NCBI RefSeq assembly: GCF_000377345.1
Contig: NZ_KB898039.1
Span: 1 to 64,000 of the forward strand
Direction of reading: 5' to 3'
Length of the DNA: 64,000 bases
Source of the DNA: Thioalkalivibrio sp. ALJ16
GTDB lineage: Bacteria > Pseudomonadota > Gammaproteobacteria > Ectothiorhodospirales > Ectothiorhodospiraceae
In this document: positions 1 through 64,000 of the stretch, in pieces
Layout: every line of letters begins with the position of its first letter
Numbering within the stretch: position 1 is the stretch's first letter
Notes under the pieces: generated by a model
Databases searched by the model: none
What the model saw: only the letters and a program-made list of their open reading frames with translations
Told to the model about the DNA's origin: nothing
Position numbers and translations under genes: made by a program

Positions 1-1
1 C

Positions 2-358
<357 letters not shown>

Positions 359-363
359 ACCAG

Positions 364-675
364 ATGGCTAACCAGCGCATTCGAATTCGTCTGAAGGCCT
401 TTGATCATCGACTGATCGACCGCTCCGCGGCCGAGATTGTCGAGACCGCGAAGCGGACCGGCGCCCGTGTGAAGGGCCCGATCCCGTTGCCGACCAAGCG
501 TGAAGCGTACACCGTCCTGATTTCTCCGCATGTGAACAAGGATGCGCGAGACCAGTACGAGCTGCGCACGCACAAGCGACTGATGGATATCCTCGATCCG
601 ACCGACAAGACCGTGGATGCCCTGATGAAGCTGGATCTGGCCGCGGGCGTGAATGTTCAGATCAGGCTTAACTAA
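364..675 (+). CDS. rpsJ: 30S ribosomal protein S10
   Basis: S10 is a 30S head protein and also NusE, a partner of NusB in antitermination. The 103-residue product has the family's typical length and the signatures [17 protein letters not shown] at the start and [14 protein letters not shown] in the middle. I chose ATG 364 (MANQRIR) rather than the in-frame GTG at 355, because 364 gives the conserved N terminus. It starts 5 bases after the tuf stop. Unlike in E. coli, 110 bases separate it from rplC, and that gap holds a promoter-like -10 and a strong hairpin. Confidence 0.98.
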
Positions 676-692
676 CGTTAAATTTTCTGCCA

Positions 693-739
693 TACTATTG
701 GGCTTTCCGTGGCCCGGCGGAATCTTCGCCGGGCCACGG
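693..739 (+). promoter_or_regulatory. Promoter-like -10 and perfect 13-bp hairpin between rpsJ and rplC
   Basis: A TACTAT hexamer at 693-698 is followed by a perfect stem, 707-719 paired with 727-739 (CCGTGGCCCGGCG, loop GAATCTT). The stem is followed by CTTTAG, with no long T run. No good -35 is present at 17 bases; the nearest, TTAACT, is about 19 bases away. It could be a terminator-attenuator that trims S10 expression, an RNA element controlling rplC onwards, or an mRNA end. In E. coli the L4-controlled S10 leader lies before rpsJ, so placement here would differ. Function is inferred only. Confidence 0.5.
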
Positions 740-785
740 CTTTAGGGCGCTCGTCAGCGCCGTCTGATACGGAAGGGGTTTTGTA

Positions 786-1430
786 ATGGCTCTTGGACTC
801 ATCGGTCGCAAGCTCGGCATGTCGCGCGTCTTTACGGACGACGGCGTCTCCGTGCCGGTCACGGTGCTGCAGGTGGACAATAATCGCGTGGTCCAGATCA
901 AGCGCACTGAAGGCGACGGCTACAACGCGGTCCAGGTGACGGCGGGCTCGCGCAAGCCGTCTCGGGTAAGCAAGCCGGAGGCCGGGCATTTCGCCGCGGC
1001 GTCGGTGGAACCGGGGCGCGGCCTGTGGGAGTTCCGCGTGGAAGCGGGCGAACTCGAAGGCCTCGCCGCCGGGGACGCGATCACCGTTGACCGCTTTGAA
1101 GAAGGTCAGATGGTCGACGTGACCGCGCAGAGCAAGGGCAAGGGGTTCCAGGGTGCGGTGAAGCGTCACAACTTCCGCACCCAGGACGCGACCCATGGCA
1201 ACTCGCTGTCGCATCGTGCGCCGGGTTCTATCGGTCAGAACCAGAGCCCTGGCCGCGTGTTCAAGGGCAAGAAGATGGCCGGCCACATGGGCGCCGAGCG
1301 CAAGACCATTCAGAACCTGAAGGTCGTGCGAGTGGATGCCGATCGCAGCCTGGTCCTGGTTCAGGGTGCCGTGCCGGGCGCGCCGAGTTCCGACGTGATG
1401 ATCCGTCCGGCCGTGAAGGCGAAGGGTTAA
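786..1430 (+). CDS. rplC: 50S ribosomal protein L3
   Basis: L3 is an early-assembly 50S protein whose central loop reaches the peptidyl-transferase centre. The 214-residue product begins [16 protein letters not shown] and carries the loop motif [18 protein letters not shown]; the QNQ region contains the glutamine that is methylated by PrmB in enterobacteria. An AAGGGG Shine-Dalgarno-like run lies 5' of ATG 786. It is the first gene after the rpsJ-rplC gap and is 4 bases from rplD. Length and motifs are normal. Confidence 0.98.
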
Positions 1431-1434
1431 GACA

Positions 1435-2040
1435 ATGCAAGTAACGACTGCCGATACCGGGGCCAGCGTGGAGCTGTCGCCCGCCTGCTTCGAGCGGGAT
1501 TTCAACGAGTCGCTGGTGCACCAGAGCGTGGTCGCGCACCTGGCCGGTGCCCGCAGCGGCACCCGGGCCCAGAAGACGCGTGCCCAGGTGCGTGGCGGCG
1601 GCATCAAGCCGTTTCGCCAGAAGGGAACCGGGCGTGCTCGCGCCGGTACCATCCGCAGCCCGCTGTGGACCGGCGGGGGCAAGGTGTTTGCGTCCCGCAC
1701 CCAGGACTTCTCGCAGAAGCTGAACAAGAAGATGTATCGCGCCGCGATGGCGTCGATCCTCTCCGAGCTGGTGCGTCAGGAGCGTCTGAAGGTCGTGGCC
1801 GGGTTCGCGGTCGAGTCGGGCAAGACCCGCGACGGCGTCGCCAAGCTGAAGGAGCTCGGCCTCGAGAAGGGTCTGGTGGTGCTCGCCGAGGAAGACGCGA
1901 TGACCGCCCGTGCGCTGGCGAACGTGCCGCATGTGGACGTGATCGATGTGACCGGCGTCAATCCCGCCAACCTGGTCGGGGCCGAATCGGTCGTGATCAC
2001 GGAAGGCGCCATCCGCAAGCTCGAGGAGTGGCTGGCATGA
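1435..2040 (+). CDS. rplD: 50S ribosomal protein L4
   Basis: L4 is a 50S exit-tunnel protein; in E. coli it also represses the S10 operon. The product is 201 residues. The tunnel-loop signature [19 protein letters not shown] is intact at about residues 60-80, followed by [18 protein letters not shown]. The last bases overlap rplW (ATGA), indicating translational coupling. Autoregulation is known for enterobacteria and is not demonstrated here. Confidence 0.98.
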
Positions 2041-2333
2041 ATTCGCGTCTGATGCAGATTATTCAGGGCCCGGTAGTGTCGGAGAAGTCGACCAACGCCG
2101 GCGAGGTCGGGCAGTACGTGTTCCGCGTGCTCCCCGATGCCGACAAGGCCGAGATCAAGGCCGCGATCGAGAAGCTGTTCGAGGTCCGCGTGCAGCAGGT
2201 GCGCACGCTGAACCAGCAGGGCAAGAACAAGCGTTTCGGGCGCCAGTTTGGTCGCCGCAACCACTGGAAGAAGGCCTATGTGTCGCTCGCCGAAGGCGAG
2301 AGCATCGACATGGGTGAAGGAGAACAGGTCTAG
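2037..2333 (+). CDS. rplW: 50S ribosomal protein L23
   Basis: L23 sits at the polypeptide exit and is the docking site for trigger factor and SRP. The 98-residue product reads [19 protein letters not shown], and the VSEKST motif is diagnostic. ATG 2037 overlaps the rplD stop in an ATGA. The alternative ATG at 2052 (MQIIQGP) is possible and would remove five residues. The frame is open far upstream inside rplD but that extension is only a shadow. The next gene, rplB, begins two bases after the stop. Confidence 0.96.
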
Positions 2334-2335
2334 TC

Positions 2336-3157
2336 ATGGCGATTATCAAGACCAACCCGACCTCGGCCGGTCGTCGGCACGCGGTTCAGATCCGCGGCGA
2401 GAACTTGCACAAGGGTGCCCCGCATGCGGCGCTGGTGGAAAAGCAGACCCGTTCCGGTGGTCGTAACAACGCCGGCCGGATCACCACCCGTCACGTTGGC
2501 GGTGGTCACAAGCAGCGCTACCGCATCGTGGATTTCAAGCGCAACAAGGACAACGTGCCGGGCAAGGTCGAACGCCTGGAATACGATCCGAACCGGAGCG
2601 CTCATCTCGCGCTGGTACTGTACGCGGACGGCGAACGTCGGTACATTATCGCGCCCCGTGGTCTGAAGCAGGGTGACGCGATCGCGAGTGGCACCCAGGC
2701 GCCGGTCCGGGTGGGCAACGCGATGCCGCTGCGTTCGATCCCGGTCGGTACGGTGATCCACTGCATCGAGATGAAGCCCGGCAAGGGTGCGCAGATTGCG
2801 CGCTCCGCCGGTGCCTCCGCCCAGGTGGTGGCGCGTGAAGGTGCGCATGCCACGATCCGCCTGCGCTCCGGCGAGATGCGTCGCATCCCGTCCGAGTGTC
2901 GCGCGACGATCGGCGAAGTCGGCAACACCGAGCACAGCCTCAAGAAATTCGGGAAGGCCGGTGCCAAGCGCTGGGTGGGCGTACGCCCGACCGTGCGCGG
3001 CACCGCGATGAACCCGGTGGACCACCCGCATGGTGGTGGTGAAGGGCGCAACTTCGGGCGTCACCCGGTGACCCCGTGGGGCCGTCCGACCAAGGGTTAC
3101 AAGACCCGTAATAACAAACGTACCGACGGCATGATTGTGCGTCGGCGCAAGAAGTAA
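2336..3157 (+). CDS. rplB: 50S ribosomal protein L2
   Basis: L2 is needed for subunit association and peptidyl-transferase activity. The product is 273 residues, the same length as in E. coli. Key motifs are [18 protein letters not shown] near residue 55, and [15 protein letters not shown] near 225-239. His230 counting Met corresponds to the functionally important His229 of the mature protein. The C terminus is the usual basic [12 protein letters not shown]. It is tightly packed between rplW and rpsS. Confidence 0.98.
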
Positions 3158-3169
3158 CGGAGTGCCAGC

Positions 3170-3442
3170 ATGCCGCGTTCACTGAAAAAAGGCCCGTTCG
3201 TCGACCACCACCTGCGCAAGAAGGTGGAAGAGGCGCTCGAGAAGAACGATCGCCGCCCGATCAAGACCTGGTCGCGCCGCTCGATGATCATCCCGCAGAT
3301 GGTCGGTTTGACCCTCGCGGTTCACAACGGGCGTCAGCATGTTCCGGTGCTGGTCAACGAGAACATGGTCGGCCACAAGCTGGGCGAGTTTGCGTTGACG
3401 CGGACCTTCAAGGGTCACATCGCCAACAAGAAGTCGCGCTGA
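3170..3442 (+). CDS. rpsS: 30S ribosomal protein S19
   Basis: S19 is a 30S head protein that contacts the A-site tRNA bridge region. The 90-residue product starts [15 protein letters not shown] and includes [16 protein letters not shown] and [19 protein letters not shown], all hallmark segments. ATG 3170 follows a short gap after rplB with GGAG about seven bases upstream. Nothing unusual. Confidence 0.98.
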
Positions 3443-3451
3443 GGACGAACG

Positions 3452-3793
3452 ATGGAGACGATTGCAAAACTGCGCTACGCGCGCATCTCGCCGCAGAAGA
3501 CGCGGCTGGTCGCCGACCAGGTTCGTGGCATGCGTGTGGAAGAGGCCCTCAACGAGCTGACCTTCAGCCCGAAGAAGTCCGCCGCGATTGTGAAGAAGGT
3601 CCTGGAGTCTGCGATTGCGAACGCCGAGAACAACGACGGTGCCGATATTGACGAGCTGCGGATCTCCCGCATCCAGGTCGACGAAGGTCCCGTCCTGAAG
3701 CGCATGCAGGCCCGGGCGAAGGGTCGTGGCAACCGCATTATGAAGCGCACCAGTCACATCGTGGTTGGCGTCAGCGAGAAGGGAGCGAAGTAA
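3452..3793 (+). CDS. rplV: 50S ribosomal protein L22
   Basis: L22 lines the exit tunnel with its beta-hairpin, which in other bacteria is a site of macrolide-resistance mutations. The 113-residue product has the N-terminal [17 protein letters not shown] and the hairpin region [18 protein letters not shown] followed by KRTSHIVV. It starts 9 bases after the rpsS stop and ends two bases before rpsC. No insertion or deletion is visible in the hairpin. Confidence 0.98.
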
Positions 3794-3795
3794 CC

Positions 3796-4476
3796 ATGGG
3801 TCAGAAAGTACATCCAACCGGCATCCGGCTGGGCATTTCTCGCCCGTGGTCGGCCACCTGGTACGCCGATGGCCGGGAATTCGGCGAAACGCTGAACAAC
3901 GACATCCAGCTGCGCGAGTTCCTGCAGAAGAAGCTGGCGCATGCGTCGGTGAGTCGGATCACCATCGAACGTCCGGCCAAGGCCGCGCACATCACGATCC
4001 ATACGGCGCGTCCGGGGATCGTGATCGGCAAGAAGGGTGAGGATATCGAGAAGCTGCGCCGTGAGGTCTCCGCCGAAACGGGGCTGGATCAGGGCAGCGT
4101 CAAGATCAACATCGAAGAAGTGCGCAAGCCCGAGATCGAAGCCCAGCTGGTGGCGGAAGGTATCGCCCAGCAGCTGGAACGCCGCATTATGTTCCGCCGC
4201 GCGATGAAACGCGCCGTCGGGAACGCGATGCGCCTCGGCGCCCAGGGCATCAAGGTGCACGTCTCCGGTCGCCTGAACGGCGCCGAGATCGCGCGCTCCG
4301 AGTGGTACCGCGAAGGTCGCGTGCCGCTGCATACGCTGCGCGCCGATATCGACTACGGCTTCGCCGAGGCCCGTACCACGTACGGGATCATCGGTGTGAA
4401 GGTGTGGATCTTCAAGGGCGAAGTCTTCGGTCTGGAACCGGTCGAAGGGACGCGCGCTGCGGCCAACGCGAGCTAG
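3796..4476 (+). CDS. rpsC: 30S ribosomal protein S3
   Basis: S3 forms part of the mRNA entry channel. The 226-residue product begins [14 protein letters not shown]. It contains a KH type II domain ([17 protein letters not shown] near residue 75) and the C-terminal S3 domain ([12 protein letters not shown] near 205-216). Start ATG 3796 lies two bases after the rplV stop. Typical length; no anomaly. Confidence 0.98.
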
Positions 4477-4486
4477 GACATAGACC

Positions 4487-4900
4487 ATGTTGCAGCCAAA
4501 ACGAACGAAATTCCGCAAGCAGTTCAAGGGCCGGAACCGGGGCATGGCCTCGACCGGTGCCAAGGTCAGCTTTGGCGAATACGGCCTGCAGGCCGTCGAG
4601 CGTGGGCGGATTACCGCTCGCCAGATCGAGGCCGCGCGTCGCGCGATGGTGCGACACATCAAGCGCGGCGGGAAGATCTGGATTCGGGTGTTCCCGGATG
4701 TGCCGGTCACCAAGAAGCCGCTTGAAGTGCGCATGGGTAAGGGCAAGGGTGGCGTCGAGTACTGGGTCTGCAAGATCCAGCCCGGTCGCGTGCTCTACGA
4801 GATGGAAGGCGTGAATGAAGACGTGGCCCGCGAGGCGATGCGTCTGGCCGCCGCCAAGCTCCCGGTCAAGACGGTCTTCACCCGTCGGCAGGTGATGTGA
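4487..4900 (+). CDS. rplP: 50S ribosomal protein L16
   Basis: L16 helps organise the A-site region of the 50S subunit. The 137-residue product starts [19 protein letters not shown] and carries [14 protein letters not shown] and [19 protein letters not shown], the standard family segments. Its TGA overlaps the rpmC start by one base (ATGTGATG context), so the two are likely translationally coupled. Confidence 0.98.
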
Positions 4901-5094
4901 TGAAAGCAGAAGAACTCAGAAAGAAGTCGGACGACGATCTGAACCAGGAGCTGGACGCGCTCTACAAGGAACAGTTCGGCCTCCGCATGCAGAAGGCGGT
5001 TGGGCAGCTTGCGCGCCCCGATCGCGTCGGCAAGGTGCGGCGCGAGATCGCGCAGATCAAGACGCTGATGAATGAACGCAGAAGGGCAGGCTAA
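4900..5094 (+). CDS. rpmC: 50S ribosomal protein L29
   Basis: L29 is a small helical protein near the tunnel exit, next to L23. I start it at ATG 4900 ([14 protein letters not shown], 64 residues), which matches the usual N terminus; an in-frame GTG lies one codon earlier at 4897. The central [14 protein letters not shown] is the family signature. The start overlaps the last base of rplP. Confidence 0.95.
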
Positions 5095-5098
5095 AAAG

Positions 5099-5365
5099 AT
5101 GACCGAGGAAGGTTCCAAGACTCAGCGATCTGTCGTGGGCCGTGTGGTGAGCGACAAGATGGACAAGACCCGTACCGTCCTGGTGGAGCGCCGTGTGCGC
5201 CACCCGCTGTACGGCAAGTTCATTCGCCGCAGCACCAAGCTGCACGTCCATGACGAGGAAAACATCTCGCGCATGGGTGATCGTGTCCGTATTCGGGAAT
5301 GCCGGCCGATTTCTAAGCAGAAGCGCTTTGCCCTGATCGAAGTGGTCGGGCAGGACGCGCTCTGA
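5099..5365 (+). CDS. rpsQ: 30S ribosomal protein S17
   Basis: S17 is an early-binding 30S protein with an OB fold. Motifs [30 protein letters not shown] and [11 protein letters not shown] are clear. I chose ATG 5099 (88 residues, near the 84 of E. coli). The in-frame ATG at 5072 would lie inside rpmC, adds nine unconserved residues and has no Shine-Dalgarno sequence, whereas AGGGCAGG precedes 5099. Confidence 0.95.
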
Positions 5366-5387
5366 TCCGGCCGCCAGGAGATAAGTC

Positions 5388-5756
5388 ATGATTCAAATGC
5401 AGACCGTGCTCGAGGCCGCCGACAACAGCGGCGCCCGACGCATCCAGTGCATCAAGGTACTGGGCGGCTCGCACCGCCGGTACGCCCGTGTGGGCGATGT
5501 CATCAAGGTGAGCGTCAAGGACGCCATCCCGCGTGGCAAGGTCAAGAAGGGCGACGTGTACAACGCGGTGGTCGTTCGCACCGCCGCGGGCGTGCGGCGT
5601 CCGGATGGTTCGATCATCCGCTTCGACCGCAACGCCGCGGTCCTGCTGAACAACCAGCACCAGCCGATCGGCACCCGTATCTTTGGGCCGGTGACGCGTG
5701 AACTGCGAGGGGAGAAGTACATGAAGATTATTTCCCTCGCCCCGGAAGTGCTGTGA
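5388..5756 (+). CDS. rplN: 50S ribosomal protein L14
   Basis: L14 lies at the subunit interface (bridges B5/B8). In E. coli it opens the spc operon. The 122-residue product begins [18 protein letters not shown] and includes [16 protein letters not shown] and the C-terminal [12 protein letters not shown]-type end. Only 22 bases separate it from rpsQ, with CAGGAG before the start. No separate promoter is apparent, so S10 and spc genes look transcriptionally continuous here. Confidence 0.98.
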
Positions 5757-5763
5757 GGACGTG

Positions 5764-6078
5764 ATGAACAAGATTCGCAAGGGCGACGATGTCGTCGTGA
5801 TCGCGGGCAAGGACAAGGGCCGCCGCGGGACCATCATCAAGGTCCTGGACGGCAAGGTCCTGGTCCAGAACATCAACATGGTGAAGAAGCATCAGAAGCC
5901 GAACCCGCAGCAGGGTGTCGGTGGCGGGATCATCGAGAAGGAAATGCCGATCGATATCTCCAACGTGATGCTCTTCAACCCGGCAACCGACAAGGGTGAT
6001 CGCGTGTCGTTCAAGACCCTGGAAGACGGCCGCAAGGTGCGGGTCTTTCGTTCGAACGGCGAGGTCGTGGACGCATAA
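5764..6078 (+). CDS. rplX: 50S ribosomal protein L24
   Basis: L24 is an assembly initiator of the 50S subunit with a KOW motif ([18 protein letters not shown]) near residues 12-29. The next conserved segment is [17 protein letters not shown]. The 104-residue form starting at ATG 5764 (MNKIRKGDD) is chosen; GTG 5761 directly before it is an alternative. Nothing odd in length. Confidence 0.96.
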
Positions 6079-6095
6079 CGCGGGACGGACGGTTT

Positions 6096-6635
6096 ATGGA
6101 ACGCTTGAGAGAAGAATACGAATCCAACGTGAAGCAGGCACTGCGCGAGCAGTTCAGCTATGCCAACGTGATGGAGATCCCGCGCATCACCAAGGTGACC
6201 CTGAACATGGGTCTGGGCGATGCCGTGGCAGACAAGAAGGTGATCGAGCATGCGGTCAGCGACATGACCGCGATCGCCGGCCAGAAGCCGGTGGTCACCA
6301 AGGCGCGCAAGTCGATCGCAGGCTTCAAGATCCGGGACGACTACCCGATCGGCTGCAAGGTGACTCTGCGCCGTCGGCAGATGTACGAGTTCCTCGATCG
6401 ACTGATCAACGTGGCCTTGCCGCGCGTGCGCGACTTCCGTGGTTTCTCCGCGAAGGCGTTTGACGGGCGTGGCAATTACAGCCTCGGGATCAAGGAGCAG
6501 ATCATCTTCCCGGAAATCGACTATGACCGTGTCGACAAGCTGCGCGGCATGGACATCACGATTACAACCAGCGCAAGGACGGACGCGGAAGCCAAGGCCC
6601 TCTTGGAGGCCTTCCGATTCCCGTTCCGGCAGTAA
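6096..6635 (+). CDS. rplE: 50S ribosomal protein L5
   Basis: L5 binds 5S rRNA and contacts P-site tRNA. The 179-residue product has the typical [35 protein letters not shown], and the C-terminal [20 protein letters not shown]. All of the known 5S-binding regions appear intact. It lies in the spc gene order rplX-rplE-rpsN. Confidence 0.98.
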
Positions 6636-6650
6636 CCGAGGTAGGCGCAG

Positions 6651-6956
6651 ATGGCGAAGACATCGATGCTCGAGCGCGAGAAGAAGCGCGAAAAACTGGT
6701 GAAGAAGTACGCGGCCAAGCGGGCCGAGCTGAAGGCGATCCTGGTGGACGAAACCAAGTCCTCGGAAGAACGCCTCGCAGCGATGCATGCGCTGCAGAAG
6801 CTGCCGCGTGATTCCGCGCGCGTCCGTCAGACGAATCGCTGTGGCGTGACCGGTCGGCCCAAGGGCTATTACCGCCGGTTCGGGCTGGGGCGCAACAAGC
6901 TGCGCGAGTACGCCATGAAGGGCGAGATCCCCGGCCTGCGCAAGGCGAGCTGGTAA
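6651..6956 (+). CDS. rpsN: 30S ribosomal protein S14, zinc-free long form
   Basis: S14 is a 30S head protein. The 101-residue product is the long form without the CxxC zinc pair; it ends [20 protein letters not shown] and [18 protein letters not shown], which are diagnostic. The N-terminal third is a lysine- and glutamate-rich helix ([17 protein letters not shown]). It sits 15 bases after rplE. Confidence 0.98.
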
Positions 6957-6970
6957 GGAGATTTGAAGCA

Positions 6971-7363
6971 ATGATGACCGATCCGATTTCCGACATGCTC
7001 ACCCGCGTGCGTAACGCCCAGCGCGCGAACAAGGAGCAGGTCGCCATTCCCTACTCGAAGGCCAAGGAGCGCATCCTTAAGGTCTTCGCGGACGAGGGCT
7101 TTGTGGGCGACATCCAGGTCGAAGGCGAAGCCGCCACCAAGAAGCTGGTGGTCAAGCTGAAGTACTTCGAAGGGCGGCCGGTCATCGAGACGGTCGAACG
7201 CATTTCCCGCCCCGGTCTGCGGATCTATCGCGGCAAGGACGAGCTGCCGCGGATCAACGCGGGCCTCGGGGTCGCGGTGATCTCCACGCCGCAGGGTGTC
7301 ATGAGTGATCGCGCAGCCCGGGCCGCAGGCCAGGGCGGCGAGGTCCTCTGCAAGATTTACTGA
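6971..7363 (+). CDS. rpsH: 30S ribosomal protein S8
   Basis: S8 binds the central domain of 16S rRNA and, in E. coli, represses the spc operon by binding mRNA near rplE. The 130-residue product has DPISDMLTRVRNAQRA and the C-terminal GLGVAVISTPQGVMSDRAAR with GGEVLCKIY. ATG 6971 has AAGGAG ten bases upstream; the second ATG at 6974 is less well spaced. Confidence 0.97.
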   Translation: MMTDPISDMLTRVRNAQRANKEQVAIPYSKAKERILKVFADEGFVGDIQVEGEAATKKLVVKLKYFEGRPVIETVERISRPGLRIYRGKDELPRINAGLGVAVISTPQGVMSDRAARAAGQGGEVLCKIY

Positions 7364-7373
7364 GGAATCAGCC

Positions 7374-7904
7374 ATGTCGCGCATTGCAAATCTGCCGATC
7401 AAGCTGCCCAACGGCGTTTCCGTCGAGCAGACCGACGGCGAGATCAAGGTCAAGGGTCCGAAGGGCGAACTGCAGCTCACCTGTCCCGAGGCGGTCACCG
7501 TTACCGTCGAGGATGGCGTGATTCGCGTGAAGCCCGCGGAGAACGCAAAGAACTCCGCGATGGCCGGGACCATCCGGGCGCTGCTGGGTAACCATGTCCA
7601 CGGCGTGAGCCAGGGCTTCGAACGTGCTCTGGAGCTGGTCGGCGTTGGTTATCGTGCCCAGATGCAGGGCGCGAAACTGAACCTGACGCTCGGGTATTCG
7701 CACCCGATCGACTTCGAGATCCCGGAAGGGGTCACGGTCGAAACGCCGACCCCGACCGAGGTCGTGGTCAAGGGAACGGATCGCCAGAAGGTGGGGCAGG
7801 TGGCTGCTAACATTCGCGCCTTCCGCCCGCCGGAGCCCTACAAGGGCAAGGGCGTGAAGTACAAAGACGAGCGCATTGTGCGCAAAGAAGCCAAGAAGAA
7901 GTAG
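7374..7904 (+). CDS. rplF: 50S ribosomal protein L6
   Basis: L6 stabilises the base of the L7/L12 stalk and GTPase centre. I start at ATG 7374 (MSRIANLPIKLPNGV; 176 residues), preceded by GAGGAA. A longer frame begins inside rpsH but adds no conserved sequence. The C-terminal signature EPYKGKGVKYKDERIVRKEAKKK is intact. Confidence 0.97.
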   Translation: MSRIANLPIKLPNGVSVEQTDGEIKVKGPKGELQLTCPEAVTVTVEDGVIRVKPAENAKNSAMAGTIRALLGNHVHGVSQGFERALELVGVGYRAQMQGAKLNLTLGYSHPIDFEIPEGVTVETPTPTEVVVKGTDRQKVGQVAANIRAFRPPEPYKGKGVKYKDERIVRKEAKKK

Positions 7905-7914
7905 GTAGGCACCA

Positions 7915-8268
7915 GTGGACAAGAAAGAGGCCAGACTTAAGAGGGCGCGTCGCGCACGGTTCAAGATCCGTGAGCTGGGGGTGCATCGTCTCTGTATCCA
8001 CCGGACGCCGCGCCACATGTACGCGCAGATCATCGCCCCGTCCGGCGACGCGGTTCTCGCCGCGGCGTCTACGGTGGAGAAGGATCTGAAGAATGCCGGC
8101 GGTTCGACCGGGAACGCCGAGGCCGCGGCCCGTGTCGGGCAGGCGATTGCCGAGCGCGCGCGCAAGGCCGGTATTGAACAGGTCGCGTTTGACCGCGCGG
8201 GTTTCCGTTATCACGGGCGGGTGAAGGCTCTGGCCGACGCCGCACGCGAAAACGGCCTGCAGTTCTAG
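7915..8268 (+). CDS. rplR: 50S ribosomal protein L18
   Basis: L18 binds 5S rRNA together with L5. The start is GTG 7915 ([15 protein letters not shown]); the next conserved block [17 protein letters not shown] and the C-terminal [20 protein letters not shown] confirm the family. It is 117 residues, the usual length. GTG is the only start that preserves the conserved N terminus. Confidence 0.97.
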
Positions 8269-8294
8269 TCAAACGGGATCGAGCGGAGAGAGAT

Positions 8295-8801
8295 ATGGCA
8301 CGTAACGATGTAAGCGAAGCGCAAGATGGCCTGCAGGAGAAGCTGATTGGCGTGAACCGCGTGGCCAAGGTGGTCAAGGGTGGTCGCCAGTTCCGGTTTG
8401 CCGCGCTGACCGTGGTGGGCGATGGCGAAGGCCGCGTCGGCTATGGCTATGCCAAGGCCCGCGAGGTTCCGGCCGCGATTCAGAAGGCGATGCAGCAGGC
8501 CCGCCAGGAGATGCGTGATGTGTCCCTGACCGACGGGACCCTGCACTACGCGGTCAATGGCCGCCACGGTGCCGCGAACGTCTACATGCAGCCGGCCTCG
8601 GAAGGTACCGGGATCATTGCCGGCGGCGCGATGCGTGCCGTGCTGGAAGTGGCGGGTGTACGGAACGTGCTGGCCAAGTGCGTGGGATCGCGTAACCCGA
8701 TTAACGTCGTGCAGGCGACCATCGACGGCCTCACCGCGGTGAGCGCGCCGGAACGGGTCGCTGCCAAGCGCGGCAAGACCGTTGACGAAGTGACGAGCTA
8801 A
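8295..8801 (+). CDS. rpsE: 30S ribosomal protein S5
   Basis: S5 takes part in translational accuracy and forms part of the mRNA entry channel. The 168-residue product has the N-terminal double-stranded RNA-binding fold ([19 protein letters not shown]) and the C-terminal domain with [18 protein letters not shown] and [25 protein letters not shown] precedes ATG 8295. Confidence 0.98.
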
Positions 8802-8804
8802 GCC

Positions 8805-8984
8805 ATGAGCAAGCTGAAACTGACCCTGGTACGCAGCACCGCCGGCCGCATCGCATCGCACAAGGCGTGCGTGCGAGGGCTCGGACTGCGCAAGACCCAC
8901 AGCACCTCGACGGTCGAGGCCACCCCGGAAAACCTGGGTATGGTCAAGAAGGTGTCGTACCTGCTGAAGGTAGAGGAAGTCTAA
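8805..8984 (+). CDS. rpmD: 50S ribosomal protein L30
   Basis: A short frame of 59 residues starting ATG 8805, three bases after the rpsE stop, reads [15 protein letters not shown] and then [32 protein letters not shown]. This is the standard bacterial L30, a 50S surface protein. It is too short for many ORF cut-offs but its place between rpsE and rplO and its sequence leave no doubt. It ends two bases before rplO. Confidence 0.97.
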
Positions 8985-8986
8985 CG

Positions 8987-9418
8987 ATGCGTCTGAATGA
9001 AATCGCAAGCGCCGACGGCGCCCGGAAGCCGGGCAAGCGCGTGGGTCGGGGCATTGGCTCCGGTCTCGGCAAGACCGGCGGTCGCGGCCACAAGGGCCAG
9101 AAGTCCCGCTCCGGCGGCTTCACCAAGGTCGGGTTCGAGGGCGGTCAGATGCCGCTGCAGCGTCGCCTGCCGAAGGTGGGCTTCCGCTCCCGCAAGCAAC
9201 AGTACGCGGCCGAGGTGCGGCTGGGCGAACTGGCCAAGGTCGACGGCGACGTGACCCTGGAGAGCCTCAAGGCGGCCGGTGTGGTCCGCAGCGACGCCCA
9301 GAGCGCTAAGATCTTCGCCTCCGGTGAGGTATCTCGGGCCTGCGCCGTGAAGGGTGTGGGTGTGACCAAGGGTGCGCGGGCCGCGATTGAAGCGGCTGGC
9401 GGGAGCGTTGAGGCCTAA
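8987..9418 (+). CDS. rplO: 50S ribosomal protein L15
   Basis: L15 is a late-assembly 50S protein. From ATG 8987 the 143-residue product reads [22 protein letters not shown], then the glycine-rich [20 protein letters not shown], and a C-terminal globular part with [19 protein letters not shown]. The frame is open upstream across rpmD but that is a shadow. secY follows after three bases. Confidence 0.97.
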
Positions 9419-9421
9419 ATA

Positions 9422-10768
9422 ATGGCGCGTGGAGCGACAGCACGTTCCGGTGGCGGCCTCACCGGTTTTACCGAGTTACGCCAACGCTTGCTGTTCGTGC
9501 TGGGCGCCCTGGTCGTCTATCGCATCGGTACGTTCATTCCGGTGCCGGGGATCAACCCGGTCGCGGTGTCGCAGTTCTTCGAGCAGCAGAGCGGCACCAT
9601 CCTGGACATGTTCAACATGTTCTCGGGGGGTGCGCTGGAACGTCTGTCGATCTTTGCGCTGGGCGTGATGCCCTACATCTCGGCGGCGATCATCATGCAG
9701 TTGCTGGCGGCCACCGTACCGGCGCTGCAACAGCTGAAGAAGGAAGGCGAGCAGGGCCGTCGCAAGATCACGCAGTACACGCGCTACGGGACCGTGGCGC
9801 TGGCGCTGTTTCAGAGTATCGGTATCGGGATCGCGCTGAATGGTCAGACCATCCAGGGCATGCCGATGGCACTGAATCCGGGGCCGATCTTTATCTTTAC
9901 CGTGGTCGTCTCGCTGGTGACGGGTACGCTGTTCCTGATGTGGTTGGGTGAGCAGATCACCGAGCGCGGTATCGGGAACGGGATCTCGATCATCATCTTC
10001 GCGGGTATCGTCGCCGGGTTGCCGGGTGCGATTGGCGGGACCCTGGAGCTGGCCCGTACCGGCGAGCTGGCGGCCGCCTTCGTGGTGATCCTGATCGTGC
10101 TGGCCCTCGCGGTGACCGCCTTCGTGGTGTTTGTCGAGCGCGGTCAGCGACGGGTCACGATCAATTACGCCAAACGTCAGGTCGGGCGCAAGATGGTTGG
10201 CGGGCAGTCGTCGCATCTGCCGCTGAAGCTGAACATGGCGGGGGTGATTCCGCCGATCTTCGCCTCGAGTATCATCCTGTTCCCGTCGACGCTGGGACAG
10301 TGGTTCGGCCAGGCGGAGGGTATGGACTGGCTGCGCGAGCTGTCGACGACGCTCGCGCCCGGACAGCCGCTGTACGTGATGTTCTATGCGGCCGCGATCA
10401 TCTTCTTCTGTTTCTTCTATACGGCGCTGGTGTTCAACTCCCGCGACACGGCGGAGAACCTGAAGAAGCAGGGTGCGTTCATCCCCGGGATCCGGCCGGG
10501 TGTGCAGACCGAACGGTTTATTGACGGCGTGATGACGCGACTGACGGCGGTGGGTGCGGTGTATATCACCGCGGTGTGCCTGCTGCCGGAGTTCCTGATC
10601 CTGTACTGGAACGTGCCGTTCTACTTTGGTGGAACCTCACTGCTGATCATTGTGATCGTGGTGATGGATTTTATGGCCCAGCTGCAGTCGCATCTGGTCT
10701 CCCACCAGTACGAAGGCTTGATGAAAAAAGCGAATCTGAAGGGTTTCGGCGGGACCGGGATCCGCTAG
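9422..10768 (+). CDS. secY: Preprotein translocase subunit SecY
   Basis: SecY is the inner-membrane channel of the Sec translocon, with SecE and SecG as partners. The 448-residue product shows ten hydrophobic segments and hallmark motifs: GTFIPVPGI in the first segment, [31 protein letters not shown], the cytosolic [35 protein letters not shown], and the C5 loop [13 protein letters not shown]. In the order rplO-secY-rpmJ it closes the spc operon as in E. coli. Confidence 0.98.
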
Positions 10769-10783
10769 ACCAGGAGAAACACC

Positions 10784-10897
10784 ATGAAGGTACGTGCATC
10801 TGTTAAGCCGATTTGCCGCAACTGCAAGGTTATCCGGCGGAACGGCGTGGTTCGGGTCATCTGTTCGGACGCCCGACACAAGCAGCGCCAGGGTTAA
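10784..10897 (+). CDS. rpmJ: 50S ribosomal protein L36, zinc-binding form
   Basis: A 37-residue frame follows secY with AGGAG eight bases before ATG 10784: [19 protein letters not shown] and then [16 protein letters not shown]. It is the C+ type L36 with the zinc ligands Cys11, Cys14, Cys27 and His32. Bacteria with only this form need zinc for it; whether a second zinc-free copy exists elsewhere cannot be seen here. Confidence 0.97.
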
Positions 10898-10900
10898 CCC

Positions 10901-10929
10901 TTGGCGTAGTGTAAATTCGTTGCTACTAT
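10901..10929 (+). promoter_or_regulatory. Sigma70-type promoter for the alpha operon (rpsM onwards)
   Basis: TTGGCG at 10901-10906, a 17-base spacer, and TACTAT at 10924-10929 make a good sigma70-type promoter. The predicted start, about 10936, lies roughly 28 bases before the rpsM ATG. A small CCGGC-TTT-GCCGG hairpin (10932-10944) overlaps the predicted start. It would drive rpsM-rpsK-rpsD-rpoA-rplQ independently of the spc genes. Confidence 0.65.
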
Positions 10930-10963
10930 AGCCGGCTTTGCCGGATTTAGATGGAGAGGTTGG

Positions 10964-11320
10964 ATGGCTCGCGTCGCTGGAATCAATATTCCTGACCAGA
11001 AGCACACGGTAATCGCGCTGACCGCGATCTACGGGATCGGCCCGACTCGGGCGGCCCAGATCTGCGATGCCGCGGGTGTGCGTCGGGACATCAAGGTGCG
11101 GGATCTGACCGATGCCGAAGTGGATGCTCTGCGCGCCCAGATCGACAAGATCCCCGTGGAAGGTGATCTGCGTCGTGAGGTCAGCATGAACATTAAGCGG
11201 CTGATGGATCTGGGCTGCTACCGTGGCGTGCGTCATCGCCGCGGTCTGCCGCTGCGCGGTCAGCAGACGCAGACGAACGCACGCACCCGAAAGGGCCCGC
11301 GTCGCCCGATTCGCAAGTAA
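10964..11320 (+). CDS. rpsM: 30S ribosomal protein S13
   Basis: S13 is a 30S head protein making bridges B1a/B1b to the 50S. The 118-residue product begins [14 protein letters not shown] and has [16 protein letters not shown] (helix-two-turn-helix) and the C-terminal [26 protein letters not shown] lies before the start. It follows its own promoter. Confidence 0.98.
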
Positions 11321-11341
11321 TCAGACTGGGATCTCAGGTAC

Positions 11342-11731
11342 ATGGCACAAGCGCAGACTCGGACCAAGAAAAAGGTCCGCAAGAATATCGCCGAGGGCGT
11401 GGCTCACGTATATGCCACGTTCAACAACACGATCATCACGATCACCGACCGGCAGGGCAACACCATCAGCTGGGCGACCTCTGGTGGGTCCGGCTTCCGG
11501 GGTTCCCGCAAGTCCACGCCGTTCGCCGCGCAGATTGCTGCCGAGCGTGCGGGCACCGCGGCCGCCGAGCACGGCGTGAAGAACCTCGACGTGATGGTCC
11601 GCGGCCCGGGCCCGGGTCGTGAGTCGGCGGTGCGTGCGCTGAACAACGCAGGGTTCAAGATCACCAACATCAGTGACGTGACCCCGATCCCCCACAACGG
11701 CTGCCGGCCGCCCAAGAAACGCCGCGTTTAA
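11342..11731 (+). CDS. rpsK: 30S ribosomal protein S11
   Basis: S11 forms part of the 30S platform near the E site. The 129-residue product contains [35 protein letters not shown], and the C-terminal signature [18 protein letters not shown]. The length and motifs are normal; it sits between rpsM and rpsD in the alpha operon. Confidence 0.98.
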
Positions 11732-11746
11732 GGCTGGAGTTCGAGA

Positions 11747-12367
11747 ATGGCACGTTACATTGGACCGAAGTGCAAATTGAGTCGCCGCGAAGGCGTGGAC
11801 CTGGGGCTAAAAAGCCGGGCGCGCGCGCTGGAGACCAAGTGCAAGCTGGACAAGGCCCCTGGGCAGCACGGCGAGCGCCGTACCCGCCTGTCCGACTACG
11901 CCGTGCAGCTGCGTGAAAAGCAGAAGCTGCGTCGTATTTACGGGGTGCTGGAAAAGCAGTTCCGCAATTACTACAAGAAGGCCGCACAGCGTAAGGGCTC
12001 CACGGGTGAAAACCTGCTGAAGCTGCTGGAAGGCCGTCTGGACAACGTGGTCTACCGCATGGGCTTCGGGGCGACCCGTTCCGAGGCGCGCCAGCTGGTG
12101 TCGCACCGCGCGATCCTGGTGAACGGTCAGGTGGTCAACATCGCCGCCTACCAGGTGCAGCCTTCCGACGTGGTTACGGTTCGCGAGAAGGCGCGCAAGC
12201 AGGTGCGCATTCAGGATGCGATGACGCTGGCCGAGCAGAGCGGCTTCCCGAGCTGGGTCGAGGTGGACACCAGCAAGTTCGAGGGCACCTTCAAGGCGAT
12301 CCCGGATCGCTCCGATCTGCCCGCCGACATCAACGAGTCGCTCGTCGTCGAGCTGTACTCGAAGTAA
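11747..12367 (+). CDS. rpsD: 30S ribosomal protein S4, zinc-free form
   Basis: S4 nucleates 30S assembly; in E. coli it represses the alpha operon through an mRNA pseudoknot before rpsM. The 206-residue product begins [16 protein letters not shown] and has the S4 RNA-binding domain ([27 protein letters not shown]). Residues at the N terminus lack the four-cysteine zinc site of some bacteria. The very short rpsM leader here leaves little room for an E. coli-like pseudoknot. Confidence 0.97.
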
Positions 12368-12397
12368 CCGCTTATCGGCCAGGTGCCAGGAGTCACA

Positions 12398-13387
12398 ATG
12401 CAGTCGAACGAACTGGTCAAGAAACAGCAGATCGAGGTCGAGGCCGAGAACCGGAATCAGGCCAAGGTCGCGCTGGAGCCGCTGGAACGCGGTTTCGGGC
12501 ATACGCTGGGCAACGCGCTGCGGCGTGTGCTGCTGTCGTCCATCCCGGGCGCCGCGATTGTCGAGGCGCGCATCGACGGCGTGCTGCACGAGTACACCAC
12601 CATCGAGGGTGTGCAGGAGGATGTCGTTGACATCCTGCTGAACCTGAAGGGTGTGGCACTGCGCATGCACAGTCGCGACGAGTCCAGCCTGTCGCTGAAG
12701 AAGAAGGGCCCGTGCGTGGTCACCGCCGGCGATATCCAGGTGGACCACGATGTCGAGGTGGTGAATCCGGAGCACGTGATCGCGACGATCACCAAGAACG
12801 TCGAGCTGGACATGAGCCTGACCGCCCGTGCCGGACGCGGCTACGAGCCGGTCAGCGCGCGACGTAAGGTCGAGGGTGGCGACGACACCGGTATTGGCCG
12901 CCTGCTGCTGGACGCGAGCTACAGCCCGATCCGTCGGGTGTCCTATCGCGTGGAAAGTGCCCGCCTGGCGCAGCGGACCGACATGGACCGGCTGGTGCTG
13001 GAGCTCGAGACCAATGGCGCGATCGCCCCGGACGATGCCGTGCGACAGGCCGCGACCATTCTTCAGGGTCAGCTGGCGCCGTTCGTGGATCTGCAGGAAG
13101 AGGCGGGCGAAGTGGCCGGTGCCTCCGGAGGCGCGATCGACCCGGTGCTGCTGCGCCCGGTGGACGAGCTGGAGCTGACCGTGCGCTCGGCGAACTGCCT
13201 CAAGGCCGAGAACCTGTACTACATCGGTGATCTGGTCCAGCGCACCGAGGTCGAGCTGCTGCGTGCGCCGAACCTCGGGAAGAAGTCGCTGACCGAGATC
13301 AAGGATACGCTGGCGACCCACGGGCTGTCGCTCGGCATGCGTCTCGAGAACTGGCCGCCGCCGGGTCTCCGCGACGACAACGAGTAA
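12398..13387 (+). CDS. rpoA: DNA-directed RNA polymerase subunit alpha
   Basis: Alpha dimerises to nucleate RNA polymerase, and its C-terminal domain contacts UP elements and activators. I start at ATG 12398 ([11 protein letters not shown]), giving 329 residues, the same as E. coli; CAGGAG precedes it. The in-frame GTG at 12383 is less likely. Seen: the N-terminal [33 protein letters not shown], and the C-terminal domain [20 protein letters not shown] with [10 protein letters not shown]. Confidence 0.97.
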
Positions 13388-13431
13388 TCACGGCGCTGCT
13401 GCGCCCACCGTTTTTCTAGAGGAAGCCTCTC

Positions 13432-13821
13432 ATGCGTCATCGTCATTCCGGCCGTCAGCTGGGCCGTAACAGCTCGCACCGCAAGGCCACGTTTCAGGCG
13501 CTGTCCCTGGCCCTGTTCCGGCATGAACTGATCAAGACCACGCTGCCCAAGGCGAAGGAACTGCGCCGGGTTGCCGAGCCGCTGATCACGCTGGCCAAGG
13601 AAGACAGCGTACACGGTCGGCGTCTGGCGTTTTCGCGCCTGCGGGACAAGGAAATCGTGGGCAAGCTGTTCAACGAGCTGGGCCCGCGTTACAAGGCGCG
13701 TCCGGGTGGCTACCTGCGGATCCTGAAGTGTGGCTTCCGCCCGGGTGACAATGCCCCGATGGCGTATGTCGAGCTGGTGGATCGTCCGGAAGGCGAGACC
13801 GGCGAGGACGAGGCCGCCTGA
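13432..13821 (+). CDS. rplQ: 50S ribosomal protein L17
   Basis: L17 is a 50S protein near the exit tunnel. The 129-residue product starts [19 protein letters not shown] and carries [21 protein letters not shown] and [24 protein letters not shown]. It is the last gene of the alpha operon and is followed by a strong terminator hairpin. The C terminus is acidic ([10 protein letters not shown]). Confidence 0.98.
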
Positions 13822-13875
13822 GGCCTGCCCGCAACGGGTGAAATACGACGGGGGAGACCGATGCCCCGTCGGAGA

Positions 13876-13906
13876 GAAAGCCGGCCTCGAGCCGGCTTTC
13901 TTGCGT
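13876..13906 (+). terminator. Terminator after rplQ
   Basis: A perfect 10-bp stem (GAAAGCCGGC at 13876-13885 with GCCGGCTTTC at 13891-13900, loop CTCGA) is followed by TTGCGT. It lies 55 bases past the rplQ stop and separates the ribosomal block from the oppositely oriented uvrA. The remaining 170 bases to the uvrA stop hold nothing I can recognise. Confidence 0.8.
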
Positions 13907-14075
13907 CTGGGGTCCTGCACGGGGTGTGTGGGGCCGGCTTCTGGGGCGCAGCTTTTGCGCGAGACGGTATGGGACCTACGCTGGGTCGGGGCCGGGGACG
14001 TGACCGATGAGCGGCTGATGGTGGCCGGGCACGAGTGCCCCCGGGTCCGGCGGACGGACGTGCCGCCGATTCCGC

Positions 14076-16931
<2,856 letters not shown>

Positions 16932-17108
16932 GAGGCAGGATCGACTCCACTGGGTTGGATCGCGCGCTGCGGCGGGGTTGGCCCTGGCCGCGTCGCAAAC
17001 CGATCATGGTAACACCCGGCCGGGTCGCGCCATGGTTTCCGCGTCGGGGTTGCCGGTAAACTGCGCTCGCATGAACAGCCTCCTCTTCCACCCCGGATAC
17101 CCGCCGGC

Positions 17109-18512
17109 ATGAACCCCCGCGAGCTGCGTGCGACCACCGGGCTGGCCGCGATCTATGGCGTGCGCATGGCCGGCCTGTTCATGGTCCTGCCGGTCTTCAT
17201 GCTGCATGCCGATCGCATCCCGGGGGCGACTCCGTTTTTGATGGGGCTGGCGCTGGGCGTGTATGGCCTGACCCAGGCGCTGCTGCAGATCCCCTTCGGC
17301 CTGCTCTCCGATCGCGTCGGACGCAAGCCGCTGATCCTCGCGGGCCTGCTGCTGTTTGTGGCCGGCAGCCTGGTGGCGGCGGTGGCGGAGTCCATCCACG
17401 GCATCATCCTCGGGCGCGCCCTGCAGGGTGCGGGTGCGGTGGCGGCCGTGGTCCTTGCGCTGACCGCCGATCTGGTGGGCGAGGAGCGCCGGATGCGTGC
17501 ACTGGCGGTGATCGGCCTCACCATCGGCCTGACCTTTACCCTGGCGATGGCGCTGGGCCCGGTGGTGGACCGCGTCGCCGGGCTCGAGGGCATCTTCGGT
17601 CTTTCCGCCGTGCTCGGCGTGGTGGCCATCGCGATCCTGTACCTCTGGGTGCCACGCCCTGCGCGCACGCGCTCGCACCCGGACATGGTCCCGGTGTGGT
17701 CCGCCCTGCCCGGAGTCCTGCGGGCACCCGATCTGCTGCGGCTCAATCTCGGGATCTTCGTGCTGCATGTGGTGCTGGCCGCGAATTTTCTGGTGATCCC
17801 CGTGCTCCTGCTGGAGTCGGTGGAGTTGCCGGCGGCCAGCCACTGGCAGTTCTACGTGCCGGTGCTGCTGGCGGGTTTCGTGCTGATGCTGCCCGGGATC
17901 ATCTTCGGCGAACGGCGCCAGAGGGTGCACAGTGTCCTGCGCGTGGCCATCGCGCTGCTGGCCGGGGTGCAGGTGCTGCTTGCCCTGCTGGTGCCGGGCG
18001 GTGGCGGGCTCTGGTGGCTGGCGGGCCTGATGATCCTGTTCTTCGCCGCATTCAACCTGCTTGAGGCCGGCTTGCCGTCGCTGGTCGCGCGCGCGGCCCC
18101 GGTCGCCCACAAGGGTTCCGCCATGGGCGGTTTTGCCACCGCCCAGTTCCTGGGCATCTTTGTCGGTGGCGTGCTCGGTGGCGCGGTGCTCGCGGTGGCC
18201 GGCCCGGTTGGCGTGTTCCTGGCCGGTGTCCCCTTGCTACTGATCTGGTGGTGGGTCGCGCGCGACCTGCAGCCGCGCTACGGGTCGAACCGGGTTGTAG
18301 CGGTCCCGGCGCACTGGAGCGGGCGCGAGGCGGACCTGCTGCAGTGGATCCTGGCTCAGCCGGGGATACACGAGGCCGATCTCTCGCCCGATGCCCGATC
18401 CCTCTACCTGAAGGTCGCGCGTCAGGGGCCGGACGCGCACGAACTGGCTGCCTGGCTGGCGCAGCGCCCGTATGAACACCAGGGCGAACGCGGCGGCTCG
18501 ACTCCCGGCTGA
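17109..18512 (+). CDS. MFS transporter, YajR-like with extra C-terminal domain
   Basis: A 467-residue major facilitator superfamily transporter. About twelve hydrophobic segments are visible; the loop 2-3 motif A reads [14 protein letters not shown] near residues 61-74. Substrate is unknown. After the last membrane segment (about residue 385) there is a soluble tail of about 80 residues ([33 protein letters not shown]) that resembles the ferredoxin-like YAM domain of E. coli YajR. The order uvrA-MFS-ssb is common in gammaproteobacteria. The YajR assignment rests on this tail and the neighbourhood. Confidence 0.85.
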
Positions 18513-18605
18513 AGGGGTCACAGCGCGGGGCGCCGCCCTGTCGCCGCCGCATGGGGCTGCTACACTACCGGACTTGTTCCTCCATGCCCGACACAAGGAG
18601 TTCCC

Positions 18606-19088
18606 ATGGCCCGCGGCGTCAACAAAGTCATCCTGCTCGGTAATCTCGGAGCCGATCCGGAAAAGCGCGAGACCCCCAATGGGGTCACGGTTACCAATCT
18701 GCGGCTGGCGACCTCGGAGCAGTGGACCGACAAGAACTCTGGAGAGAAGCGCGAGAACACCGAATGGCACCGCGTGGTGATGTTCGGGCGCCTGGCGGAC
18801 ATCGCCGCGCAGTACCTGTCCAAGGGCTCGCAGGTCTACATCGAGGGCAAGATCCAGACCCGCAAGTGGCAGGACCAGTCCGGCAATGACCGCTACAGCA
18901 CCGAGATCGTGGCCAACGACATGCAGCTGATTGGCGGTCGCGGGGGCAGCGGCGGCGGTGGCGGCGGGTACGACCAGGACCCGGGCTATGGCGGCGGCAG
19001 TTCCTATGGCGGTGGCGGCCAGCAGGGCGGCAATCGCAGCAGCGCCCCGGTCTCCGGCGGCTTTGATGACGACGACGTCCCTTTTTGA
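18606..19088 (+). CDS. ssb: Single-stranded DNA-binding protein
   Basis: SSB coats single-stranded DNA in replication, repair and recombination and recruits partners with its acidic tip. The 160-residue product has the OB fold ([54 protein letters not shown]), a glycine-rich linker from about residue 117, and the C-terminal tip DDDDVPF that binds partners. An AAGGAG sits just before ATG 18606. Confidence 0.98.
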
Positions 19089-19136
19089 GAACGCACGGCG
19101 ATCCCTGACTGGCCCAACCAGCGAAGTACCGAGAGC

Positions 19137-20489
19137 ATGATCCGCAAGGTCTATATCCAGACGCACGGCTGCCAGATGAACGAGTACGACTCCGATCGCA
19201 TGCTCGACGCGCTGCGTGAGCTGCACGGGGCGGAGCGTACCGACGATCCGGAGCAGGCCGATCTTCTGCTGATGAACACCTGCTCCATCCGCGAAAAGGC
19301 GCAGGAGAAGGTGTTCTCGCTGCTGGGGCGCTGGCGGCAGATCAAGGAGCGACGGCCGGAGGTCATCATCGGGGTTGGCGGCTGTGTGGCCAGCCAGGAG
19401 GGCGACGCCCTGCGCGAGCGGGCCCCGTACGTGGACCTGGTGTTCGGGCCGCAGACCCTGCACCGCCTGCCGGCGATGATCCAGTCGGTGCGCCGCGAGC
19501 GGGCGCCGGTGGTGGATATCTCCTTTCCAGAGATCGAAAAGTTCGACCGCCTGCCCGAGCCGAAGGCCGATGGCCCGACCGCGTTCGTGTCGGTGATGGA
19601 GGGCTGTTCCAAGTACTGCAGCTTCTGCGTGGTGCCCTATACCCGGGGTGACGAGATCAGCCGGCCGTTCGACGACGTGATCGCCGAGGTGGTGGCGCTG
19701 GCCGGGCAGGGGGTCAAGGAGATCAACCTGCTGGGGCAGAACGTGAATGCCTACCGCGGGCCGATGGAGGACGGTGATACCGCCGACCTCGCGCTGCTGA
19801 TCCACTACGTCGCCGCGGTGGACGGTATCGAGCGAATCCGCTTCACCACTTCGCATCCGGTGGAGTTCTCCGATTCGCTGATCCAGGCCTATGCCGACGA
19901 ACCCAAGCTGGTCAGCCACTTGCACCTGCCGGTACAGAGCGGTTCCGACCGCATCCTGGCGCAGATGAAACGTGGTCACACGATCCTGGAATACAAGTCC
20001 AAGATCCGCCGCCTGCGCGAGGCGCGCCCGGACCTGGATCTGTCCTCCGACTTCATCGTCGGTTTTCCCGGCGAGACGGATGCCGACCACGCGGCGACCA
20101 TGAAGCTGATCGAGGAGCTGCACTTCGACTTCTCCTTCAGCTTCATCTACAGCGCGCGTCCGGGCACGCCGGCGGCCGCGCTGCCGGATGACGTGCCGCT
20201 GGCCACCAAGAAGGCCCGCCTGGCCGAGCTGCAGGCCCTGATCGAACAGCACGGGCGCGAACGCAATCAGGCCATGGTGGGCAGCATCGAGCCGGTCCTG
20301 GTCGAGGGCCCGGCCAAGCGCAATCCTGGCGAACTGGCCGGACGCACCGCGAACAACCGCATCGTGAACTTCGCGGGCGACCCCGGCCTGATCGGACAGA
20401 TGATCCCGGTCGAGATCACCGAGGCCCTGGCGCACTCCCTGCGCGGGCGCACGGTGGAGCGGGCGATGCCCGCCGCCGTCAGCGCCTGA
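19137..20489 (+). CDS. miaB: tRNA-2-methylthio-N6-dimethylallyladenosine synthase MiaB
   Basis: MiaB is a radical SAM methylthiotransferase that modifies A37 of tRNAs reading UNN codons. The 450-residue product has the N-terminal UPF0004 domain with cluster cysteines in [26 protein letters not shown] and [11 protein letters not shown], and the radical SAM motif [15 protein letters not shown] near residue 157. The C-terminal TRAM domain holds [11 protein letters not shown] and [12 protein letters not shown]. It heads the miaB-ybeZ-ybeY-ybeX-lnt operon. Confidence 0.98.
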
Positions 20490-20495
20490 TCCGCG

Positions 20496-21491
20496 ATGGC
20501 GAACCGTGCCGATTTCACCCTGGACCCGGGTGACCAGGAGACCCTGGCACGCCTGTCCGGTCCGCTGGATGCCCATCTGCGCCTGATCGAGTCGCGCCTG
20601 GGCGTGGCCGTGCACAACCGCGGCCCGCGCTTCAACCTGACCGGGCCGAAGGCCGCGGTGCAGGCGGCGGACGCGCTGATCCACGACCTGCACCGCATGG
20701 CCCAGGAGGAACCGGTCAGTCTGGAGCAGGTGCACACCGCGCTGCAGACCGCTCATGTGCAGGGGCTGGCAGAGGCCGAGCCGGCCGCCGCCGACCCCGC
20801 CCTGCGCCTGAAGCGCGCGGTCATTCGCGGCCGCGGTCCGCGCCAGGCGAAGTATCTGGCCGCGATTGCGCAGCACGACCTGAGCTTTGGCGTCGGGCCC
20901 GCCGGGACCGGCAAGACCTTTCTCGCCGTTGCCGCCGCCGTCGCCGCGCTGGAGCAAGACCGCGTGCAGCGCCTGGTGCTGGTGCGTCCGGCGGTGGAGG
21001 CGGGCGAGCGCCTGGGCTTCCTGCCTGGCGATCTCGCGCAGAAGATCGACCCTTATCTGCGCCCGATGTACGACGCCCTGTACGAGCTGATGGGCTTCGA
21101 CCAGACCGCGCGCCTGATGGAGCGTCAGGTGATCGAGGTGGCCCCGCTGGCCTACATGCGCGGGCGTACGTTGAACGAGGCCTTCATCATCCTCGACGAG
21201 GCGCAGAACACCACCGTCGAGCAGATGAAGATGTTCCTGACCCGCATTGGCTTTGGCTCCACGGCCGTGGTCAACGGCGATATCACCCAGGTGGACCTGC
21301 CGCGCGGCCAGCGCTCCGGGCTTAAGCACGCGATGCAGATCCTGAAGGGTGTCGAGGGTGTGCACGTAACCCGCTTCCAGGCCGGCGATGTGGTGCGCCA
21401 TCCGCTGGTGCAGCGCATCGTCGAGGCCTATGACGCCCACGACGTCGGTGCGGAACCCGATGCGCGGACCGGGACCGATGGCGGCACTTGA
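20496..21491 (+). CDS. ybeZ: PhoH-like protein YbeZ
   Basis: PhoH-family ATPase of 331 residues, predicted to work with YbeY in rRNA processing or ribosome quality control. Walker A is [15 protein letters not shown] near residue 134, Walker [12 protein letters not shown] near residue 230, and the family block [26 protein letters not shown] follows in pieces. It starts 6 bases after miaB and its end overlaps ybeY by 14 bases, which suggests coupled translation. Confidence 0.95.
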
Positions 21492-21993
21492 GGTTGCGGT
21501 GCAGTACGCCCTGCCGCGCCGCGGGGTGCCGGCGGCGGCCAGCCTGCACCGTGCGGCTTGCGCTGCATGGCGCGGGTCCGGAGCGGCGGCGGTGACCCTG
21601 CGCGTGGTCGACGGCGAAGAGGGCCATGCGCTGAATCGTGATTTTCGCAACCGCGATTACGCCACCAACGTGCTGTCCTTTCCTGCCCCCGATCTGCCCG
21701 CAATGCCCGCCGGGGCGCCGCGCTATCTCGGCGACATCGTGCTGTGCGCCCCGGTGCTGGCCCGCGAGGCGGCGGAACAGGCCAAGACCCTGCGTGCGCA
21801 CTACGCGCACATGGTGGTGCATGGCCTGCTGCATCTGCAGGGCATGGATCACCAGGAACCCGGCGAGGCGGCGGCGATGGAAGCCGTTGAGTGCTCCATC
21901 CTGGCCGGGTTAGGCTATCCCGACCCCTATCAGACCGGCTCTCCGGCCCGTGAAACGAACGCGCCCGCCACCGGAACCGTCCCCGATGCCTGA
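21478..21993 (+). CDS. ybeY: Endoribonuclease YbeY
   Basis: YbeY is a zinc-dependent RNase involved in 16S rRNA 3' maturation and ribosome quality control. The zinc site H-G-x-L-H-L-x-G-x-D-H is present as [11 protein letters not shown] near residues 120-130, and [13 protein letters not shown] matches the family. I start at ATG 21478 (171 residues), inside the end of ybeZ; an ATG at 21463 is an alternative. The C-terminal 20 residues after the metal site look unconserved. Confidence 0.94.
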
Positions 21994-22915
21994 ACCTGTC
22001 CCCGACGAGCAACCTGCCTGGCGGCGCTGGCTGGAGCGTGCGAAGACACGCCTGTGGCCGCGCCGCGATCCCGCCAACCGCCGCGAACTGATCGAGACCC
22101 TGCGGGCCGCGCATGGCCGCGAGCTGGTCGACCCCGAGGCCCTGACCATGCTGGAGGGCGTGCTCAACGTGGCCGATATGCAGGTGCGCGACATCATGAT
22201 TCCGCGCGCGCAGATGGAGGTCGTCCGCCGCGATGCGCGCCTGTCGGAGTTTCTGCCCGACGTGGTGGCCTCGGCCCACTCGCGCCTGCCGGTGGTCGGG
22301 GATCATCGCGACGAGGTGGTGGGTGTGCTGCTGGCCAAGGACCTGCTGCGCTTTTTCGGCGAGACCGACGATGCCGCCTTCGACATGCAGGAGATCCTGC
22401 GCCCGGCCGTGTTCGTGCCCGAGAGCAAGCGCCTGAACGTGCTGCTGAAGGAGTTCCGCCTGAGCCGTAATCACATGGCGATCGTGGTGGATGAATACGG
22501 TGGCGTGGCCGGTCTGGTGACCATCGAGGATGTGCTCGAACAGATCGTCGGCGAGATCGAGGACGAACACGATGTCGAGGACTACCTGACCCAGATCATG
22601 CAGCACCCCGGCGGGCGCTACACGATCAAGGCACTGACGCCGATGGAGGAGTTCAACGCCTACTTCCAGACCGCCTACAGCGAGGCCGACTTCGACACCA
22701 TCGGTGGCATGGTGCTGTCGCACTTCGGCCATGTGCCGCGGCGCGGCGAGCAGATCGTGATCGACGGCATGCGTTTTCGCGTGCTGCGCGCGGATAACCG
22801 CCGCCTGCACCTGCTGGAGATGCGCCTTCCGGAGCCCGACACGGTCCCGGCGCCGGAGGCGGGTCAGACCTTCGAGGGACAGCCCGCCGATCCCGTCAGC
22901 CCGCGCGAGGACTGA
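21986..22915 (+). CDS. ybeX: CorC/YbeX family CBS-domain protein
   Basis: A cytoplasmic CBS-pair plus transporter-associated (CorC_HlyC) domain protein linked to magnesium/cobalt efflux and ribosome metabolism in E. coli. Motifs: [64 protein letters not shown], and the C-terminal [22 protein letters not shown] 21986 overlaps ybeY by 8 bases; ATG 21950 would add 12 proline-rich residues. The usual position between ybeY and lnt is kept. Confidence 0.94.
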
Positions 22916-22918
22916 GCG

Positions 22919-24397
22919 GTGGTGGATCGCCTGCCACTCTGGGCCTCCGGCCTGTTGGCGCTGCTGGCGGGTGCGGGCGCGACCCTGGCCTTCGCCCCGG
23001 TCGGCTGGTTCCTGGCCGCGCCGCTCGCCCTGGCGCTCTGGTTTGCCCTGCTGGTCGGCGCCTCCTGGCGCCGCGCCGCCGTGACCGGTTATGCCTTCGG
23101 TCTCGGCTTCTTCGGGGTCGGGGTTACCTGGATCTTCAATTCGCTGCTGGTGTTCGGCCAGGCCCCGCTGGTGGTGGCCTCGCTGATCACGGTGCTGTTC
23201 GTGCTGGTGATGGCCCTGTATCCGGCGGTCCTGTCGGGCCTGGCGGCACGCTTCCTGGCGCTGGAGCGGCCGGCCGGGCTGATCGCCCTGGCCGCCGGGG
23301 TGGTGCTGATGGAGCTGGCGCGTTCCTGGCTGTTCTCCGGATTCCCCTGGCTGCTGTTCGGGCATACCGTGCTGCAGACGCCGCTGCAGGGCTGGCTGCC
23401 GCTGGGCGGTGAGCTGGCGGCCGGCCTGGTGGTGGCGCTGCTGGCGGCCGGACTGGTGCTGGTGCTGCAGCGCGGGCGCCGGTGGTCCGGTGCCGGCCTG
23501 GTGGCCGGGCTGTTCGCGCTCTCGTTGCCGCTGACCCTGGTCGAGTGGACCCAGCCCGAGGGTGAGTCGCTTCGGGTGGCGATGGTGCAGGGCAATATCG
23601 AGCAGGCGCGCAAGTGGGCCCCTGACGGCATCGATCATTCGCTGGAGGTCTACGAGACGCTGACCCGGGCAGCGACCGGGGCGGACCTGATCGTCTGGCC
23701 GGAGACGGCGATCCCGGCGCTGCTGGCCGAGGTCCGCGGCGACCTGGGCCGCACCGCACTGGAGCTGCAGGAGACCGGCAGCGAACTGCTGGTCGGGATC
23801 TTCGACCATGACCCGGAGACCCGGTCGGTCTTCAACTCGGTCGTGCATACGCAGTCCGGGGCGGGCTACAACAAGCGCCAGCTGGTGCCGTTCGGTGAAT
23901 ACATCCCGCTGCGTGATCGTCTGACCTGGCTCGACCGCCTGCTGCAGATCCCGATGTCGGATCTCAGTCGGGGGGGCGACGATGGTCAGATGGATGTGGC
24001 CGGGACCCGCGCCGGGATCAGCATCTGCTACGAATCGGCCTATGCCCGGCACATGCGCGCGCCGCTGCCGGAGGCGCGCTTCCTGGTCAATGTCAGTAAC
24101 GATGCCTGGTTCGGTGACAGTCTCGCGCCGGCCCAGCATCTGCAGATCGCGCGGGTGCGGGCGGTGGAGACCGGGCGCCCGATGGTGCGAGCCACCAACA
24201 CCGGCATCTCGGCCCTGATCGCAGCCGACGGGCGTCTGCTGGAGCGTTCCGGACTGTTCAGCCGCGAGGTGGTGCAGGGCACGCTCGAGCCGCGTACCGG
24301 GATGACCCCGGCGGCGGCCCTCGGTGAGGGGCCCGCCCTGCTGGCGGCCCTGGTGCTGGTGGTGATCGGTGCGGCGGTGCGCCGGCGCACCGCCTGA
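22919..24397 (+). CDS. lnt: Apolipoprotein N-acyltransferase
   Basis: Lnt adds the third acyl chain to lipoproteins in the inner membrane. Of 492 residues, the first 200 or so form several membrane segments, followed by a periplasmic nitrilase-type domain. The catalytic Glu (VWPETAIPAL), Lys (GYNKRQLVPFGEYIP) and Cys (GISICYESAYAR) are all visible. The start is GTG 22919, three bases after the ybeX stop. It completes the miaB-lnt operon. Confidence 0.96.
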   Translation: MVDRLPLWASGLLALLAGAGATLAFAPVGWFLAAPLALALWFALLVGASWRRAAVTGYAFGLGFFGVGVTWIFNSLLVFGQAPLVVASLITVLFVLVMALYPAVLSGLAARFLALERPAGLIALAAGVVLMELARSWLFSGFPWLLFGHTVLQTPLQGWLPLGGELAAGLVVALLAAGLVLVLQRGRRWSGAGLVAGLFALSLPLTLVEWTQPEGESLRVAMVQGNIEQARKWAPDGIDHSLEVYETLTRAATGADLIVWPETAIPALLAEVRGDLGRTALELQETGSELLVGIFDHDPETRSVFNSVVHTQSGAGYNKRQLVPFGEYIPLRDRLTWLDRLLQIPMSDLSRGGDDGQMDVAGTRAGISICYESAYARHMRAPLPEARFLVNVSNDAWFGDSLAPAQHLQIARVRAVETGRPMVRATNTGISALIAADGRLLERSGLFSREVVQGTLEPRTGMTPAAALGEGPALLAALVLVVIGAAVRRRTA

Positions 24398-24439
24398 GGC
24401 CATACCCCGGGACGATCACCCCAGGACATCCCCCCGGGG

Positions 24440-24997
24440 CTATTCGGCCTCGGTGCCCCCGGGGCCGCGGCGGAAGCTGGTGTTGTGGCAGTTGGAGCAC
24501 GGCGGGATGCGCCCGACCCGGGTCATATGCACGGCGTGCCCGCACTGCTTGCAAAGCAGCTCGCCTGGTCCGGTGATCTCGCCGGTGCGCCACTCGCCCA
24601 TGACCTGGGCGCGGGCGGTCAGTTCGGTGATCTCCACCCGGGTGCGGTCGGCGATGCGCTCCAGCGCGCTCTTGATGCTGGCCTCGATCAGGCCGAGATC
24701 GATGCGCAGCCAGCTGCGCCAGTCCTCGCTGCGCGAATCCAGATAGGCGCCCAGGTCCTGCAGGTCGCGGCGCAGGTAGTCCATCACCTCGTGGGCCTCT
24801 TCGCGGGTCAGGTCGCTGGCCTTCTGCACGCGGTCGCGGGCGTTTTCCAGGGCCCCGGTGACGGCCTTGCTGGTCTTGTCTTCCAGTTTCTCGAGATCCT
24901 CGGTGACCTCGTTCAGCATGCGGTGATAGGCATCGCTCAGGCGGTGCTCGCGTTCCTGGTCCACCTCGGCGGATGATTCCCTGGACTTGTCGCTCAT
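24440..24997 (-). CDS. Zinc-ribbon protein of DUF1451 family (YbeL-like)
   Basis: A 185-residue cytosolic protein of unknown role. From ATG at 24997 (MSDKSRESSAEVDQER) it has a long charged helical, probably coiled-coil, region to about residue 130 and a C-terminal zinc ribbon with LCKQCGH and PPCSNCH. This architecture fits DUF1451, represented by E. coli YbeL, which also lies near leuS and lptE. An upstream extension of the frame to 25159 lacks conservation cues. It runs convergent to lnt. Confidence 0.8.
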   Translation of the reverse strand: MSDKSRESSAEVDQEREHRLSDAYHRMLNEVTEDLEKLEDKTSKAVTGALENARDRVQKASDLTREEAHEVMDYLRRDLQDLGAYLDSRSEDWRSWLRIDLGLIEASIKSALERIADRTRVEITELTARAQVMGEWRTGEITGPGELLCKQCGHAVHMTRVGRIPPCSNCHNTSFRRGPGGTEAE

Positions 24998-25157
24998 GCG
25001 CGGTTCCTCGTGGCTTGATCGTTGAACATGTGCCCCGCTTGCGGCGTTGGGGCCCTTCTGTGTCCACGTTAGCACGATAAATGGCCGTTGCCAGTGCTCC
25101 CCGGGAGGTGCATGCCGGGCCGTATCTGCTGCAAGGTAGGGGGAAAAGGAGACGGAC

Positions 25158-27578
25158 ATGGCGCGACCCGAACCCCTGACCGAGGACCAGGTCTACCAGC
25201 ACTGCCCGCCGGAGCAGCTGGAGTTTGCAACGACCGAGGCGCTGGAGGCGCTGGAACTGCCCTGTGGGCAGGAACGCCTGCTACGTGCCCTGGAGTTCGG
25301 GGCCGCGATGCGTGGTGACGGTTTCAATCTCTTCGTGCTGGGGCCGGCCGGCAGTGGACGGCACGACCTGGTACGGCGCTTCCTGGAGCGGCGCGCGGCC
25401 GAGGAGCCGGCGCCGCCGGACTGGTGCTACGTATTCAACTTCGATCAGCCGGAGTGCCCGCGCGCGATCCGTCTGGAGGCCGGCGAAGGGCGGACCCTGC
25501 AGGCTGACCTGGAGCGGTTGATCGAGGATCTGCGCAGCAGTATCCCGGCGGCCTTCGAGGCGGAAGAATACCAGCGGCGCCTGCAGGAGCTGAAGGACGC
25601 GTCCGAGGAAGCGCAGAGCGAGGGCGTGCGCAGGGTTCAGGAAGAGGCCGAGGCGAACGACATTGCCCTGATCAGTGCCCAGAATACGTTTTCGTTCGCG
25701 CCGATGCGGGACGGGGAGATCCTCAAGCCGGAGGAATACGACGCGCTGTCCGAAGATGAGCGCGGGCGGATCGACGAAAACGTCGAGGTGCTGCAGGAGA
25801 AGCTGCGCCAGGCCCTGCGTCAGATTCCACGCCTGCGCAAGGAGCTGCAGGAGAAGGTCCGGGCGCTGAGCGCGGAGATGCTGCAGTGGACCCTCGGTGG
25901 CCCGATTCGCGAACTGAAGGAGCGGTGGTCGGGGCTGCCGGCCGTGGTCGCCCATCTGGAGGCCATCCTGGACGACGTGGTGCAGCATGCGGAGGCCTTT
26001 CGCAGCGGGCACGGCCACGCGCCGCCCGAGGGCCTGCTGGAACGCTTTCGCATCAACCTGCTGGTGGATCACGCGGAGACCCGCGGTGCCCCGGTCATCT
26101 ACGAGGACCTGCCGAACCATCAGCACCTGACCGGCCAGATCGAGCACCAGGTACACGAGGGCGCCCTGTTTACCGACTTTTCGCTGGTACGGGCCGGGGC
26201 CCTGCACCGGGCCAGCGGCGGCTACCTGATGCTGGATGCCCGGCGTGTGCTGCTGCAGCCGCTGGCCTGGGAAAGCCTCAAGCGGGTGCTGTTCTCCGGC
26301 GAGGTCCGCATCGAGTCGCTGGAACACCTGTTCGGCCTGGCGAGCACCGTGGGGCTGGAGCCGGAGCCGATCCCGGTCAACCCCAAGGTGGTGCTGATCG
26401 GGGATCGCCTGCTCTACTACCTGCTGTCGGCCTACGACCCGGACTTCCTCGAGCTGTTCAAGGTCGAGGCGGACTTCGAGGACGACCTTGAGCGCGACGA
26501 GGCCAGTCTCATGCTGTATGCGCGCATGCTGGCCACCATGGCGCGTCGCGCGGAGCTGCGGCCGCTGGACCGCGCCGCAGTCGCGCGCGTGATCGAACAC
26601 GCCAGCCGCCTGGCCGGGGATCAGCGCAAGCTGTCGGCGCATGACCGCACCCTGCGCGACCTGCTGCTGGAGGCCGATCACTGGGCCGGCCAGGCCGGTG
26701 CCGAGGTCGTGGGTGCTGCACAGGTCGATCAGGCCATCCGCGAGCGTGAGGCGCGCGGGGCGCGGCTGCAGCGGGGCCGGTTGGAGCAGATCCGGCGCGG
26801 GGTGGTGCTGATCGCCACCCGGGGCACGCAGCCCGCCCAGGTCAACGGGCTGTCCGTGATGCAGCTGGGCGACATGATGTTCGGGTGCCCGATCCGGATT
26901 ACCGCGACGGCGCGCTCGGGCAAGGGTCAGGTGGTGGATATCGAACGCGAGGCGAAGCTGGGTGGTCCGGTCCACAGCAAGGCAGTGATGATTCTGTCGC
27001 GCTTCATTGCGAGCCACTACGCCGCGGACAGCGAACTCTCGCTGTCCGCCAGCCTGGCCTTCGAGCAGTCCTACGGCGATATCGAGGGGGATTCCGCCTC
27101 GGTCGCCGAGGCTTGCGCTCTGTTGTCGGCGATCGCCCGGATCCCGCTGCGGCAGTCGCTGGCGGTGACCGGCTCGCTGAACCAGCATGGCGAGGTGCAA
27201 GCCGTAGGCGGGGTCAACGAGAAGATCGAGGGCTTCTTCGACGTCTGCCGCGAGGCGGGGGAACTGGACGGTCACGGGGTGCTGCTGCCTGCGAGCAATG
27301 TCGAGCACCTGATGCTGCGCGAGGATGTCCGCGCGGCGATCGCGCAGGGGCGTTTCTCCGTCTATCCCGTAACCACGCTGGACGAGGCCATCGAGCTGCT
27401 GGCCGACCTGCCGGCGGGCGAACGTGACGCCCGGGGCGGGTTCCCGAAGGACAGCTTCAACCGAGCGGTGGCGGATCGCCTGCGGGCGTTCGCCCGTCTG
27501 AGCCATCGCCACGGCCACCGCGATGAGTCCGCGGAGGCTGTAGCGAAAGAAGACCCGACCGGGGAGGACGATACCTGA
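25158..27578 (+). CDS. ATP-dependent protease, LonB/YcbZ-type
   Basis: An 806-residue protein with an N-terminal AAA-like domain, a coiled-coil insertion (about residues 120-240), and a C-terminal Lon S16 peptidase domain. The catalytic dyad is visible: Ser646 in EGDSASVAEA and Lys689 in GVNEKIEGF, exactly 43 residues apart as in E. coli Lon (S679/K722). The P-loop at 62-69 reads GPAGSGRH, with Arg in place of Lys, as I recall for this subfamily. A strong AAAGGAGA precedes ATG 25158. It is not canonical Lon, which lacks the insertion. Confidence 0.9.
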   Translation: MARPEPLTEDQVYQHCPPEQLEFATTEALEALELPCGQERLLRALEFGAAMRGDGFNLFVLGPAGSGRHDLVRRFLERRAAEEPAPPDWCYVFNFDQPECPRAIRLEAGEGRTLQADLERLIEDLRSSIPAAFEAEEYQRRLQELKDASEEAQSEGVRRVQEEAEANDIALISAQNTFSFAPMRDGEILKPEEYDALSEDERGRIDENVEVLQEKLRQALRQIPRLRKELQEKVRALSAEMLQWTLGGPIRELKERWSGLPAVVAHLEAILDDVVQHAEAFRSGHGHAPPEGLLERFRINLLVDHAETRGAPVIYEDLPNHQHLTGQIEHQVHEGALFTDFSLVRAGALHRASGGYLMLDARRVLLQPLAWESLKRVLFSGEVRIESLEHLFGLASTVGLEPEPIPVNPKVVLIGDRLLYYLLSAYDPDFLELFKVEADFEDDLERDEASLMLYARMLATMARRAELRPLDRAAVARVIEHASRLAGDQRKLSAHDRTLRDLLLEADHWAGQAGAEVVGAAQVDQAIREREARGARLQRGRLEQIRRGVVLIATRGTQPAQVNGLSVMQLGDMMFGCPIRITATARSGKGQVVDIEREAKLGGPVHSKAVMILSRFIASHYAADSELSLSASLAFEQSYGDIEGDSASVAEACALLSAIARIPLRQSLAVTGSLNQHGEVQAVGGVNEKIEGFFDVCREAGELDGHGVLLPASNVEHLMLREDVRAAIAQGRFSVYPVTTLDEAIELLADLPAGERDARGGFPKDSFNRAVADRLRAFARLSHRHGHRDESAEAVAKEDPTGEDDT

Positions 27579-27590
27579 GGGATGCCCGGA

Positions 27591-28463
27591 TCAGGCCCCC
27601 GCGGGCGGCAGGCGGGTCGCCACCAGATCGCGATACCCGTGCCACATGGCGAAGCCCAGCCACGGGAAGATCACGATCAGGGCCAGGAGGGCCGTGGCCA
27701 GCGAGACCATGAACAGTGCGGTGATGATCAGGCCCCACAGGACCAGGGTCCCGGGGTTGTGGCTGAAGGCCTTCAGGCTCACACCGATGGATTCCACCAG
27801 TGACTTTTGCGGCGCGTCATCGCGCATGCGGTGATCCAGCAGTGCCGGGATGGTGGCGAGACTCAGGGCGAAGGCCACCAGGCCGAAGGCAATGGCCGCA
27901 ACGACCACGCCCACCAGCGAGATGATGCCGGTGCCGCTGGTCAGCATCGCCCCGACCATATGGTGCAGCTGACCGCTCACACCCAGCTCGCCGATATTGA
28001 GCACGGCAATCCACATCCACACAAAGCTGGCCCAGATCACGAACAGGACGGCCAGCAGGGCGGCAAAGCCCCAGACCGAACCGCCAAGCGCCCCGAGCCA
28101 CCCCAGGCCCAGACCGCCCGGCTGGCCGCGCTCCTTCTGCAGGGCCAGGTAGTTCACGCCCACCGCCAGAACCGGACCCAGCAGCAGGATGCCGGCCAGC
28201 CAGGAGAAGGCCATCCACGGCTGATTCCAGGACAGCCCCAGCAGGACCAGTCCAACCATGGCGATGACCAGGCCATGCACCAGCGCAACGGGCCTCTGCC
28301 AGAGGTCATGCCAGCCCTTGCCCAGCCAGGTGCCGAGGTCCTCGGGCGCGACCTCCCGGATCTCCGGGGAATCGGTCTCGGGGGTGTGCTCCTGCGCCAC
28401 CTCGCCAAGGTCCTCGGGGTAGGCGCGCCGTGCGACGGGGATCGAGTCATTTTCGAAACTCAT
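27591..28463 (-). CDS. DUF2189 integral membrane protein
   Basis: A 290-residue inner-membrane protein of unknown function. A hydrophilic N terminus of about 60 residues is followed by a GTWLGKGWHDLWQRP segment and about six membrane spans. The C-terminal ATIPALLDHRM, FSHNPGTLVLWGLI and FPWLGFAMWHGYRDLV are signature segments of DUF2189. It converges on the Lon-like gene with only 12 bases between stops. I see no partner gene that explains its role. Confidence 0.85.
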   Translation of the reverse strand: MSFENDSIPVARRAYPEDLGEVAQEHTPETDSPEIREVAPEDLGTWLGKGWHDLWQRPVALVHGLVIAMVGLVLLGLSWNQPWMAFSWLAGILLLGPVLAVGVNYLALQKERGQPGGLGLGWLGALGGSVWGFAALLAVLFVIWASFVWMWIAVLNIGELGVSGQLHHMVGAMLTSGTGIISLVGVVVAAIAFGLVAFALSLATIPALLDHRMRDDAPQKSLVESIGVSLKAFSHNPGTLVLWGLIITALFMVSLATALLALIVIFPWLGFAMWHGYRDLVATRLPPAGA

Positions 28464-28528
28464 GTGCTGCCTCCTAACGTCGCGTGGACGCTATCGATGC
28501 ATTTACCCCTTGTGGCAGTCGGAAATAG

Positions 28529-31823
<3,295 letters not shown>

Positions 31824-31824
<1 letters not shown>

Positions 31825-32861
31825 TGGCCCTGGATGTGGCACGGCTGGAGCAGGATCTGGGTCGCGGGCTGGCGCCCGTCTATCTGCTGCTGGCGGAGGA
31901 GCCGCTGCAGGCCATCGAGGCGGCGGATGCGATCCGCGCGGCTGCGCGTGCCCAGGGCTTTCTGGAACGGACGGTGCTGGACCTGACCGCGCAGTCCGAC
32001 TGGGGACCATTCGAGGCCGCGGTGCGTGACCGCTCGCTGTTCGCCGAGCGGGCGCTGCTGGACCTGCGTCTGGCCACCGGCAAGCCGGGCAAGACCGGGG
32101 GCGATCACCTGAAGGCCTATGCGGCCGACCCGCAGGAGGACCTGGTACTGCTGCTGCAGTTGCCACGGCCGGACCGCGACATGCGCCGGGCGGCCTGGTT
32201 CAAGGCGCTGGAGAACCGCGCGGTGGTGATCCATGCGCGCCCGGTCCCGCCGGCGCAGCTTGGGGGCTGGATCCGCGGGCGCCTGCAGAAGAACGACCTG
32301 CGCATCACCGATGATGCCCTGGCACTGCTGGTATCCCGGGTCGAGGGCAATCTGCTGGCTGCGCGCCAGGAGATCGAGAAGCTGGCCCTGGCGGGCGTGA
32401 CCGAGATCGACGAGGCCGTGCTGGCGGAGGCCACCACCGACGCCGCGCGCTTCGAGCTGTTTGCGCTGGCCCCGGTCGCGCTGCGCGGCAATGTCCGCCA
32501 TGCCCTGCGCATGCTGGAGGGGCTGCTGGACGAAGGGCAGCCGGAACCCCTGATCCTCTGGGCGCTGGCGCGCGAATGCCGCCTGCTGGTGCAGGCGATG
32601 GAACGCAAGGCGGCCGGGGCGCCGGATCGCGAGGCCTTCCAGGGCAGCTTCGGGGACGGCCAGAAGGCCCTGCGCCAAGCGATGTCGCGGCTGAGCCTGC
32701 CGGCGGCGCGCGGGCTGCTGGGCGAGGCCGCGCGCGTGGATCGGGTCATCAAGGGTCAGGAAAACGGCAACGCCCGGCAGGGGTTGCTAGACTTGGTGGC
32801 CCGTATGGCGGGATGCGAACTGACACCACCCGAACCCGCCCTGAATCCGGAACGAGTCTGA
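31824..32861 (+). CDS. holA: DNA polymerase III subunit delta
   Basis: HolA is the clamp-loader subunit that opens the beta clamp. The 345-residue product begins with [25 protein letters not shown], and has [27 protein letters not shown], and the helical C-terminal collar region with [14 protein letters not shown]. Length matches the family. The start overlaps the lptE stop by one base; proA follows after four bases. Confidence 0.95.
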
Positions 32862-32865
32862 CTGC

Positions 32866-34170
32866 ATGAACGCTGCCGTGAACCCCGCCGAATCTGCCGC
32901 TGCCGACGTGATCGCCCAGGTCGAGGCCCTCGGGCGTGCCGCCCGTATCGCCTCGCGGCGCATGGCCGAGGCCGAGCCGGGCGCGAAGAACGCGGCTCTG
33001 CACGCGATTGCCGAGGGCATTGCCGCGCGCCGCGCGGAGCTGGTGGAGGCCAACAGCCGTGACCTGGAGGCCGGGCGTGCGCGCGGCCTGGACGCCGCGA
33101 TGCTGGACCGCCTGGCGCTGACCGACGCGCGCATCGACACCATGATCGAGGGCTGTCGCCAGGTGGCCGGGCTGCCCGATCCGGTGGGCACCATCACCGA
33201 TATGGCCTATCAGCCGAGCGGCATCCAGGTGGGCCAGATGCGCGTGCCGCTGGGCGTGATCGGCATCATCTATGAGTCGCGCCCGAACGTGACCATCGAC
33301 GCCGCCGCCCTGTGCCTGAAGTCCGGCAACGCCGCGATCCTGCGCGGCGGCTCCGAGGCCCTGCACTCCAACCAGGCGCTGGCCGCGATTATCCAGGCCG
33401 GGCTGGAGCAGGCCGGCCTGCCGCGCGAGGCGGTGCAGGTGGTGCCGACCACCGACCGTGCGGCGGTGGGCGCGCTGCTGCGCATGCCGCAGTACGTGGA
33501 CGTGATCGTGCCGCGCGGCGGCAAGGGCCTGATCGAGCGGGTCAGCAACGAGTCGCAGATCCCGGTGATCAAGCACCTGGACGGCGTCTGCCACGTGTAT
33601 GTGGACGGCGGGGCCGATCTCGACAAGGCGCTGGCGGTCGCGGTGAACGCCAAGACCCAGCGCTACGGCACCTGTAACACCATGGAGACGCTGCTGGTGC
33701 ATGCGGACCAGGCCGAGGCCTTCCTGCCGCGCTTGGCGACGGCCCTGGGCGAGCACCAGGTGAGCCTGCGTGGCTGTGCGCGCACCCGGGCCATCCTCGC
33801 GAATGCCGGGACGGATATCGCCGAGGCCACCGAGGACGACTGGGTGGCCGAATACCTGGGACCGATCCTCGCGATCCGCGTGGTCGACGACCTGGATGCG
33901 GCGATCGACCACATCAATACCTACGGTTCGCACCATACTGACAGCATCGTGACCGAGGACTACACCCGCGCCCGGCGTTTCCTGCGTGCGGTGGATTCCA
34001 GTTCGGTGATGGTGAACGCCTCCACCCGCTTCGCCGACGGTTTCGAGTACGGCCTGGGCGCCGAGATCGGCATCTCCACCGACAAGCTGCACGCGCGCGG
34101 CCCGGTAGGCCTGCATGGCCTGACCACCCTCAAATACGTGGTGTTCGGCGACGGCCATGTGCGTGGCTGA
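32866..34170 (+). CDS. proA: Gamma-glutamyl phosphate reductase
   Basis: ProA reduces gamma-glutamyl phosphate to glutamate-5-semialdehyde in proline synthesis. The 434-residue aldehyde dehydrogenase-fold protein has the catalytic Cys270 in [12 protein letters not shown], plus [19 protein letters not shown] and [15 protein letters not shown]-like C-terminal sequence. It is inserted between holA and nadD, an arrangement found in several gammaproteobacteria. The catabolic counterpart putA lies 23 kb away in this window. Confidence 0.97.
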
Positions 34171-34176
34171 CCCGGC

Positions 34177-34827
34177 GTGATCGGGATCCTTGGCGGCACC
34201 TTCGATCCGATCCACTTCGGGCATCTGCGTCCGGCGCTGGAGATCCAGCAGCATCTGGGTCTGGAACGGGTACACTTCATCCCCTGTCACGTGCCGCCGC
34301 ATCGCGCCAGTCCGGGCACCGGCAGCGACGACCGGCTGGCGATGGTGGAGAGTGCCATCGCGGACGTGCCGGGCTTCGTGGCCGACCGCCGTGAACTGGA
34401 TCGCGAAGGGCCGTCCTACACCGTCGATACCCTGCTCAGCTTCCGCGAGGAGCTGGGGCCGGAGGCGCCGCTGGTGCTGATTATGGGCATGGACGCCTTC
34501 GCCGGGCTGCCATCGTGGAATCGCTGGAAGCAGATCTTCGAGCTGGCGCATATCGTGGTCTCGCATCGTCCCGGAAGCCCGGCCTCGCAGGACCTGGGGG
34601 GCTGGCTGGGCGATGCCGCCACCCACAACCCGGCGGCGCTGCGCAATGCCCCGGGCGGGCTGGTCTATTTCCAGCCGGTGACCCAGCTCGACATCTCCGC
34701 CACGGCCATCCGCGACGAGCTGCGCGCCGGGCGCAGCCCGCGCTTCCTGCTCCCCGGGGCCGTCAACCGCTACATTCAGGACCACGGCCTGTACCGGGCC
34801 GGGGCCCAACGACATCATGGAACCTGA
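34177..34827 (+). CDS. nadD: Nicotinate-nucleotide adenylyltransferase
   Basis: NadD makes deamido-NAD from nicotinate mononucleotide and ATP. The 216-residue product starts at GTG 34177 with MIGILGGTFDPIHFGHLRP, the nucleotidyltransferase HxGH motif, and includes DAFAGLPSWNRWKQIFELAH and the C-terminal TQLDISATAIRDELRAG. The end reaches to just before rsfS. GTG is the only plausible start because the glycine-rich motif begins three residues later. Confidence 0.97.
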   Translation: MIGILGGTFDPIHFGHLRPALEIQQHLGLERVHFIPCHVPPHRASPGTGSDDRLAMVESAIADVPGFVADRRELDREGPSYTVDTLLSFREELGPEAPLVLIMGMDAFAGLPSWNRWKQIFELAHIVVSHRPGSPASQDLGGWLGDAATHNPAALRNAPGGLVYFQPVTQLDISATAIRDELRAGRSPRFLLPGAVNRYIQDHGLYRAGAQRHHGT

Positions 34828-34834
34828 TCGACAC

Positions 34835-35227
34835 ATGAACAGCGAACAACTGCTTGAACTCGTGACCACCGCGCTGGAAGACATCAAGGCGCAGAACATC
34901 CGCACCCTCGATGTGCGCGGCAAGACCACACTGGCCGACTTCATGGTGATCGCCTCCGGGACTTCCGGGCGGCATGTGCAGTCGTCCGCCGAGTCGGTCG
35001 CGCTCGAGGCGAAGAAGGCCGGCATCCAGCCGCTGGGGGTCGAGGGCCAGGAGAGCCAGGAGTGGGTGCTGGTGGACCTGAACGACGTGATCGTCCACGT
35101 GATGCTCCCGGAGACCCGCGACTTCTACAACCTGGAAAAGCTCTGGCTGGCCGAGGAGGCCGCGGATACCGAAAAGGCCGCGCCCGAGGACCCCAGCCTG
35201 GAGCGCGTCCGCCGCCTGCGCGGCTGA
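34835..35227 (+). CDS. rsfS: Ribosomal silencing factor RsfS
   Basis: RsfS binds L14 and blocks subunit joining in starvation. I start at ATG 34835 (MNSEQLLELVTTALED; 130 residues); ATG 34817 is in frame but overlaps nadD. Motifs LDVRGKTTLADFMVIASGTSGR and WVLVDLNDVIVHVMLPETRDFY are typical. The last 20 residues are acidic and variable. It is followed by rlmH, the usual partner. Confidence 0.96.
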   Translation: MNSEQLLELVTTALEDIKAQNIRTLDVRGKTTLADFMVIASGTSGRHVQSSAESVALEAKKAGIQPLGVEGQESQEWVLVDLNDVIVHVMLPETRDFYNLEKLWLAEEAADTEKAAPEDPSLERVRRLRG

Positions 35228-35242
35228 GCGCAGCGCGCCGCC

Positions 35243-35713
35243 ATGCGCCTGGACCTGATCGCGATCGGCAAGCGCATGCCCGACTGGGTGGCGGCCGGGT
35301 TCGACGAGTACGCCGGTCGTCTGCCGCGCGAGCTGAACCTGAACCTGCAGGCCCTGGCCGGCCCCTCCGGGGCCAAGTCCATGGATACGGCCACGCTGCT
35401 GCGGCGCGAGGGCGAGATCCTGCTGAAGGCCATCCCCGAGGGCGCCCGCGTGATCCTGCTGGACGAGCGCGGCAAGGGCGTGGACACCAGGGGCGTCGCG
35501 CGGCGCCTGGAGGACTGGCAGCAGGACGGGCGCGATGTCGCGCTGGTGATCGGCGGGGCCGCCGGACTCGATGACACCGTGCGTTCCCGCGCGGAATGGG
35601 CCTGGTCGCTGTCGCCGCTGACCTTCCCGCACATGCTGGTGCGGGTGCTGGTCGCCGAGCAGCTCTACCGCGCCTGGTCGCTGCTGAACAACCACCCCTA
35701 CCATCGCGCGTGA
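35243..35713 (+). CDS. rlmH: 23S rRNA pseudouridine-1915 N3-methyltransferase
   Basis: RlmH is a SPOUT methyltransferase that modifies helix 69 of 23S rRNA on the 70S ribosome. The 156-residue product has IAIGKRMPDWVAAGFDEYAGR, LDERGKGVDTRG, and the SAM-binding knot VALVIGGAAGLDDTVR with SLSPLTFPHMLVRVLVAEQL. The stop overlaps the Maf start by one base. Confidence 0.97.
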   Translation: MRLDLIAIGKRMPDWVAAGFDEYAGRLPRELNLNLQALAGPSGAKSMDTATLLRREGEILLKAIPEGARVILLDERGKGVDTRGVARRLEDWQQDGRDVALVIGGAAGLDDTVRSRAEWAWSLSPLTFPHMLVRVLVAEQLYRAWSLLNNHPYHRA

Positions 35714-36303
35714 TGCCCGTGGCGCATCCGCTGCTGCTGGCCTCCGCCTCCCCGCGCCGGCGCGAACTGCTGGAGCAGATCCAGCTCGCCTTCGAGGTGG
35801 CCCCGATGGACGTGGACGAGACCCCGCGCCCGGGCGAGCCCCCGGAGGCACTGGTCGAGCGCCTCGCCATCGCCAAGGCGGAGGCGGCCCTCGAGTGCGG
35901 CATCCCGGGGCAGTGGGTGCTGGCCGCGGATACCGTCGTCGCGGCGGGCGACGAGGCCCTGGGAAAGCCCGCGGATTTCGCCGACGCCGAGGCCATGCTG
36001 CAGCGCCTCTCCGGCGGGGAGCACCGGGTGGTATCCGGCATGGCGCTGGGCCGGCCCGGTGCATCCATGCGGGCGCGCACCGTGACGACCCGCGTGCGGA
36101 TGCGGCCGCTGACGTCATCCGACATCGAGGCCTACTGGGCGACCGGCGAGCCGCGTGGCAAGGCCGGCGCCTATGCCATCCAGGGCCGCGGCGCCGCCTT
36201 TGTCGAGTGGATCGAGGGGTCCTACACCAATGTGGTCGGTCTGCCCCTGTTCGAGCTGGAGGCCTGGCTGCGCGAGATCCCCGATCCGCCGCCGCGCGTC
36301 TGA
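35713..36303 (+). CDS. maf: Maf family nucleoside triphosphate pyrophosphatase
   Basis: Maf-type dTTP/UTP pyrophosphatase (YhdE group) of 196 residues, a house-cleaning enzyme. Diagnostic motifs are LLLASASPRRRELL near the start, VDETPRPGEPP, AADTVVAAGDEALGKPAD, and the C-terminal KAGAYAIQGRGAAFVEWIEG. ATG 35713 shares a base with the rlmH stop. It ends the plus-strand run and converges on holC. Confidence 0.95.
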   Translation: MPVAHPLLLASASPRRRELLEQIQLAFEVAPMDVDETPRPGEPPEALVERLAIAKAEAALECGIPGQWVLAADTVVAAGDEALGKPADFADAEAMLQRLSGGEHRVVSGMALGRPGASMRARTVTTRVRMRPLTSSDIEAYWATGEPRGKAGAYAIQGRGAAFVEWIEGSYTNVVGLPLFELEAWLREIPDPPPRV

Positions 36304-36324
36304 ACCGCCCCCGTCAGCGCCCCT

Positions 36325-36747
36325 TTACTGGATGTTGTGGTGCTCCAGCGGGTAGCCGCGCTCCTTGAAGTAGCGATAGCGGGCGCGACCCGCCTCGCGT
36401 TCCGATTCCTCGCCGCCGACGATATCCGCGACGCGCTCGAAGCGCCCGCAGTACTCTGGCACCTCCGGCGCCAGGTTGATCAGCACATCACAGCGATCCG
36501 ACGGGGCATGGGCCTCGTGCAGCGAGACCGGGACGTCCGCATCGCGTACGTCGGTGCTGTGCGGCAGGAAGGCGGTGTCCTCGAAGGTCCACAGCCACTC
36601 GTCCAGCGTGCGTGTCAGCTCCGGCGAGCCGGTGTGGATGTGCACGCGATGGCCCTGGCCGCTGGCCTTCTTCGCCAGGCGGCAGGTGAAGCGCAGGCGC
36701 GCCTCCGGGGCCGGGTCCTGCAGCAGGTAGAAGCTGACGTGGGTCAT
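36325..36747 (-). CDS. holC: DNA polymerase III subunit chi
   Basis: HolC is the clamp-loader accessory subunit that contacts SSB. The 140-residue product begins MTHVSFYLLQDPAPEARLRF, and includes CRLAKKASGQGHRVHIHTGS, DVLINLAPEVPEY and the end YRYFKERGYPLEHHNI, all typical. It follows pepA on the minus strand after 16 bases, the usual pepA-holC order. Confidence 0.95.
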   Translation of the reverse strand: MTHVSFYLLQDPAPEARLRFTCRLAKKASGQGHRVHIHTGSPELTRTLDEWLWTFEDTAFLPHSTDVRDADVPVSLHEAHAPSDRCDVLINLAPEVPEYCGRFERVADIVGGEESEREAGRARYRYFKERGYPLEHHNIQ

Positions 36748-36763
36748 CCGCGCCCGACCCGGG

Positions 36764-38257
36764 TCAGGCCTGGTCGAGCAGGTAGCGCATCAGCATTGGT
36801 ACCGGGCGGCCGGTCGCGCCCTTCTCCTTGCCGCTCTTCCAGGCCACGCCGGCGATATCGACATGCGCCCAGGTGTAGTCCTCGGTATAGCGCGACAGGA
36901 AGCAGGCGGCGGTGATGGTGCCGGCCGGGCGCCCGCCGATATTGGCCATGTCGGCGAAATTGCTCTTCAGCTGTTCCTGGTACTCCGGCCACAGCGGGAG
37001 CTGCCAGCCGCGATCGCCGGTCTCCTCGCCGGCGGCCAGCAGGCGTTTGATCAAGGGTTCCTTGTTGCCCAGGATCGCCGCGCCCTGATGGCCCAGCGCG
37101 ATGATGCAGGCCCCGGTCAGGGTGGCGATGTCGATCACCGCCTTCGGCTTGTAGCGCTCGACCCAGGTCAGGGCGTCGGCCAGCACCAGGCGGCCCTCGG
37201 CGTCGGTGTTCAGGATCTCGACGGTCTGCCCGGACAGGGTGGTGACGATGTCACCCGGGCGGGTCGCGCGGCCGTCGGGCATGTTCTCGGCGCTGGTGAC
37301 CACGCCGACCACGTTGATCGGCAGCCCCAGCTCGCAGCAGGCCTCGATCACCCCGAACACGCTGGCCGCGCCGCACATGTCGTACTTCATCTCGTCCATC
37401 TCGGCACCGGGCTTCAGCGAGATGCCGCCGGTGTCGAAGGTGATGCCCTTGCCGACCAGCACCACCGGCGCGTCGCCCTTCTTGCCGCCGGAGTACTCCA
37501 TCGCGATCAGGCGCGGCGGGCGCTCGGAGCCCTTGCCCACCGCCAGGATCGCCCCGGCGCCGAGCTTCTCCAGATCCTTCTCGTCCAGCACCGTGGCCTT
37601 CAGCTGCTTGTGCTGCCTGGCCAGCTCGCGCGCGGTCTCGGCCAGGCTCTCCGGGTAGCAGACATTCGGCGGGGTGTTGCCCAGGTCCTTCGCCCGGTTC
37701 ACGCCGGTGGCGATCGCCGCGGCCTCGGTGCAGGCCTGCTTCGCGGCCTCGGCGTCCTTGCGCTCCACGCACAGCTGGATTTTGTCCAGCTTCACCGGGG
37801 TGGTCTTCTCCTTGCCCTTGAACGGAGTAAAGCGGTAGGCGGCCTCCGAGATCGCCGCGACCAGGGTGTGCACGACCCAGGCGATGTCCTTGCCGCGCGG
37901 CTGGAAGTCCGCGACTGCGATCGCCGCGCTGGTGGCCGGGCGTTCGACCAGCGCGGCGGCCAGGGCCTGCGCCGCCTTGCGCGCGGCGCGGGCGTCGAAG
38001 TCCTTCTTCGCCCCCAGGCCGATCAGGAGTGCGCTACCCTTCCCTTGATTGCCTGGGGTTCCACCGCCGGGCAGCAACAGCCGGCTGCCGGCCTCGCCAT
38101 CCATCTCGCCGGCCTTCAGCAGGGCGGCGATCTCGCCGTCGCGCGCGGCATCCAGGGTGCTGGCACCCGCGGCCGGCTTGCGCTTGTGATAGATCCCGGC
38201 GGCGCGGATGCCGGCGCGGGGTTTGTCGAGGGTCGAGGTGGTGACGGAGAATTGCAT
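36764..38257 (-). CDS. pepA: Leucyl aminopeptidase (cytosol aminopeptidase)
   Basis: PepA is a hexameric M17 metalloaminopeptidase; in E. coli it also binds DNA with XerCD. The 497-residue product has the M17 signature NTDAEGRLVLADALTW, the metal-site GKGITFDTGGISLKPG and CGAASVFGVIEACCELGLPI. The start ATG at 38257 (MQFSVTTSTLDKPRAG) is clear. It is divergent from lptF with 88 bases between starts, which likely hold both promoters. Confidence 0.97.
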   Translation of the reverse strand: MQFSVTTSTLDKPRAGIRAAGIYHKRKPAAGASTLDAARDGEIAALLKAGEMDGEAGSRLLLPGGGTPGNQGKGSALLIGLGAKKDFDARAARKAAQALAAALVERPATSAAIAVADFQPRGKDIAWVVHTLVAAISEAAYRFTPFKGKEKTTPVKLDKIQLCVERKDAEAAKQACTEAAAIATGVNRAKDLGNTPPNVCYPESLAETARELARQHKQLKATVLDEKDLEKLGAGAILAVGKGSERPPRLIAMEYSGGKKGDAPVVLVGKGITFDTGGISLKPGAEMDEMKYDMCGAASVFGVIEACCELGLPINVVGVVTSAENMPDGRATRPGDIVTTLSGQTVEILNTDAEGRLVLADALTWVERYKPKAVIDIATLTGACIIALGHQGAAILGNKEPLIKRLLAAGEETGDRGWQLPLWPEYQEQLKSNFADMANIGGRPAGTITAACFLSRYTEDYTWAHVDIAGVAWKSGKEKGATGRPVPMLMRYLLDQA

Positions 38258-38345
38258 GAATGCCTCCCGAAAATGAGTCCGAGCATGTTACCAGCGCCAT
38301 GCGGCGCCCGACCACGCGCCCTGCGGGCAGCAGGGTGATGCGCGA

Positions 38346-39464
38346 ATGATCCTGCGTCGCGCCGAGCGCTTTATCGCCCGCGAGCTGCTGGTCACCCAGA
38401 CCGCAGTCACCATCGTGCTGTTGCTGGTCATCATCGGTGGCGTGCTGGCGCGGGTCCTGCGTGATGTCGCCGAGGGCACGATCCCGGTGGATTTCCTCCC
38501 CGGAATGGTGGCCTTCGGTGCCTTCAAGGGCATCGTGTTCCTGTGGCCAGTCGCCCTGTTCCTGGCCTTCATGCTGGTGCTGGGGCGCCTGCAGCGTGAC
38601 AGCGAACTGATTGCGCTGCAGGCCAGCGGCATGTCCTTTGCGGCTCTGTACCGGGCGCTGTTCTGGGTGGCGGCGCCGGCCGCCATGTTCCTGCTGGTAC
38701 TGATGACCCTGGTGGTCCCGAGGACCGAGGCCCAGGTGGACCAGCTGCGCGACCTGGCCGAGCAGCGCTCGGATCTGGTCGGGATCACGCCGGGACGGTT
38801 TCTGCGTTCGCGTGTCGGCGAGCAGGTCTTTTTTGCCGAGCGCCTGAGTGCGGATCGCGAGGCCCTGCTGGAGGTGTTCATCTACCGCGAGGTGGATGGC
38901 GAGGCCCAGATCACCGTGGCGGAGCGTGCGATCCCCGATCCCTCGGCCGAGGGCAGCGGCTTCCTGATCCTGGAGAACGGCTATCGCCACGTCGGTGTGC
39001 CGGGCGAGGGCAGTTTCCAGATGCTCGAATTCGAGCGCCTGCGGACCCAGATCACGGAGCCGGACGCCGGGGCGGGGCGGCGATCGCTGAATGCGATGTC
39101 CACGCTGGATCTGTGGGAGCAGCGTGACCGTCCGGGGCACCGGGCCGAGCTGGAATGGCGCATCGCGATGCCCCTGTCGATCCTGGTGCTGGCGCTGATC
39201 GCGCTGCCGCTGGCGCTGGTGCCGCCACGCACCGGGCGCTATGCGCGCATCCCGGCGGCGATCGGTGTGTACGTGCTGTACGCGAATTTCCTGATCCTCG
39301 GGCAGGGCCAGCTGTCCGACGGGCGTACGCCGCTGGCGCTGGGGCTGTGGTGGACCCATGGCCTGATGCTCTTGCTGTGGCTGCTGCTGGCCTGGCGCAA
39401 GGGCCTGCTGGCGCTGGGCGAGCGCTCGCCGCGGCGCGCCGCAGCGGCGGGGGCGCGACCATGA
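38346..39464 (+). CDS. lptF: LPS export system permease LptF
   Basis: LptF is one of the two inner-membrane permeases that extract LPS with LptB. The 372-residue YjgP/YjgQ-family protein has membrane spans in the N-terminal 100 residues, a periplasmic domain (about 130-265) and three C-terminal spans (WRIAMPLSILVLALIALPLAL). N-terminal RAERFIARELLVTQTAVT is typical. It overlaps lptG by ATGA. Confidence 0.96.
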   Translation: MILRRAERFIARELLVTQTAVTIVLLLVIIGGVLARVLRDVAEGTIPVDFLPGMVAFGAFKGIVFLWPVALFLAFMLVLGRLQRDSELIALQASGMSFAALYRALFWVAAPAAMFLLVLMTLVVPRTEAQVDQLRDLAEQRSDLVGITPGRFLRSRVGEQVFFAERLSADREALLEVFIYREVDGEAQITVAERAIPDPSAEGSGFLILENGYRHVGVPGEGSFQMLEFERLRTQITEPDAGAGRRSLNAMSTLDLWEQRDRPGHRAELEWRIAMPLSILVLALIALPLALVPPRTGRYARIPAAIGVYVLYANFLILGQGQLSDGRTPLALGLWWTHGLMLLLWLLLAWRKGLLALGERSPRRAAAAGARP

Positions 39465-40534
39465 CGACGGTGCTCGGGCGCTACATCATGCGCCAGGTGC
39501 TGATCGGGACCGCGCTGGCGGTGGTGCTGCTGGTGGCGCTGGATGCGGTGTTTGCCCTGATCGACGAGCTGCGTGACACCGGTCGCGGCGACTACGGCCT
39601 GGGCGAAGCGCTGCTGTATGTGGCGCTGACACTGCCGCGCCGGATGTACGACATGCTGCCCTCGGCGGCCCTGCTTGGGGGCCTGCTGTGGCTCGGCAAT
39701 CTGGCCGCCAACAGCGAGTTGACGGCGATGCGCGCGGCCGGCATGACCCTGGGGCGCTTCATTGCCTGGGTGATGCAGGCCGGGCTGGTGGTGGTCGTGG
39801 TGATGGTGGTGGTGGGCGAGTTCTTTGCCCCGGCCGCCGAGAGCCGGGCGCAGAACCTGAAGGCCAGTGCCTTCGATGAACAGCTCAGCGTGAGCCCGAT
39901 CGGGCTGTGGGCGCGTGATGGCAGCCGCATGGTGCAGGCGGATACGGTGCTGCCGGGGAACCGCCTGATCGGCGTGCGCATCATCGAGATCGGCCCGGAT
40001 CGCGAGCCGCGCGAGGTTACGCGTGCGGAGAGCGCGCAGTACCAGGACGGGTCCTGGCAGCTGCAGGGCGTGGAACGCTCGCGGCTGTCGCTGGAGCGCG
40101 TGGAGGCGGAGCGCGTGGAGACCGAGACCATCGAGCGTCTGATCGTGCCGGAATACTTCGACGTGCTGGTGGTCGAGCCCAGCCAGATGGCGGCGCAGGA
40201 TCTGGCGCGCTATATCGAGTACCTGCGCGAGAACCGCCTGGATGTCGCGCCCTACGAGGTCGCGTTCTGGCAGCGCATCACGCTGCCTGCCAGCACCTTC
40301 GTCATGCTGCTGCTGGCGATTCCGTTCCTGTTTGGCTCGCAGCGCGAGGGGGGTGCCGGGCGCCGGCTGTTCATCGGCATCGCAATCGGCGTCTCCTTTG
40401 CCATCGTGATGCGCGCGATGACTCACCTGGGCCTGGTCTACAACCTGCCCCCGGTACTGGCGGCCAGCCTGCCGGTGCTCCTGTTTCTGGGGCTGGCCCT
40501 GGTAGCGCTGCAGCGCATGGGGCAGCGCACATGA
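39461..40534 (+). CDS. lptG: LPS export system permease LptG
   Basis: LptG partners LptF in the LptB2FG exporter. From ATG 39461 the product is 357 residues, beginning MTTVLGRYIMRQVLIGTALA, with PRRMYDMLPSAALLGGLLWLG and NSELTAMRAAGMTLGRF in the first half. The C-terminal spans include LPASTFVMLLLAIPFLFGSQR. A longer frame inside lptF is not real. The start overlaps the lptF stop and its own stop overlaps tesA. Confidence 0.96.
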   Translation: MTTVLGRYIMRQVLIGTALAVVLLVALDAVFALIDELRDTGRGDYGLGEALLYVALTLPRRMYDMLPSAALLGGLLWLGNLAANSELTAMRAAGMTLGRFIAWVMQAGLVVVVVMVVVGEFFAPAAESRAQNLKASAFDEQLSVSPIGLWARDGSRMVQADTVLPGNRLIGVRIIEIGPDREPREVTRAESAQYQDGSWQLQGVERSRLSLERVEAERVETETIERLIVPEYFDVLVVEPSQMAAQDLARYIEYLRENRLDVAPYEVAFWQRITLPASTFVMLLLAIPFLFGSQREGGAGRRLFIGIAIGVSFAIVMRAMTHLGLVYNLPPVLAASLPVLLFLGLALVALQRMGQRT

Positions 40535-41175
40535 CGCGGCTGCCGCGCCGGCTGTTCCTGGCCGCACTGCTGGCGCTGCTGGCGGCCTGTGGCGGCGCGG
40601 GTCCGGACGATTTCGAGCCGCTGCCCCGCCAGGCCACGGTGCTGGCCTTTGGTGACAGCGTGACGCACGGGACCGGGGCCGGAACCGACGAGGACTATCC
40701 GGCACGCCTGGCGGCGATAACCGGCTGGACGATCGTCAACGACGGGGTGCCGGGGGACCGCGCCAGCAGCGCCCGCGAGCGTCTTGCCCCGAGCCTGCGC
40801 GAACACGAGCCCGATCTGGTGCTGATCTGGCTGGGCGGTAACGATTTTCTGCGTCAGCACGACCCGGCCGCGGTGCGGGAGGATCTGCGCGTCCTGGTGC
40901 AGACCGCTCGCGATCACGGGGCCCAGCCCCTGCTGCTGGGGGTGCCACGGGCCTCCGCCCTGGGTGCCGCCACCGGACGCCTGCGCGACGACCCGATCTA
41001 CCGCGAGCTGGCGCGCGAGGAACAGGTGCCCCTGATCGAGGGCGTGCTCTCCGGGGTGCTGTCCGAGAGCGATCTGCGCGCGGACCCGGTCCATCCCAAC
41101 GCCCGCGGCTACCGCCGCATTGCCACCGAGATCGCCGAGGCCCTGGACGACCTCGGCCTCTGGCTGGCCCCCTGA
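40531..41175 (+). CDS. SGNH-hydrolase lipoprotein, TesA/arylesterase-like
   Basis: A 214-residue GDSL esterase. The first 20 residues are a lipoprotein signal ending LLAAC, so it is predicted to be membrane-anchored, unlike soluble periplasmic E. coli TesA. Catalytic blocks are present: Ser43 in FGDSVTHG, Gly/Asn in WLGGNDFLRQ, and Asp185/His188 in ADPVHPNARGY. It is translationally coupled to lptG (ATGA). Substrate not known; thioesterase, lysophospholipase or arylesterase are all possible. Confidence 0.88.
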   Translation: MTRLPRRLFLAALLALLAACGGAGPDDFEPLPRQATVLAFGDSVTHGTGAGTDEDYPARLAAITGWTIVNDGVPGDRASSARERLAPSLREHEPDLVLIWLGGNDFLRQHDPAAVREDLRVLVQTARDHGAQPLLLGVPRASALGAATGRLRDDPIYRELAREEQVPLIEGVLSGVLSESDLRADPVHPNARGYRRIATEIAEALDDLGLWLAP

Positions 41176-41200
41176 CGTTTGACTTCACGAAAGGTCAAAT

Positions 41201-41348
41201 GCGGTTTACAGGAAGCTTGGAAGATGGGAAGGGGATTGTGTTGGGGCGTCAGGATGAAACCGAACGACGATGGCAGGGCCCCCCGCTCGGGCAACCCGAG
41301 CGCCAAACCCAAAAATCCTTCCTGTCTTCCAGACTTCCTGTAAACCGC
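41201..41348. repeat. Long imperfect inverted repeat (possible MITE or bidirectional terminator)
   Basis: Arms 41201-41232 and 41317-41348 match in 28 of 32 positions; the outer 15 bases (GCGGTTTACAGGAAG / CTTCCTGTAAACCGC) are perfect. A second, perfect 8-bp hairpin (CGCTCGGG-CAA-CCCGAGCG) lies near 41284-41302. Outside the arms the similarity fades (AAGGTCAA versus AAGGACAA). It fills the gap between convergent tesA and the RDD gene. It may act as a two-way terminator or be a small mobile repeat; no clear target duplication is seen. Confidence 0.7.
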
Positions 41349-41389
41349 CCTTGTCCTTCTTCACGGTTAGAGCAAGCGGTGAGGGGGCT

Positions 41390-41926
41390 TCAGGTCTTGC
41401 GGTTCTGTTTCCAGCGGGGTTTGGCGAGGCCGGGGATGCGCACCAGTTCGGTGCCGGTGAGCCAGTCGTGCAGCATCCAGCGGCGCGGGTGGAACTGCGA
41501 CAGGGCGAGGGCGAACAACGCGGCGGCGGTCACGACGATGATGGCGGCCGCGCCGTATTCGCGCACCGCCCAGATGGCCATCAGGATGACCAGCCACTGG
41601 GCGACCGCGACCAGGTAGCGCAGGGTTGCCTGCCAGGCATTGATCGCCTGGCCGCCCTCGGTGCGCAGCTGGATGTTCCAGGCCTGCATGCCGAGGGTCT
41701 GGCCGGTACGGGTCCAGAACCAGTAGAAGAAGCCCCAGGCCACCACCAGGTTGAGCACGAAGTGCGCCCGCGGTGAATACAGCCCGGTGGTGTTGCCGAG
41801 GATGACGACCAGCAGCCCCAGGACCATCCAGATCGCCAGCAGCAACAGGGTGTCGTAGACGATGGCGGCCAGGCGGCGCAGCAGGCTGGAGGGCTGACCG
41901 TCGACGGAGGATGCGGATTCGGACAT
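41390..41926 (-). CDS. RDD family membrane protein
   Basis: A 178-residue integral membrane protein of unknown function. From MSESASSVDGQPSS it has the RDD-type LLRRLAAIVYDTLLLLAIWM (Arg-Asp pair variant), then further spans including FVLNLVVAWGFFYWFW, GQTLGMQAWNIQLRTEGG (the family motif), and FHPRRWMLHDWLTGTELVR. RDD proteins have been linked to transport in some halophiles, but I cannot assign a role. Divergent from the PilZ gene. Confidence 0.88.
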   Translation of the reverse strand: MSESASSVDGQPSSLLRRLAAIVYDTLLLLAIWMVLGLLVVILGNTTGLYSPRAHFVLNLVVAWGFFYWFWTRTGQTLGMQAWNIQLRTEGGQAINAWQATLRYLVAVAQWLVILMAIWAVREYGAAAIIVVTAAALFALALSQFHPRRWMLHDWLTGTELVRIPGLAKPRWKQNRKT

Positions 41927-41985
41927 GGGGTTCCCGGGGGATTCTGGACTTGGCCGCACATGCGGGGAGGGCGTAGTCTTGCTGC

Positions 41986-42339
41986 ATGGAGCGACGCTTT
42001 CAACGTATCCCCCTCGAATTCCGGGCTTCCCTGCTGACCGATGGCGGCGGTTGTGGCGTCCGGGTGGAGGATATCTCCCTCAAGGGGGTGCTGCTGGAGG
42101 CGGCGGACCTGCCGGCGCTGAACGACGGCGACGAGGTCTGTGTGGACATCCCCCTCAGTGACGAGGCCCGCATCACCTTCGAGGGTCGGGTGCGCTGGCA
42201 CGAGGGCCTGTGGCTGGGCGTGGAGATCGAGGCCATGCCGCTGGACTCCGCCTCCCATCTGCGCCGTCTGGTAGAGCTCAACCTCGGCGACGAGGACTTG
42301 CTGGAGCGCGAGTTCGCCGCATTGATCCAGGCCCGCTGA
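41986..42339 (+). CDS. PilZ-domain protein
   Basis: A 117-residue single-domain PilZ protein, a likely cyclic di-GMP receptor. The N-terminal MERRFQRIPLEF gives the R-x3-R motif and VEDISLKGVLL gives D-x-S-x2-G, the two ligand-binding elements. No output domain is fused, so it would act by protein contact. Its partner is not evident; the divergent RDD gene and the convergent moeA are not known PilZ partners. Confidence 0.88.
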   Translation: MERRFQRIPLEFRASLLTDGGGCGVRVEDISLKGVLLEAADLPALNDGDEVCVDIPLSDEARITFEGRVRWHEGLWLGVEIEAMPLDSASHLRRLVELNLGDEDLLEREFAALIQAR

Positions 42340-42346
42340 TCCGGGT

Positions 42347-42374
42347 CTGTGGTTCTGGGCCTGTGGTTCTGGGC
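42347..42374. repeat. Tandem duplication of a 14-mer
   Basis: CTGTGGTTCTGGGC occurs twice back to back (42347-42360 and 42361-42374), directly after the PilZ stop and before the moeA stop. It looks like a slippage duplication in a noncoding gap, with no evident function. Confidence 0.8.
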
Positions 42375-42400
42375 CTATGTCTTTGGCCCCGGTGCGCGTC

Positions 42401-43654
42401 TCAGCAGGCCGGGAAGATTTCCCGAAACGGCAGGACCTCGACCCAGTCGCCCGCTCGGGCCCCGGAGGATTCCCGCGGCAGCACCACATAGGCGTTGGCC
42501 TCGGCCATCGCGCGCAACTGGTGCGAGCTCTGCCCGCCGGCTGCCCGTACCACCCAGCCGCGTTCATCGGTCTCCAGGCAGGCGCGCTGAAAGTCCTTGC
42601 GTCCGGGGGTCTTGTGCAGGTCCTCCAGCAGACGTGCATTGAGCGTTTGCGGTTCGGGTGCCGCGCGGCCGGCCAGCTGCAGCAGGGCCGGCCGGACCAG
42701 CAGGGCGAAGGTCGTCATCACCGCGACCGGGTTGCCGGGCAGGCCCAGGAAATGGGCGTTGCCGAAACGCCCGAAGGCCAGCGGGCGGCCGGGCTTGATC
42801 GCGATCTTCCAGAAGCCGACCTGACCCGCGGCCTGCAGCACGCGAGTCACGTGGTCGGCATCACCGACCGAGACCCCGCCGGTAGTGATGATCAGGTCCG
42901 CCTCCTGCCCGGCGCGCTGCAGCGCCTCGCGCACCGCGGCCTCGGTATCGCGGATCACGCCGTAGTCCAGCGCCTCGACCGGGTAGGCCGCCAGCAGCGC
43001 GCGGAGCGTGTGGCGGTTGGAGTCGTGGATCTGGCCCGGGCCCGGCGTCTGCCCCAGCGGCACCAGTTCGTCGCCGGTGGAGAAGAATGCGACGCGCGGC
43101 CTGCGCAGCACGCGCAGCTCGGCAATCCCCTGGCTGGCCAGTACGCCGATCTCGGCGGCGCCGATGACCTGCCCCTGGGCGAACAGCGCGGTGCCGCTGG
43201 CCGTGTCGCTGCCCGGGCCGCGGATGTTGTGCCCGGGCGCCAGGCCGCCGTTGTTCAGGCGAACCCCGGTCTCGCTGACGCGCTCGACCTGCTCCTGCAT
43301 GATCACCACGTCGGCCCCGTCTGGAACCACGGCGCCGGTCAGGATGCGTACGCACTGGCCTGGCTCCACGGTGCCGTCCCAGGGGTGTCCAGCGGCCGAG
43401 GTCCCGGCCAGCATCAGCTCGCGGCCCGCGACGGCATCGTCGGCGCGCAGGGCGTAGCCATCCATCGCGGAGACGGCGGCCGGCGGGACGTCGATGCGGG
43501 CGGCGACCGGCTCGGCCAGGGTGCGCCCCAGGGCCGATTCCAGTGCCAACGTCTCGGATTCGGTCAGTGCATCACAGGCCTGCAGGATGGCCGCGCGTGC
43601 CTGTTCCAGGGTCAGGGCGTTGGGGTCGAATTCGTCGCAGCTGGGCACGGACAT
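42401..43654 (-). CDS. moeA: Molybdopterin molybdotransferase MoeA
   Basis: MoeA inserts molybdate into adenylylated molybdopterin. The 417-residue product has the MoeA N-terminal SAMDGYALRADDA, the central ILTGAVVPDGADVVIMQE, and the MoaB/Mog-like domain with IITTGGVSVGDADHV and FLGLPGNPVAVMTTF. It is the third gene of a minus-strand mobA-mobB-moeA set; the shared purpose is molybdenum cofactor maturation for enzymes not in the window. Confidence 0.97.
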   Translation of the reverse strand: MSVPSCDEFDPNALTLEQARAAILQACDALTESETLALESALGRTLAEPVAARIDVPPAAVSAMDGYALRADDAVAGRELMLAGTSAAGHPWDGTVEPGQCVRILTGAVVPDGADVVIMQEQVERVSETGVRLNNGGLAPGHNIRGPGSDTASGTALFAQGQVIGAAEIGVLASQGIAELRVLRRPRVAFFSTGDELVPLGQTPGPGQIHDSNRHTLRALLAAYPVEALDYGVIRDTEAAVREALQRAGQEADLIITTGGVSVGDADHVTRVLQAAGQVGFWKIAIKPGRPLAFGRFGNAHFLGLPGNPVAVMTTFALLVRPALLQLAGRAAPEPQTLNARLLEDLHKTPGRKDFQRACLETDERGWVVRAAGGQSSHQLRAMAEANAYVVLPRESSGARAGDWVEVLPFREIFPAC

Positions 43655-43673
43655 GGCGCTCGGCGTCTCCGGG

Positions 43674-44210
43674 TCAGGGGTTCAGGTTGAAGTAGTCGAT
43701 GATGAAGCGGGCGACCGCATCGGGGTCGTTGACTGGCAGCAGGGGGCCGTCAAAGTCCAGCTCGGTGGCATCGGTCGCGACCGCGATCACGCCGGGGATC
43801 TCCGGGTAGAGCGGGGGCTTGCCGACAGAGGGACGGTGGACCTCGATCTTCGGCAGGTCGGCCTGCTTGAAGCCCTCGACCAGGATCAGGTCCGCGCGTT
43901 CCGGGTCCAGGCGCGAGCAGAGCATGTCCAGGTCCGGTACGCGGCCATCGTCGGTCTCCGGGGTCTCGACCATCAGCGCATAGCGGCGGGAGGAGGCGAC
44001 CAGCATCTGATCCGCGCCGGCGTGACGCAGCTCGTAGCTGTCCTTGCCGGGGGTGTCCACGTCGAAGGCGTGATGGGCATGCTTGATTACGGCCGGGCGC
44101 TGACCACGAGCGCGCAGGGCGGGGATCACCGCCTTGAGCAGGGTGGTCTTGCCGCTGCCGCTCCAGGCGGCAAAGCCGATGCGCGGGAGGTTGGTCGGGT
44201 TCGGGTTCAT
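43674..44210 (-). CDS. mobB: Molybdopterin-guanine dinucleotide biosynthesis protein MobB
   Basis: MobB is a GTP-binding adapter that helps MobA. I start at ATG 44210 (MNPNPTNLPRIGFAAWSGSG; 178 residues). Walker A is WSGSGKTTLLKAVI near residue 16; VIKHAHHAFDVDTPGKDSYELRHAGADQ follows in the order expected and VEGFKQADLPKIEVHRP is the family's second motif. It ends 19 bases before moeA. Confidence 0.94.
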   Translation of the reverse strand: MNPNPTNLPRIGFAAWSGSGKTTLLKAVIPALRARGQRPAVIKHAHHAFDVDTPGKDSYELRHAGADQMLVASSRRYALMVETPETDDGRVPDLDMLCSRLDPERADLILVEGFKQADLPKIEVHRPSVGKPPLYPEIPGVIAVATDATELDFDGPLLPVNDPDAVARFIIDYFNLNP

Positions 44211-44280
44211 GGCTACCTGCTTGCGTTGTGCGCGCTCGAGTATAGCGATAACCGCCCGTATCGGGAGGGGGGCGGGCAAG

Positions 44281-44874
44281 TCAGCCCGTGAGGTCCTCTG
44301 GGGTATTGAGATTGACGAAGGCGCCGGGCTGGTCGGAGAAGTCGACCACCGTGGCGCCGATGTCGCGAAACCAGCGCCCGACCGCGAGTGAGCCACCCGC
44401 AAGGTCCGCCTCCAGGCGCGCGGCCAGTTCGGGTCTTAACAGGGCGAACAGCGGTTGCAGGCGTTCGCCGTCGTGAGCGATCACGGCCGGGGTGGCACCG
44501 GCCGCCAGTGCCTGGCCCAGCCGTTTGGCCAGGTCGACCGGCAGGTACGGGGCATCCACCGGGACACTGAGCAGGGTGTGCCCGGGGTAGTGGGCCCATG
44601 CCGCGGCAATCCCGGCCAGCGGCCCCGGGTAGTCCGGGCGCGTATCCGGCAGACAGGGAAACCCCAGCGCCTGATAGCGGTCGATATCGGTGTTGGCACT
44701 GATTACGATGGAGTCCACTTGCGGCCGCAGGCGTTCGATCACCCGTTCCACCAGTGGGCGGCCCTGGTATTCCACCCAGCCCTTGTTGCGCCCGCCCATG
44801 CGCCGACCCTGTCCACCGGCCAGGACCAGGCCGAGGGGCGGATGCGGGGTGTTGGAACCGGGTATTGGAGGCAT
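44281..44874 (-). CDS. mobA: Molybdenum cofactor guanylyltransferase MobA
   Basis: MobA adds GMP to molybdopterin, giving the guanine dinucleotide cofactor used by DMSO-reductase family enzymes. The 197-residue product has the nucleotidyltransferase signature LVLAGGQGRRMGGRNKGWVE near residues 16-35, DYPGPLAGIAAAW, and LLSVPVDAPYLPVDLA. It starts the cofactor set and is divergent from nfeD. Confidence 0.95.
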   Translation of the reverse strand: MPPIPGSNTPHPPLGLVLAGGQGRRMGGRNKGWVEYQGRPLVERVIERLRPQVDSIVISANTDIDRYQALGFPCLPDTRPDYPGPLAGIAAAWAHYPGHTLLSVPVDAPYLPVDLAKRLGQALAAGATPAVIAHDGERLQPLFALLRPELAARLEADLAGGSLAVGRWFRDIGATVVDFSDQPGAFVNLNTPEDLTG

Positions 44875-44984
44875 CGTATCTGGGGGTTAGGGGCCGCAAT
44901 GGCCTATGGTTCAGGGCATGAGTGCGCGACGGCCTGGCCGTCGCGGAGTGTACGACGAAACGGGACCGACGGGAGAAGAAGCCC

Positions 44985-46547
<1,563 letters not shown>

Positions 46548-46583
46548 CCGGCCGAGGCACCCTCAACCCAGAAGGAGCAGGAC

Positions 46584-47429
46584 ATGAACGATCTCGGTTT
46601 CTTTGTCGTCCCGCTAGTCATCCTGGTCGCCATCATCGTGATGTCGATCAAGGTGCTGCGCGAGTACGAGCGCGGCGTCATCTTCTTCCTCGGCCGCTTC
46701 CAGTCGGTGAAGGGCCCGGGCCTGATCATTGTGATTCCGGGCATTCAGCAAATGGTGCGGATCGACCTGCGCATCATCACGCTCGACGTGCCCAGCCAGG
46801 ACGTGATCTCGCAGGATAACGTGACGGTTCGGGTGAATGCGGTGCTGTACTTCCGCGTGGTGGATTCCGCCAAGTCGGTGATCCAGGTCGAGGACTACTA
46901 CGCCGCGACCAGCCAGCTTGCGCAGACCACGCTGCGCTCCGTGCTCGGCAAGCATGATCTGGACGAGATGCTCTCCGAGCGCGACAAGCTGAACAACGAC
47001 ATTCAGGAGATCCTCGACTCGCAGACCGATGCCTGGGGCATCAAGGTCACCAACGTCGAGATCAAGCATGTCGACCTGGACGACTCGATGATCCGCGCGA
47101 TCGCGCGCCAGGCGGAGGCCGAGCGCGAACGTCGGGCCAAGGTCATCCACGCCGAGGGCGAGCTGCAGGCAGCCGAGAAGCTGGTGCAGGCCGCGCAGCA
47201 GATGGAGGCGAGCCCGGCCGCGCTGCAGCTGCGTTACCTGCAGACGATGTCCGACATGTCGACCAATGGCAACGCCAACTCGATCTTCTTCCCGCTGCCG
47301 CTGGAACTGACCAAGGTGTTCGAGAACCTGGCCGGCAAGTTCCGCGCGGAGAACCCCGAGGCGCCGGGCAATCCGCTGGGCGGTCTCGGCAATCCCGGCG
47401 ACCCGGGCAATCCGGGAGGTAACCCGTAG
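46584..47429 (+). CDS. Slipin (stomatin-like SPFH-domain membrane protein)
   Basis: A 281-residue SPFH protein: N-terminal membrane segment (residues 4-24), then [61 protein letters not shown], and a helical region with [20 protein letters not shown]. The C-terminal 20 residues are Gly/Asn/Pro-rich. Slipins form membrane assemblies and are encoded with NfeD proteases, which cleave them in archaea. AGAAGGAG precedes ATG 46584. Confidence 0.94.
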
Positions 47430-47443
47430 GCCGCGCGCGGGCC

Positions 47444-48349
47444 GTGACCGCAGCGGCGGTCCAGTCCGACACCCTCGACCGCTTCCTCGACGAGCTCTGG
47501 GCGGTCGAGGGCCTGTCGGATCACACCCTGGCGGCCTATCGCCGCGATCTCGAGGCCCTGGCGCGCTGGCTGCACGGGCGCGGGGTCGAGCTGGAGGCGG
47601 CCAGTGGTGCCGATCTGCTGGGGTTTGTCAGCGCGCGCATGCAGGCGGGGGCGCGGCCGAAGTCGATTACGCGTGCCCTGTCCAGCGTGCGGCGGTTCTA
47701 CCGCTATCTGGTGCACCAGGGCGAGCGCGAGGATGACCCCAGCGCCGGGATCGAGTCCCCGCGCGCCGGGCGCCCGCTGCCGGACAGCCTGTCCGAGGGC
47801 CAGGTCGACGCCCTGCTGGCGGCCCCGGAACTGGATACCGCGGTCGGCCTGCGCGACCGCGCGATGCTGGAGCTGATGTACGCGACCGGCCTGCGTGTGT
47901 CCGAGCTGGTGGGTCTGGAACAGTCCGAGGTGAACACCCGCCAGGGCGTGGTGCGGGTGACCGGCAAGGGCGACAAGGAACGCCTGGTGCCGTTGGGGGA
48001 GGAGGCCGTGCACTGGCTGGCCCGCTATCTGCGCGAGGCGCGGGGCGAGCTGATGGCCGGCCATCCGCCGGTGGATACCGTGTTCGTGACCCGGCGTGGC
48101 CGGGGCCTGACGCGCCAGGCCTTCTGGTATCGCATCAAGCACTATGCGCGGGCGGCCGGCATCGAGGCGCCGCTGTCGCCACATACCCTGCGCCATGCGT
48201 TCGCGACCCATCTGCTCGACCACGGGGCGGATCTGCGCGTGGTGCAGATGCTGCTGGGCCACTCCAGCCTGTCGACCACTCAAATCTATACCCACGTTGC
48301 GCGTGCCCGCCTGCAAAGCCTGCATGCGGAACATCATCCCCGCGGCTGA
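47444..48349 (+). CDS. xerD: Tyrosine recombinase XerD
   Basis: XerD acts with XerC at dif to resolve chromosome dimers. The 301-residue protein has the N-terminal SAM-like domain (LDELWAVEGLSDHTLAAYRRD) and the catalytic R-K-H-R-H-Y set: Arg in ATGLRVSELVGL, Lys in TGKGDKERLVPLG, His-Leu-Arg in PHTLRHAFATHLL, His in LLGHSSLSTTQ and Tyr282 in IYTHV. Start is GTG 47444. The xerD-dsbC order is common in gammaproteobacteria, which favours XerD over XerC. Confidence 0.96.
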   Translation: MTAAAVQSDTLDRFLDELWAVEGLSDHTLAAYRRDLEALARWLHGRGVELEAASGADLLGFVSARMQAGARPKSITRALSSVRRFYRYLVHQGEREDDPSAGIESPRAGRPLPDSLSEGQVDALLAAPELDTAVGLRDRAMLELMYATGLRVSELVGLEQSEVNTRQGVVRVTGKGDKERLVPLGEEAVHWLARYLREARGELMAGHPPVDTVFVTRRGRGLTRQAFWYRIKHYARAAGIEAPLSPHTLRHAFATHLLDHGADLRVVQMLLGHSSLSTTQIYTHVARARLQSLHAEHHPRG

Positions 48350-48453
48350 CGTCTATTGAACGTTCTGCCGACCCCGTCATGCCAGTCTCGGCGGGCACCC
48401 CGTCTCGGGGCTGCTAGACTGGCGCGGTTTTTTGTATCGATACGAGAGAATCC

Positions 48454-49167
48454 ATGTTCCTGAAACGCACTCTTCCCCTCGCCGCGGCCCTGGCCGTATT
48501 CAGCACCCCGCTCATGGCCACCGACGCCATCGAGGAGTACATGTCCCGGGTGATCCCGGATGCGGAGATCGACAGCATCCAGTCCACCCCGGTCGACGGC
48601 ATCTACGCGGTGCGCTACGGGACCGATATCTTCTACGTCTCCGGGGATGGCCGCTACCTGATGCAGGGCACCCTGATCGACCTCGAGACCCGCGAGAATC
48701 TGACCCAGTCGGCCCTGAGCGGGGTGCGCGCGGACATGTTCGCGGCGCTCGAAGACAGTGAACTCGTGACCTACGCGCCGAACGGGGACACCCGTGGCGT
48801 GCTGAACATCTTCACCGATCCGAACTGCCCGTTTTGCCGGGATATCCACCAGGACCTCCCGGAATACCTGGCGGCCGGCATCAAGGTGCGCTACCTGATG
48901 TTCCCGGTCCTCGGGCGGGATTCCCCGCAGATCATGGACCGTATCTGGTGCGCCGATGATCGCGAGGATGCGATGGACCGAGCGAAGGCCGGTGACAAGC
49001 TGGATGACATCGATGGCAGCTGCGCTACCCCGCAGGATGAGCACATGGTGATGGGGCAGCAGCTGGGGCTGCGTGGCACCCCGGCACTGATCACCGACAG
49101 CGGGCAGCAGATGTCCGGCTATCAGGAGCCGCAGGTAGTGATCGACCGCATCCTCGGCGGCGACTGA
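48454..49167 (+). CDS. dsbC: Thiol:disulfide interchange protein DsbC
   Basis: DsbC is the periplasmic disulfide isomerase. The 237-residue product has a cleavable signal (MFLKRTLPLAAALAVFSTPLMA), an N-terminal dimerisation domain (VDGIYAVRYGTDIFYVSGDG), and a thioredoxin domain with the active site C125-P-F-C128 in TDPNCPFCRDIHQDLPEY. The cis-proline GLRGTPALITDSG is present. It would be kept reduced by DsbD, not in this window. Confidence 0.96.
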   Translation: MFLKRTLPLAAALAVFSTPLMATDAIEEYMSRVIPDAEIDSIQSTPVDGIYAVRYGTDIFYVSGDGRYLMQGTLIDLETRENLTQSALSGVRADMFAALEDSELVTYAPNGDTRGVLNIFTDPNCPFCRDIHQDLPEYLAAGIKVRYLMFPVLGRDSPQIMDRIWCADDREDAMDRAKAGDKLDDIDGSCATPQDEHMVMGQQLGLRGTPALITDSGQQMSGYQEPQVVIDRILGGD

Positions 49168-49179
49168 TCGCGCCGCGGG

Positions 49180-49202
49180 CCGCGCCGCCACCGGCGGCGC
49201 GG
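49180..49202. terminator. Hairpin between convergent dsbC and the thioredoxin gene
   Basis: A perfect 10-bp GC stem (CCGCGCCGCC-ACC-GGCGGCGCGG) starts 13 bases after the dsbC stop and is followed by TTGTGG. It sits between convergent genes and may terminate dsbC; the T run is weak. Confidence 0.55.
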
Positions 49203-49254
49203 TTGTGGCAGGGCCGCGCCTCGGTCGAGCCCAACGCGGTTCGCCGGCGGTGAT

Positions 49255-50130
49255 TCAGTACAGCAGCGACGCCATCTGGCGGCGGTACTGTCCGACCAGC
49301 GGATGGTCATCGCCCAGCACCTTGAACGCGGCCAGCAGGCCTTTCTGGCCGGCGCCGTCGTTGTAGGCGCGGTGCTGCTTCATGAGTTGCAGGTACAGGC
49401 CCAGGGCCTCCTCGGCGCGGCCCGAGAGCATCGCGTAGGCGGCCATCTGTTCCAGTGCCTCGGGGCGCGGGTTGTCCTGCTGCAGCTCCCGCGCGATGGC
49501 CTGCGGATCGATGCCCGCGGCGGTTTTGGCGAATACCAGTCGCGCCCGAAGTTCCTTTACCGCCTCCTGCTCGTGCTGGTCCATCGGCAGTCTGTTCAGT
49601 TCCGCCTCGGCGGCGTCTGCATCGCCGGACTGGGCCAGCGCGCGGGCCAGCTCGATGCGCAGGTCGCCATTGTCGGGGTCTTCCTCCAGCGCGGTCCCAA
49701 GCGCGGCCAGGGCGCCGTCCACGTCGCCGGTTTTGGCCTGTTCCCGCGCCTGTTCGATGATCCTGTCCGAGGGCTTTTCCAGGTAGCGGTCAATCATCGC
49801 GCGGATGTTCGGCTCCGGCTGCACGCCCATGAACTGGTCCACCGGCTTGCCGTGGCGGAACACCATCACGGTGGGCAGACTGCGTACGCCGTATTGCTGG
49901 GCCAGGGCCTGCTGCTCGTCGCTGTTGACCTTGGCCAGGCGGAACTTGCCCGCGTACTGCGCGGCCAGTTGCTGCAGCAGCGGCATCAGCTGCTGGCAGG
50001 GGCCGCACCAGGCGGCCCAGAAGTCGACCACGACGGGGCGCCGGTGGGACTCGTCCAGCACCGTTTGCTGGAAGCTCTCCTCGGTGACGTCGAGGATGTC
50101 GTCGCCGGTTGCGCTCGCGGCTTCGGTCAT
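49255..50130 (-). CDS. YbbN-like thioredoxin co-chaperone
   Basis: A 291-residue thioredoxin fused to a TPR-type helical tail (CnoX/YbbN group). From ATG at 50130, preceded by CAGGAGG, it has VDFWAAWCGPCQQLMPLL with an intact CGPC at 42-45, followed by SLPTVMVFRHGKPVDQFMG. Residues from about 125 form helical repeats (GDVDGALAALGTALEEDPDNG). E. coli YbbN has SQHC in place of CGPC, so this form may keep redox activity. The upstream frame extension to 50340 runs into a repeat and is not coding. Confidence 0.9.
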   Translation of the reverse strand: MTEAASATGDDILDVTEESFQQTVLDESHRRPVVVDFWAAWCGPCQQLMPLLQQLAAQYAGKFRLAKVNSDEQQALAQQYGVRSLPTVMVFRHGKPVDQFMGVQPEPNIRAMIDRYLEKPSDRIIEQAREQAKTGDVDGALAALGTALEEDPDNGDLRIELARALAQSGDADAAEAELNRLPMDQHEQEAVKELRARLVFAKTAAGIDPQAIARELQQDNPRPEALEQMAAYAMLSGRAEEALGLYLQLMKQHRAYNDGAGQKGLLAAFKVLGDDHPLVGQYRRQMASLLY

Positions 50131-50280
50131 GGGGAAACCTCCTGCGGGGCTTGAGTACGGAATCTGCTGTGCATTGTTGGGATCGTCCCCGGGAATGCAA
50201 GCAGCCTTTTCCCCGCAGGCTTTGGTACGCTGCGCACAGGCCACTGCGCGACCGCGCTGGCCGCAAATACGGTTGCCCCC

Positions 50281-52340
<2,060 letters not shown>

Positions 52341-52364
52341 CCCGGAGGGGGAATCGGGGAGAAA

Positions 52365-52388
52365 CCGGGGTCGGCCATCCGACCCCGG
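52365..52388. terminator. Terminator between parE and the convergent membrane-protein gene
   Basis: Perfect 10-bp stem CCGGGGTCGG-CCAT-CCGACCCCGG, 24 bases after the parE stop; flanked by GGTTC on one side and, read on the other strand, TTTCTCC. Likely bidirectional between convergent genes. Confidence 0.65.
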
Positions 52389-52397
52389 GGTTCAAGC

Positions 52398-52784
52398 TCA
52401 GTTGGTGTACATCTCCTGCTGGCCGTTCAGGCGGATGAGGCCCTTGATCACGCGGTAGAGGGTCCAGACCACGTTGGCCAGCAGGATGAAATAGCCGATC
52501 ACCACGATGAACAGGATGGCTGCGAGCACTGTCCACATCGCGGAAAACCAGAAGGTGCGCATCTGCCAGCGGAAGTGCGATTCCAGCCAGGTGCCCTGCA
52601 CCTCGTCCTTCTTGATGTAGTTGACGATTACGGCCGCGATAAACGTGATGCCGAAAAAGAAACCGGAGGCCTGCAGGATGTAGACCAGCAGGCTGGTCTT
52701 GCGAGCGCTTTCGACGCGGTCATCCAGGGCCGGAGAGGTGGCGGTGGCGATGCTGTCGCTGGCGGTGTTGACGGGTTCAGTCAT
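52398..52784 (-). CDS. Small membrane protein, DUF4870-like
   Basis: A 128-residue protein of unknown function with three predicted membrane spans (residues about 34-55, 75-95 and 97-113). The motif SHFRWQMRTFWFSAMW before the second span is reminiscent of DUF4870-type proteins. From ATG 52784 the first 25 residues are polar (MTEPVNTASDSIATATS). It converges on parE and has its own promoter region that I cannot define. Confidence 0.75.
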   Translation of the reverse strand: MTEPVNTASDSIATATSPALDDRVESARKTSLLVYILQASGFFFGITFIAAVIVNYIKKDEVQGTWLESHFRWQMRTFWFSAMWTVLAAILFIVVIGYFILLANVVWTLYRVIKGLIRLNGQQEMYTN

Positions 52785-53027
52785 GTGTCTCGTCCTTGAT
52801 CTTCTGGTTGCGTTGCCGGCCGCATGCCGCCCCTGCCGGGGCGCAGCGGTCGGGCCATCCCTGACGAGCAGTCCAGGCTGCTCGCCGCCCACCGTGCCGC
52901 TGGCGGTGGTGTCCGGCAAGCCCTTGCGTTAATTAGAAAGTGCTTGAGTGCCGCGGACGCACGGCACCCGGGTGCCAGCACACGGGCAGGCCGGAACCGG
53001 TGGCGGACGCATGGCCGAGGTTATAGA

Positions 53028-53048
53028 GCCCCCGCGGAAGGCGGGGGC
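53028..53048 (-). terminator. Terminator after the PEP-CTERM gene
   Basis: GCCCCCGC-GGAAG-GCGGGGGC, a perfect 8-bp GC stem 27 bases past the PEP-CTERM stop on the minus strand, followed there by TCTATAA. The 291 bases 52785-53075 contain nothing else that I can support. Confidence 0.55.
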
Positions 53049-53075
53049 GTGTCCTGCTGCCAAGAACCGTGGCGC

Positions 53076-53816
53076 CTACCCGGTGTTCTGGCCACGCCGG
53101 CGCATCACGATGCCGAGTGCCAGCAAACCGATGGCCATCAGGGCGATGGCTTCAGGTTCCGGGACCGGGGTGGGATCCCCGCGCAGGAACTGGATGGAGT
53201 TGACGACCAGTTGCGCTCCCGCGCCGGTGTCGGCATAGGCGTCGAACAGCGGCCCCAGGAGCAGGCTCTGGCCATTGTTGCCGAGGACCGCCGCGGAGCC
53301 GCCGGCCAGGCTGCCGAGACCGGTTGCGCCCGCGCCGGCCGTCCAGCCGCTGGACCAGACGCCCCAGCCCGGATTTTGCAGGTCGATCAGGTCCGGGAGA
53401 TCCAGGAAGATCGGATGGCCGTCGATTTCGAGGGTCGCATCGTTTGTGCCGGTGCGGTTATCGGCACCCATGAAATCGGAGAAGCCGGAGCCGGTGTTCC
53501 AGGTGGTGCCCAGCACCAGCCCGTCGCCTGCCAGATAGCCGGAAAGACTGGTCTGGACGCTGGAGAAAGAAAAACTACTCTGCTCGCCGAAGATCACCAT
53601 GTCGTACTGGTTGTTGGCGATCAGGCTGTTGAAGGTGGCGCTATTGTTCGTAAACGTGGTTGTGCCACTCAATCCCAGGGTGTCGAGCGCACTGGGTACC
53701 ACACTCGTGCCCGCCGTTCTGTCCTCGAAGTGCAGGATCGCGAAGGCGTGGGCGGCAGAGATATTCATTGCCAGGACGAGACCACCCAGAACGGTGGCGA
53801 GCGTCTTCTTGTTCAT
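53076..53816 (-). CDS. PEP-CTERM sorting-domain secreted protein
   Basis: A 246-residue exported protein. From ATG 53816 there is a signal peptide (MNKKTLATVLGGLVLAMNIS, cleavage after AHA), a Ser/Thr/Asn/Gly-rich exoprotein body with only small folded-looking blocks (NNQYDMVIFGEQSS, GDGLVLGTTWNTG), and a C-terminal PEP-CTERM tail (VPEPEAIALMAIGLLALG then VMRRRG). Such tails are cut by exosortase and are linked to exopolysaccharide. No exosortase is in the window. Upstream lie a leader hairpin and a sigma54-type promoter. The start at 53864 is less likely because it adds a basic stretch before the signal. Confidence 0.9.
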   Translation of the reverse strand: MNKKTLATVLGGLVLAMNISAAHAFAILHFEDRTAGTSVVPSALDTLGLSGTTTFTNNSATFNSLIANNQYDMVIFGEQSSFSFSSVQTSLSGYLAGDGLVLGTTWNTGSGFSDFMGADNRTGTNDATLEIDGHPIFLDLPDLIDLQNPGWGVWSSGWTAGAGATGLGSLAGGSAAVLGNNGQSLLLGPLFDAYADTGAGAQLVVNSIQFLRGDPTPVPEPEAIALMAIGLLALGIVMRRRGQNTG

Positions 53817-53835
53817 GTTTCTTCGTTGTCGACAG

Positions 53836-53864
53836 ATGACCCGAGGCCGAGGGTCTCGGGTCAT
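53836..53864 (-). promoter_or_regulatory. Leader hairpin before the PEP-CTERM gene
   Basis: ATGACCCGAG (53836-53845) pairs perfectly with CTCGGGTCAT (53855-53864), a 10-bp stem with a 9-base loop, ending 20 bases from the start codon. It lies inside the predicted 5' UTR. It may control translation or message life, or be an operator. Confidence 0.5.
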
Positions 53865-54269
53865 GTTCCTTCATGCGGTTCGGGGCGGGTCCCCGGGGCA
53901 AAAATCGTAGCTCGGCGATTCGCAAGCAATTCAAGGGCCATATAAACAAGGTATTGATTTTCAAGTCGTAAAAAGTCGGGCTTGGGCGGTTCTGGTTGGA
54001 GTGTGTAAAAAATCCTGACACTGCAGCCGCGAGCGAGGGGCAGTGGGTGTCGAGTGGTCCCTTGTCGCACCTCAGCGGGAGCGCTGGGGTTACCCGACGA
54101 CACCTCCACGACATGGCTCGAGAATCGGGGTGGGGCGTCCAGGGCCTGGGCGAAGGCCCTGGAAGGCCCTGTAGGTGGCCAGTGGGTCGTCGTGCATGCC
54201 GTCGAAGCCGGCGGCCTGCGCGTGTTGTTTTGGCGTGCGGGCTGATGGGCCGGATCGGTCCGCGCGCGT
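53865..54269. other. 405-base gap between the PEP-CTERM and glycerate kinase genes
   Basis: Apart from the sigma54-type site at 53925-53940 and an AT-rich stretch around 53940-53975, this gap shows a perfect 8-bp hairpin at 54140-54161 (CAGGGCCT/AGGCCCTG) about 110 bases past the glxK stop. No coding frame has a credible start, composition or family match. Confidence 0.6.
53925..53940 (-). promoter_or_regulatory. Sigma54 (RpoN)-type promoter for the PEP-CTERM gene
   Basis: On the minus strand the bases read TGGCCC-TTGAA-TTGCT. The consensus is TGGCAC-N5-TTGCW, so only one position differs and the GG/GC spacing is correct. The predicted start, about 53915, gives a 100-base leader that includes the hairpin. 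Exosortase systems often include the PrsK/PrsR pair with a sigma54 activator, which fits this gene. Not tested. Confidence 0.65.
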
Positions 54270-55442
54270 TCAGTGGAATGGCATTTGGTCCGACGTGTCC
54301 CCCGGGTGACGGGCCTCGATCAGGGCGCGGGTGCGCTCGGCGATGTAGCGCGCGGGGTGGGCCAGGGCCTCGTCCAGGGTGATGCTGCCATCGCACAGGG
54401 CGCGGGCATCGCTCAGGCCAAGGGCGGCCAGTTCGGCCGGGTCGCAGGCGATGGAGCCGGCCACCGCCACGACCGGCACCTGCTGCGCGCGGGCGCGACG
54501 CAGCACTTCGGCGACGACCTTGCCGTGCGCGGTCTGGCCATCGAGCTGGCCCTCGCCGGTGATGACCAGGTCGGCCTCCCGCAGTGCGGCATCCAGTCCG
54601 ATCAGCTCGGCCAGGTAGCCGGCCCCCATGCGGGCGCGACCGCCGAGGACGCAGTCCAGTGCGAAGCCGAGCCCGCCGGCGGCGCCGGCCCCCGTGGTAT
54701 CGATGGAGCGACGCAACTGTCCTGCGGCCTCGATGGCGGTGGCGAGGCGTTCCATGTGGGCATCCATGGCCGGGATGTCCGCGGTCTTCAGGCCCTTTTG
54801 CGGTCCGAACACGGCCGCCGCGCCATGCGGCCCGGTCAGCGGGTTGTCGACGTCGTTCAGGACGGTGATGTCGACGCGGGCCAGGCGCGGGTCCAGCCAG
54901 TCGAAGTCCGCCTGTTGGAGATCCGCGAGGCCCTCGGGGTGGGGCGGCAGGTGTTGCCCTTGGGCATCGAGGAAACGTACGCCCAGTGCGGCCAGCATGC
55001 CCGCGCCGCCGTCCACCGTGCCGCTGCCGCCGAGACCGATCAGCAGGTGTTCGGCGCCCGCGTCCAGAGCGGCCCGCATCAACTCGCCGACCCCGAAGCT
55101 GTGGAGTTGCCAGGGGTCGTGGCGATCGTCGGGGATCCGGTCCAGGCCGCAGGCGGAGGCGACATCGATCACCGCGCGCCGCTCGCGATGATCGAAGCCC
55201 CAGCCGGCGCTTAGCTGGGTGCCGGTGGGGCTGGTCACGTCGGACAGGTGCCAGGCCCAGCCGAGGGTGTGGCTGACCAGGCGGGCCGTGCCCTCGCCAC
55301 CATCGGCCATGGGCAGAGCGCGTACCCGGGCATCCGGGCGGGCCGCGTGCACGCCCCGGGCCATGGCGGCCGCTACGTTCTCGGCCTCGAGACTTCCCTT
55401 GTAGCTGTCCGGGCAGACGACGACCCGGAATGGGTCAGACAC
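54270..55442 (-). CDS. glxK: Glycerate kinase
   Basis: A 390-residue glycerate kinase of the GarK/GlxK family, which phosphorylates glycerate for entry to lower glycolysis or serine metabolism. Motifs: VVVCPDSYKGSLEAENVAAA at the start, PMADGGEGTARLVSH, GLGGSGTVDGGAGMLAALGV, and the C-terminal DLVITGEGQLDGQTAHGK. Start is GTG at 55442. It is isolated; no glyoxylate or tartrate genes are adjacent. Confidence 0.93.
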   Translation of the reverse strand: MSDPFRVVVCPDSYKGSLEAENVAAAMARGVHAARPDARVRALPMADGGEGTARLVSHTLGWAWHLSDVTSPTGTQLSAGWGFDHRERRAVIDVASACGLDRIPDDRHDPWQLHSFGVGELMRAALDAGAEHLLIGLGGSGTVDGGAGMLAALGVRFLDAQGQHLPPHPEGLADLQQADFDWLDPRLARVDITVLNDVDNPLTGPHGAAAVFGPQKGLKTADIPAMDAHMERLATAIEAAGQLRRSIDTTGAGAAGGLGFALDCVLGGRARMGAGYLAELIGLDAALREADLVITGEGQLDGQTAHGKVVAEVLRRARAQQVPVVAVAGSIACDPAELAALGLSDARALCDGSITLDEALAHPARYIAERTRALIEARHPGDTSDQMPFH

Positions 55443-55698
55443 GGATCAGCCCCGGCATATAGATGATGCTCATCCGCATTCCCCTGGTGAGCGTCCTGGA
55501 CGCAATGGCAACATTACAATCAAAGGCGGGTGGGTAGCACCCGCACCCGCGGCCCAACGCGCCGGATGTCGGAAAACCGGGTATCCATCCCGCAACTTAT
55601 CGAACCCAGCGCTCGGGCGGCCGCTGTGGATCCGAAACCGGTCTGGAACGGCGTGGCGGCTGCCGAAACGACCTGGGGTGGTCCCGCGCTCTGAGGGG

Positions 55699-55704
55699 TA
55701 TAAT
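55699..55704 (+). promoter_or_regulatory. Consensus -10 box before the broken Spy/CpxP-like gene
   Basis: A perfect TATAAT lies 32 bases before the ATG at 55736, with GAGGAG at 55724-55729 as ribosome-binding site. No TTGACA-like -35 is found 16-18 bases upstream, so the promoter may depend on an activator. The gap 55443-55735 also holds a 7-bp GCGGGTG/CACCCGC hairpin at 55526-55544. Confidence 0.5.
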
Positions 55705-55735
55705 GCGAACCCTTTCCATTGTTGAGGAGTCTGTC

Positions 55736-56624
55736 ATGGGGTGCGTATTCCGCTTTTCCGGGTGGCTGGTTGTGGGGCTTGCCCTGGTCGTTGCGGCGCC
55801 GGCTGGCGTAGGGAGACGCTGATTGAATCGCACGTCCGCGTTGGTGCCCCCTGTTTTCCGAGGCAAGGCGCGTCGTGCAGCGGGTAGTGGTTCTACCCGC
55901 AAGCGGCGCAACGCAGGATCGGGGAACAGGGGGCACCAACCCGACAAGTGATTGAAAGAGCGGGCTCGGCCGCTTTTGCGCGCGCACAGCGTTGCGGTTC
56001 CCTTGTGCAGAATGACTGCACGGCAGTCACCGCGCCTTGTTCGCACGCAAAAGCGACTCGAGCGCGGACGTGCGATTCAATCAGCGTCTCCCTAGTCCGT
56101 ACTCCGAATTGCAGGCACGCGAGATCAAGGCACTCTCCGCGCAGGAGACCGAGGATCTGCTGGAAGGCCGGGGTATGGGCATGGCACTGCCGGCCGAGCT
56201 GCATGGCTATCCGGGGCCAATGCATGTGCTGGAGGTGGCCGATTCGCTGGAGCTGACGCCCGAGCAGCGGCGCGAGACCGAGCGCCTGTTCGCGGCGATG
56301 CGGGAGCAGGCGCGCGATCTCGGCCGGCGCATCGTGGAGCGGGAGCGGGAACTGGATGTGCGCTTCGCGGAGGGCGGGATCAGCAGCGCGACCATCGAGT
56401 CGCTGACCGTCGAGATCGGCGAGCTGCGTGGCCGCCTGCGCCACCTGCATCTGTCCTACCACCTGGAGATGGATGCGCTGCTCGACGCGGAGCAGAAGGC
56501 GCGCTATCAACGGGCCCGCGGCTATCAGGGTGAATCCGGGAGCGAGTCCGGTGGCTCGCCAGGGGCGCATTCCGGGGGCGGCCATCACGGTCATCATCCG
56601 GGGCATGAGGGGCACCACCACTGA
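55736..56624 (+). pseudogene. Spy/CpxP-like periplasmic protein interrupted by a MITE
   Basis: The 5' part has a good ribosome-binding site and encodes a signal peptide (MGCVFRFSGWLVVGLALVVA then APAG). It stops within a few codons inside a 282-bp inserted element. The body resumes after the element at SPYSELQAREIKALSAQETE, passes through PGPMHVLEVADSLELTPEQR (an LTxxQ-like motif), a charged helical region, and ends in a His-rich tail (GGGHHGHHPGHEGHHH). That matches small periplasmic metal or stress-sensing helical proteins. After removing the element plus one TA, the two halves are off by one base, so a further indel exists. A frame starting at TTG 56037 inside the element has no proper start. 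Confidence 0.8.
55809..56094. mobile_element. MITE, 282 bp, 30-bp perfect terminal inverted repeats, TA duplication
   Basis: Ends TAGGGAGACGCTG... (55809-55840) and its exact reverse complement (56063-56094) match over 32 bases: a 30-bp terminal repeat plus the TA on each side. Those TA dinucleotides fit a TA target duplication as made by IS630/mariner-type enzymes, leaving an element at 55811-56092. Inside are two nested foldbacks: one with 15-bp perfect arms (55841-55855 / 55925-55939) around GCGGGTAG/CTACCCGC, and one with CGCTTTTGCG (55971-55980) / CGCAAAAGCG (56046-56055). No transposase frame is present, so it is non-autonomous. Confidence 0.9.
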
Positions 56625-56693
56625 GCGCCTGCTCCCTGTCCAGGAACTAACAGCGGGTCGCGTGTTCGACTGGGGAGGTGAACGGAGCGCGCG

Positions 56694-57344
56694 ATGGAAG
56701 CCCTGAATCTGGATCTGCAACAGCCGGTGGTGGTGGAGACTGCCGCCATGTCGTGGAGCGGCAGCCGCGCCGAAGGCGTGGTGCGCAAGCCGCTGGAACG
56801 CGAGCTGGCGGAAGCCGGTCGCGCGACCAGCATTGTCCAGTTCCAGCCGGGCGCCCGCTTCCCGCCGCACACCCACGCGCTGGGCGAGGAGATCCTGGTA
56901 CTCGACGGCGTGTTCTCCGACGAGGCCGGGGACTATCCCGCTGGCACCTACCTGCGCAACCCGCCCGGGTCCCGCCACGCGCCGCACTCGGACCCCGGCT
57001 GCACATTGTTCGTGAAGCTCGAGCAGTTCGCCTCGGAGGACCGCGACAAGGTGGTGGTGGATACCCGTTCGGCGCCGTTCCAGCCGGGTATTGGCGGGCT
57101 GCGGGTCCTGCATTTGCACAGCTTCGGGACCGAGCACACCGCACTGGTGCACTGGCCGGTTGGCGAACGTTTCCAGCCCCATCGACACTGGGGTGGGGAG
57201 GAGATCCTGGTGCTGTCCGGCGAGTTCATCGACGAGCACGGGCGCTACCCGGCCGGTACCTGGATGCGCAGCCCGCACCTGAGCGAACACAACCCCTGGG
57301 TGGAACAGGAGACCCTGATCTACGTGAAGACGGGGCATCTGTGA
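56694..57344 (+). CDS. Double ChrR-type cupin protein
   Basis: A 216-residue protein made of two similar cupin halves: PPHTHALGEEILVLDGVFSD near residue 55 and QPHRHWGGEEILVLSGEFID near 160, each with His-x-His and Glu metal ligands, plus YPAGTYLRNPPGS / YPAGTWMRSP. It resembles the ChrR cupin domain, but lacks the N-terminal zinc anti-sigma domain and no ECF sigma gene is adjacent. It may be a metal-dependent enzyme or sensor. GGAGGTGAACGG precedes ATG 56694. Confidence 0.85.
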   Translation: MEALNLDLQQPVVVETAAMSWSGSRAEGVVRKPLERELAEAGRATSIVQFQPGARFPPHTHALGEEILVLDGVFSDEAGDYPAGTYLRNPPGSRHAPHSDPGCTLFVKLEQFASEDRDKVVVDTRSAPFQPGIGGLRVLHLHSFGTEHTALVHWPVGERFQPHRHWGGEEILVLSGEFIDEHGRYPAGTWMRSPHLSEHNPWVEQETLIYVKTGHL

Positions 57345-57449
57345 CCCTGGGGCCCAGGGGATCCCGAGGACCCCGGACGCGCCCGTCTATGCTTCCAGTC
57401 AGAGACCGGAGCCCGGTCGAGCCATTACCGACAATGCAGGAGCAGGCCG

Positions 57450-60400
57450 ATGACGCAACCCGACGCCCGCCAGCATCCGACAAGCGACCCGGCGCCCGAC
57501 CCTCACCGCGCCCGCATCCGCGAGGCCTGCACGGCCGACGAGGCGGCCGTACTGCGGGAGTTGCGCGGCGGCATCCGGCTGGATGCCGAGGCCCGCGCCC
57601 GGATTGCCGCCGAGGCCGCGCGCATCGTCGAGCGGGTACGCGCCGAGACCACGCCGTCGATGATGGAGAGCTTCCTCGCCGAGTACGGCCTGTCCACCGA
57701 GGAGGGGGTCGGCCTGATGTGCCTGGCGGAGGCGCTGCTGCGGGTGCCGGATGCCGAGACCATCGACGAGCTGATCCAGGACAAGATCGAGCCCTCCGAC
57801 TGGGCGGCCCACCTCGGGCATTCGTCGTCTCCGCTGGTGAATACCTCCACCTGGGCGCTGATGCTGACCGGCAAGGTGCTGAACGACGATCCGCAGCGCC
57901 CGGCCGCCGCGCTGCGGGGCCTGATCCGGCGCGTCGGCGAGCCGCTGGTGCGCACGGCCGTCGCACAGTCGATGAAGCTGCTCGGTCGCCAGTTCGTGCT
58001 CGGCGAGACCATCGCCCGGGGCATGCGCAATGCCCGCGAGATGGAGCGCGAGGGCTACACCTACTCCTACGACATGCTGGGCGAGGCCGCGCGCACCGAT
58101 GCCGATGCCCGCCGCTATCACCAGGCCTATGCCACGGCGATCGCCGAGATCGCGAATCAGGCGCAGGGCGACGTGCGCTCCAGCCCCGGCATCTCGGTCA
58201 AGCTCTCCGCGCTGCACCCGCGCTACGAGTACACCCAGCGCGCGACGGTCATGGCGGAGCTGGTGCCGCGGGCGCGGGAGCTGGCGCGGCAGGCCGCGCG
58301 CGCCGGCATCGGGTTCAATATCGACGCCGAGGAACAGGACCGTCTGGACCTGTCGCTGGACGTGATCGAGGCCCTGCTGGCGGACGCGGAGCTGGAGGGC
58401 TGGGACGGCTTCGGCGTGGTGGTACAAGCTTACGGCCGCCGCGCGGCCCCGGTGATCGAGGCGCTGTATGCGCTGGCGCAGCGGCTGGACCGGCGCATCA
58501 TGGTGCGTCTGGTCAAGGGCGCCTACTGGGATACCGAGATCAAGCAGGCCCAGGAGCTGGGCGTGGAGCGCTTCCCGGTCTTCACCCGCAAGGTCAACAC
58601 GGATGTCAGCTACATCGCCTGTGCGCAGATGCTGCTGGACCGCCGCGACCGCATCTACCCGCAGTTCGCCACCCACAACGCGCACACCTGCGCGGCGGTG
58701 TTGGCGATGGCCGGCGACGCCCGCGAGAGCTTCGAATTCCAGCGTCTGCACGGCATGGGGGAATCGGTGCACGCGATCGTCAAGGCGACCGCCGGCACCC
58801 GCTGCCGCATCTACGCGCCGGTGGGGGCGCACCGCGACCTGCTGGCCTACCTGGTGCGGCGCCTGCTGGAGAATGGCGCCAACAGCTCGTTCGTCAATCA
58901 GGTGGTGGACAGCAGCATCCCGCCCGCGGAGATCGCGCGCGATCCACTCGCCGACCTCGACGCGCTGGGCGACGCCGTGGCCAACCCGGCCATCCGTGAC
59001 CCGGTCGATCTCTACCGGCCACAGCGACAGAACTCGCGCGGATACCGCGTCAACGAGCCGGCCTCCATCCTGCCGCTGCTGACCGCGCGCGAGGCATTCG
59101 CGCAGACCCAGTGGCAGGCGGCGCCCATGCTGGTGGAGGGTCACGCGGCGCAGGGCGCGCCGCGCGCCGCGTTCTCCCCCGCCGATCCCGGTGCCGCGGT
59201 CGGTGAGGTCCGCGAGGCCACGGCCGACGAGGTGGAACAGGCGCTGGGGACGGCCCTGTCCGGGTTCGTCGACTGGTCGGCGCACCCGGTGACGGCGCGC
59301 GCCGACCTGCTGCGGGCGATCGCGGATCGTTACGAGGAACACGCCCCGGAACTGATCGCACTGGCCAACCGCGAGGCCGGCAAGACCGTCTGGGACGGCA
59401 TTGCCGAGGTGCGCGAGGCGGCCGATTTCCTGCGCTACTACGCGGGCGAGACCGAACGCCTGGGGCAGGAGGCGGAGCTGGAGCCACGCGGCGTGTTCGT
59501 CTGCATCAGTCCCTGGAATTTCCCCCTGGCGATCTTCACCGGGCAGGTCGCCGCGGCCCTGGCCATGGGCAATACCGTGGTTGCCAAGCCGGCCGAGCAG
59601 ACCCCGCTGATCGCCGCCCGCGCGGTCGAGCTGATGCGTGCGGCCGGTCTCCCGCAGTCGGCCCTGCAGTTGCTGCCGGGTGATGGCCCGACGGTGGGCG
59701 GGCCGCTGGCCGCCGACCCGCGCATTGCCGGGGTCTGCTTTACCGGTTCCACCGAGGTCGCGCAGCGGATTCACCGCAGCCTGGCGGACAACGCCGGGCC
59801 GGATGCGGTCCTGATTGCCGAGACCGGCGGGTTGAACGCGATGATCGTGGACAGCTCGGCGCTGACCGAGCAGGCGGTGCGCGACATCCTGGCCTCCGCC
59901 TTCCAGTCCGCCGGGCAGCGCTGCTCGGCGCTGCGCATGCTCTACGTGCAGGACGAGGCCTACGACCGCCTGCTGGAGATGCTGCAGGGCGCGATGGACG
60001 CGCTGAGCATCGGCGATCCCTGGCAGCTGGCGACCGACGTGTCGCCGGTGATCGATGCCGAGGCTCAGGCGGATATCCGCGACTACCTGCAGGCGCAGGA
60101 GGCGCAGGGGCGGCTGCTGAAGTCCCTGCCGGTGCCGGAGCAAGGCCGCTTTGTCGCACCGTCCATCGTCCGGCTGTCCGGGATCGGCGAGCTGGAACGC
60201 GAGGTGTTCGGGCCGGTGCTGCACGTGGCGCGTTTTCGGGCCCGCGAACTGGACGCGGTGGTGGATGCCATCAATGCCCGCGGCTACGGCCTGACCTTCG
60301 GTCTGCACACCCGCATCGACGACCGCGTGCAGCAGGTCGTGGAACGCCTGCGCGTGGGCAACCAGTACGTTAACCGCAACCAGATCGGCGCCATCGTCGG

Positions 60401-61145
60401 CTCGCAGCCGTTCGGCGGCGAGGGGCTCTCTGGCACCGGGCCGAAGGCGGGCGGGCCGCTGTACCTGACCCGCTTCGCCCGTCGCGCAACCATTGCCACG
60501 GAGCTGCCGGACCCGCCGGAGGCGGGTGCGCAGGCGGAGTGGGTGGCCCCGCAGCGCCTGCAGCAGGCCCTCGACGACCTGGACGGGAGCGATTGGGCCG
60601 AGCGCACCGACCGCATGCACCTGTTGCGCGAGGCGCTGCCCGAGCGCACGGGTCTGCTGCGCAAGGCCCTGGCGGAGACTGCGGCCTTCGACACGAGTCC
60701 GCAGACGCTGCCGGGTCCGACCGGCGAGAGCAATCGTCTGCGCCTGTATCCGCGCGGTCCGGTGCTCTGCCTGGGCCCGGGTGCGGAGATCGCGCTGGCG
60801 CAGGCGGTGCAGGCGCTGGGGGCGGGCTGCCCGGTGATCATGCTGGCGCCGGGGGCCGAGCGCGCGGCGCGCGCGCTGCACGGGAAGGGCGTGCCGCTGG
60901 TCGGGATCGACGGCGCGCTGGAACCGGACGCACTGGCCGCGCTGGAGGGGCTGGTCGCGGTGGCCGCAGCCGGCGTGAGCGACTGGACCCGAGCGCTGCG
61001 TCAGGCGCTGGCACAGCGGGACGGGCCGATCGTTGCGCTGGAAACCGCCCTGATCGCGCCCGAACGCTTTGTGGTGGAGCGCCACCTGTGCATCGATACG
61101 ACGGCCGCTGGCGGCAACGCCAGCCTGCTGGCGGCGGCCGACTGA
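57450..61145 (+). CDS. putA: Bifunctional proline dehydrogenase / P5C dehydrogenase PutA
   Basis: PutA oxidises proline to glutamate in two steps, using FAD then NAD, at the membrane. The 1231-residue product has the helical PutA domain, a FAD-binding proline dehydrogenase barrel (SPGISVKLSALHPRYEY, MVRLVKGAYWDTEIK), and an aldehyde dehydrogenase domain with Glu791 (AETGGLNAMIV) and Cys825 (GQRCSALRM). E. coli PutA has an N-terminal ribbon-helix-helix repressor domain; none is seen here, so this form should not repress transcription itself. A C-terminal ALDH-like tail is present. putP follows. Confidence 0.97.
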   Translation: MTQPDARQHPTSDPAPDPHRARIREACTADEAAVLRELRGGIRLDAEARARIAAEAARIVERVRAETTPSMMESFLAEYGLSTEEGVGLMCLAEALLRVPDAETIDELIQDKIEPSDWAAHLGHSSSPLVNTSTWALMLTGKVLNDDPQRPAAALRGLIRRVGEPLVRTAVAQSMKLLGRQFVLGETIARGMRNAREMEREGYTYSYDMLGEAARTDADARRYHQAYATAIAEIANQAQGDVRSSPGISVKLSALHPRYEYTQRATVMAELVPRARELARQAARAGIGFNIDAEEQDRLDLSLDVIEALLADAELEGWDGFGVVVQAYGRRAAPVIEALYALAQRLDRRIMVRLVKGAYWDTEIKQAQELGVERFPVFTRKVNTDVSYIACAQMLLDRRDRIYPQFATHNAHTCAAVLAMAGDARESFEFQRLHGMGESVHAIVKATAGTRCRIYAPVGAHRDLLAYLVRRLLENGANSSFVNQVVDSSIPPAEIARDPLADLDALGDAVANPAIRDPVDLYRPQRQNSRGYRVNEPASILPLLTAREAFAQTQWQAAPMLVEGHAAQGAPRAAFSPADPGAAVGEVREATADEVEQALGTALSGFVDWSAHPVTARADLLRAIADRYEEHAPELIALANREAGKTVWDGIAEVREAADFLRYYAGETERLGQEAELEPRGVFVCISPWNFPLAIFTGQVAAALAMGNTVVAKPAEQTPLIAARAVELMRAAGLPQSALQLLPGDGPTVGGPLAADPRIAGVCFTGSTEVAQRIHRSLADNAGPDAVLIAETGGLNAMIVDSSALTEQAVRDILASAFQSAGQRCSALRMLYVQDEAYDRLLEMLQGAMDALSIGDPWQLATDVSPVIDAEAQADIRDYLQAQEAQGRLLKSLPVPEQGRFVAPSIVRLSGIGELEREVFGPVLHVARFRARELDAVVDAINARGYGLTFGLHTRIDDRVQQVVERLRVGNQYVNRNQIGAIVGSQPFGGEGLSGTGPKAGGPLYLTRFARRATIATELPDPPEAGAQAEWVAPQRLQQALDDLDGSDWAERTDRMHLLREALPERTGLLRKALAETAAFDTSPQTLPGPTGESNRLRLYPRGPVLCLGPGAEIALAQAVQALGAGCPVIMLAPGAERAARALHGKGVPLVGIDGALEPDALAALEGLVAVAAAGVSDWTRALRQALAQRDGPIVALETALIAPERFVVERHLCIDTTAAGGNASLLAAAD

Positions 61146-61314
61146 GCGCGAGAGAGGGACCGCCGCCCTGAGGCCCCCCTTACGACTATGGGGCAGACGC
61201 CGATGATCGAATCCGTGCTTCCCCGGTGCCACGGTATGCGGATGGCTCCTCTACACTCGACCGAGACGCGAACGACACAACAAGGGCCTTCGGCCTGATA
61301 CAAGGAGATGCTCC

Positions 61315-62790
61315 ATGGAGATCAACATGCCGATGCCCACCCTGGTGACCTTTGCCGCCTATCTGGCGGCGATGCTGGTCCTCGGGATCGCGGCCTATCG
61401 CACGACCACCACGCTGTCGGACTATGTGCTCGGCGGGCGCCGCCTGGGACCGGGGGTGGCCGCGCTGAGTGCCGGGGCCTCGGACATGAGCGGGTGGCTG
61501 CTGCTGGGGCTCCCCGGTGCGATCTACGTGTCCGGCCTGTCCGAGTTGTGGATCGGGGTGGGGCTGGTGGTCGGGGCGCTGCTGAACTGGCTGTTCGTGG
61601 CCGGGCGCCTGCGCCGCTTCACCGCGCTGGCGAAGGACTCCCTGACCATCCCGGATTTCCTCGAGAACCGCTTCGAGGACCGCACGCGTATCCTCCGCGT
61701 GGTCTCCGCGATCGTGATTCTGGTGTTCTTCACCCTGTACATCTCGGCCGGGCTGGTCGGGGGCGGTCTGTTGTTCCAGAGCTCGTTCGGCATGGATTAC
61801 GAGACCGCCGTGTGGGTCGGTGCCATCGTGATCATCAGCTATACCTTCCTCGGCGGCTTCCTGGCGGTCAGCTGGACCGATTTCCTGCAGGGCATCCTGA
61901 TGTTCCTGACGCTCCTGGTGGTGCCGATGTTCGCGGTGGTGCTGGTTGGTGGCTGGGGCAGTGTGCAGAGCGAGGTCGTCGCCGTGGATCCGACGCATGT
62001 GCAGGTGCTGCAGGGCATGACCTTCCTCGGCATGATCTCGCTGCTGGCCTGGGGGCTGGGCTATTTCGGTCAGCCGCATATCCTGGCGCGCTTCATGGCG
62101 CTGCGCTCCGAGCGCGACGTGCCGCGCGCCACGCTGATCGGCATGACCTGGATGGTTCTGGCCCTGATCGGCGCGGTGGCCACGGGCTACATGGGGATCG
62201 CCTACTTTGCCGACGCGCCGCTGGCGGACGGCGAGACCGTGTTGATCGAGCTGATCCGCGCGCTGTTCAATCCGTGGGTGGCGGGCATCCTGATGGCGGC
62301 GATCCTTGCCGCGATCATGAGCACCATCGACTCGCAGCTGATCGTCTCCGCCAGTGCGATCACCAACGACTTCTACCGCGGCATCCTGCGCACCGAGGCG
62401 GGGGCGACCGAGCTGGTGTGGATCAGCCGCGCCGCCGTGCTGGGCGTGTCGCTGGTGGCCCTGCTGCTGGCGATGGCGCCGGAGGCCGGGGTACTGGACC
62501 TGGTGGCCTACGCCTGGGGCGGCTTTGGCGCGGCCTTCGGCCCGGTGATCATCCTCGCGCTGTACTGGTCGCGGATGACGCGCAACGGGGCGCTGGCCGG
62601 CATGGTGGTCGGCGCGGTTACCGTGATCCTCTGGAACCAGGCCGAGGGCGGGCTGTTCGATGTCTACGAACTGCTGCCCGGCTTTATCTTCGCGACCGTG
62701 GCCATCGTCGTGGTGAGCCTGCTGACCGGCAAGCCCTCCGCCTCGGTGCAGGAGCAGTTCCGGCACTCGCGCCAGCAGCCGCTGGAGTAG
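61315..62790 (+). CDS. putP: Sodium/proline symporter PutP
   Basis: PutP imports proline with sodium. The 491-residue protein shows about 13 membrane spans and SSSF-family motifs: YVLGGRRLGPGVAALSAGAS, DMSGWLLLGLPGAIY, the TWTDFLQG-type SWTDFLQGILMFL, and AAILAAIMSTIDSQLIVSAS. It lies 169 bases after putA; that gap has AAGGAGA before ATG 61315 and a small AGGGCC-TTC-GGCCT hairpin. It converges on the GIY-YIG gene with the stop codons adjacent. Confidence 0.96.
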   Translation: MEINMPMPTLVTFAAYLAAMLVLGIAAYRTTTTLSDYVLGGRRLGPGVAALSAGASDMSGWLLLGLPGAIYVSGLSELWIGVGLVVGALLNWLFVAGRLRRFTALAKDSLTIPDFLENRFEDRTRILRVVSAIVILVFFTLYISAGLVGGGLLFQSSFGMDYETAVWVGAIVIISYTFLGGFLAVSWTDFLQGILMFLTLLVVPMFAVVLVGGWGSVQSEVVAVDPTHVQVLQGMTFLGMISLLAWGLGYFGQPHILARFMALRSERDVPRATLIGMTWMVLALIGAVATGYMGIAYFADAPLADGETVLIELIRALFNPWVAGILMAAILAAIMSTIDSQLIVSASAITNDFYRGILRTEAGATELVWISRAAVLGVSLVALLLAMAPEAGVLDLVAYAWGGFGAAFGPVIILALYWSRMTRNGALAGMVVGAVTVILWNQAEGGLFDVYELLPGFIFATVAIVVVSLLTGKPSASVQEQFRHSRQQPLE

Positions 62791-63135
62791 TCACGTCGCC
62801 GAAGGCAGCCGGCAGACGCTGGCGGCGTTCGCCCAGTCGCGGGCGAGGTCCCGCTTGGCGGCAGGGCTGTAGCACTTGATGCGCAGTTCCATGCGCAGCG
62901 CCTCGCCACGGGAGCTGAAAGGCCGCGCGGCGAGCAGCTGCCGCGGGCGGTGCATCCGGGTGAAACGGGCACCGCGTCCGCTGCCATGGGCGGCCATGCG
63001 GGCGGCCAGACGCGGTGTCACCCCGGTGTAGATGCGCCCACCCGCACATTCCAGCAGGTAGACGAACCAGGCCCCGGTGTAGCGGCCGGTCTCGCCGGGC
63101 GTGAAAGCGGGCGCGGGCGCGCAAGCCACGGGCAC
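62791..63135 (-). CDS. GIY-YIG domain protein (UPF0213/YhbQ-like)
   Basis: A 114-residue GIY-YIG nuclease-fold protein: FVYLLECAGGRIYTGVTPRL is the core, followed by RMAAHGSGRGARFTR and EALRMELRIKCYSPAAKRDL. Role is unknown; related single-domain proteins act on DNA. No ATG precedes the motif. I use GTG 63135 (or 63129). The open frame extends upstream through the DUF3634 gene in another frame and is not real. Confidence 0.8.
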   Translation of the reverse strand: MPVACAPAPAFTPGETGRYTGAWFVYLLECAGGRIYTGVTPRLAARMAAHGSGRGARFTRMHRPRQLLAARPFSSRGEALRMELRIKCYSPAAKRDLARDWANAASVCRLPSAT

Positions 63136-63143
63136 GGCTTCGG

Positions 63144-63470
63144 TCAGCGCCGCTTCTTGCGGCGCTTGCGGCCTACCTTGATGCGCTGCAGGGCGTGCTG
63201 CAGTTCGGACCTGGCCTCTTTGGGTATCGAGGCCGAGCCGCGCAGCTGCAACCCCTGCTGGCGGCGCACGGCGGTCAGGCGACCCTGCTGAATGCCGTAG
63301 CGGCGTACCACGTCCCGCACCGTGTGCTGGAACGACTTTGGCGGATCGCCCCGGCGAACGCGTGGCTGTCCGTCCTCGATCTCGATGCTGAAGATGATGC
63401 TGACCTGCCAGATCAGCACGGCACCGGCTGCCAGCAGCAGCGCGATCATCAGTAGCAGGGCCAGCAGCAT
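63144..63470 (-). CDS. DUF3634 family membrane-anchored protein
   Basis: A 108-residue protein starting at ATG 63470: N-terminal membrane segment (MLLALLLMIALLLAAGAVLI), then IEDGQPRVRRGDPPKSFQHTVRDVV, RRYGIQQGRLTAVRRQQG and a basic Arg/Lys-rich end (GRKRRKKRR). The pattern fits DUF3634, a small gammaproteobacterial family of unknown role. It ends 8 bases before the chosen GIY-YIG start, so the two may share a transcript. Confidence 0.82.
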   Translation of the reverse strand: MLLALLLMIALLLAAGAVLIWQVSIIFSIEIEDGQPRVRRGDPPKSFQHTVRDVVRRYGIQQGRLTAVRRQQGLQLRGSASIPKEARSELQHALQRIKVGRKRRKKRR

Positions 63471-63825
63471 GCAGGTGTCTCCTTCCTTTGCCCAAGCGGG
63501 CCGCGCGGTACGCGGTTTGTAGTCCTCGCGGCCGTCTGCCGCGTGCCCATAGTGTCGGTCCCGGGCCGCTGGAACACCACCCCCGCCTCTGGTGCCGCAT
63601 GCCGGCAACCCGGTTCCGGTGGATCGGATCGTGCTTGCCGATCATCGCAACCCGGACGCGGGGACGGATGGCGCACGCGGCGCGCCATGGGGCGCCCTGG
63701 CCGATCAGCGGCAGGGCCTGGCATGGTCCGTGCTTTTTCACCGGTCCGAGCCGGGACTCGCGTTCCGGAAGTGCACACCGTCGCGCCATCCGCGCCGGAC
63801 GGATTGAGAGACCAGGAGCCGAATC
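63471..63825. other. 355-base divergent gap with a possible sigma54 site
   Basis: No credible gene lies between the DUF3634 start and ATG 63826. At 63719-63734 the plus strand reads TGGCAT-GGTCC-GTGCT, a partial match to the sigma54 consensus with correct GG/GC spacing (C and first T replaced). It points to the downstream gene, with an AGGAG before its start. Confidence 0.35.
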
Positions 63826-64000
63826 ATGCTTGACGGAATCGGAGCCAGCCCCGCATTCAGCCGCCCCCAGTCCGGGAACACGTCCAGCGGTCAGGGTAAC
63901 GAGCAGCCCCCTGCCCATGCCGCCGCTCAGTCGTCGCAGGAGGCGCGCGCCGCCAGCGGACAGGAGGCCCGGGCGATCCCTGCAGCCGCCGCCGATGCCC
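63826..64000 (+). CDS. Unrecognised protein, N-terminal part (3' end outside window)
   Basis: The frame starts at ATG 63826 with AGGAG 8 bases upstream and is still open at the window end. The visible 58 residues (MLDGIGASPAFSRPQSGN then low-complexity Gln/Ala/Gly/Ser) have no signal peptide and no family I can name. The composition resembles the disordered starts of some flagellar or SprA-type proteins, but that is only a guess. Confidence 0.55.
   Translation, partial: MLDGIGASPAFSRPQSGNTSSGQGNEQPPAHAAAQSSQEARAASGQEARAIPAAAADA

Follow-up and report, generated by a model that had tools for sequence, protein, structure and literature searches.

A MITE interrupts the gene for a periplasmic LTXXQ/Metal_resist-type protein at its signal peptide in Thioalkalivibrio sp. 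ALJ16

Introduction

MITEs that interrupt bacterial genes have been described in other lineages. MITEPsy1 of Pseudomonas syringae is a short, non-coding element, provisionally assigned to IS5, whose insertion at CTAG or YTAA sites duplicates 4 nt, disrupts genes and alters their reading frames (PMC3189936). The element that we describe here, found within the first 64,000 nucleotides of contig NZ_KB898039.1 of Thioalkalivibrio sp. ALJ16 (hereafter the window), is similar in each of these respects. MITEPsy1 differs in being 100 nt long, in having 18-nt repeats of another sequence and in occurring in few copies; its transposition has been shown in the laboratory (PMC3189936). The Correia elements of Neisseria are also of another sequence and belong to another genus, and for them roles involving promoters, IHF and RNase III have been established (reviewed in PMC10969869).

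The interrupted gene has described relatives of its own. It shares LTXXQ and Metal_resist profiles and a His-rich tail with Spy/CpxP/ZraP and CnrX/NccX, although its product is only 16–23% identical to the solved structures of these proteins and its gene is broken here. The locus provides a case of gene loss to a MITE in a free-living haloalkaliphile that is supported by comparison with relatives.

Results and discussion

An inverted-repeat element lies between a signal peptide and the mature protein

Features of the locus are collected in Table 1. The earlier note on this DNA had described a complete start region (TATAAT, GAGGAG, ATG and signal peptide) running into an inserted element, with the mature protein resuming behind it, and both parts are indeed present. 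Translation from the ATG at 55736 gives MGCVFRFSGWLVVGLALVVAAPAGVGRR, terminating inside the element, and alignment shows this stub to be orthologous to the signal peptides of two same-genus genomes, G026 and G004. The -10-like box reads TACAAT in place of TATAAT in G026, G004, G009, G011, G022 and G024, and a promoter search found no full sigma-70 match for it. Downstream, the frame is open from 56091 to 56621 (stop codon 56622–56624), and this body scores above the curated cut-offs of both LTXXQ (PF07813; 32.4 bits, E 1.6e-7, cut-off 24.3) and Metal_resist (PF13801; 31.0 bits, E 3.1e-7, cut-off 29.2). The insert cuts the export signal off from this body.

Table 1. Features of the interrupted gene and of the element within it (positions in the window)
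Feature	Position	Strand	Basis
-10-like box TATAAT	55699..55704	+	sequence and alignment
Shine-Dalgarno-like site GAGGAG	55724..55729	+	sequence
N-terminal stub = signal peptide, 28 codons, TGA stop within element	55736..55822	+	translation
Left target duplicate GTAG (family norm CTAG/YTAR)	55808..55811	+	flank comparison
MITE, IS5-type family, 280 bp (282 bp between TAs)	55812..56091	+	repeat comparison, flanks, folding
Left terminal inverted repeat, 29 bp, perfect	55812..55840	+	sequence
In-frame restart ORF from TTG within MITE, without signal peptide	56037..56624	+	ORF list
Right terminal inverted repeat, 29 bp, perfect	56063..56091	-	sequence
Right target duplicate CTAG	56092..56095	+	flank comparison
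Detached mature LTXXQ/Metal_resist part, His-rich tail, stop	56097..56624	+	translation, profiles, alignment, model

The element measures 282 bp between its flanking TAs, and the arms at 55809–55840 and 56063–56094 are complementary at 32 of 32 positions, as the earlier note had reported for its terminal repeats with the flanking TA included. Chance can be excluded for this inverted repeat because the family to which the element belongs is matched dozens of times in the genome. The element begins GGAGACG and at 280 bp is too short for a transposase gene, which together with its terminal repeats fits a MITE. It folds far more stably than shuffled sequences do (z -13.2 as DNA, -15.2 as RNA). An Rfam search with the element returned nothing credible, and the promoter search gave no promoter-like match inside it.

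Relatives within the genus carry the uninterrupted gene

Empty orthologous sites, with the signal peptide joined in frame to the mature protein, are found in G026, G004, G022, G009 and G011; the insertion is thus polymorphic, and the same join is seen in G017 and others. The orthologous proteins are 95% (G026) and 94% (G004) identical. Aligning homologues across the junction, a check that the earlier note had proposed, showed that homology to G026 ends at 55805 and restarts at 56096; G026 has no insert at its junction, which reads ...VAAPAAA-NPYSELQ. The insert thus sits at the cleavage point, and the claim that a MITE has broken a periplasmic protein gene just after its signal peptide holds. 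The note had named homologues that lack a signal peptide and begin at the resumed frame as a case against this reading; ten same-genus relatives with an intact gene instead have a signal-peptide-like N-terminus, as judged by eye. At the target the relatives carry CCAA, not a YTAR site.

The element belongs to a family that is abundant in Thioalkalivibrio

Searching the genome and its relatives for the repeat, as had been suggested, gave dozens of matches in the host genome and 8 to 46 in each same-genus genome that carries the element. The host genome (2.755 Mb, 32 contigs) has the element or parts of it in more than 40 places, several of them at contig ends, and many dispersed copies are likewise what is expected of a MITE. 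All 66 stretches returned by an exact-pattern scan (one genome per species) were titled Thioalkalivibrio, and the element end had no match in viral contigs.

We gathered 80 distinct full copies from the genus and aligned them (81 sequences in the alignment). The commonest size, with TA-to-TA boundaries, is 282 bp, and others lie near 297, 312, 327 and 342 bp because copies either have or lack a segment of 15–16 bp at each of about four internal positions. The copy closest to that in the window is 96.8% identical. At the level of titles and abstracts, the Thioalkalivibrio literature on MITEs and insertion sequences yielded no description of the family, which seems to be previously undescribed; gene loss by MITE insertion is itself an ordinary and known kind of event.

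Two arrangements of copies elsewhere in the genus can be recorded here. G022 has a tandem pair, 2 bp apart by matched ranges (L096:458 onward; G022:C31:320457-321036), that seemingly uses one common target duplicate. In G024, a 1-kb pair of terminal inverted repeats (L095:946-1944) encloses two ORFs, one of them a thioredoxin gene. The pair was considered as a cargo element and rejected: the thioredoxin gene is native, since its neighbours are unchanged in relatives that have no such ends there, and the ends are probably two MITE remnants around native genes.

The family duplicates a 4-bp target and shares its ends with IS5-family elements

The earlier note had taken a bare TA as the target, and this needs correction. 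When flanks are read as 4 bp, 49 of the 80 copies have CTAG on both sides and the others include TTAA, TTAG, CTAA, CTGG and CAAG pairs. Identical pairs occur in 61 of 80 copies, as against a mean of 42 and a maximum of 50 with shuffled right flanks. The duplication is thus YTAR family-wide, with the outer bases duplicated too, as has been reported for IS5 (PMC10359306), and it places the element proper at the 280 bp from 55812 to 56091. The window copy is imperfect in this respect (GTAG/CTAG), its left duplicate being GTAG rather than CTAG. The corrected rule should help in annotating Thioalkalivibrio genomes, in which several contigs end in the MITE repeat.

If the element were an IS630/Tc1-mariner-type MITE with a TA target, the TA that flanks most copies would be accounted for, and IS630-type elements are present in the genus. 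The copies flanked by TTAA/TTAA, CTAA/CTAA and TTAG/TTAG, in which the outer bases are duplicated as well, and the quite different ends of the IS630 copies found (GTGTCCTTTAAC) make this assignment extremely improbable, and IS630 elements were rejected as the MITE parent on their ends.

The better candidates, roughly 1.2 kb long, came from a search for DDE_Tnp_1 transposases and have the ends TAGGGAAACGCTGATC and TAGGGAAACACTGATTTA. Two of their transposases were scanned with NF033581, the NCBIfam model for IS5, and scored 310 and 319 bits against a cut-off of 140. The host genome carries one such element (L200), with a 328-aa frame and, by reading, TAAG on both sides. The right end of the element in L196, GGAGACGCTGATTTAATC, is identical to a common form of MITE end, so that the MITE has ends in common with an IS5-family element; the remaining ends resemble MITE ends for about their first 13 bases. 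Like the MITE, the Thioalkalivibrio IS5-family elements L199, L200, L211 and L217 have ends of the form GGA(A/G)AC(A/G)CTGAT and 4-bp targets (CTAG, TAAG, GTAG), but at about 1.2 kb they contain the transposase gene that the MITE lacks. Since Thioalkalivibrio genomes, the host's among them, carry elements whose ends match, similarity of ends and targets makes an IS5-family transposase, acting in trans, the likely agent that moves the MITE; this would give the abundant repeat family a named, probable source of mobility.

Other routes to a parent were less productive. Among the longest ORFs beside single terminal inverted repeats in the host and related genomes, no parent transposase was recognised by eye, and PF13586 led to none. 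One such single repeat (L047) adjoins an element that looks, by eye, to be of the IS481 type. Separately, IS630-type elements adjoin MITE or IS5-type ends at L088:907-908, L084:2085-2086, L082:638 and L092:307, where they apparently target the TA within the border YTAR duplicate.

The junction carries an additional lesion

Compared with G026, 7 bp (CGGCCAA) are replaced by 290 bp, a net gain of 283 bp against the 284 bp of a precise insertion, and small changes lie beside the left junction. The earlier note had found the halves off by one base after removal of the element and one TA, and had suspected a second indel or imprecision. Both observations stand: removing 284 bp leaves the frame 1 bp short, and the discrepancy with G026 is real. 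At least four changes fall within about 11 bp at the junction. The probability of four changes in a preselected 11 bp at a 3% rate is 2e-4, which is a guide only, as the count is alignment-dependent.

Copies elsewhere in the host genome provide a comparison. Among 18 full copies examined, those at C14:6728-7009 and C9:114-395 also interrupt genes (others may sit in genes without a Pfam match), and in both cases removal of 284 bp rejoins the frames. The first rejoined gene matches the whole glucose/sorbosone dehydrogenase (GSDH) profile, 332/332, across the joint; the second, which is cut by the contig end, matches the C-terminal part of a metallo-beta-lactamase profile, with the match again spanning the joint. 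As these two copies split their genes cleanly, the imprecision appears special to the window site: either precise insertion is usual and that in the window was not, or the extra lesion is a separate event. The 1-bp lesion may have arisen before, with or after the insertion. Since it combines a net loss of 1 bp with substitutions at the left end, clean excision would not restore the frame of the relatives. We are quite doubtful that the family as such sometimes inserts imprecisely, with small deletions or substitutions at one end, and so creates knock-outs that clean excision cannot revert.

The lesion also bears on whether the gene was alive when the element arrived. A 1-bp deletion where the signal peptide ends could have killed the gene first, with the MITE later entering a neutral pseudogene. 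The frame that remains after removal of 284 bp, 1 bp shorter than in relatives, fits this order of events, as does the clustering of changes in about 11 bp while the flanks differ from G026 by about 2% (10 mismatches in 500 bp upstream, 8 in 405 bp downstream). Changes that abut the junction could as easily come from imprecise insertion or repair, however, and elsewhere the body has kept its open frame, all its indels being in frame. Prior death of the gene seems to us unlikely.

Predicted nature and loss of the exported protein

The earlier note had called the protein Spy/CpxP-like. The LTXXQ profile agrees with this, but the nearest folds extend the comparison to NccX/CnrX and ZraP besides Spy. 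An AlphaFold2 model is helical (pLDDT 77.5), and its best matches, once realigned, are NccX (Z 9.2), CnrX (8.8), Spy (8.2) and ZraP (8.0), scores that helical bundles can reach by chance; a sequence search against solved structures was uninformative. In an alignment of 16 sequences, H45 and H124 do not vary and H120 hardly does. Family membership would suggest a metal-binding or chaperone role.

Taken as a whole, the preferred explanation seems to us probable. A MITE copy has entered a gene at the codons where signal peptidase would cleave the product, with an extra lesion at the junction. The gene is single-copy and codes for a periplasmic helical protein of the LTXXQ/Metal_resist type. The MITE was probably mobilised in trans, by a transposase of the IS5 family that recognises ends of the GGAGACGCTGATT type and generates YTAR duplications. 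Translation from the native start ends after 28 codons, inside the MITE. Because the mature part lacks a start with an export signal and lies behind a very stable palindromic insert, no exported protein is expected, and the gene is almost certainly silent. The body protein has one match in the host genome, so no second copy was found.

Continued translation of the body from the TTG at 56037, giving a working cytoplasmic protein, is a further alternative. This TTG opens the only in-frame restart (ATG, GTG or TTG) that begins in the element, a 195-aa ORF, and the body has no stop. Yet the element has no ATG or GTG in frame after its last stop, no ribosome site is visible and no promoter-like match lies within the element, and the product would lack the signal peptide that the relatives' proteins carry. 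Such a rescue is very improbable.

The genus can dispense with this gene. It is frameshifted in G024, and several nearly complete genomes of the genus (for example, G002, G005, G016 and G029) gave no match to it at E 0.001; beside the neighbouring cupin gene it was not found in G002, G015, G016 and G027 over the stretch covered. Changes to the body on its own branch amount to five nonsynonymous and two synonymous, too few to test, and two in-frame indels near the His tail separate it from G026; the own-branch changes are compatible with relaxed constraint without proving it. The ChrR-like cupin gene next to it is matched as two separate pieces in G026 (L010) and G022 (L015/L190) and so looks frameshifted or partly deleted in those genomes.
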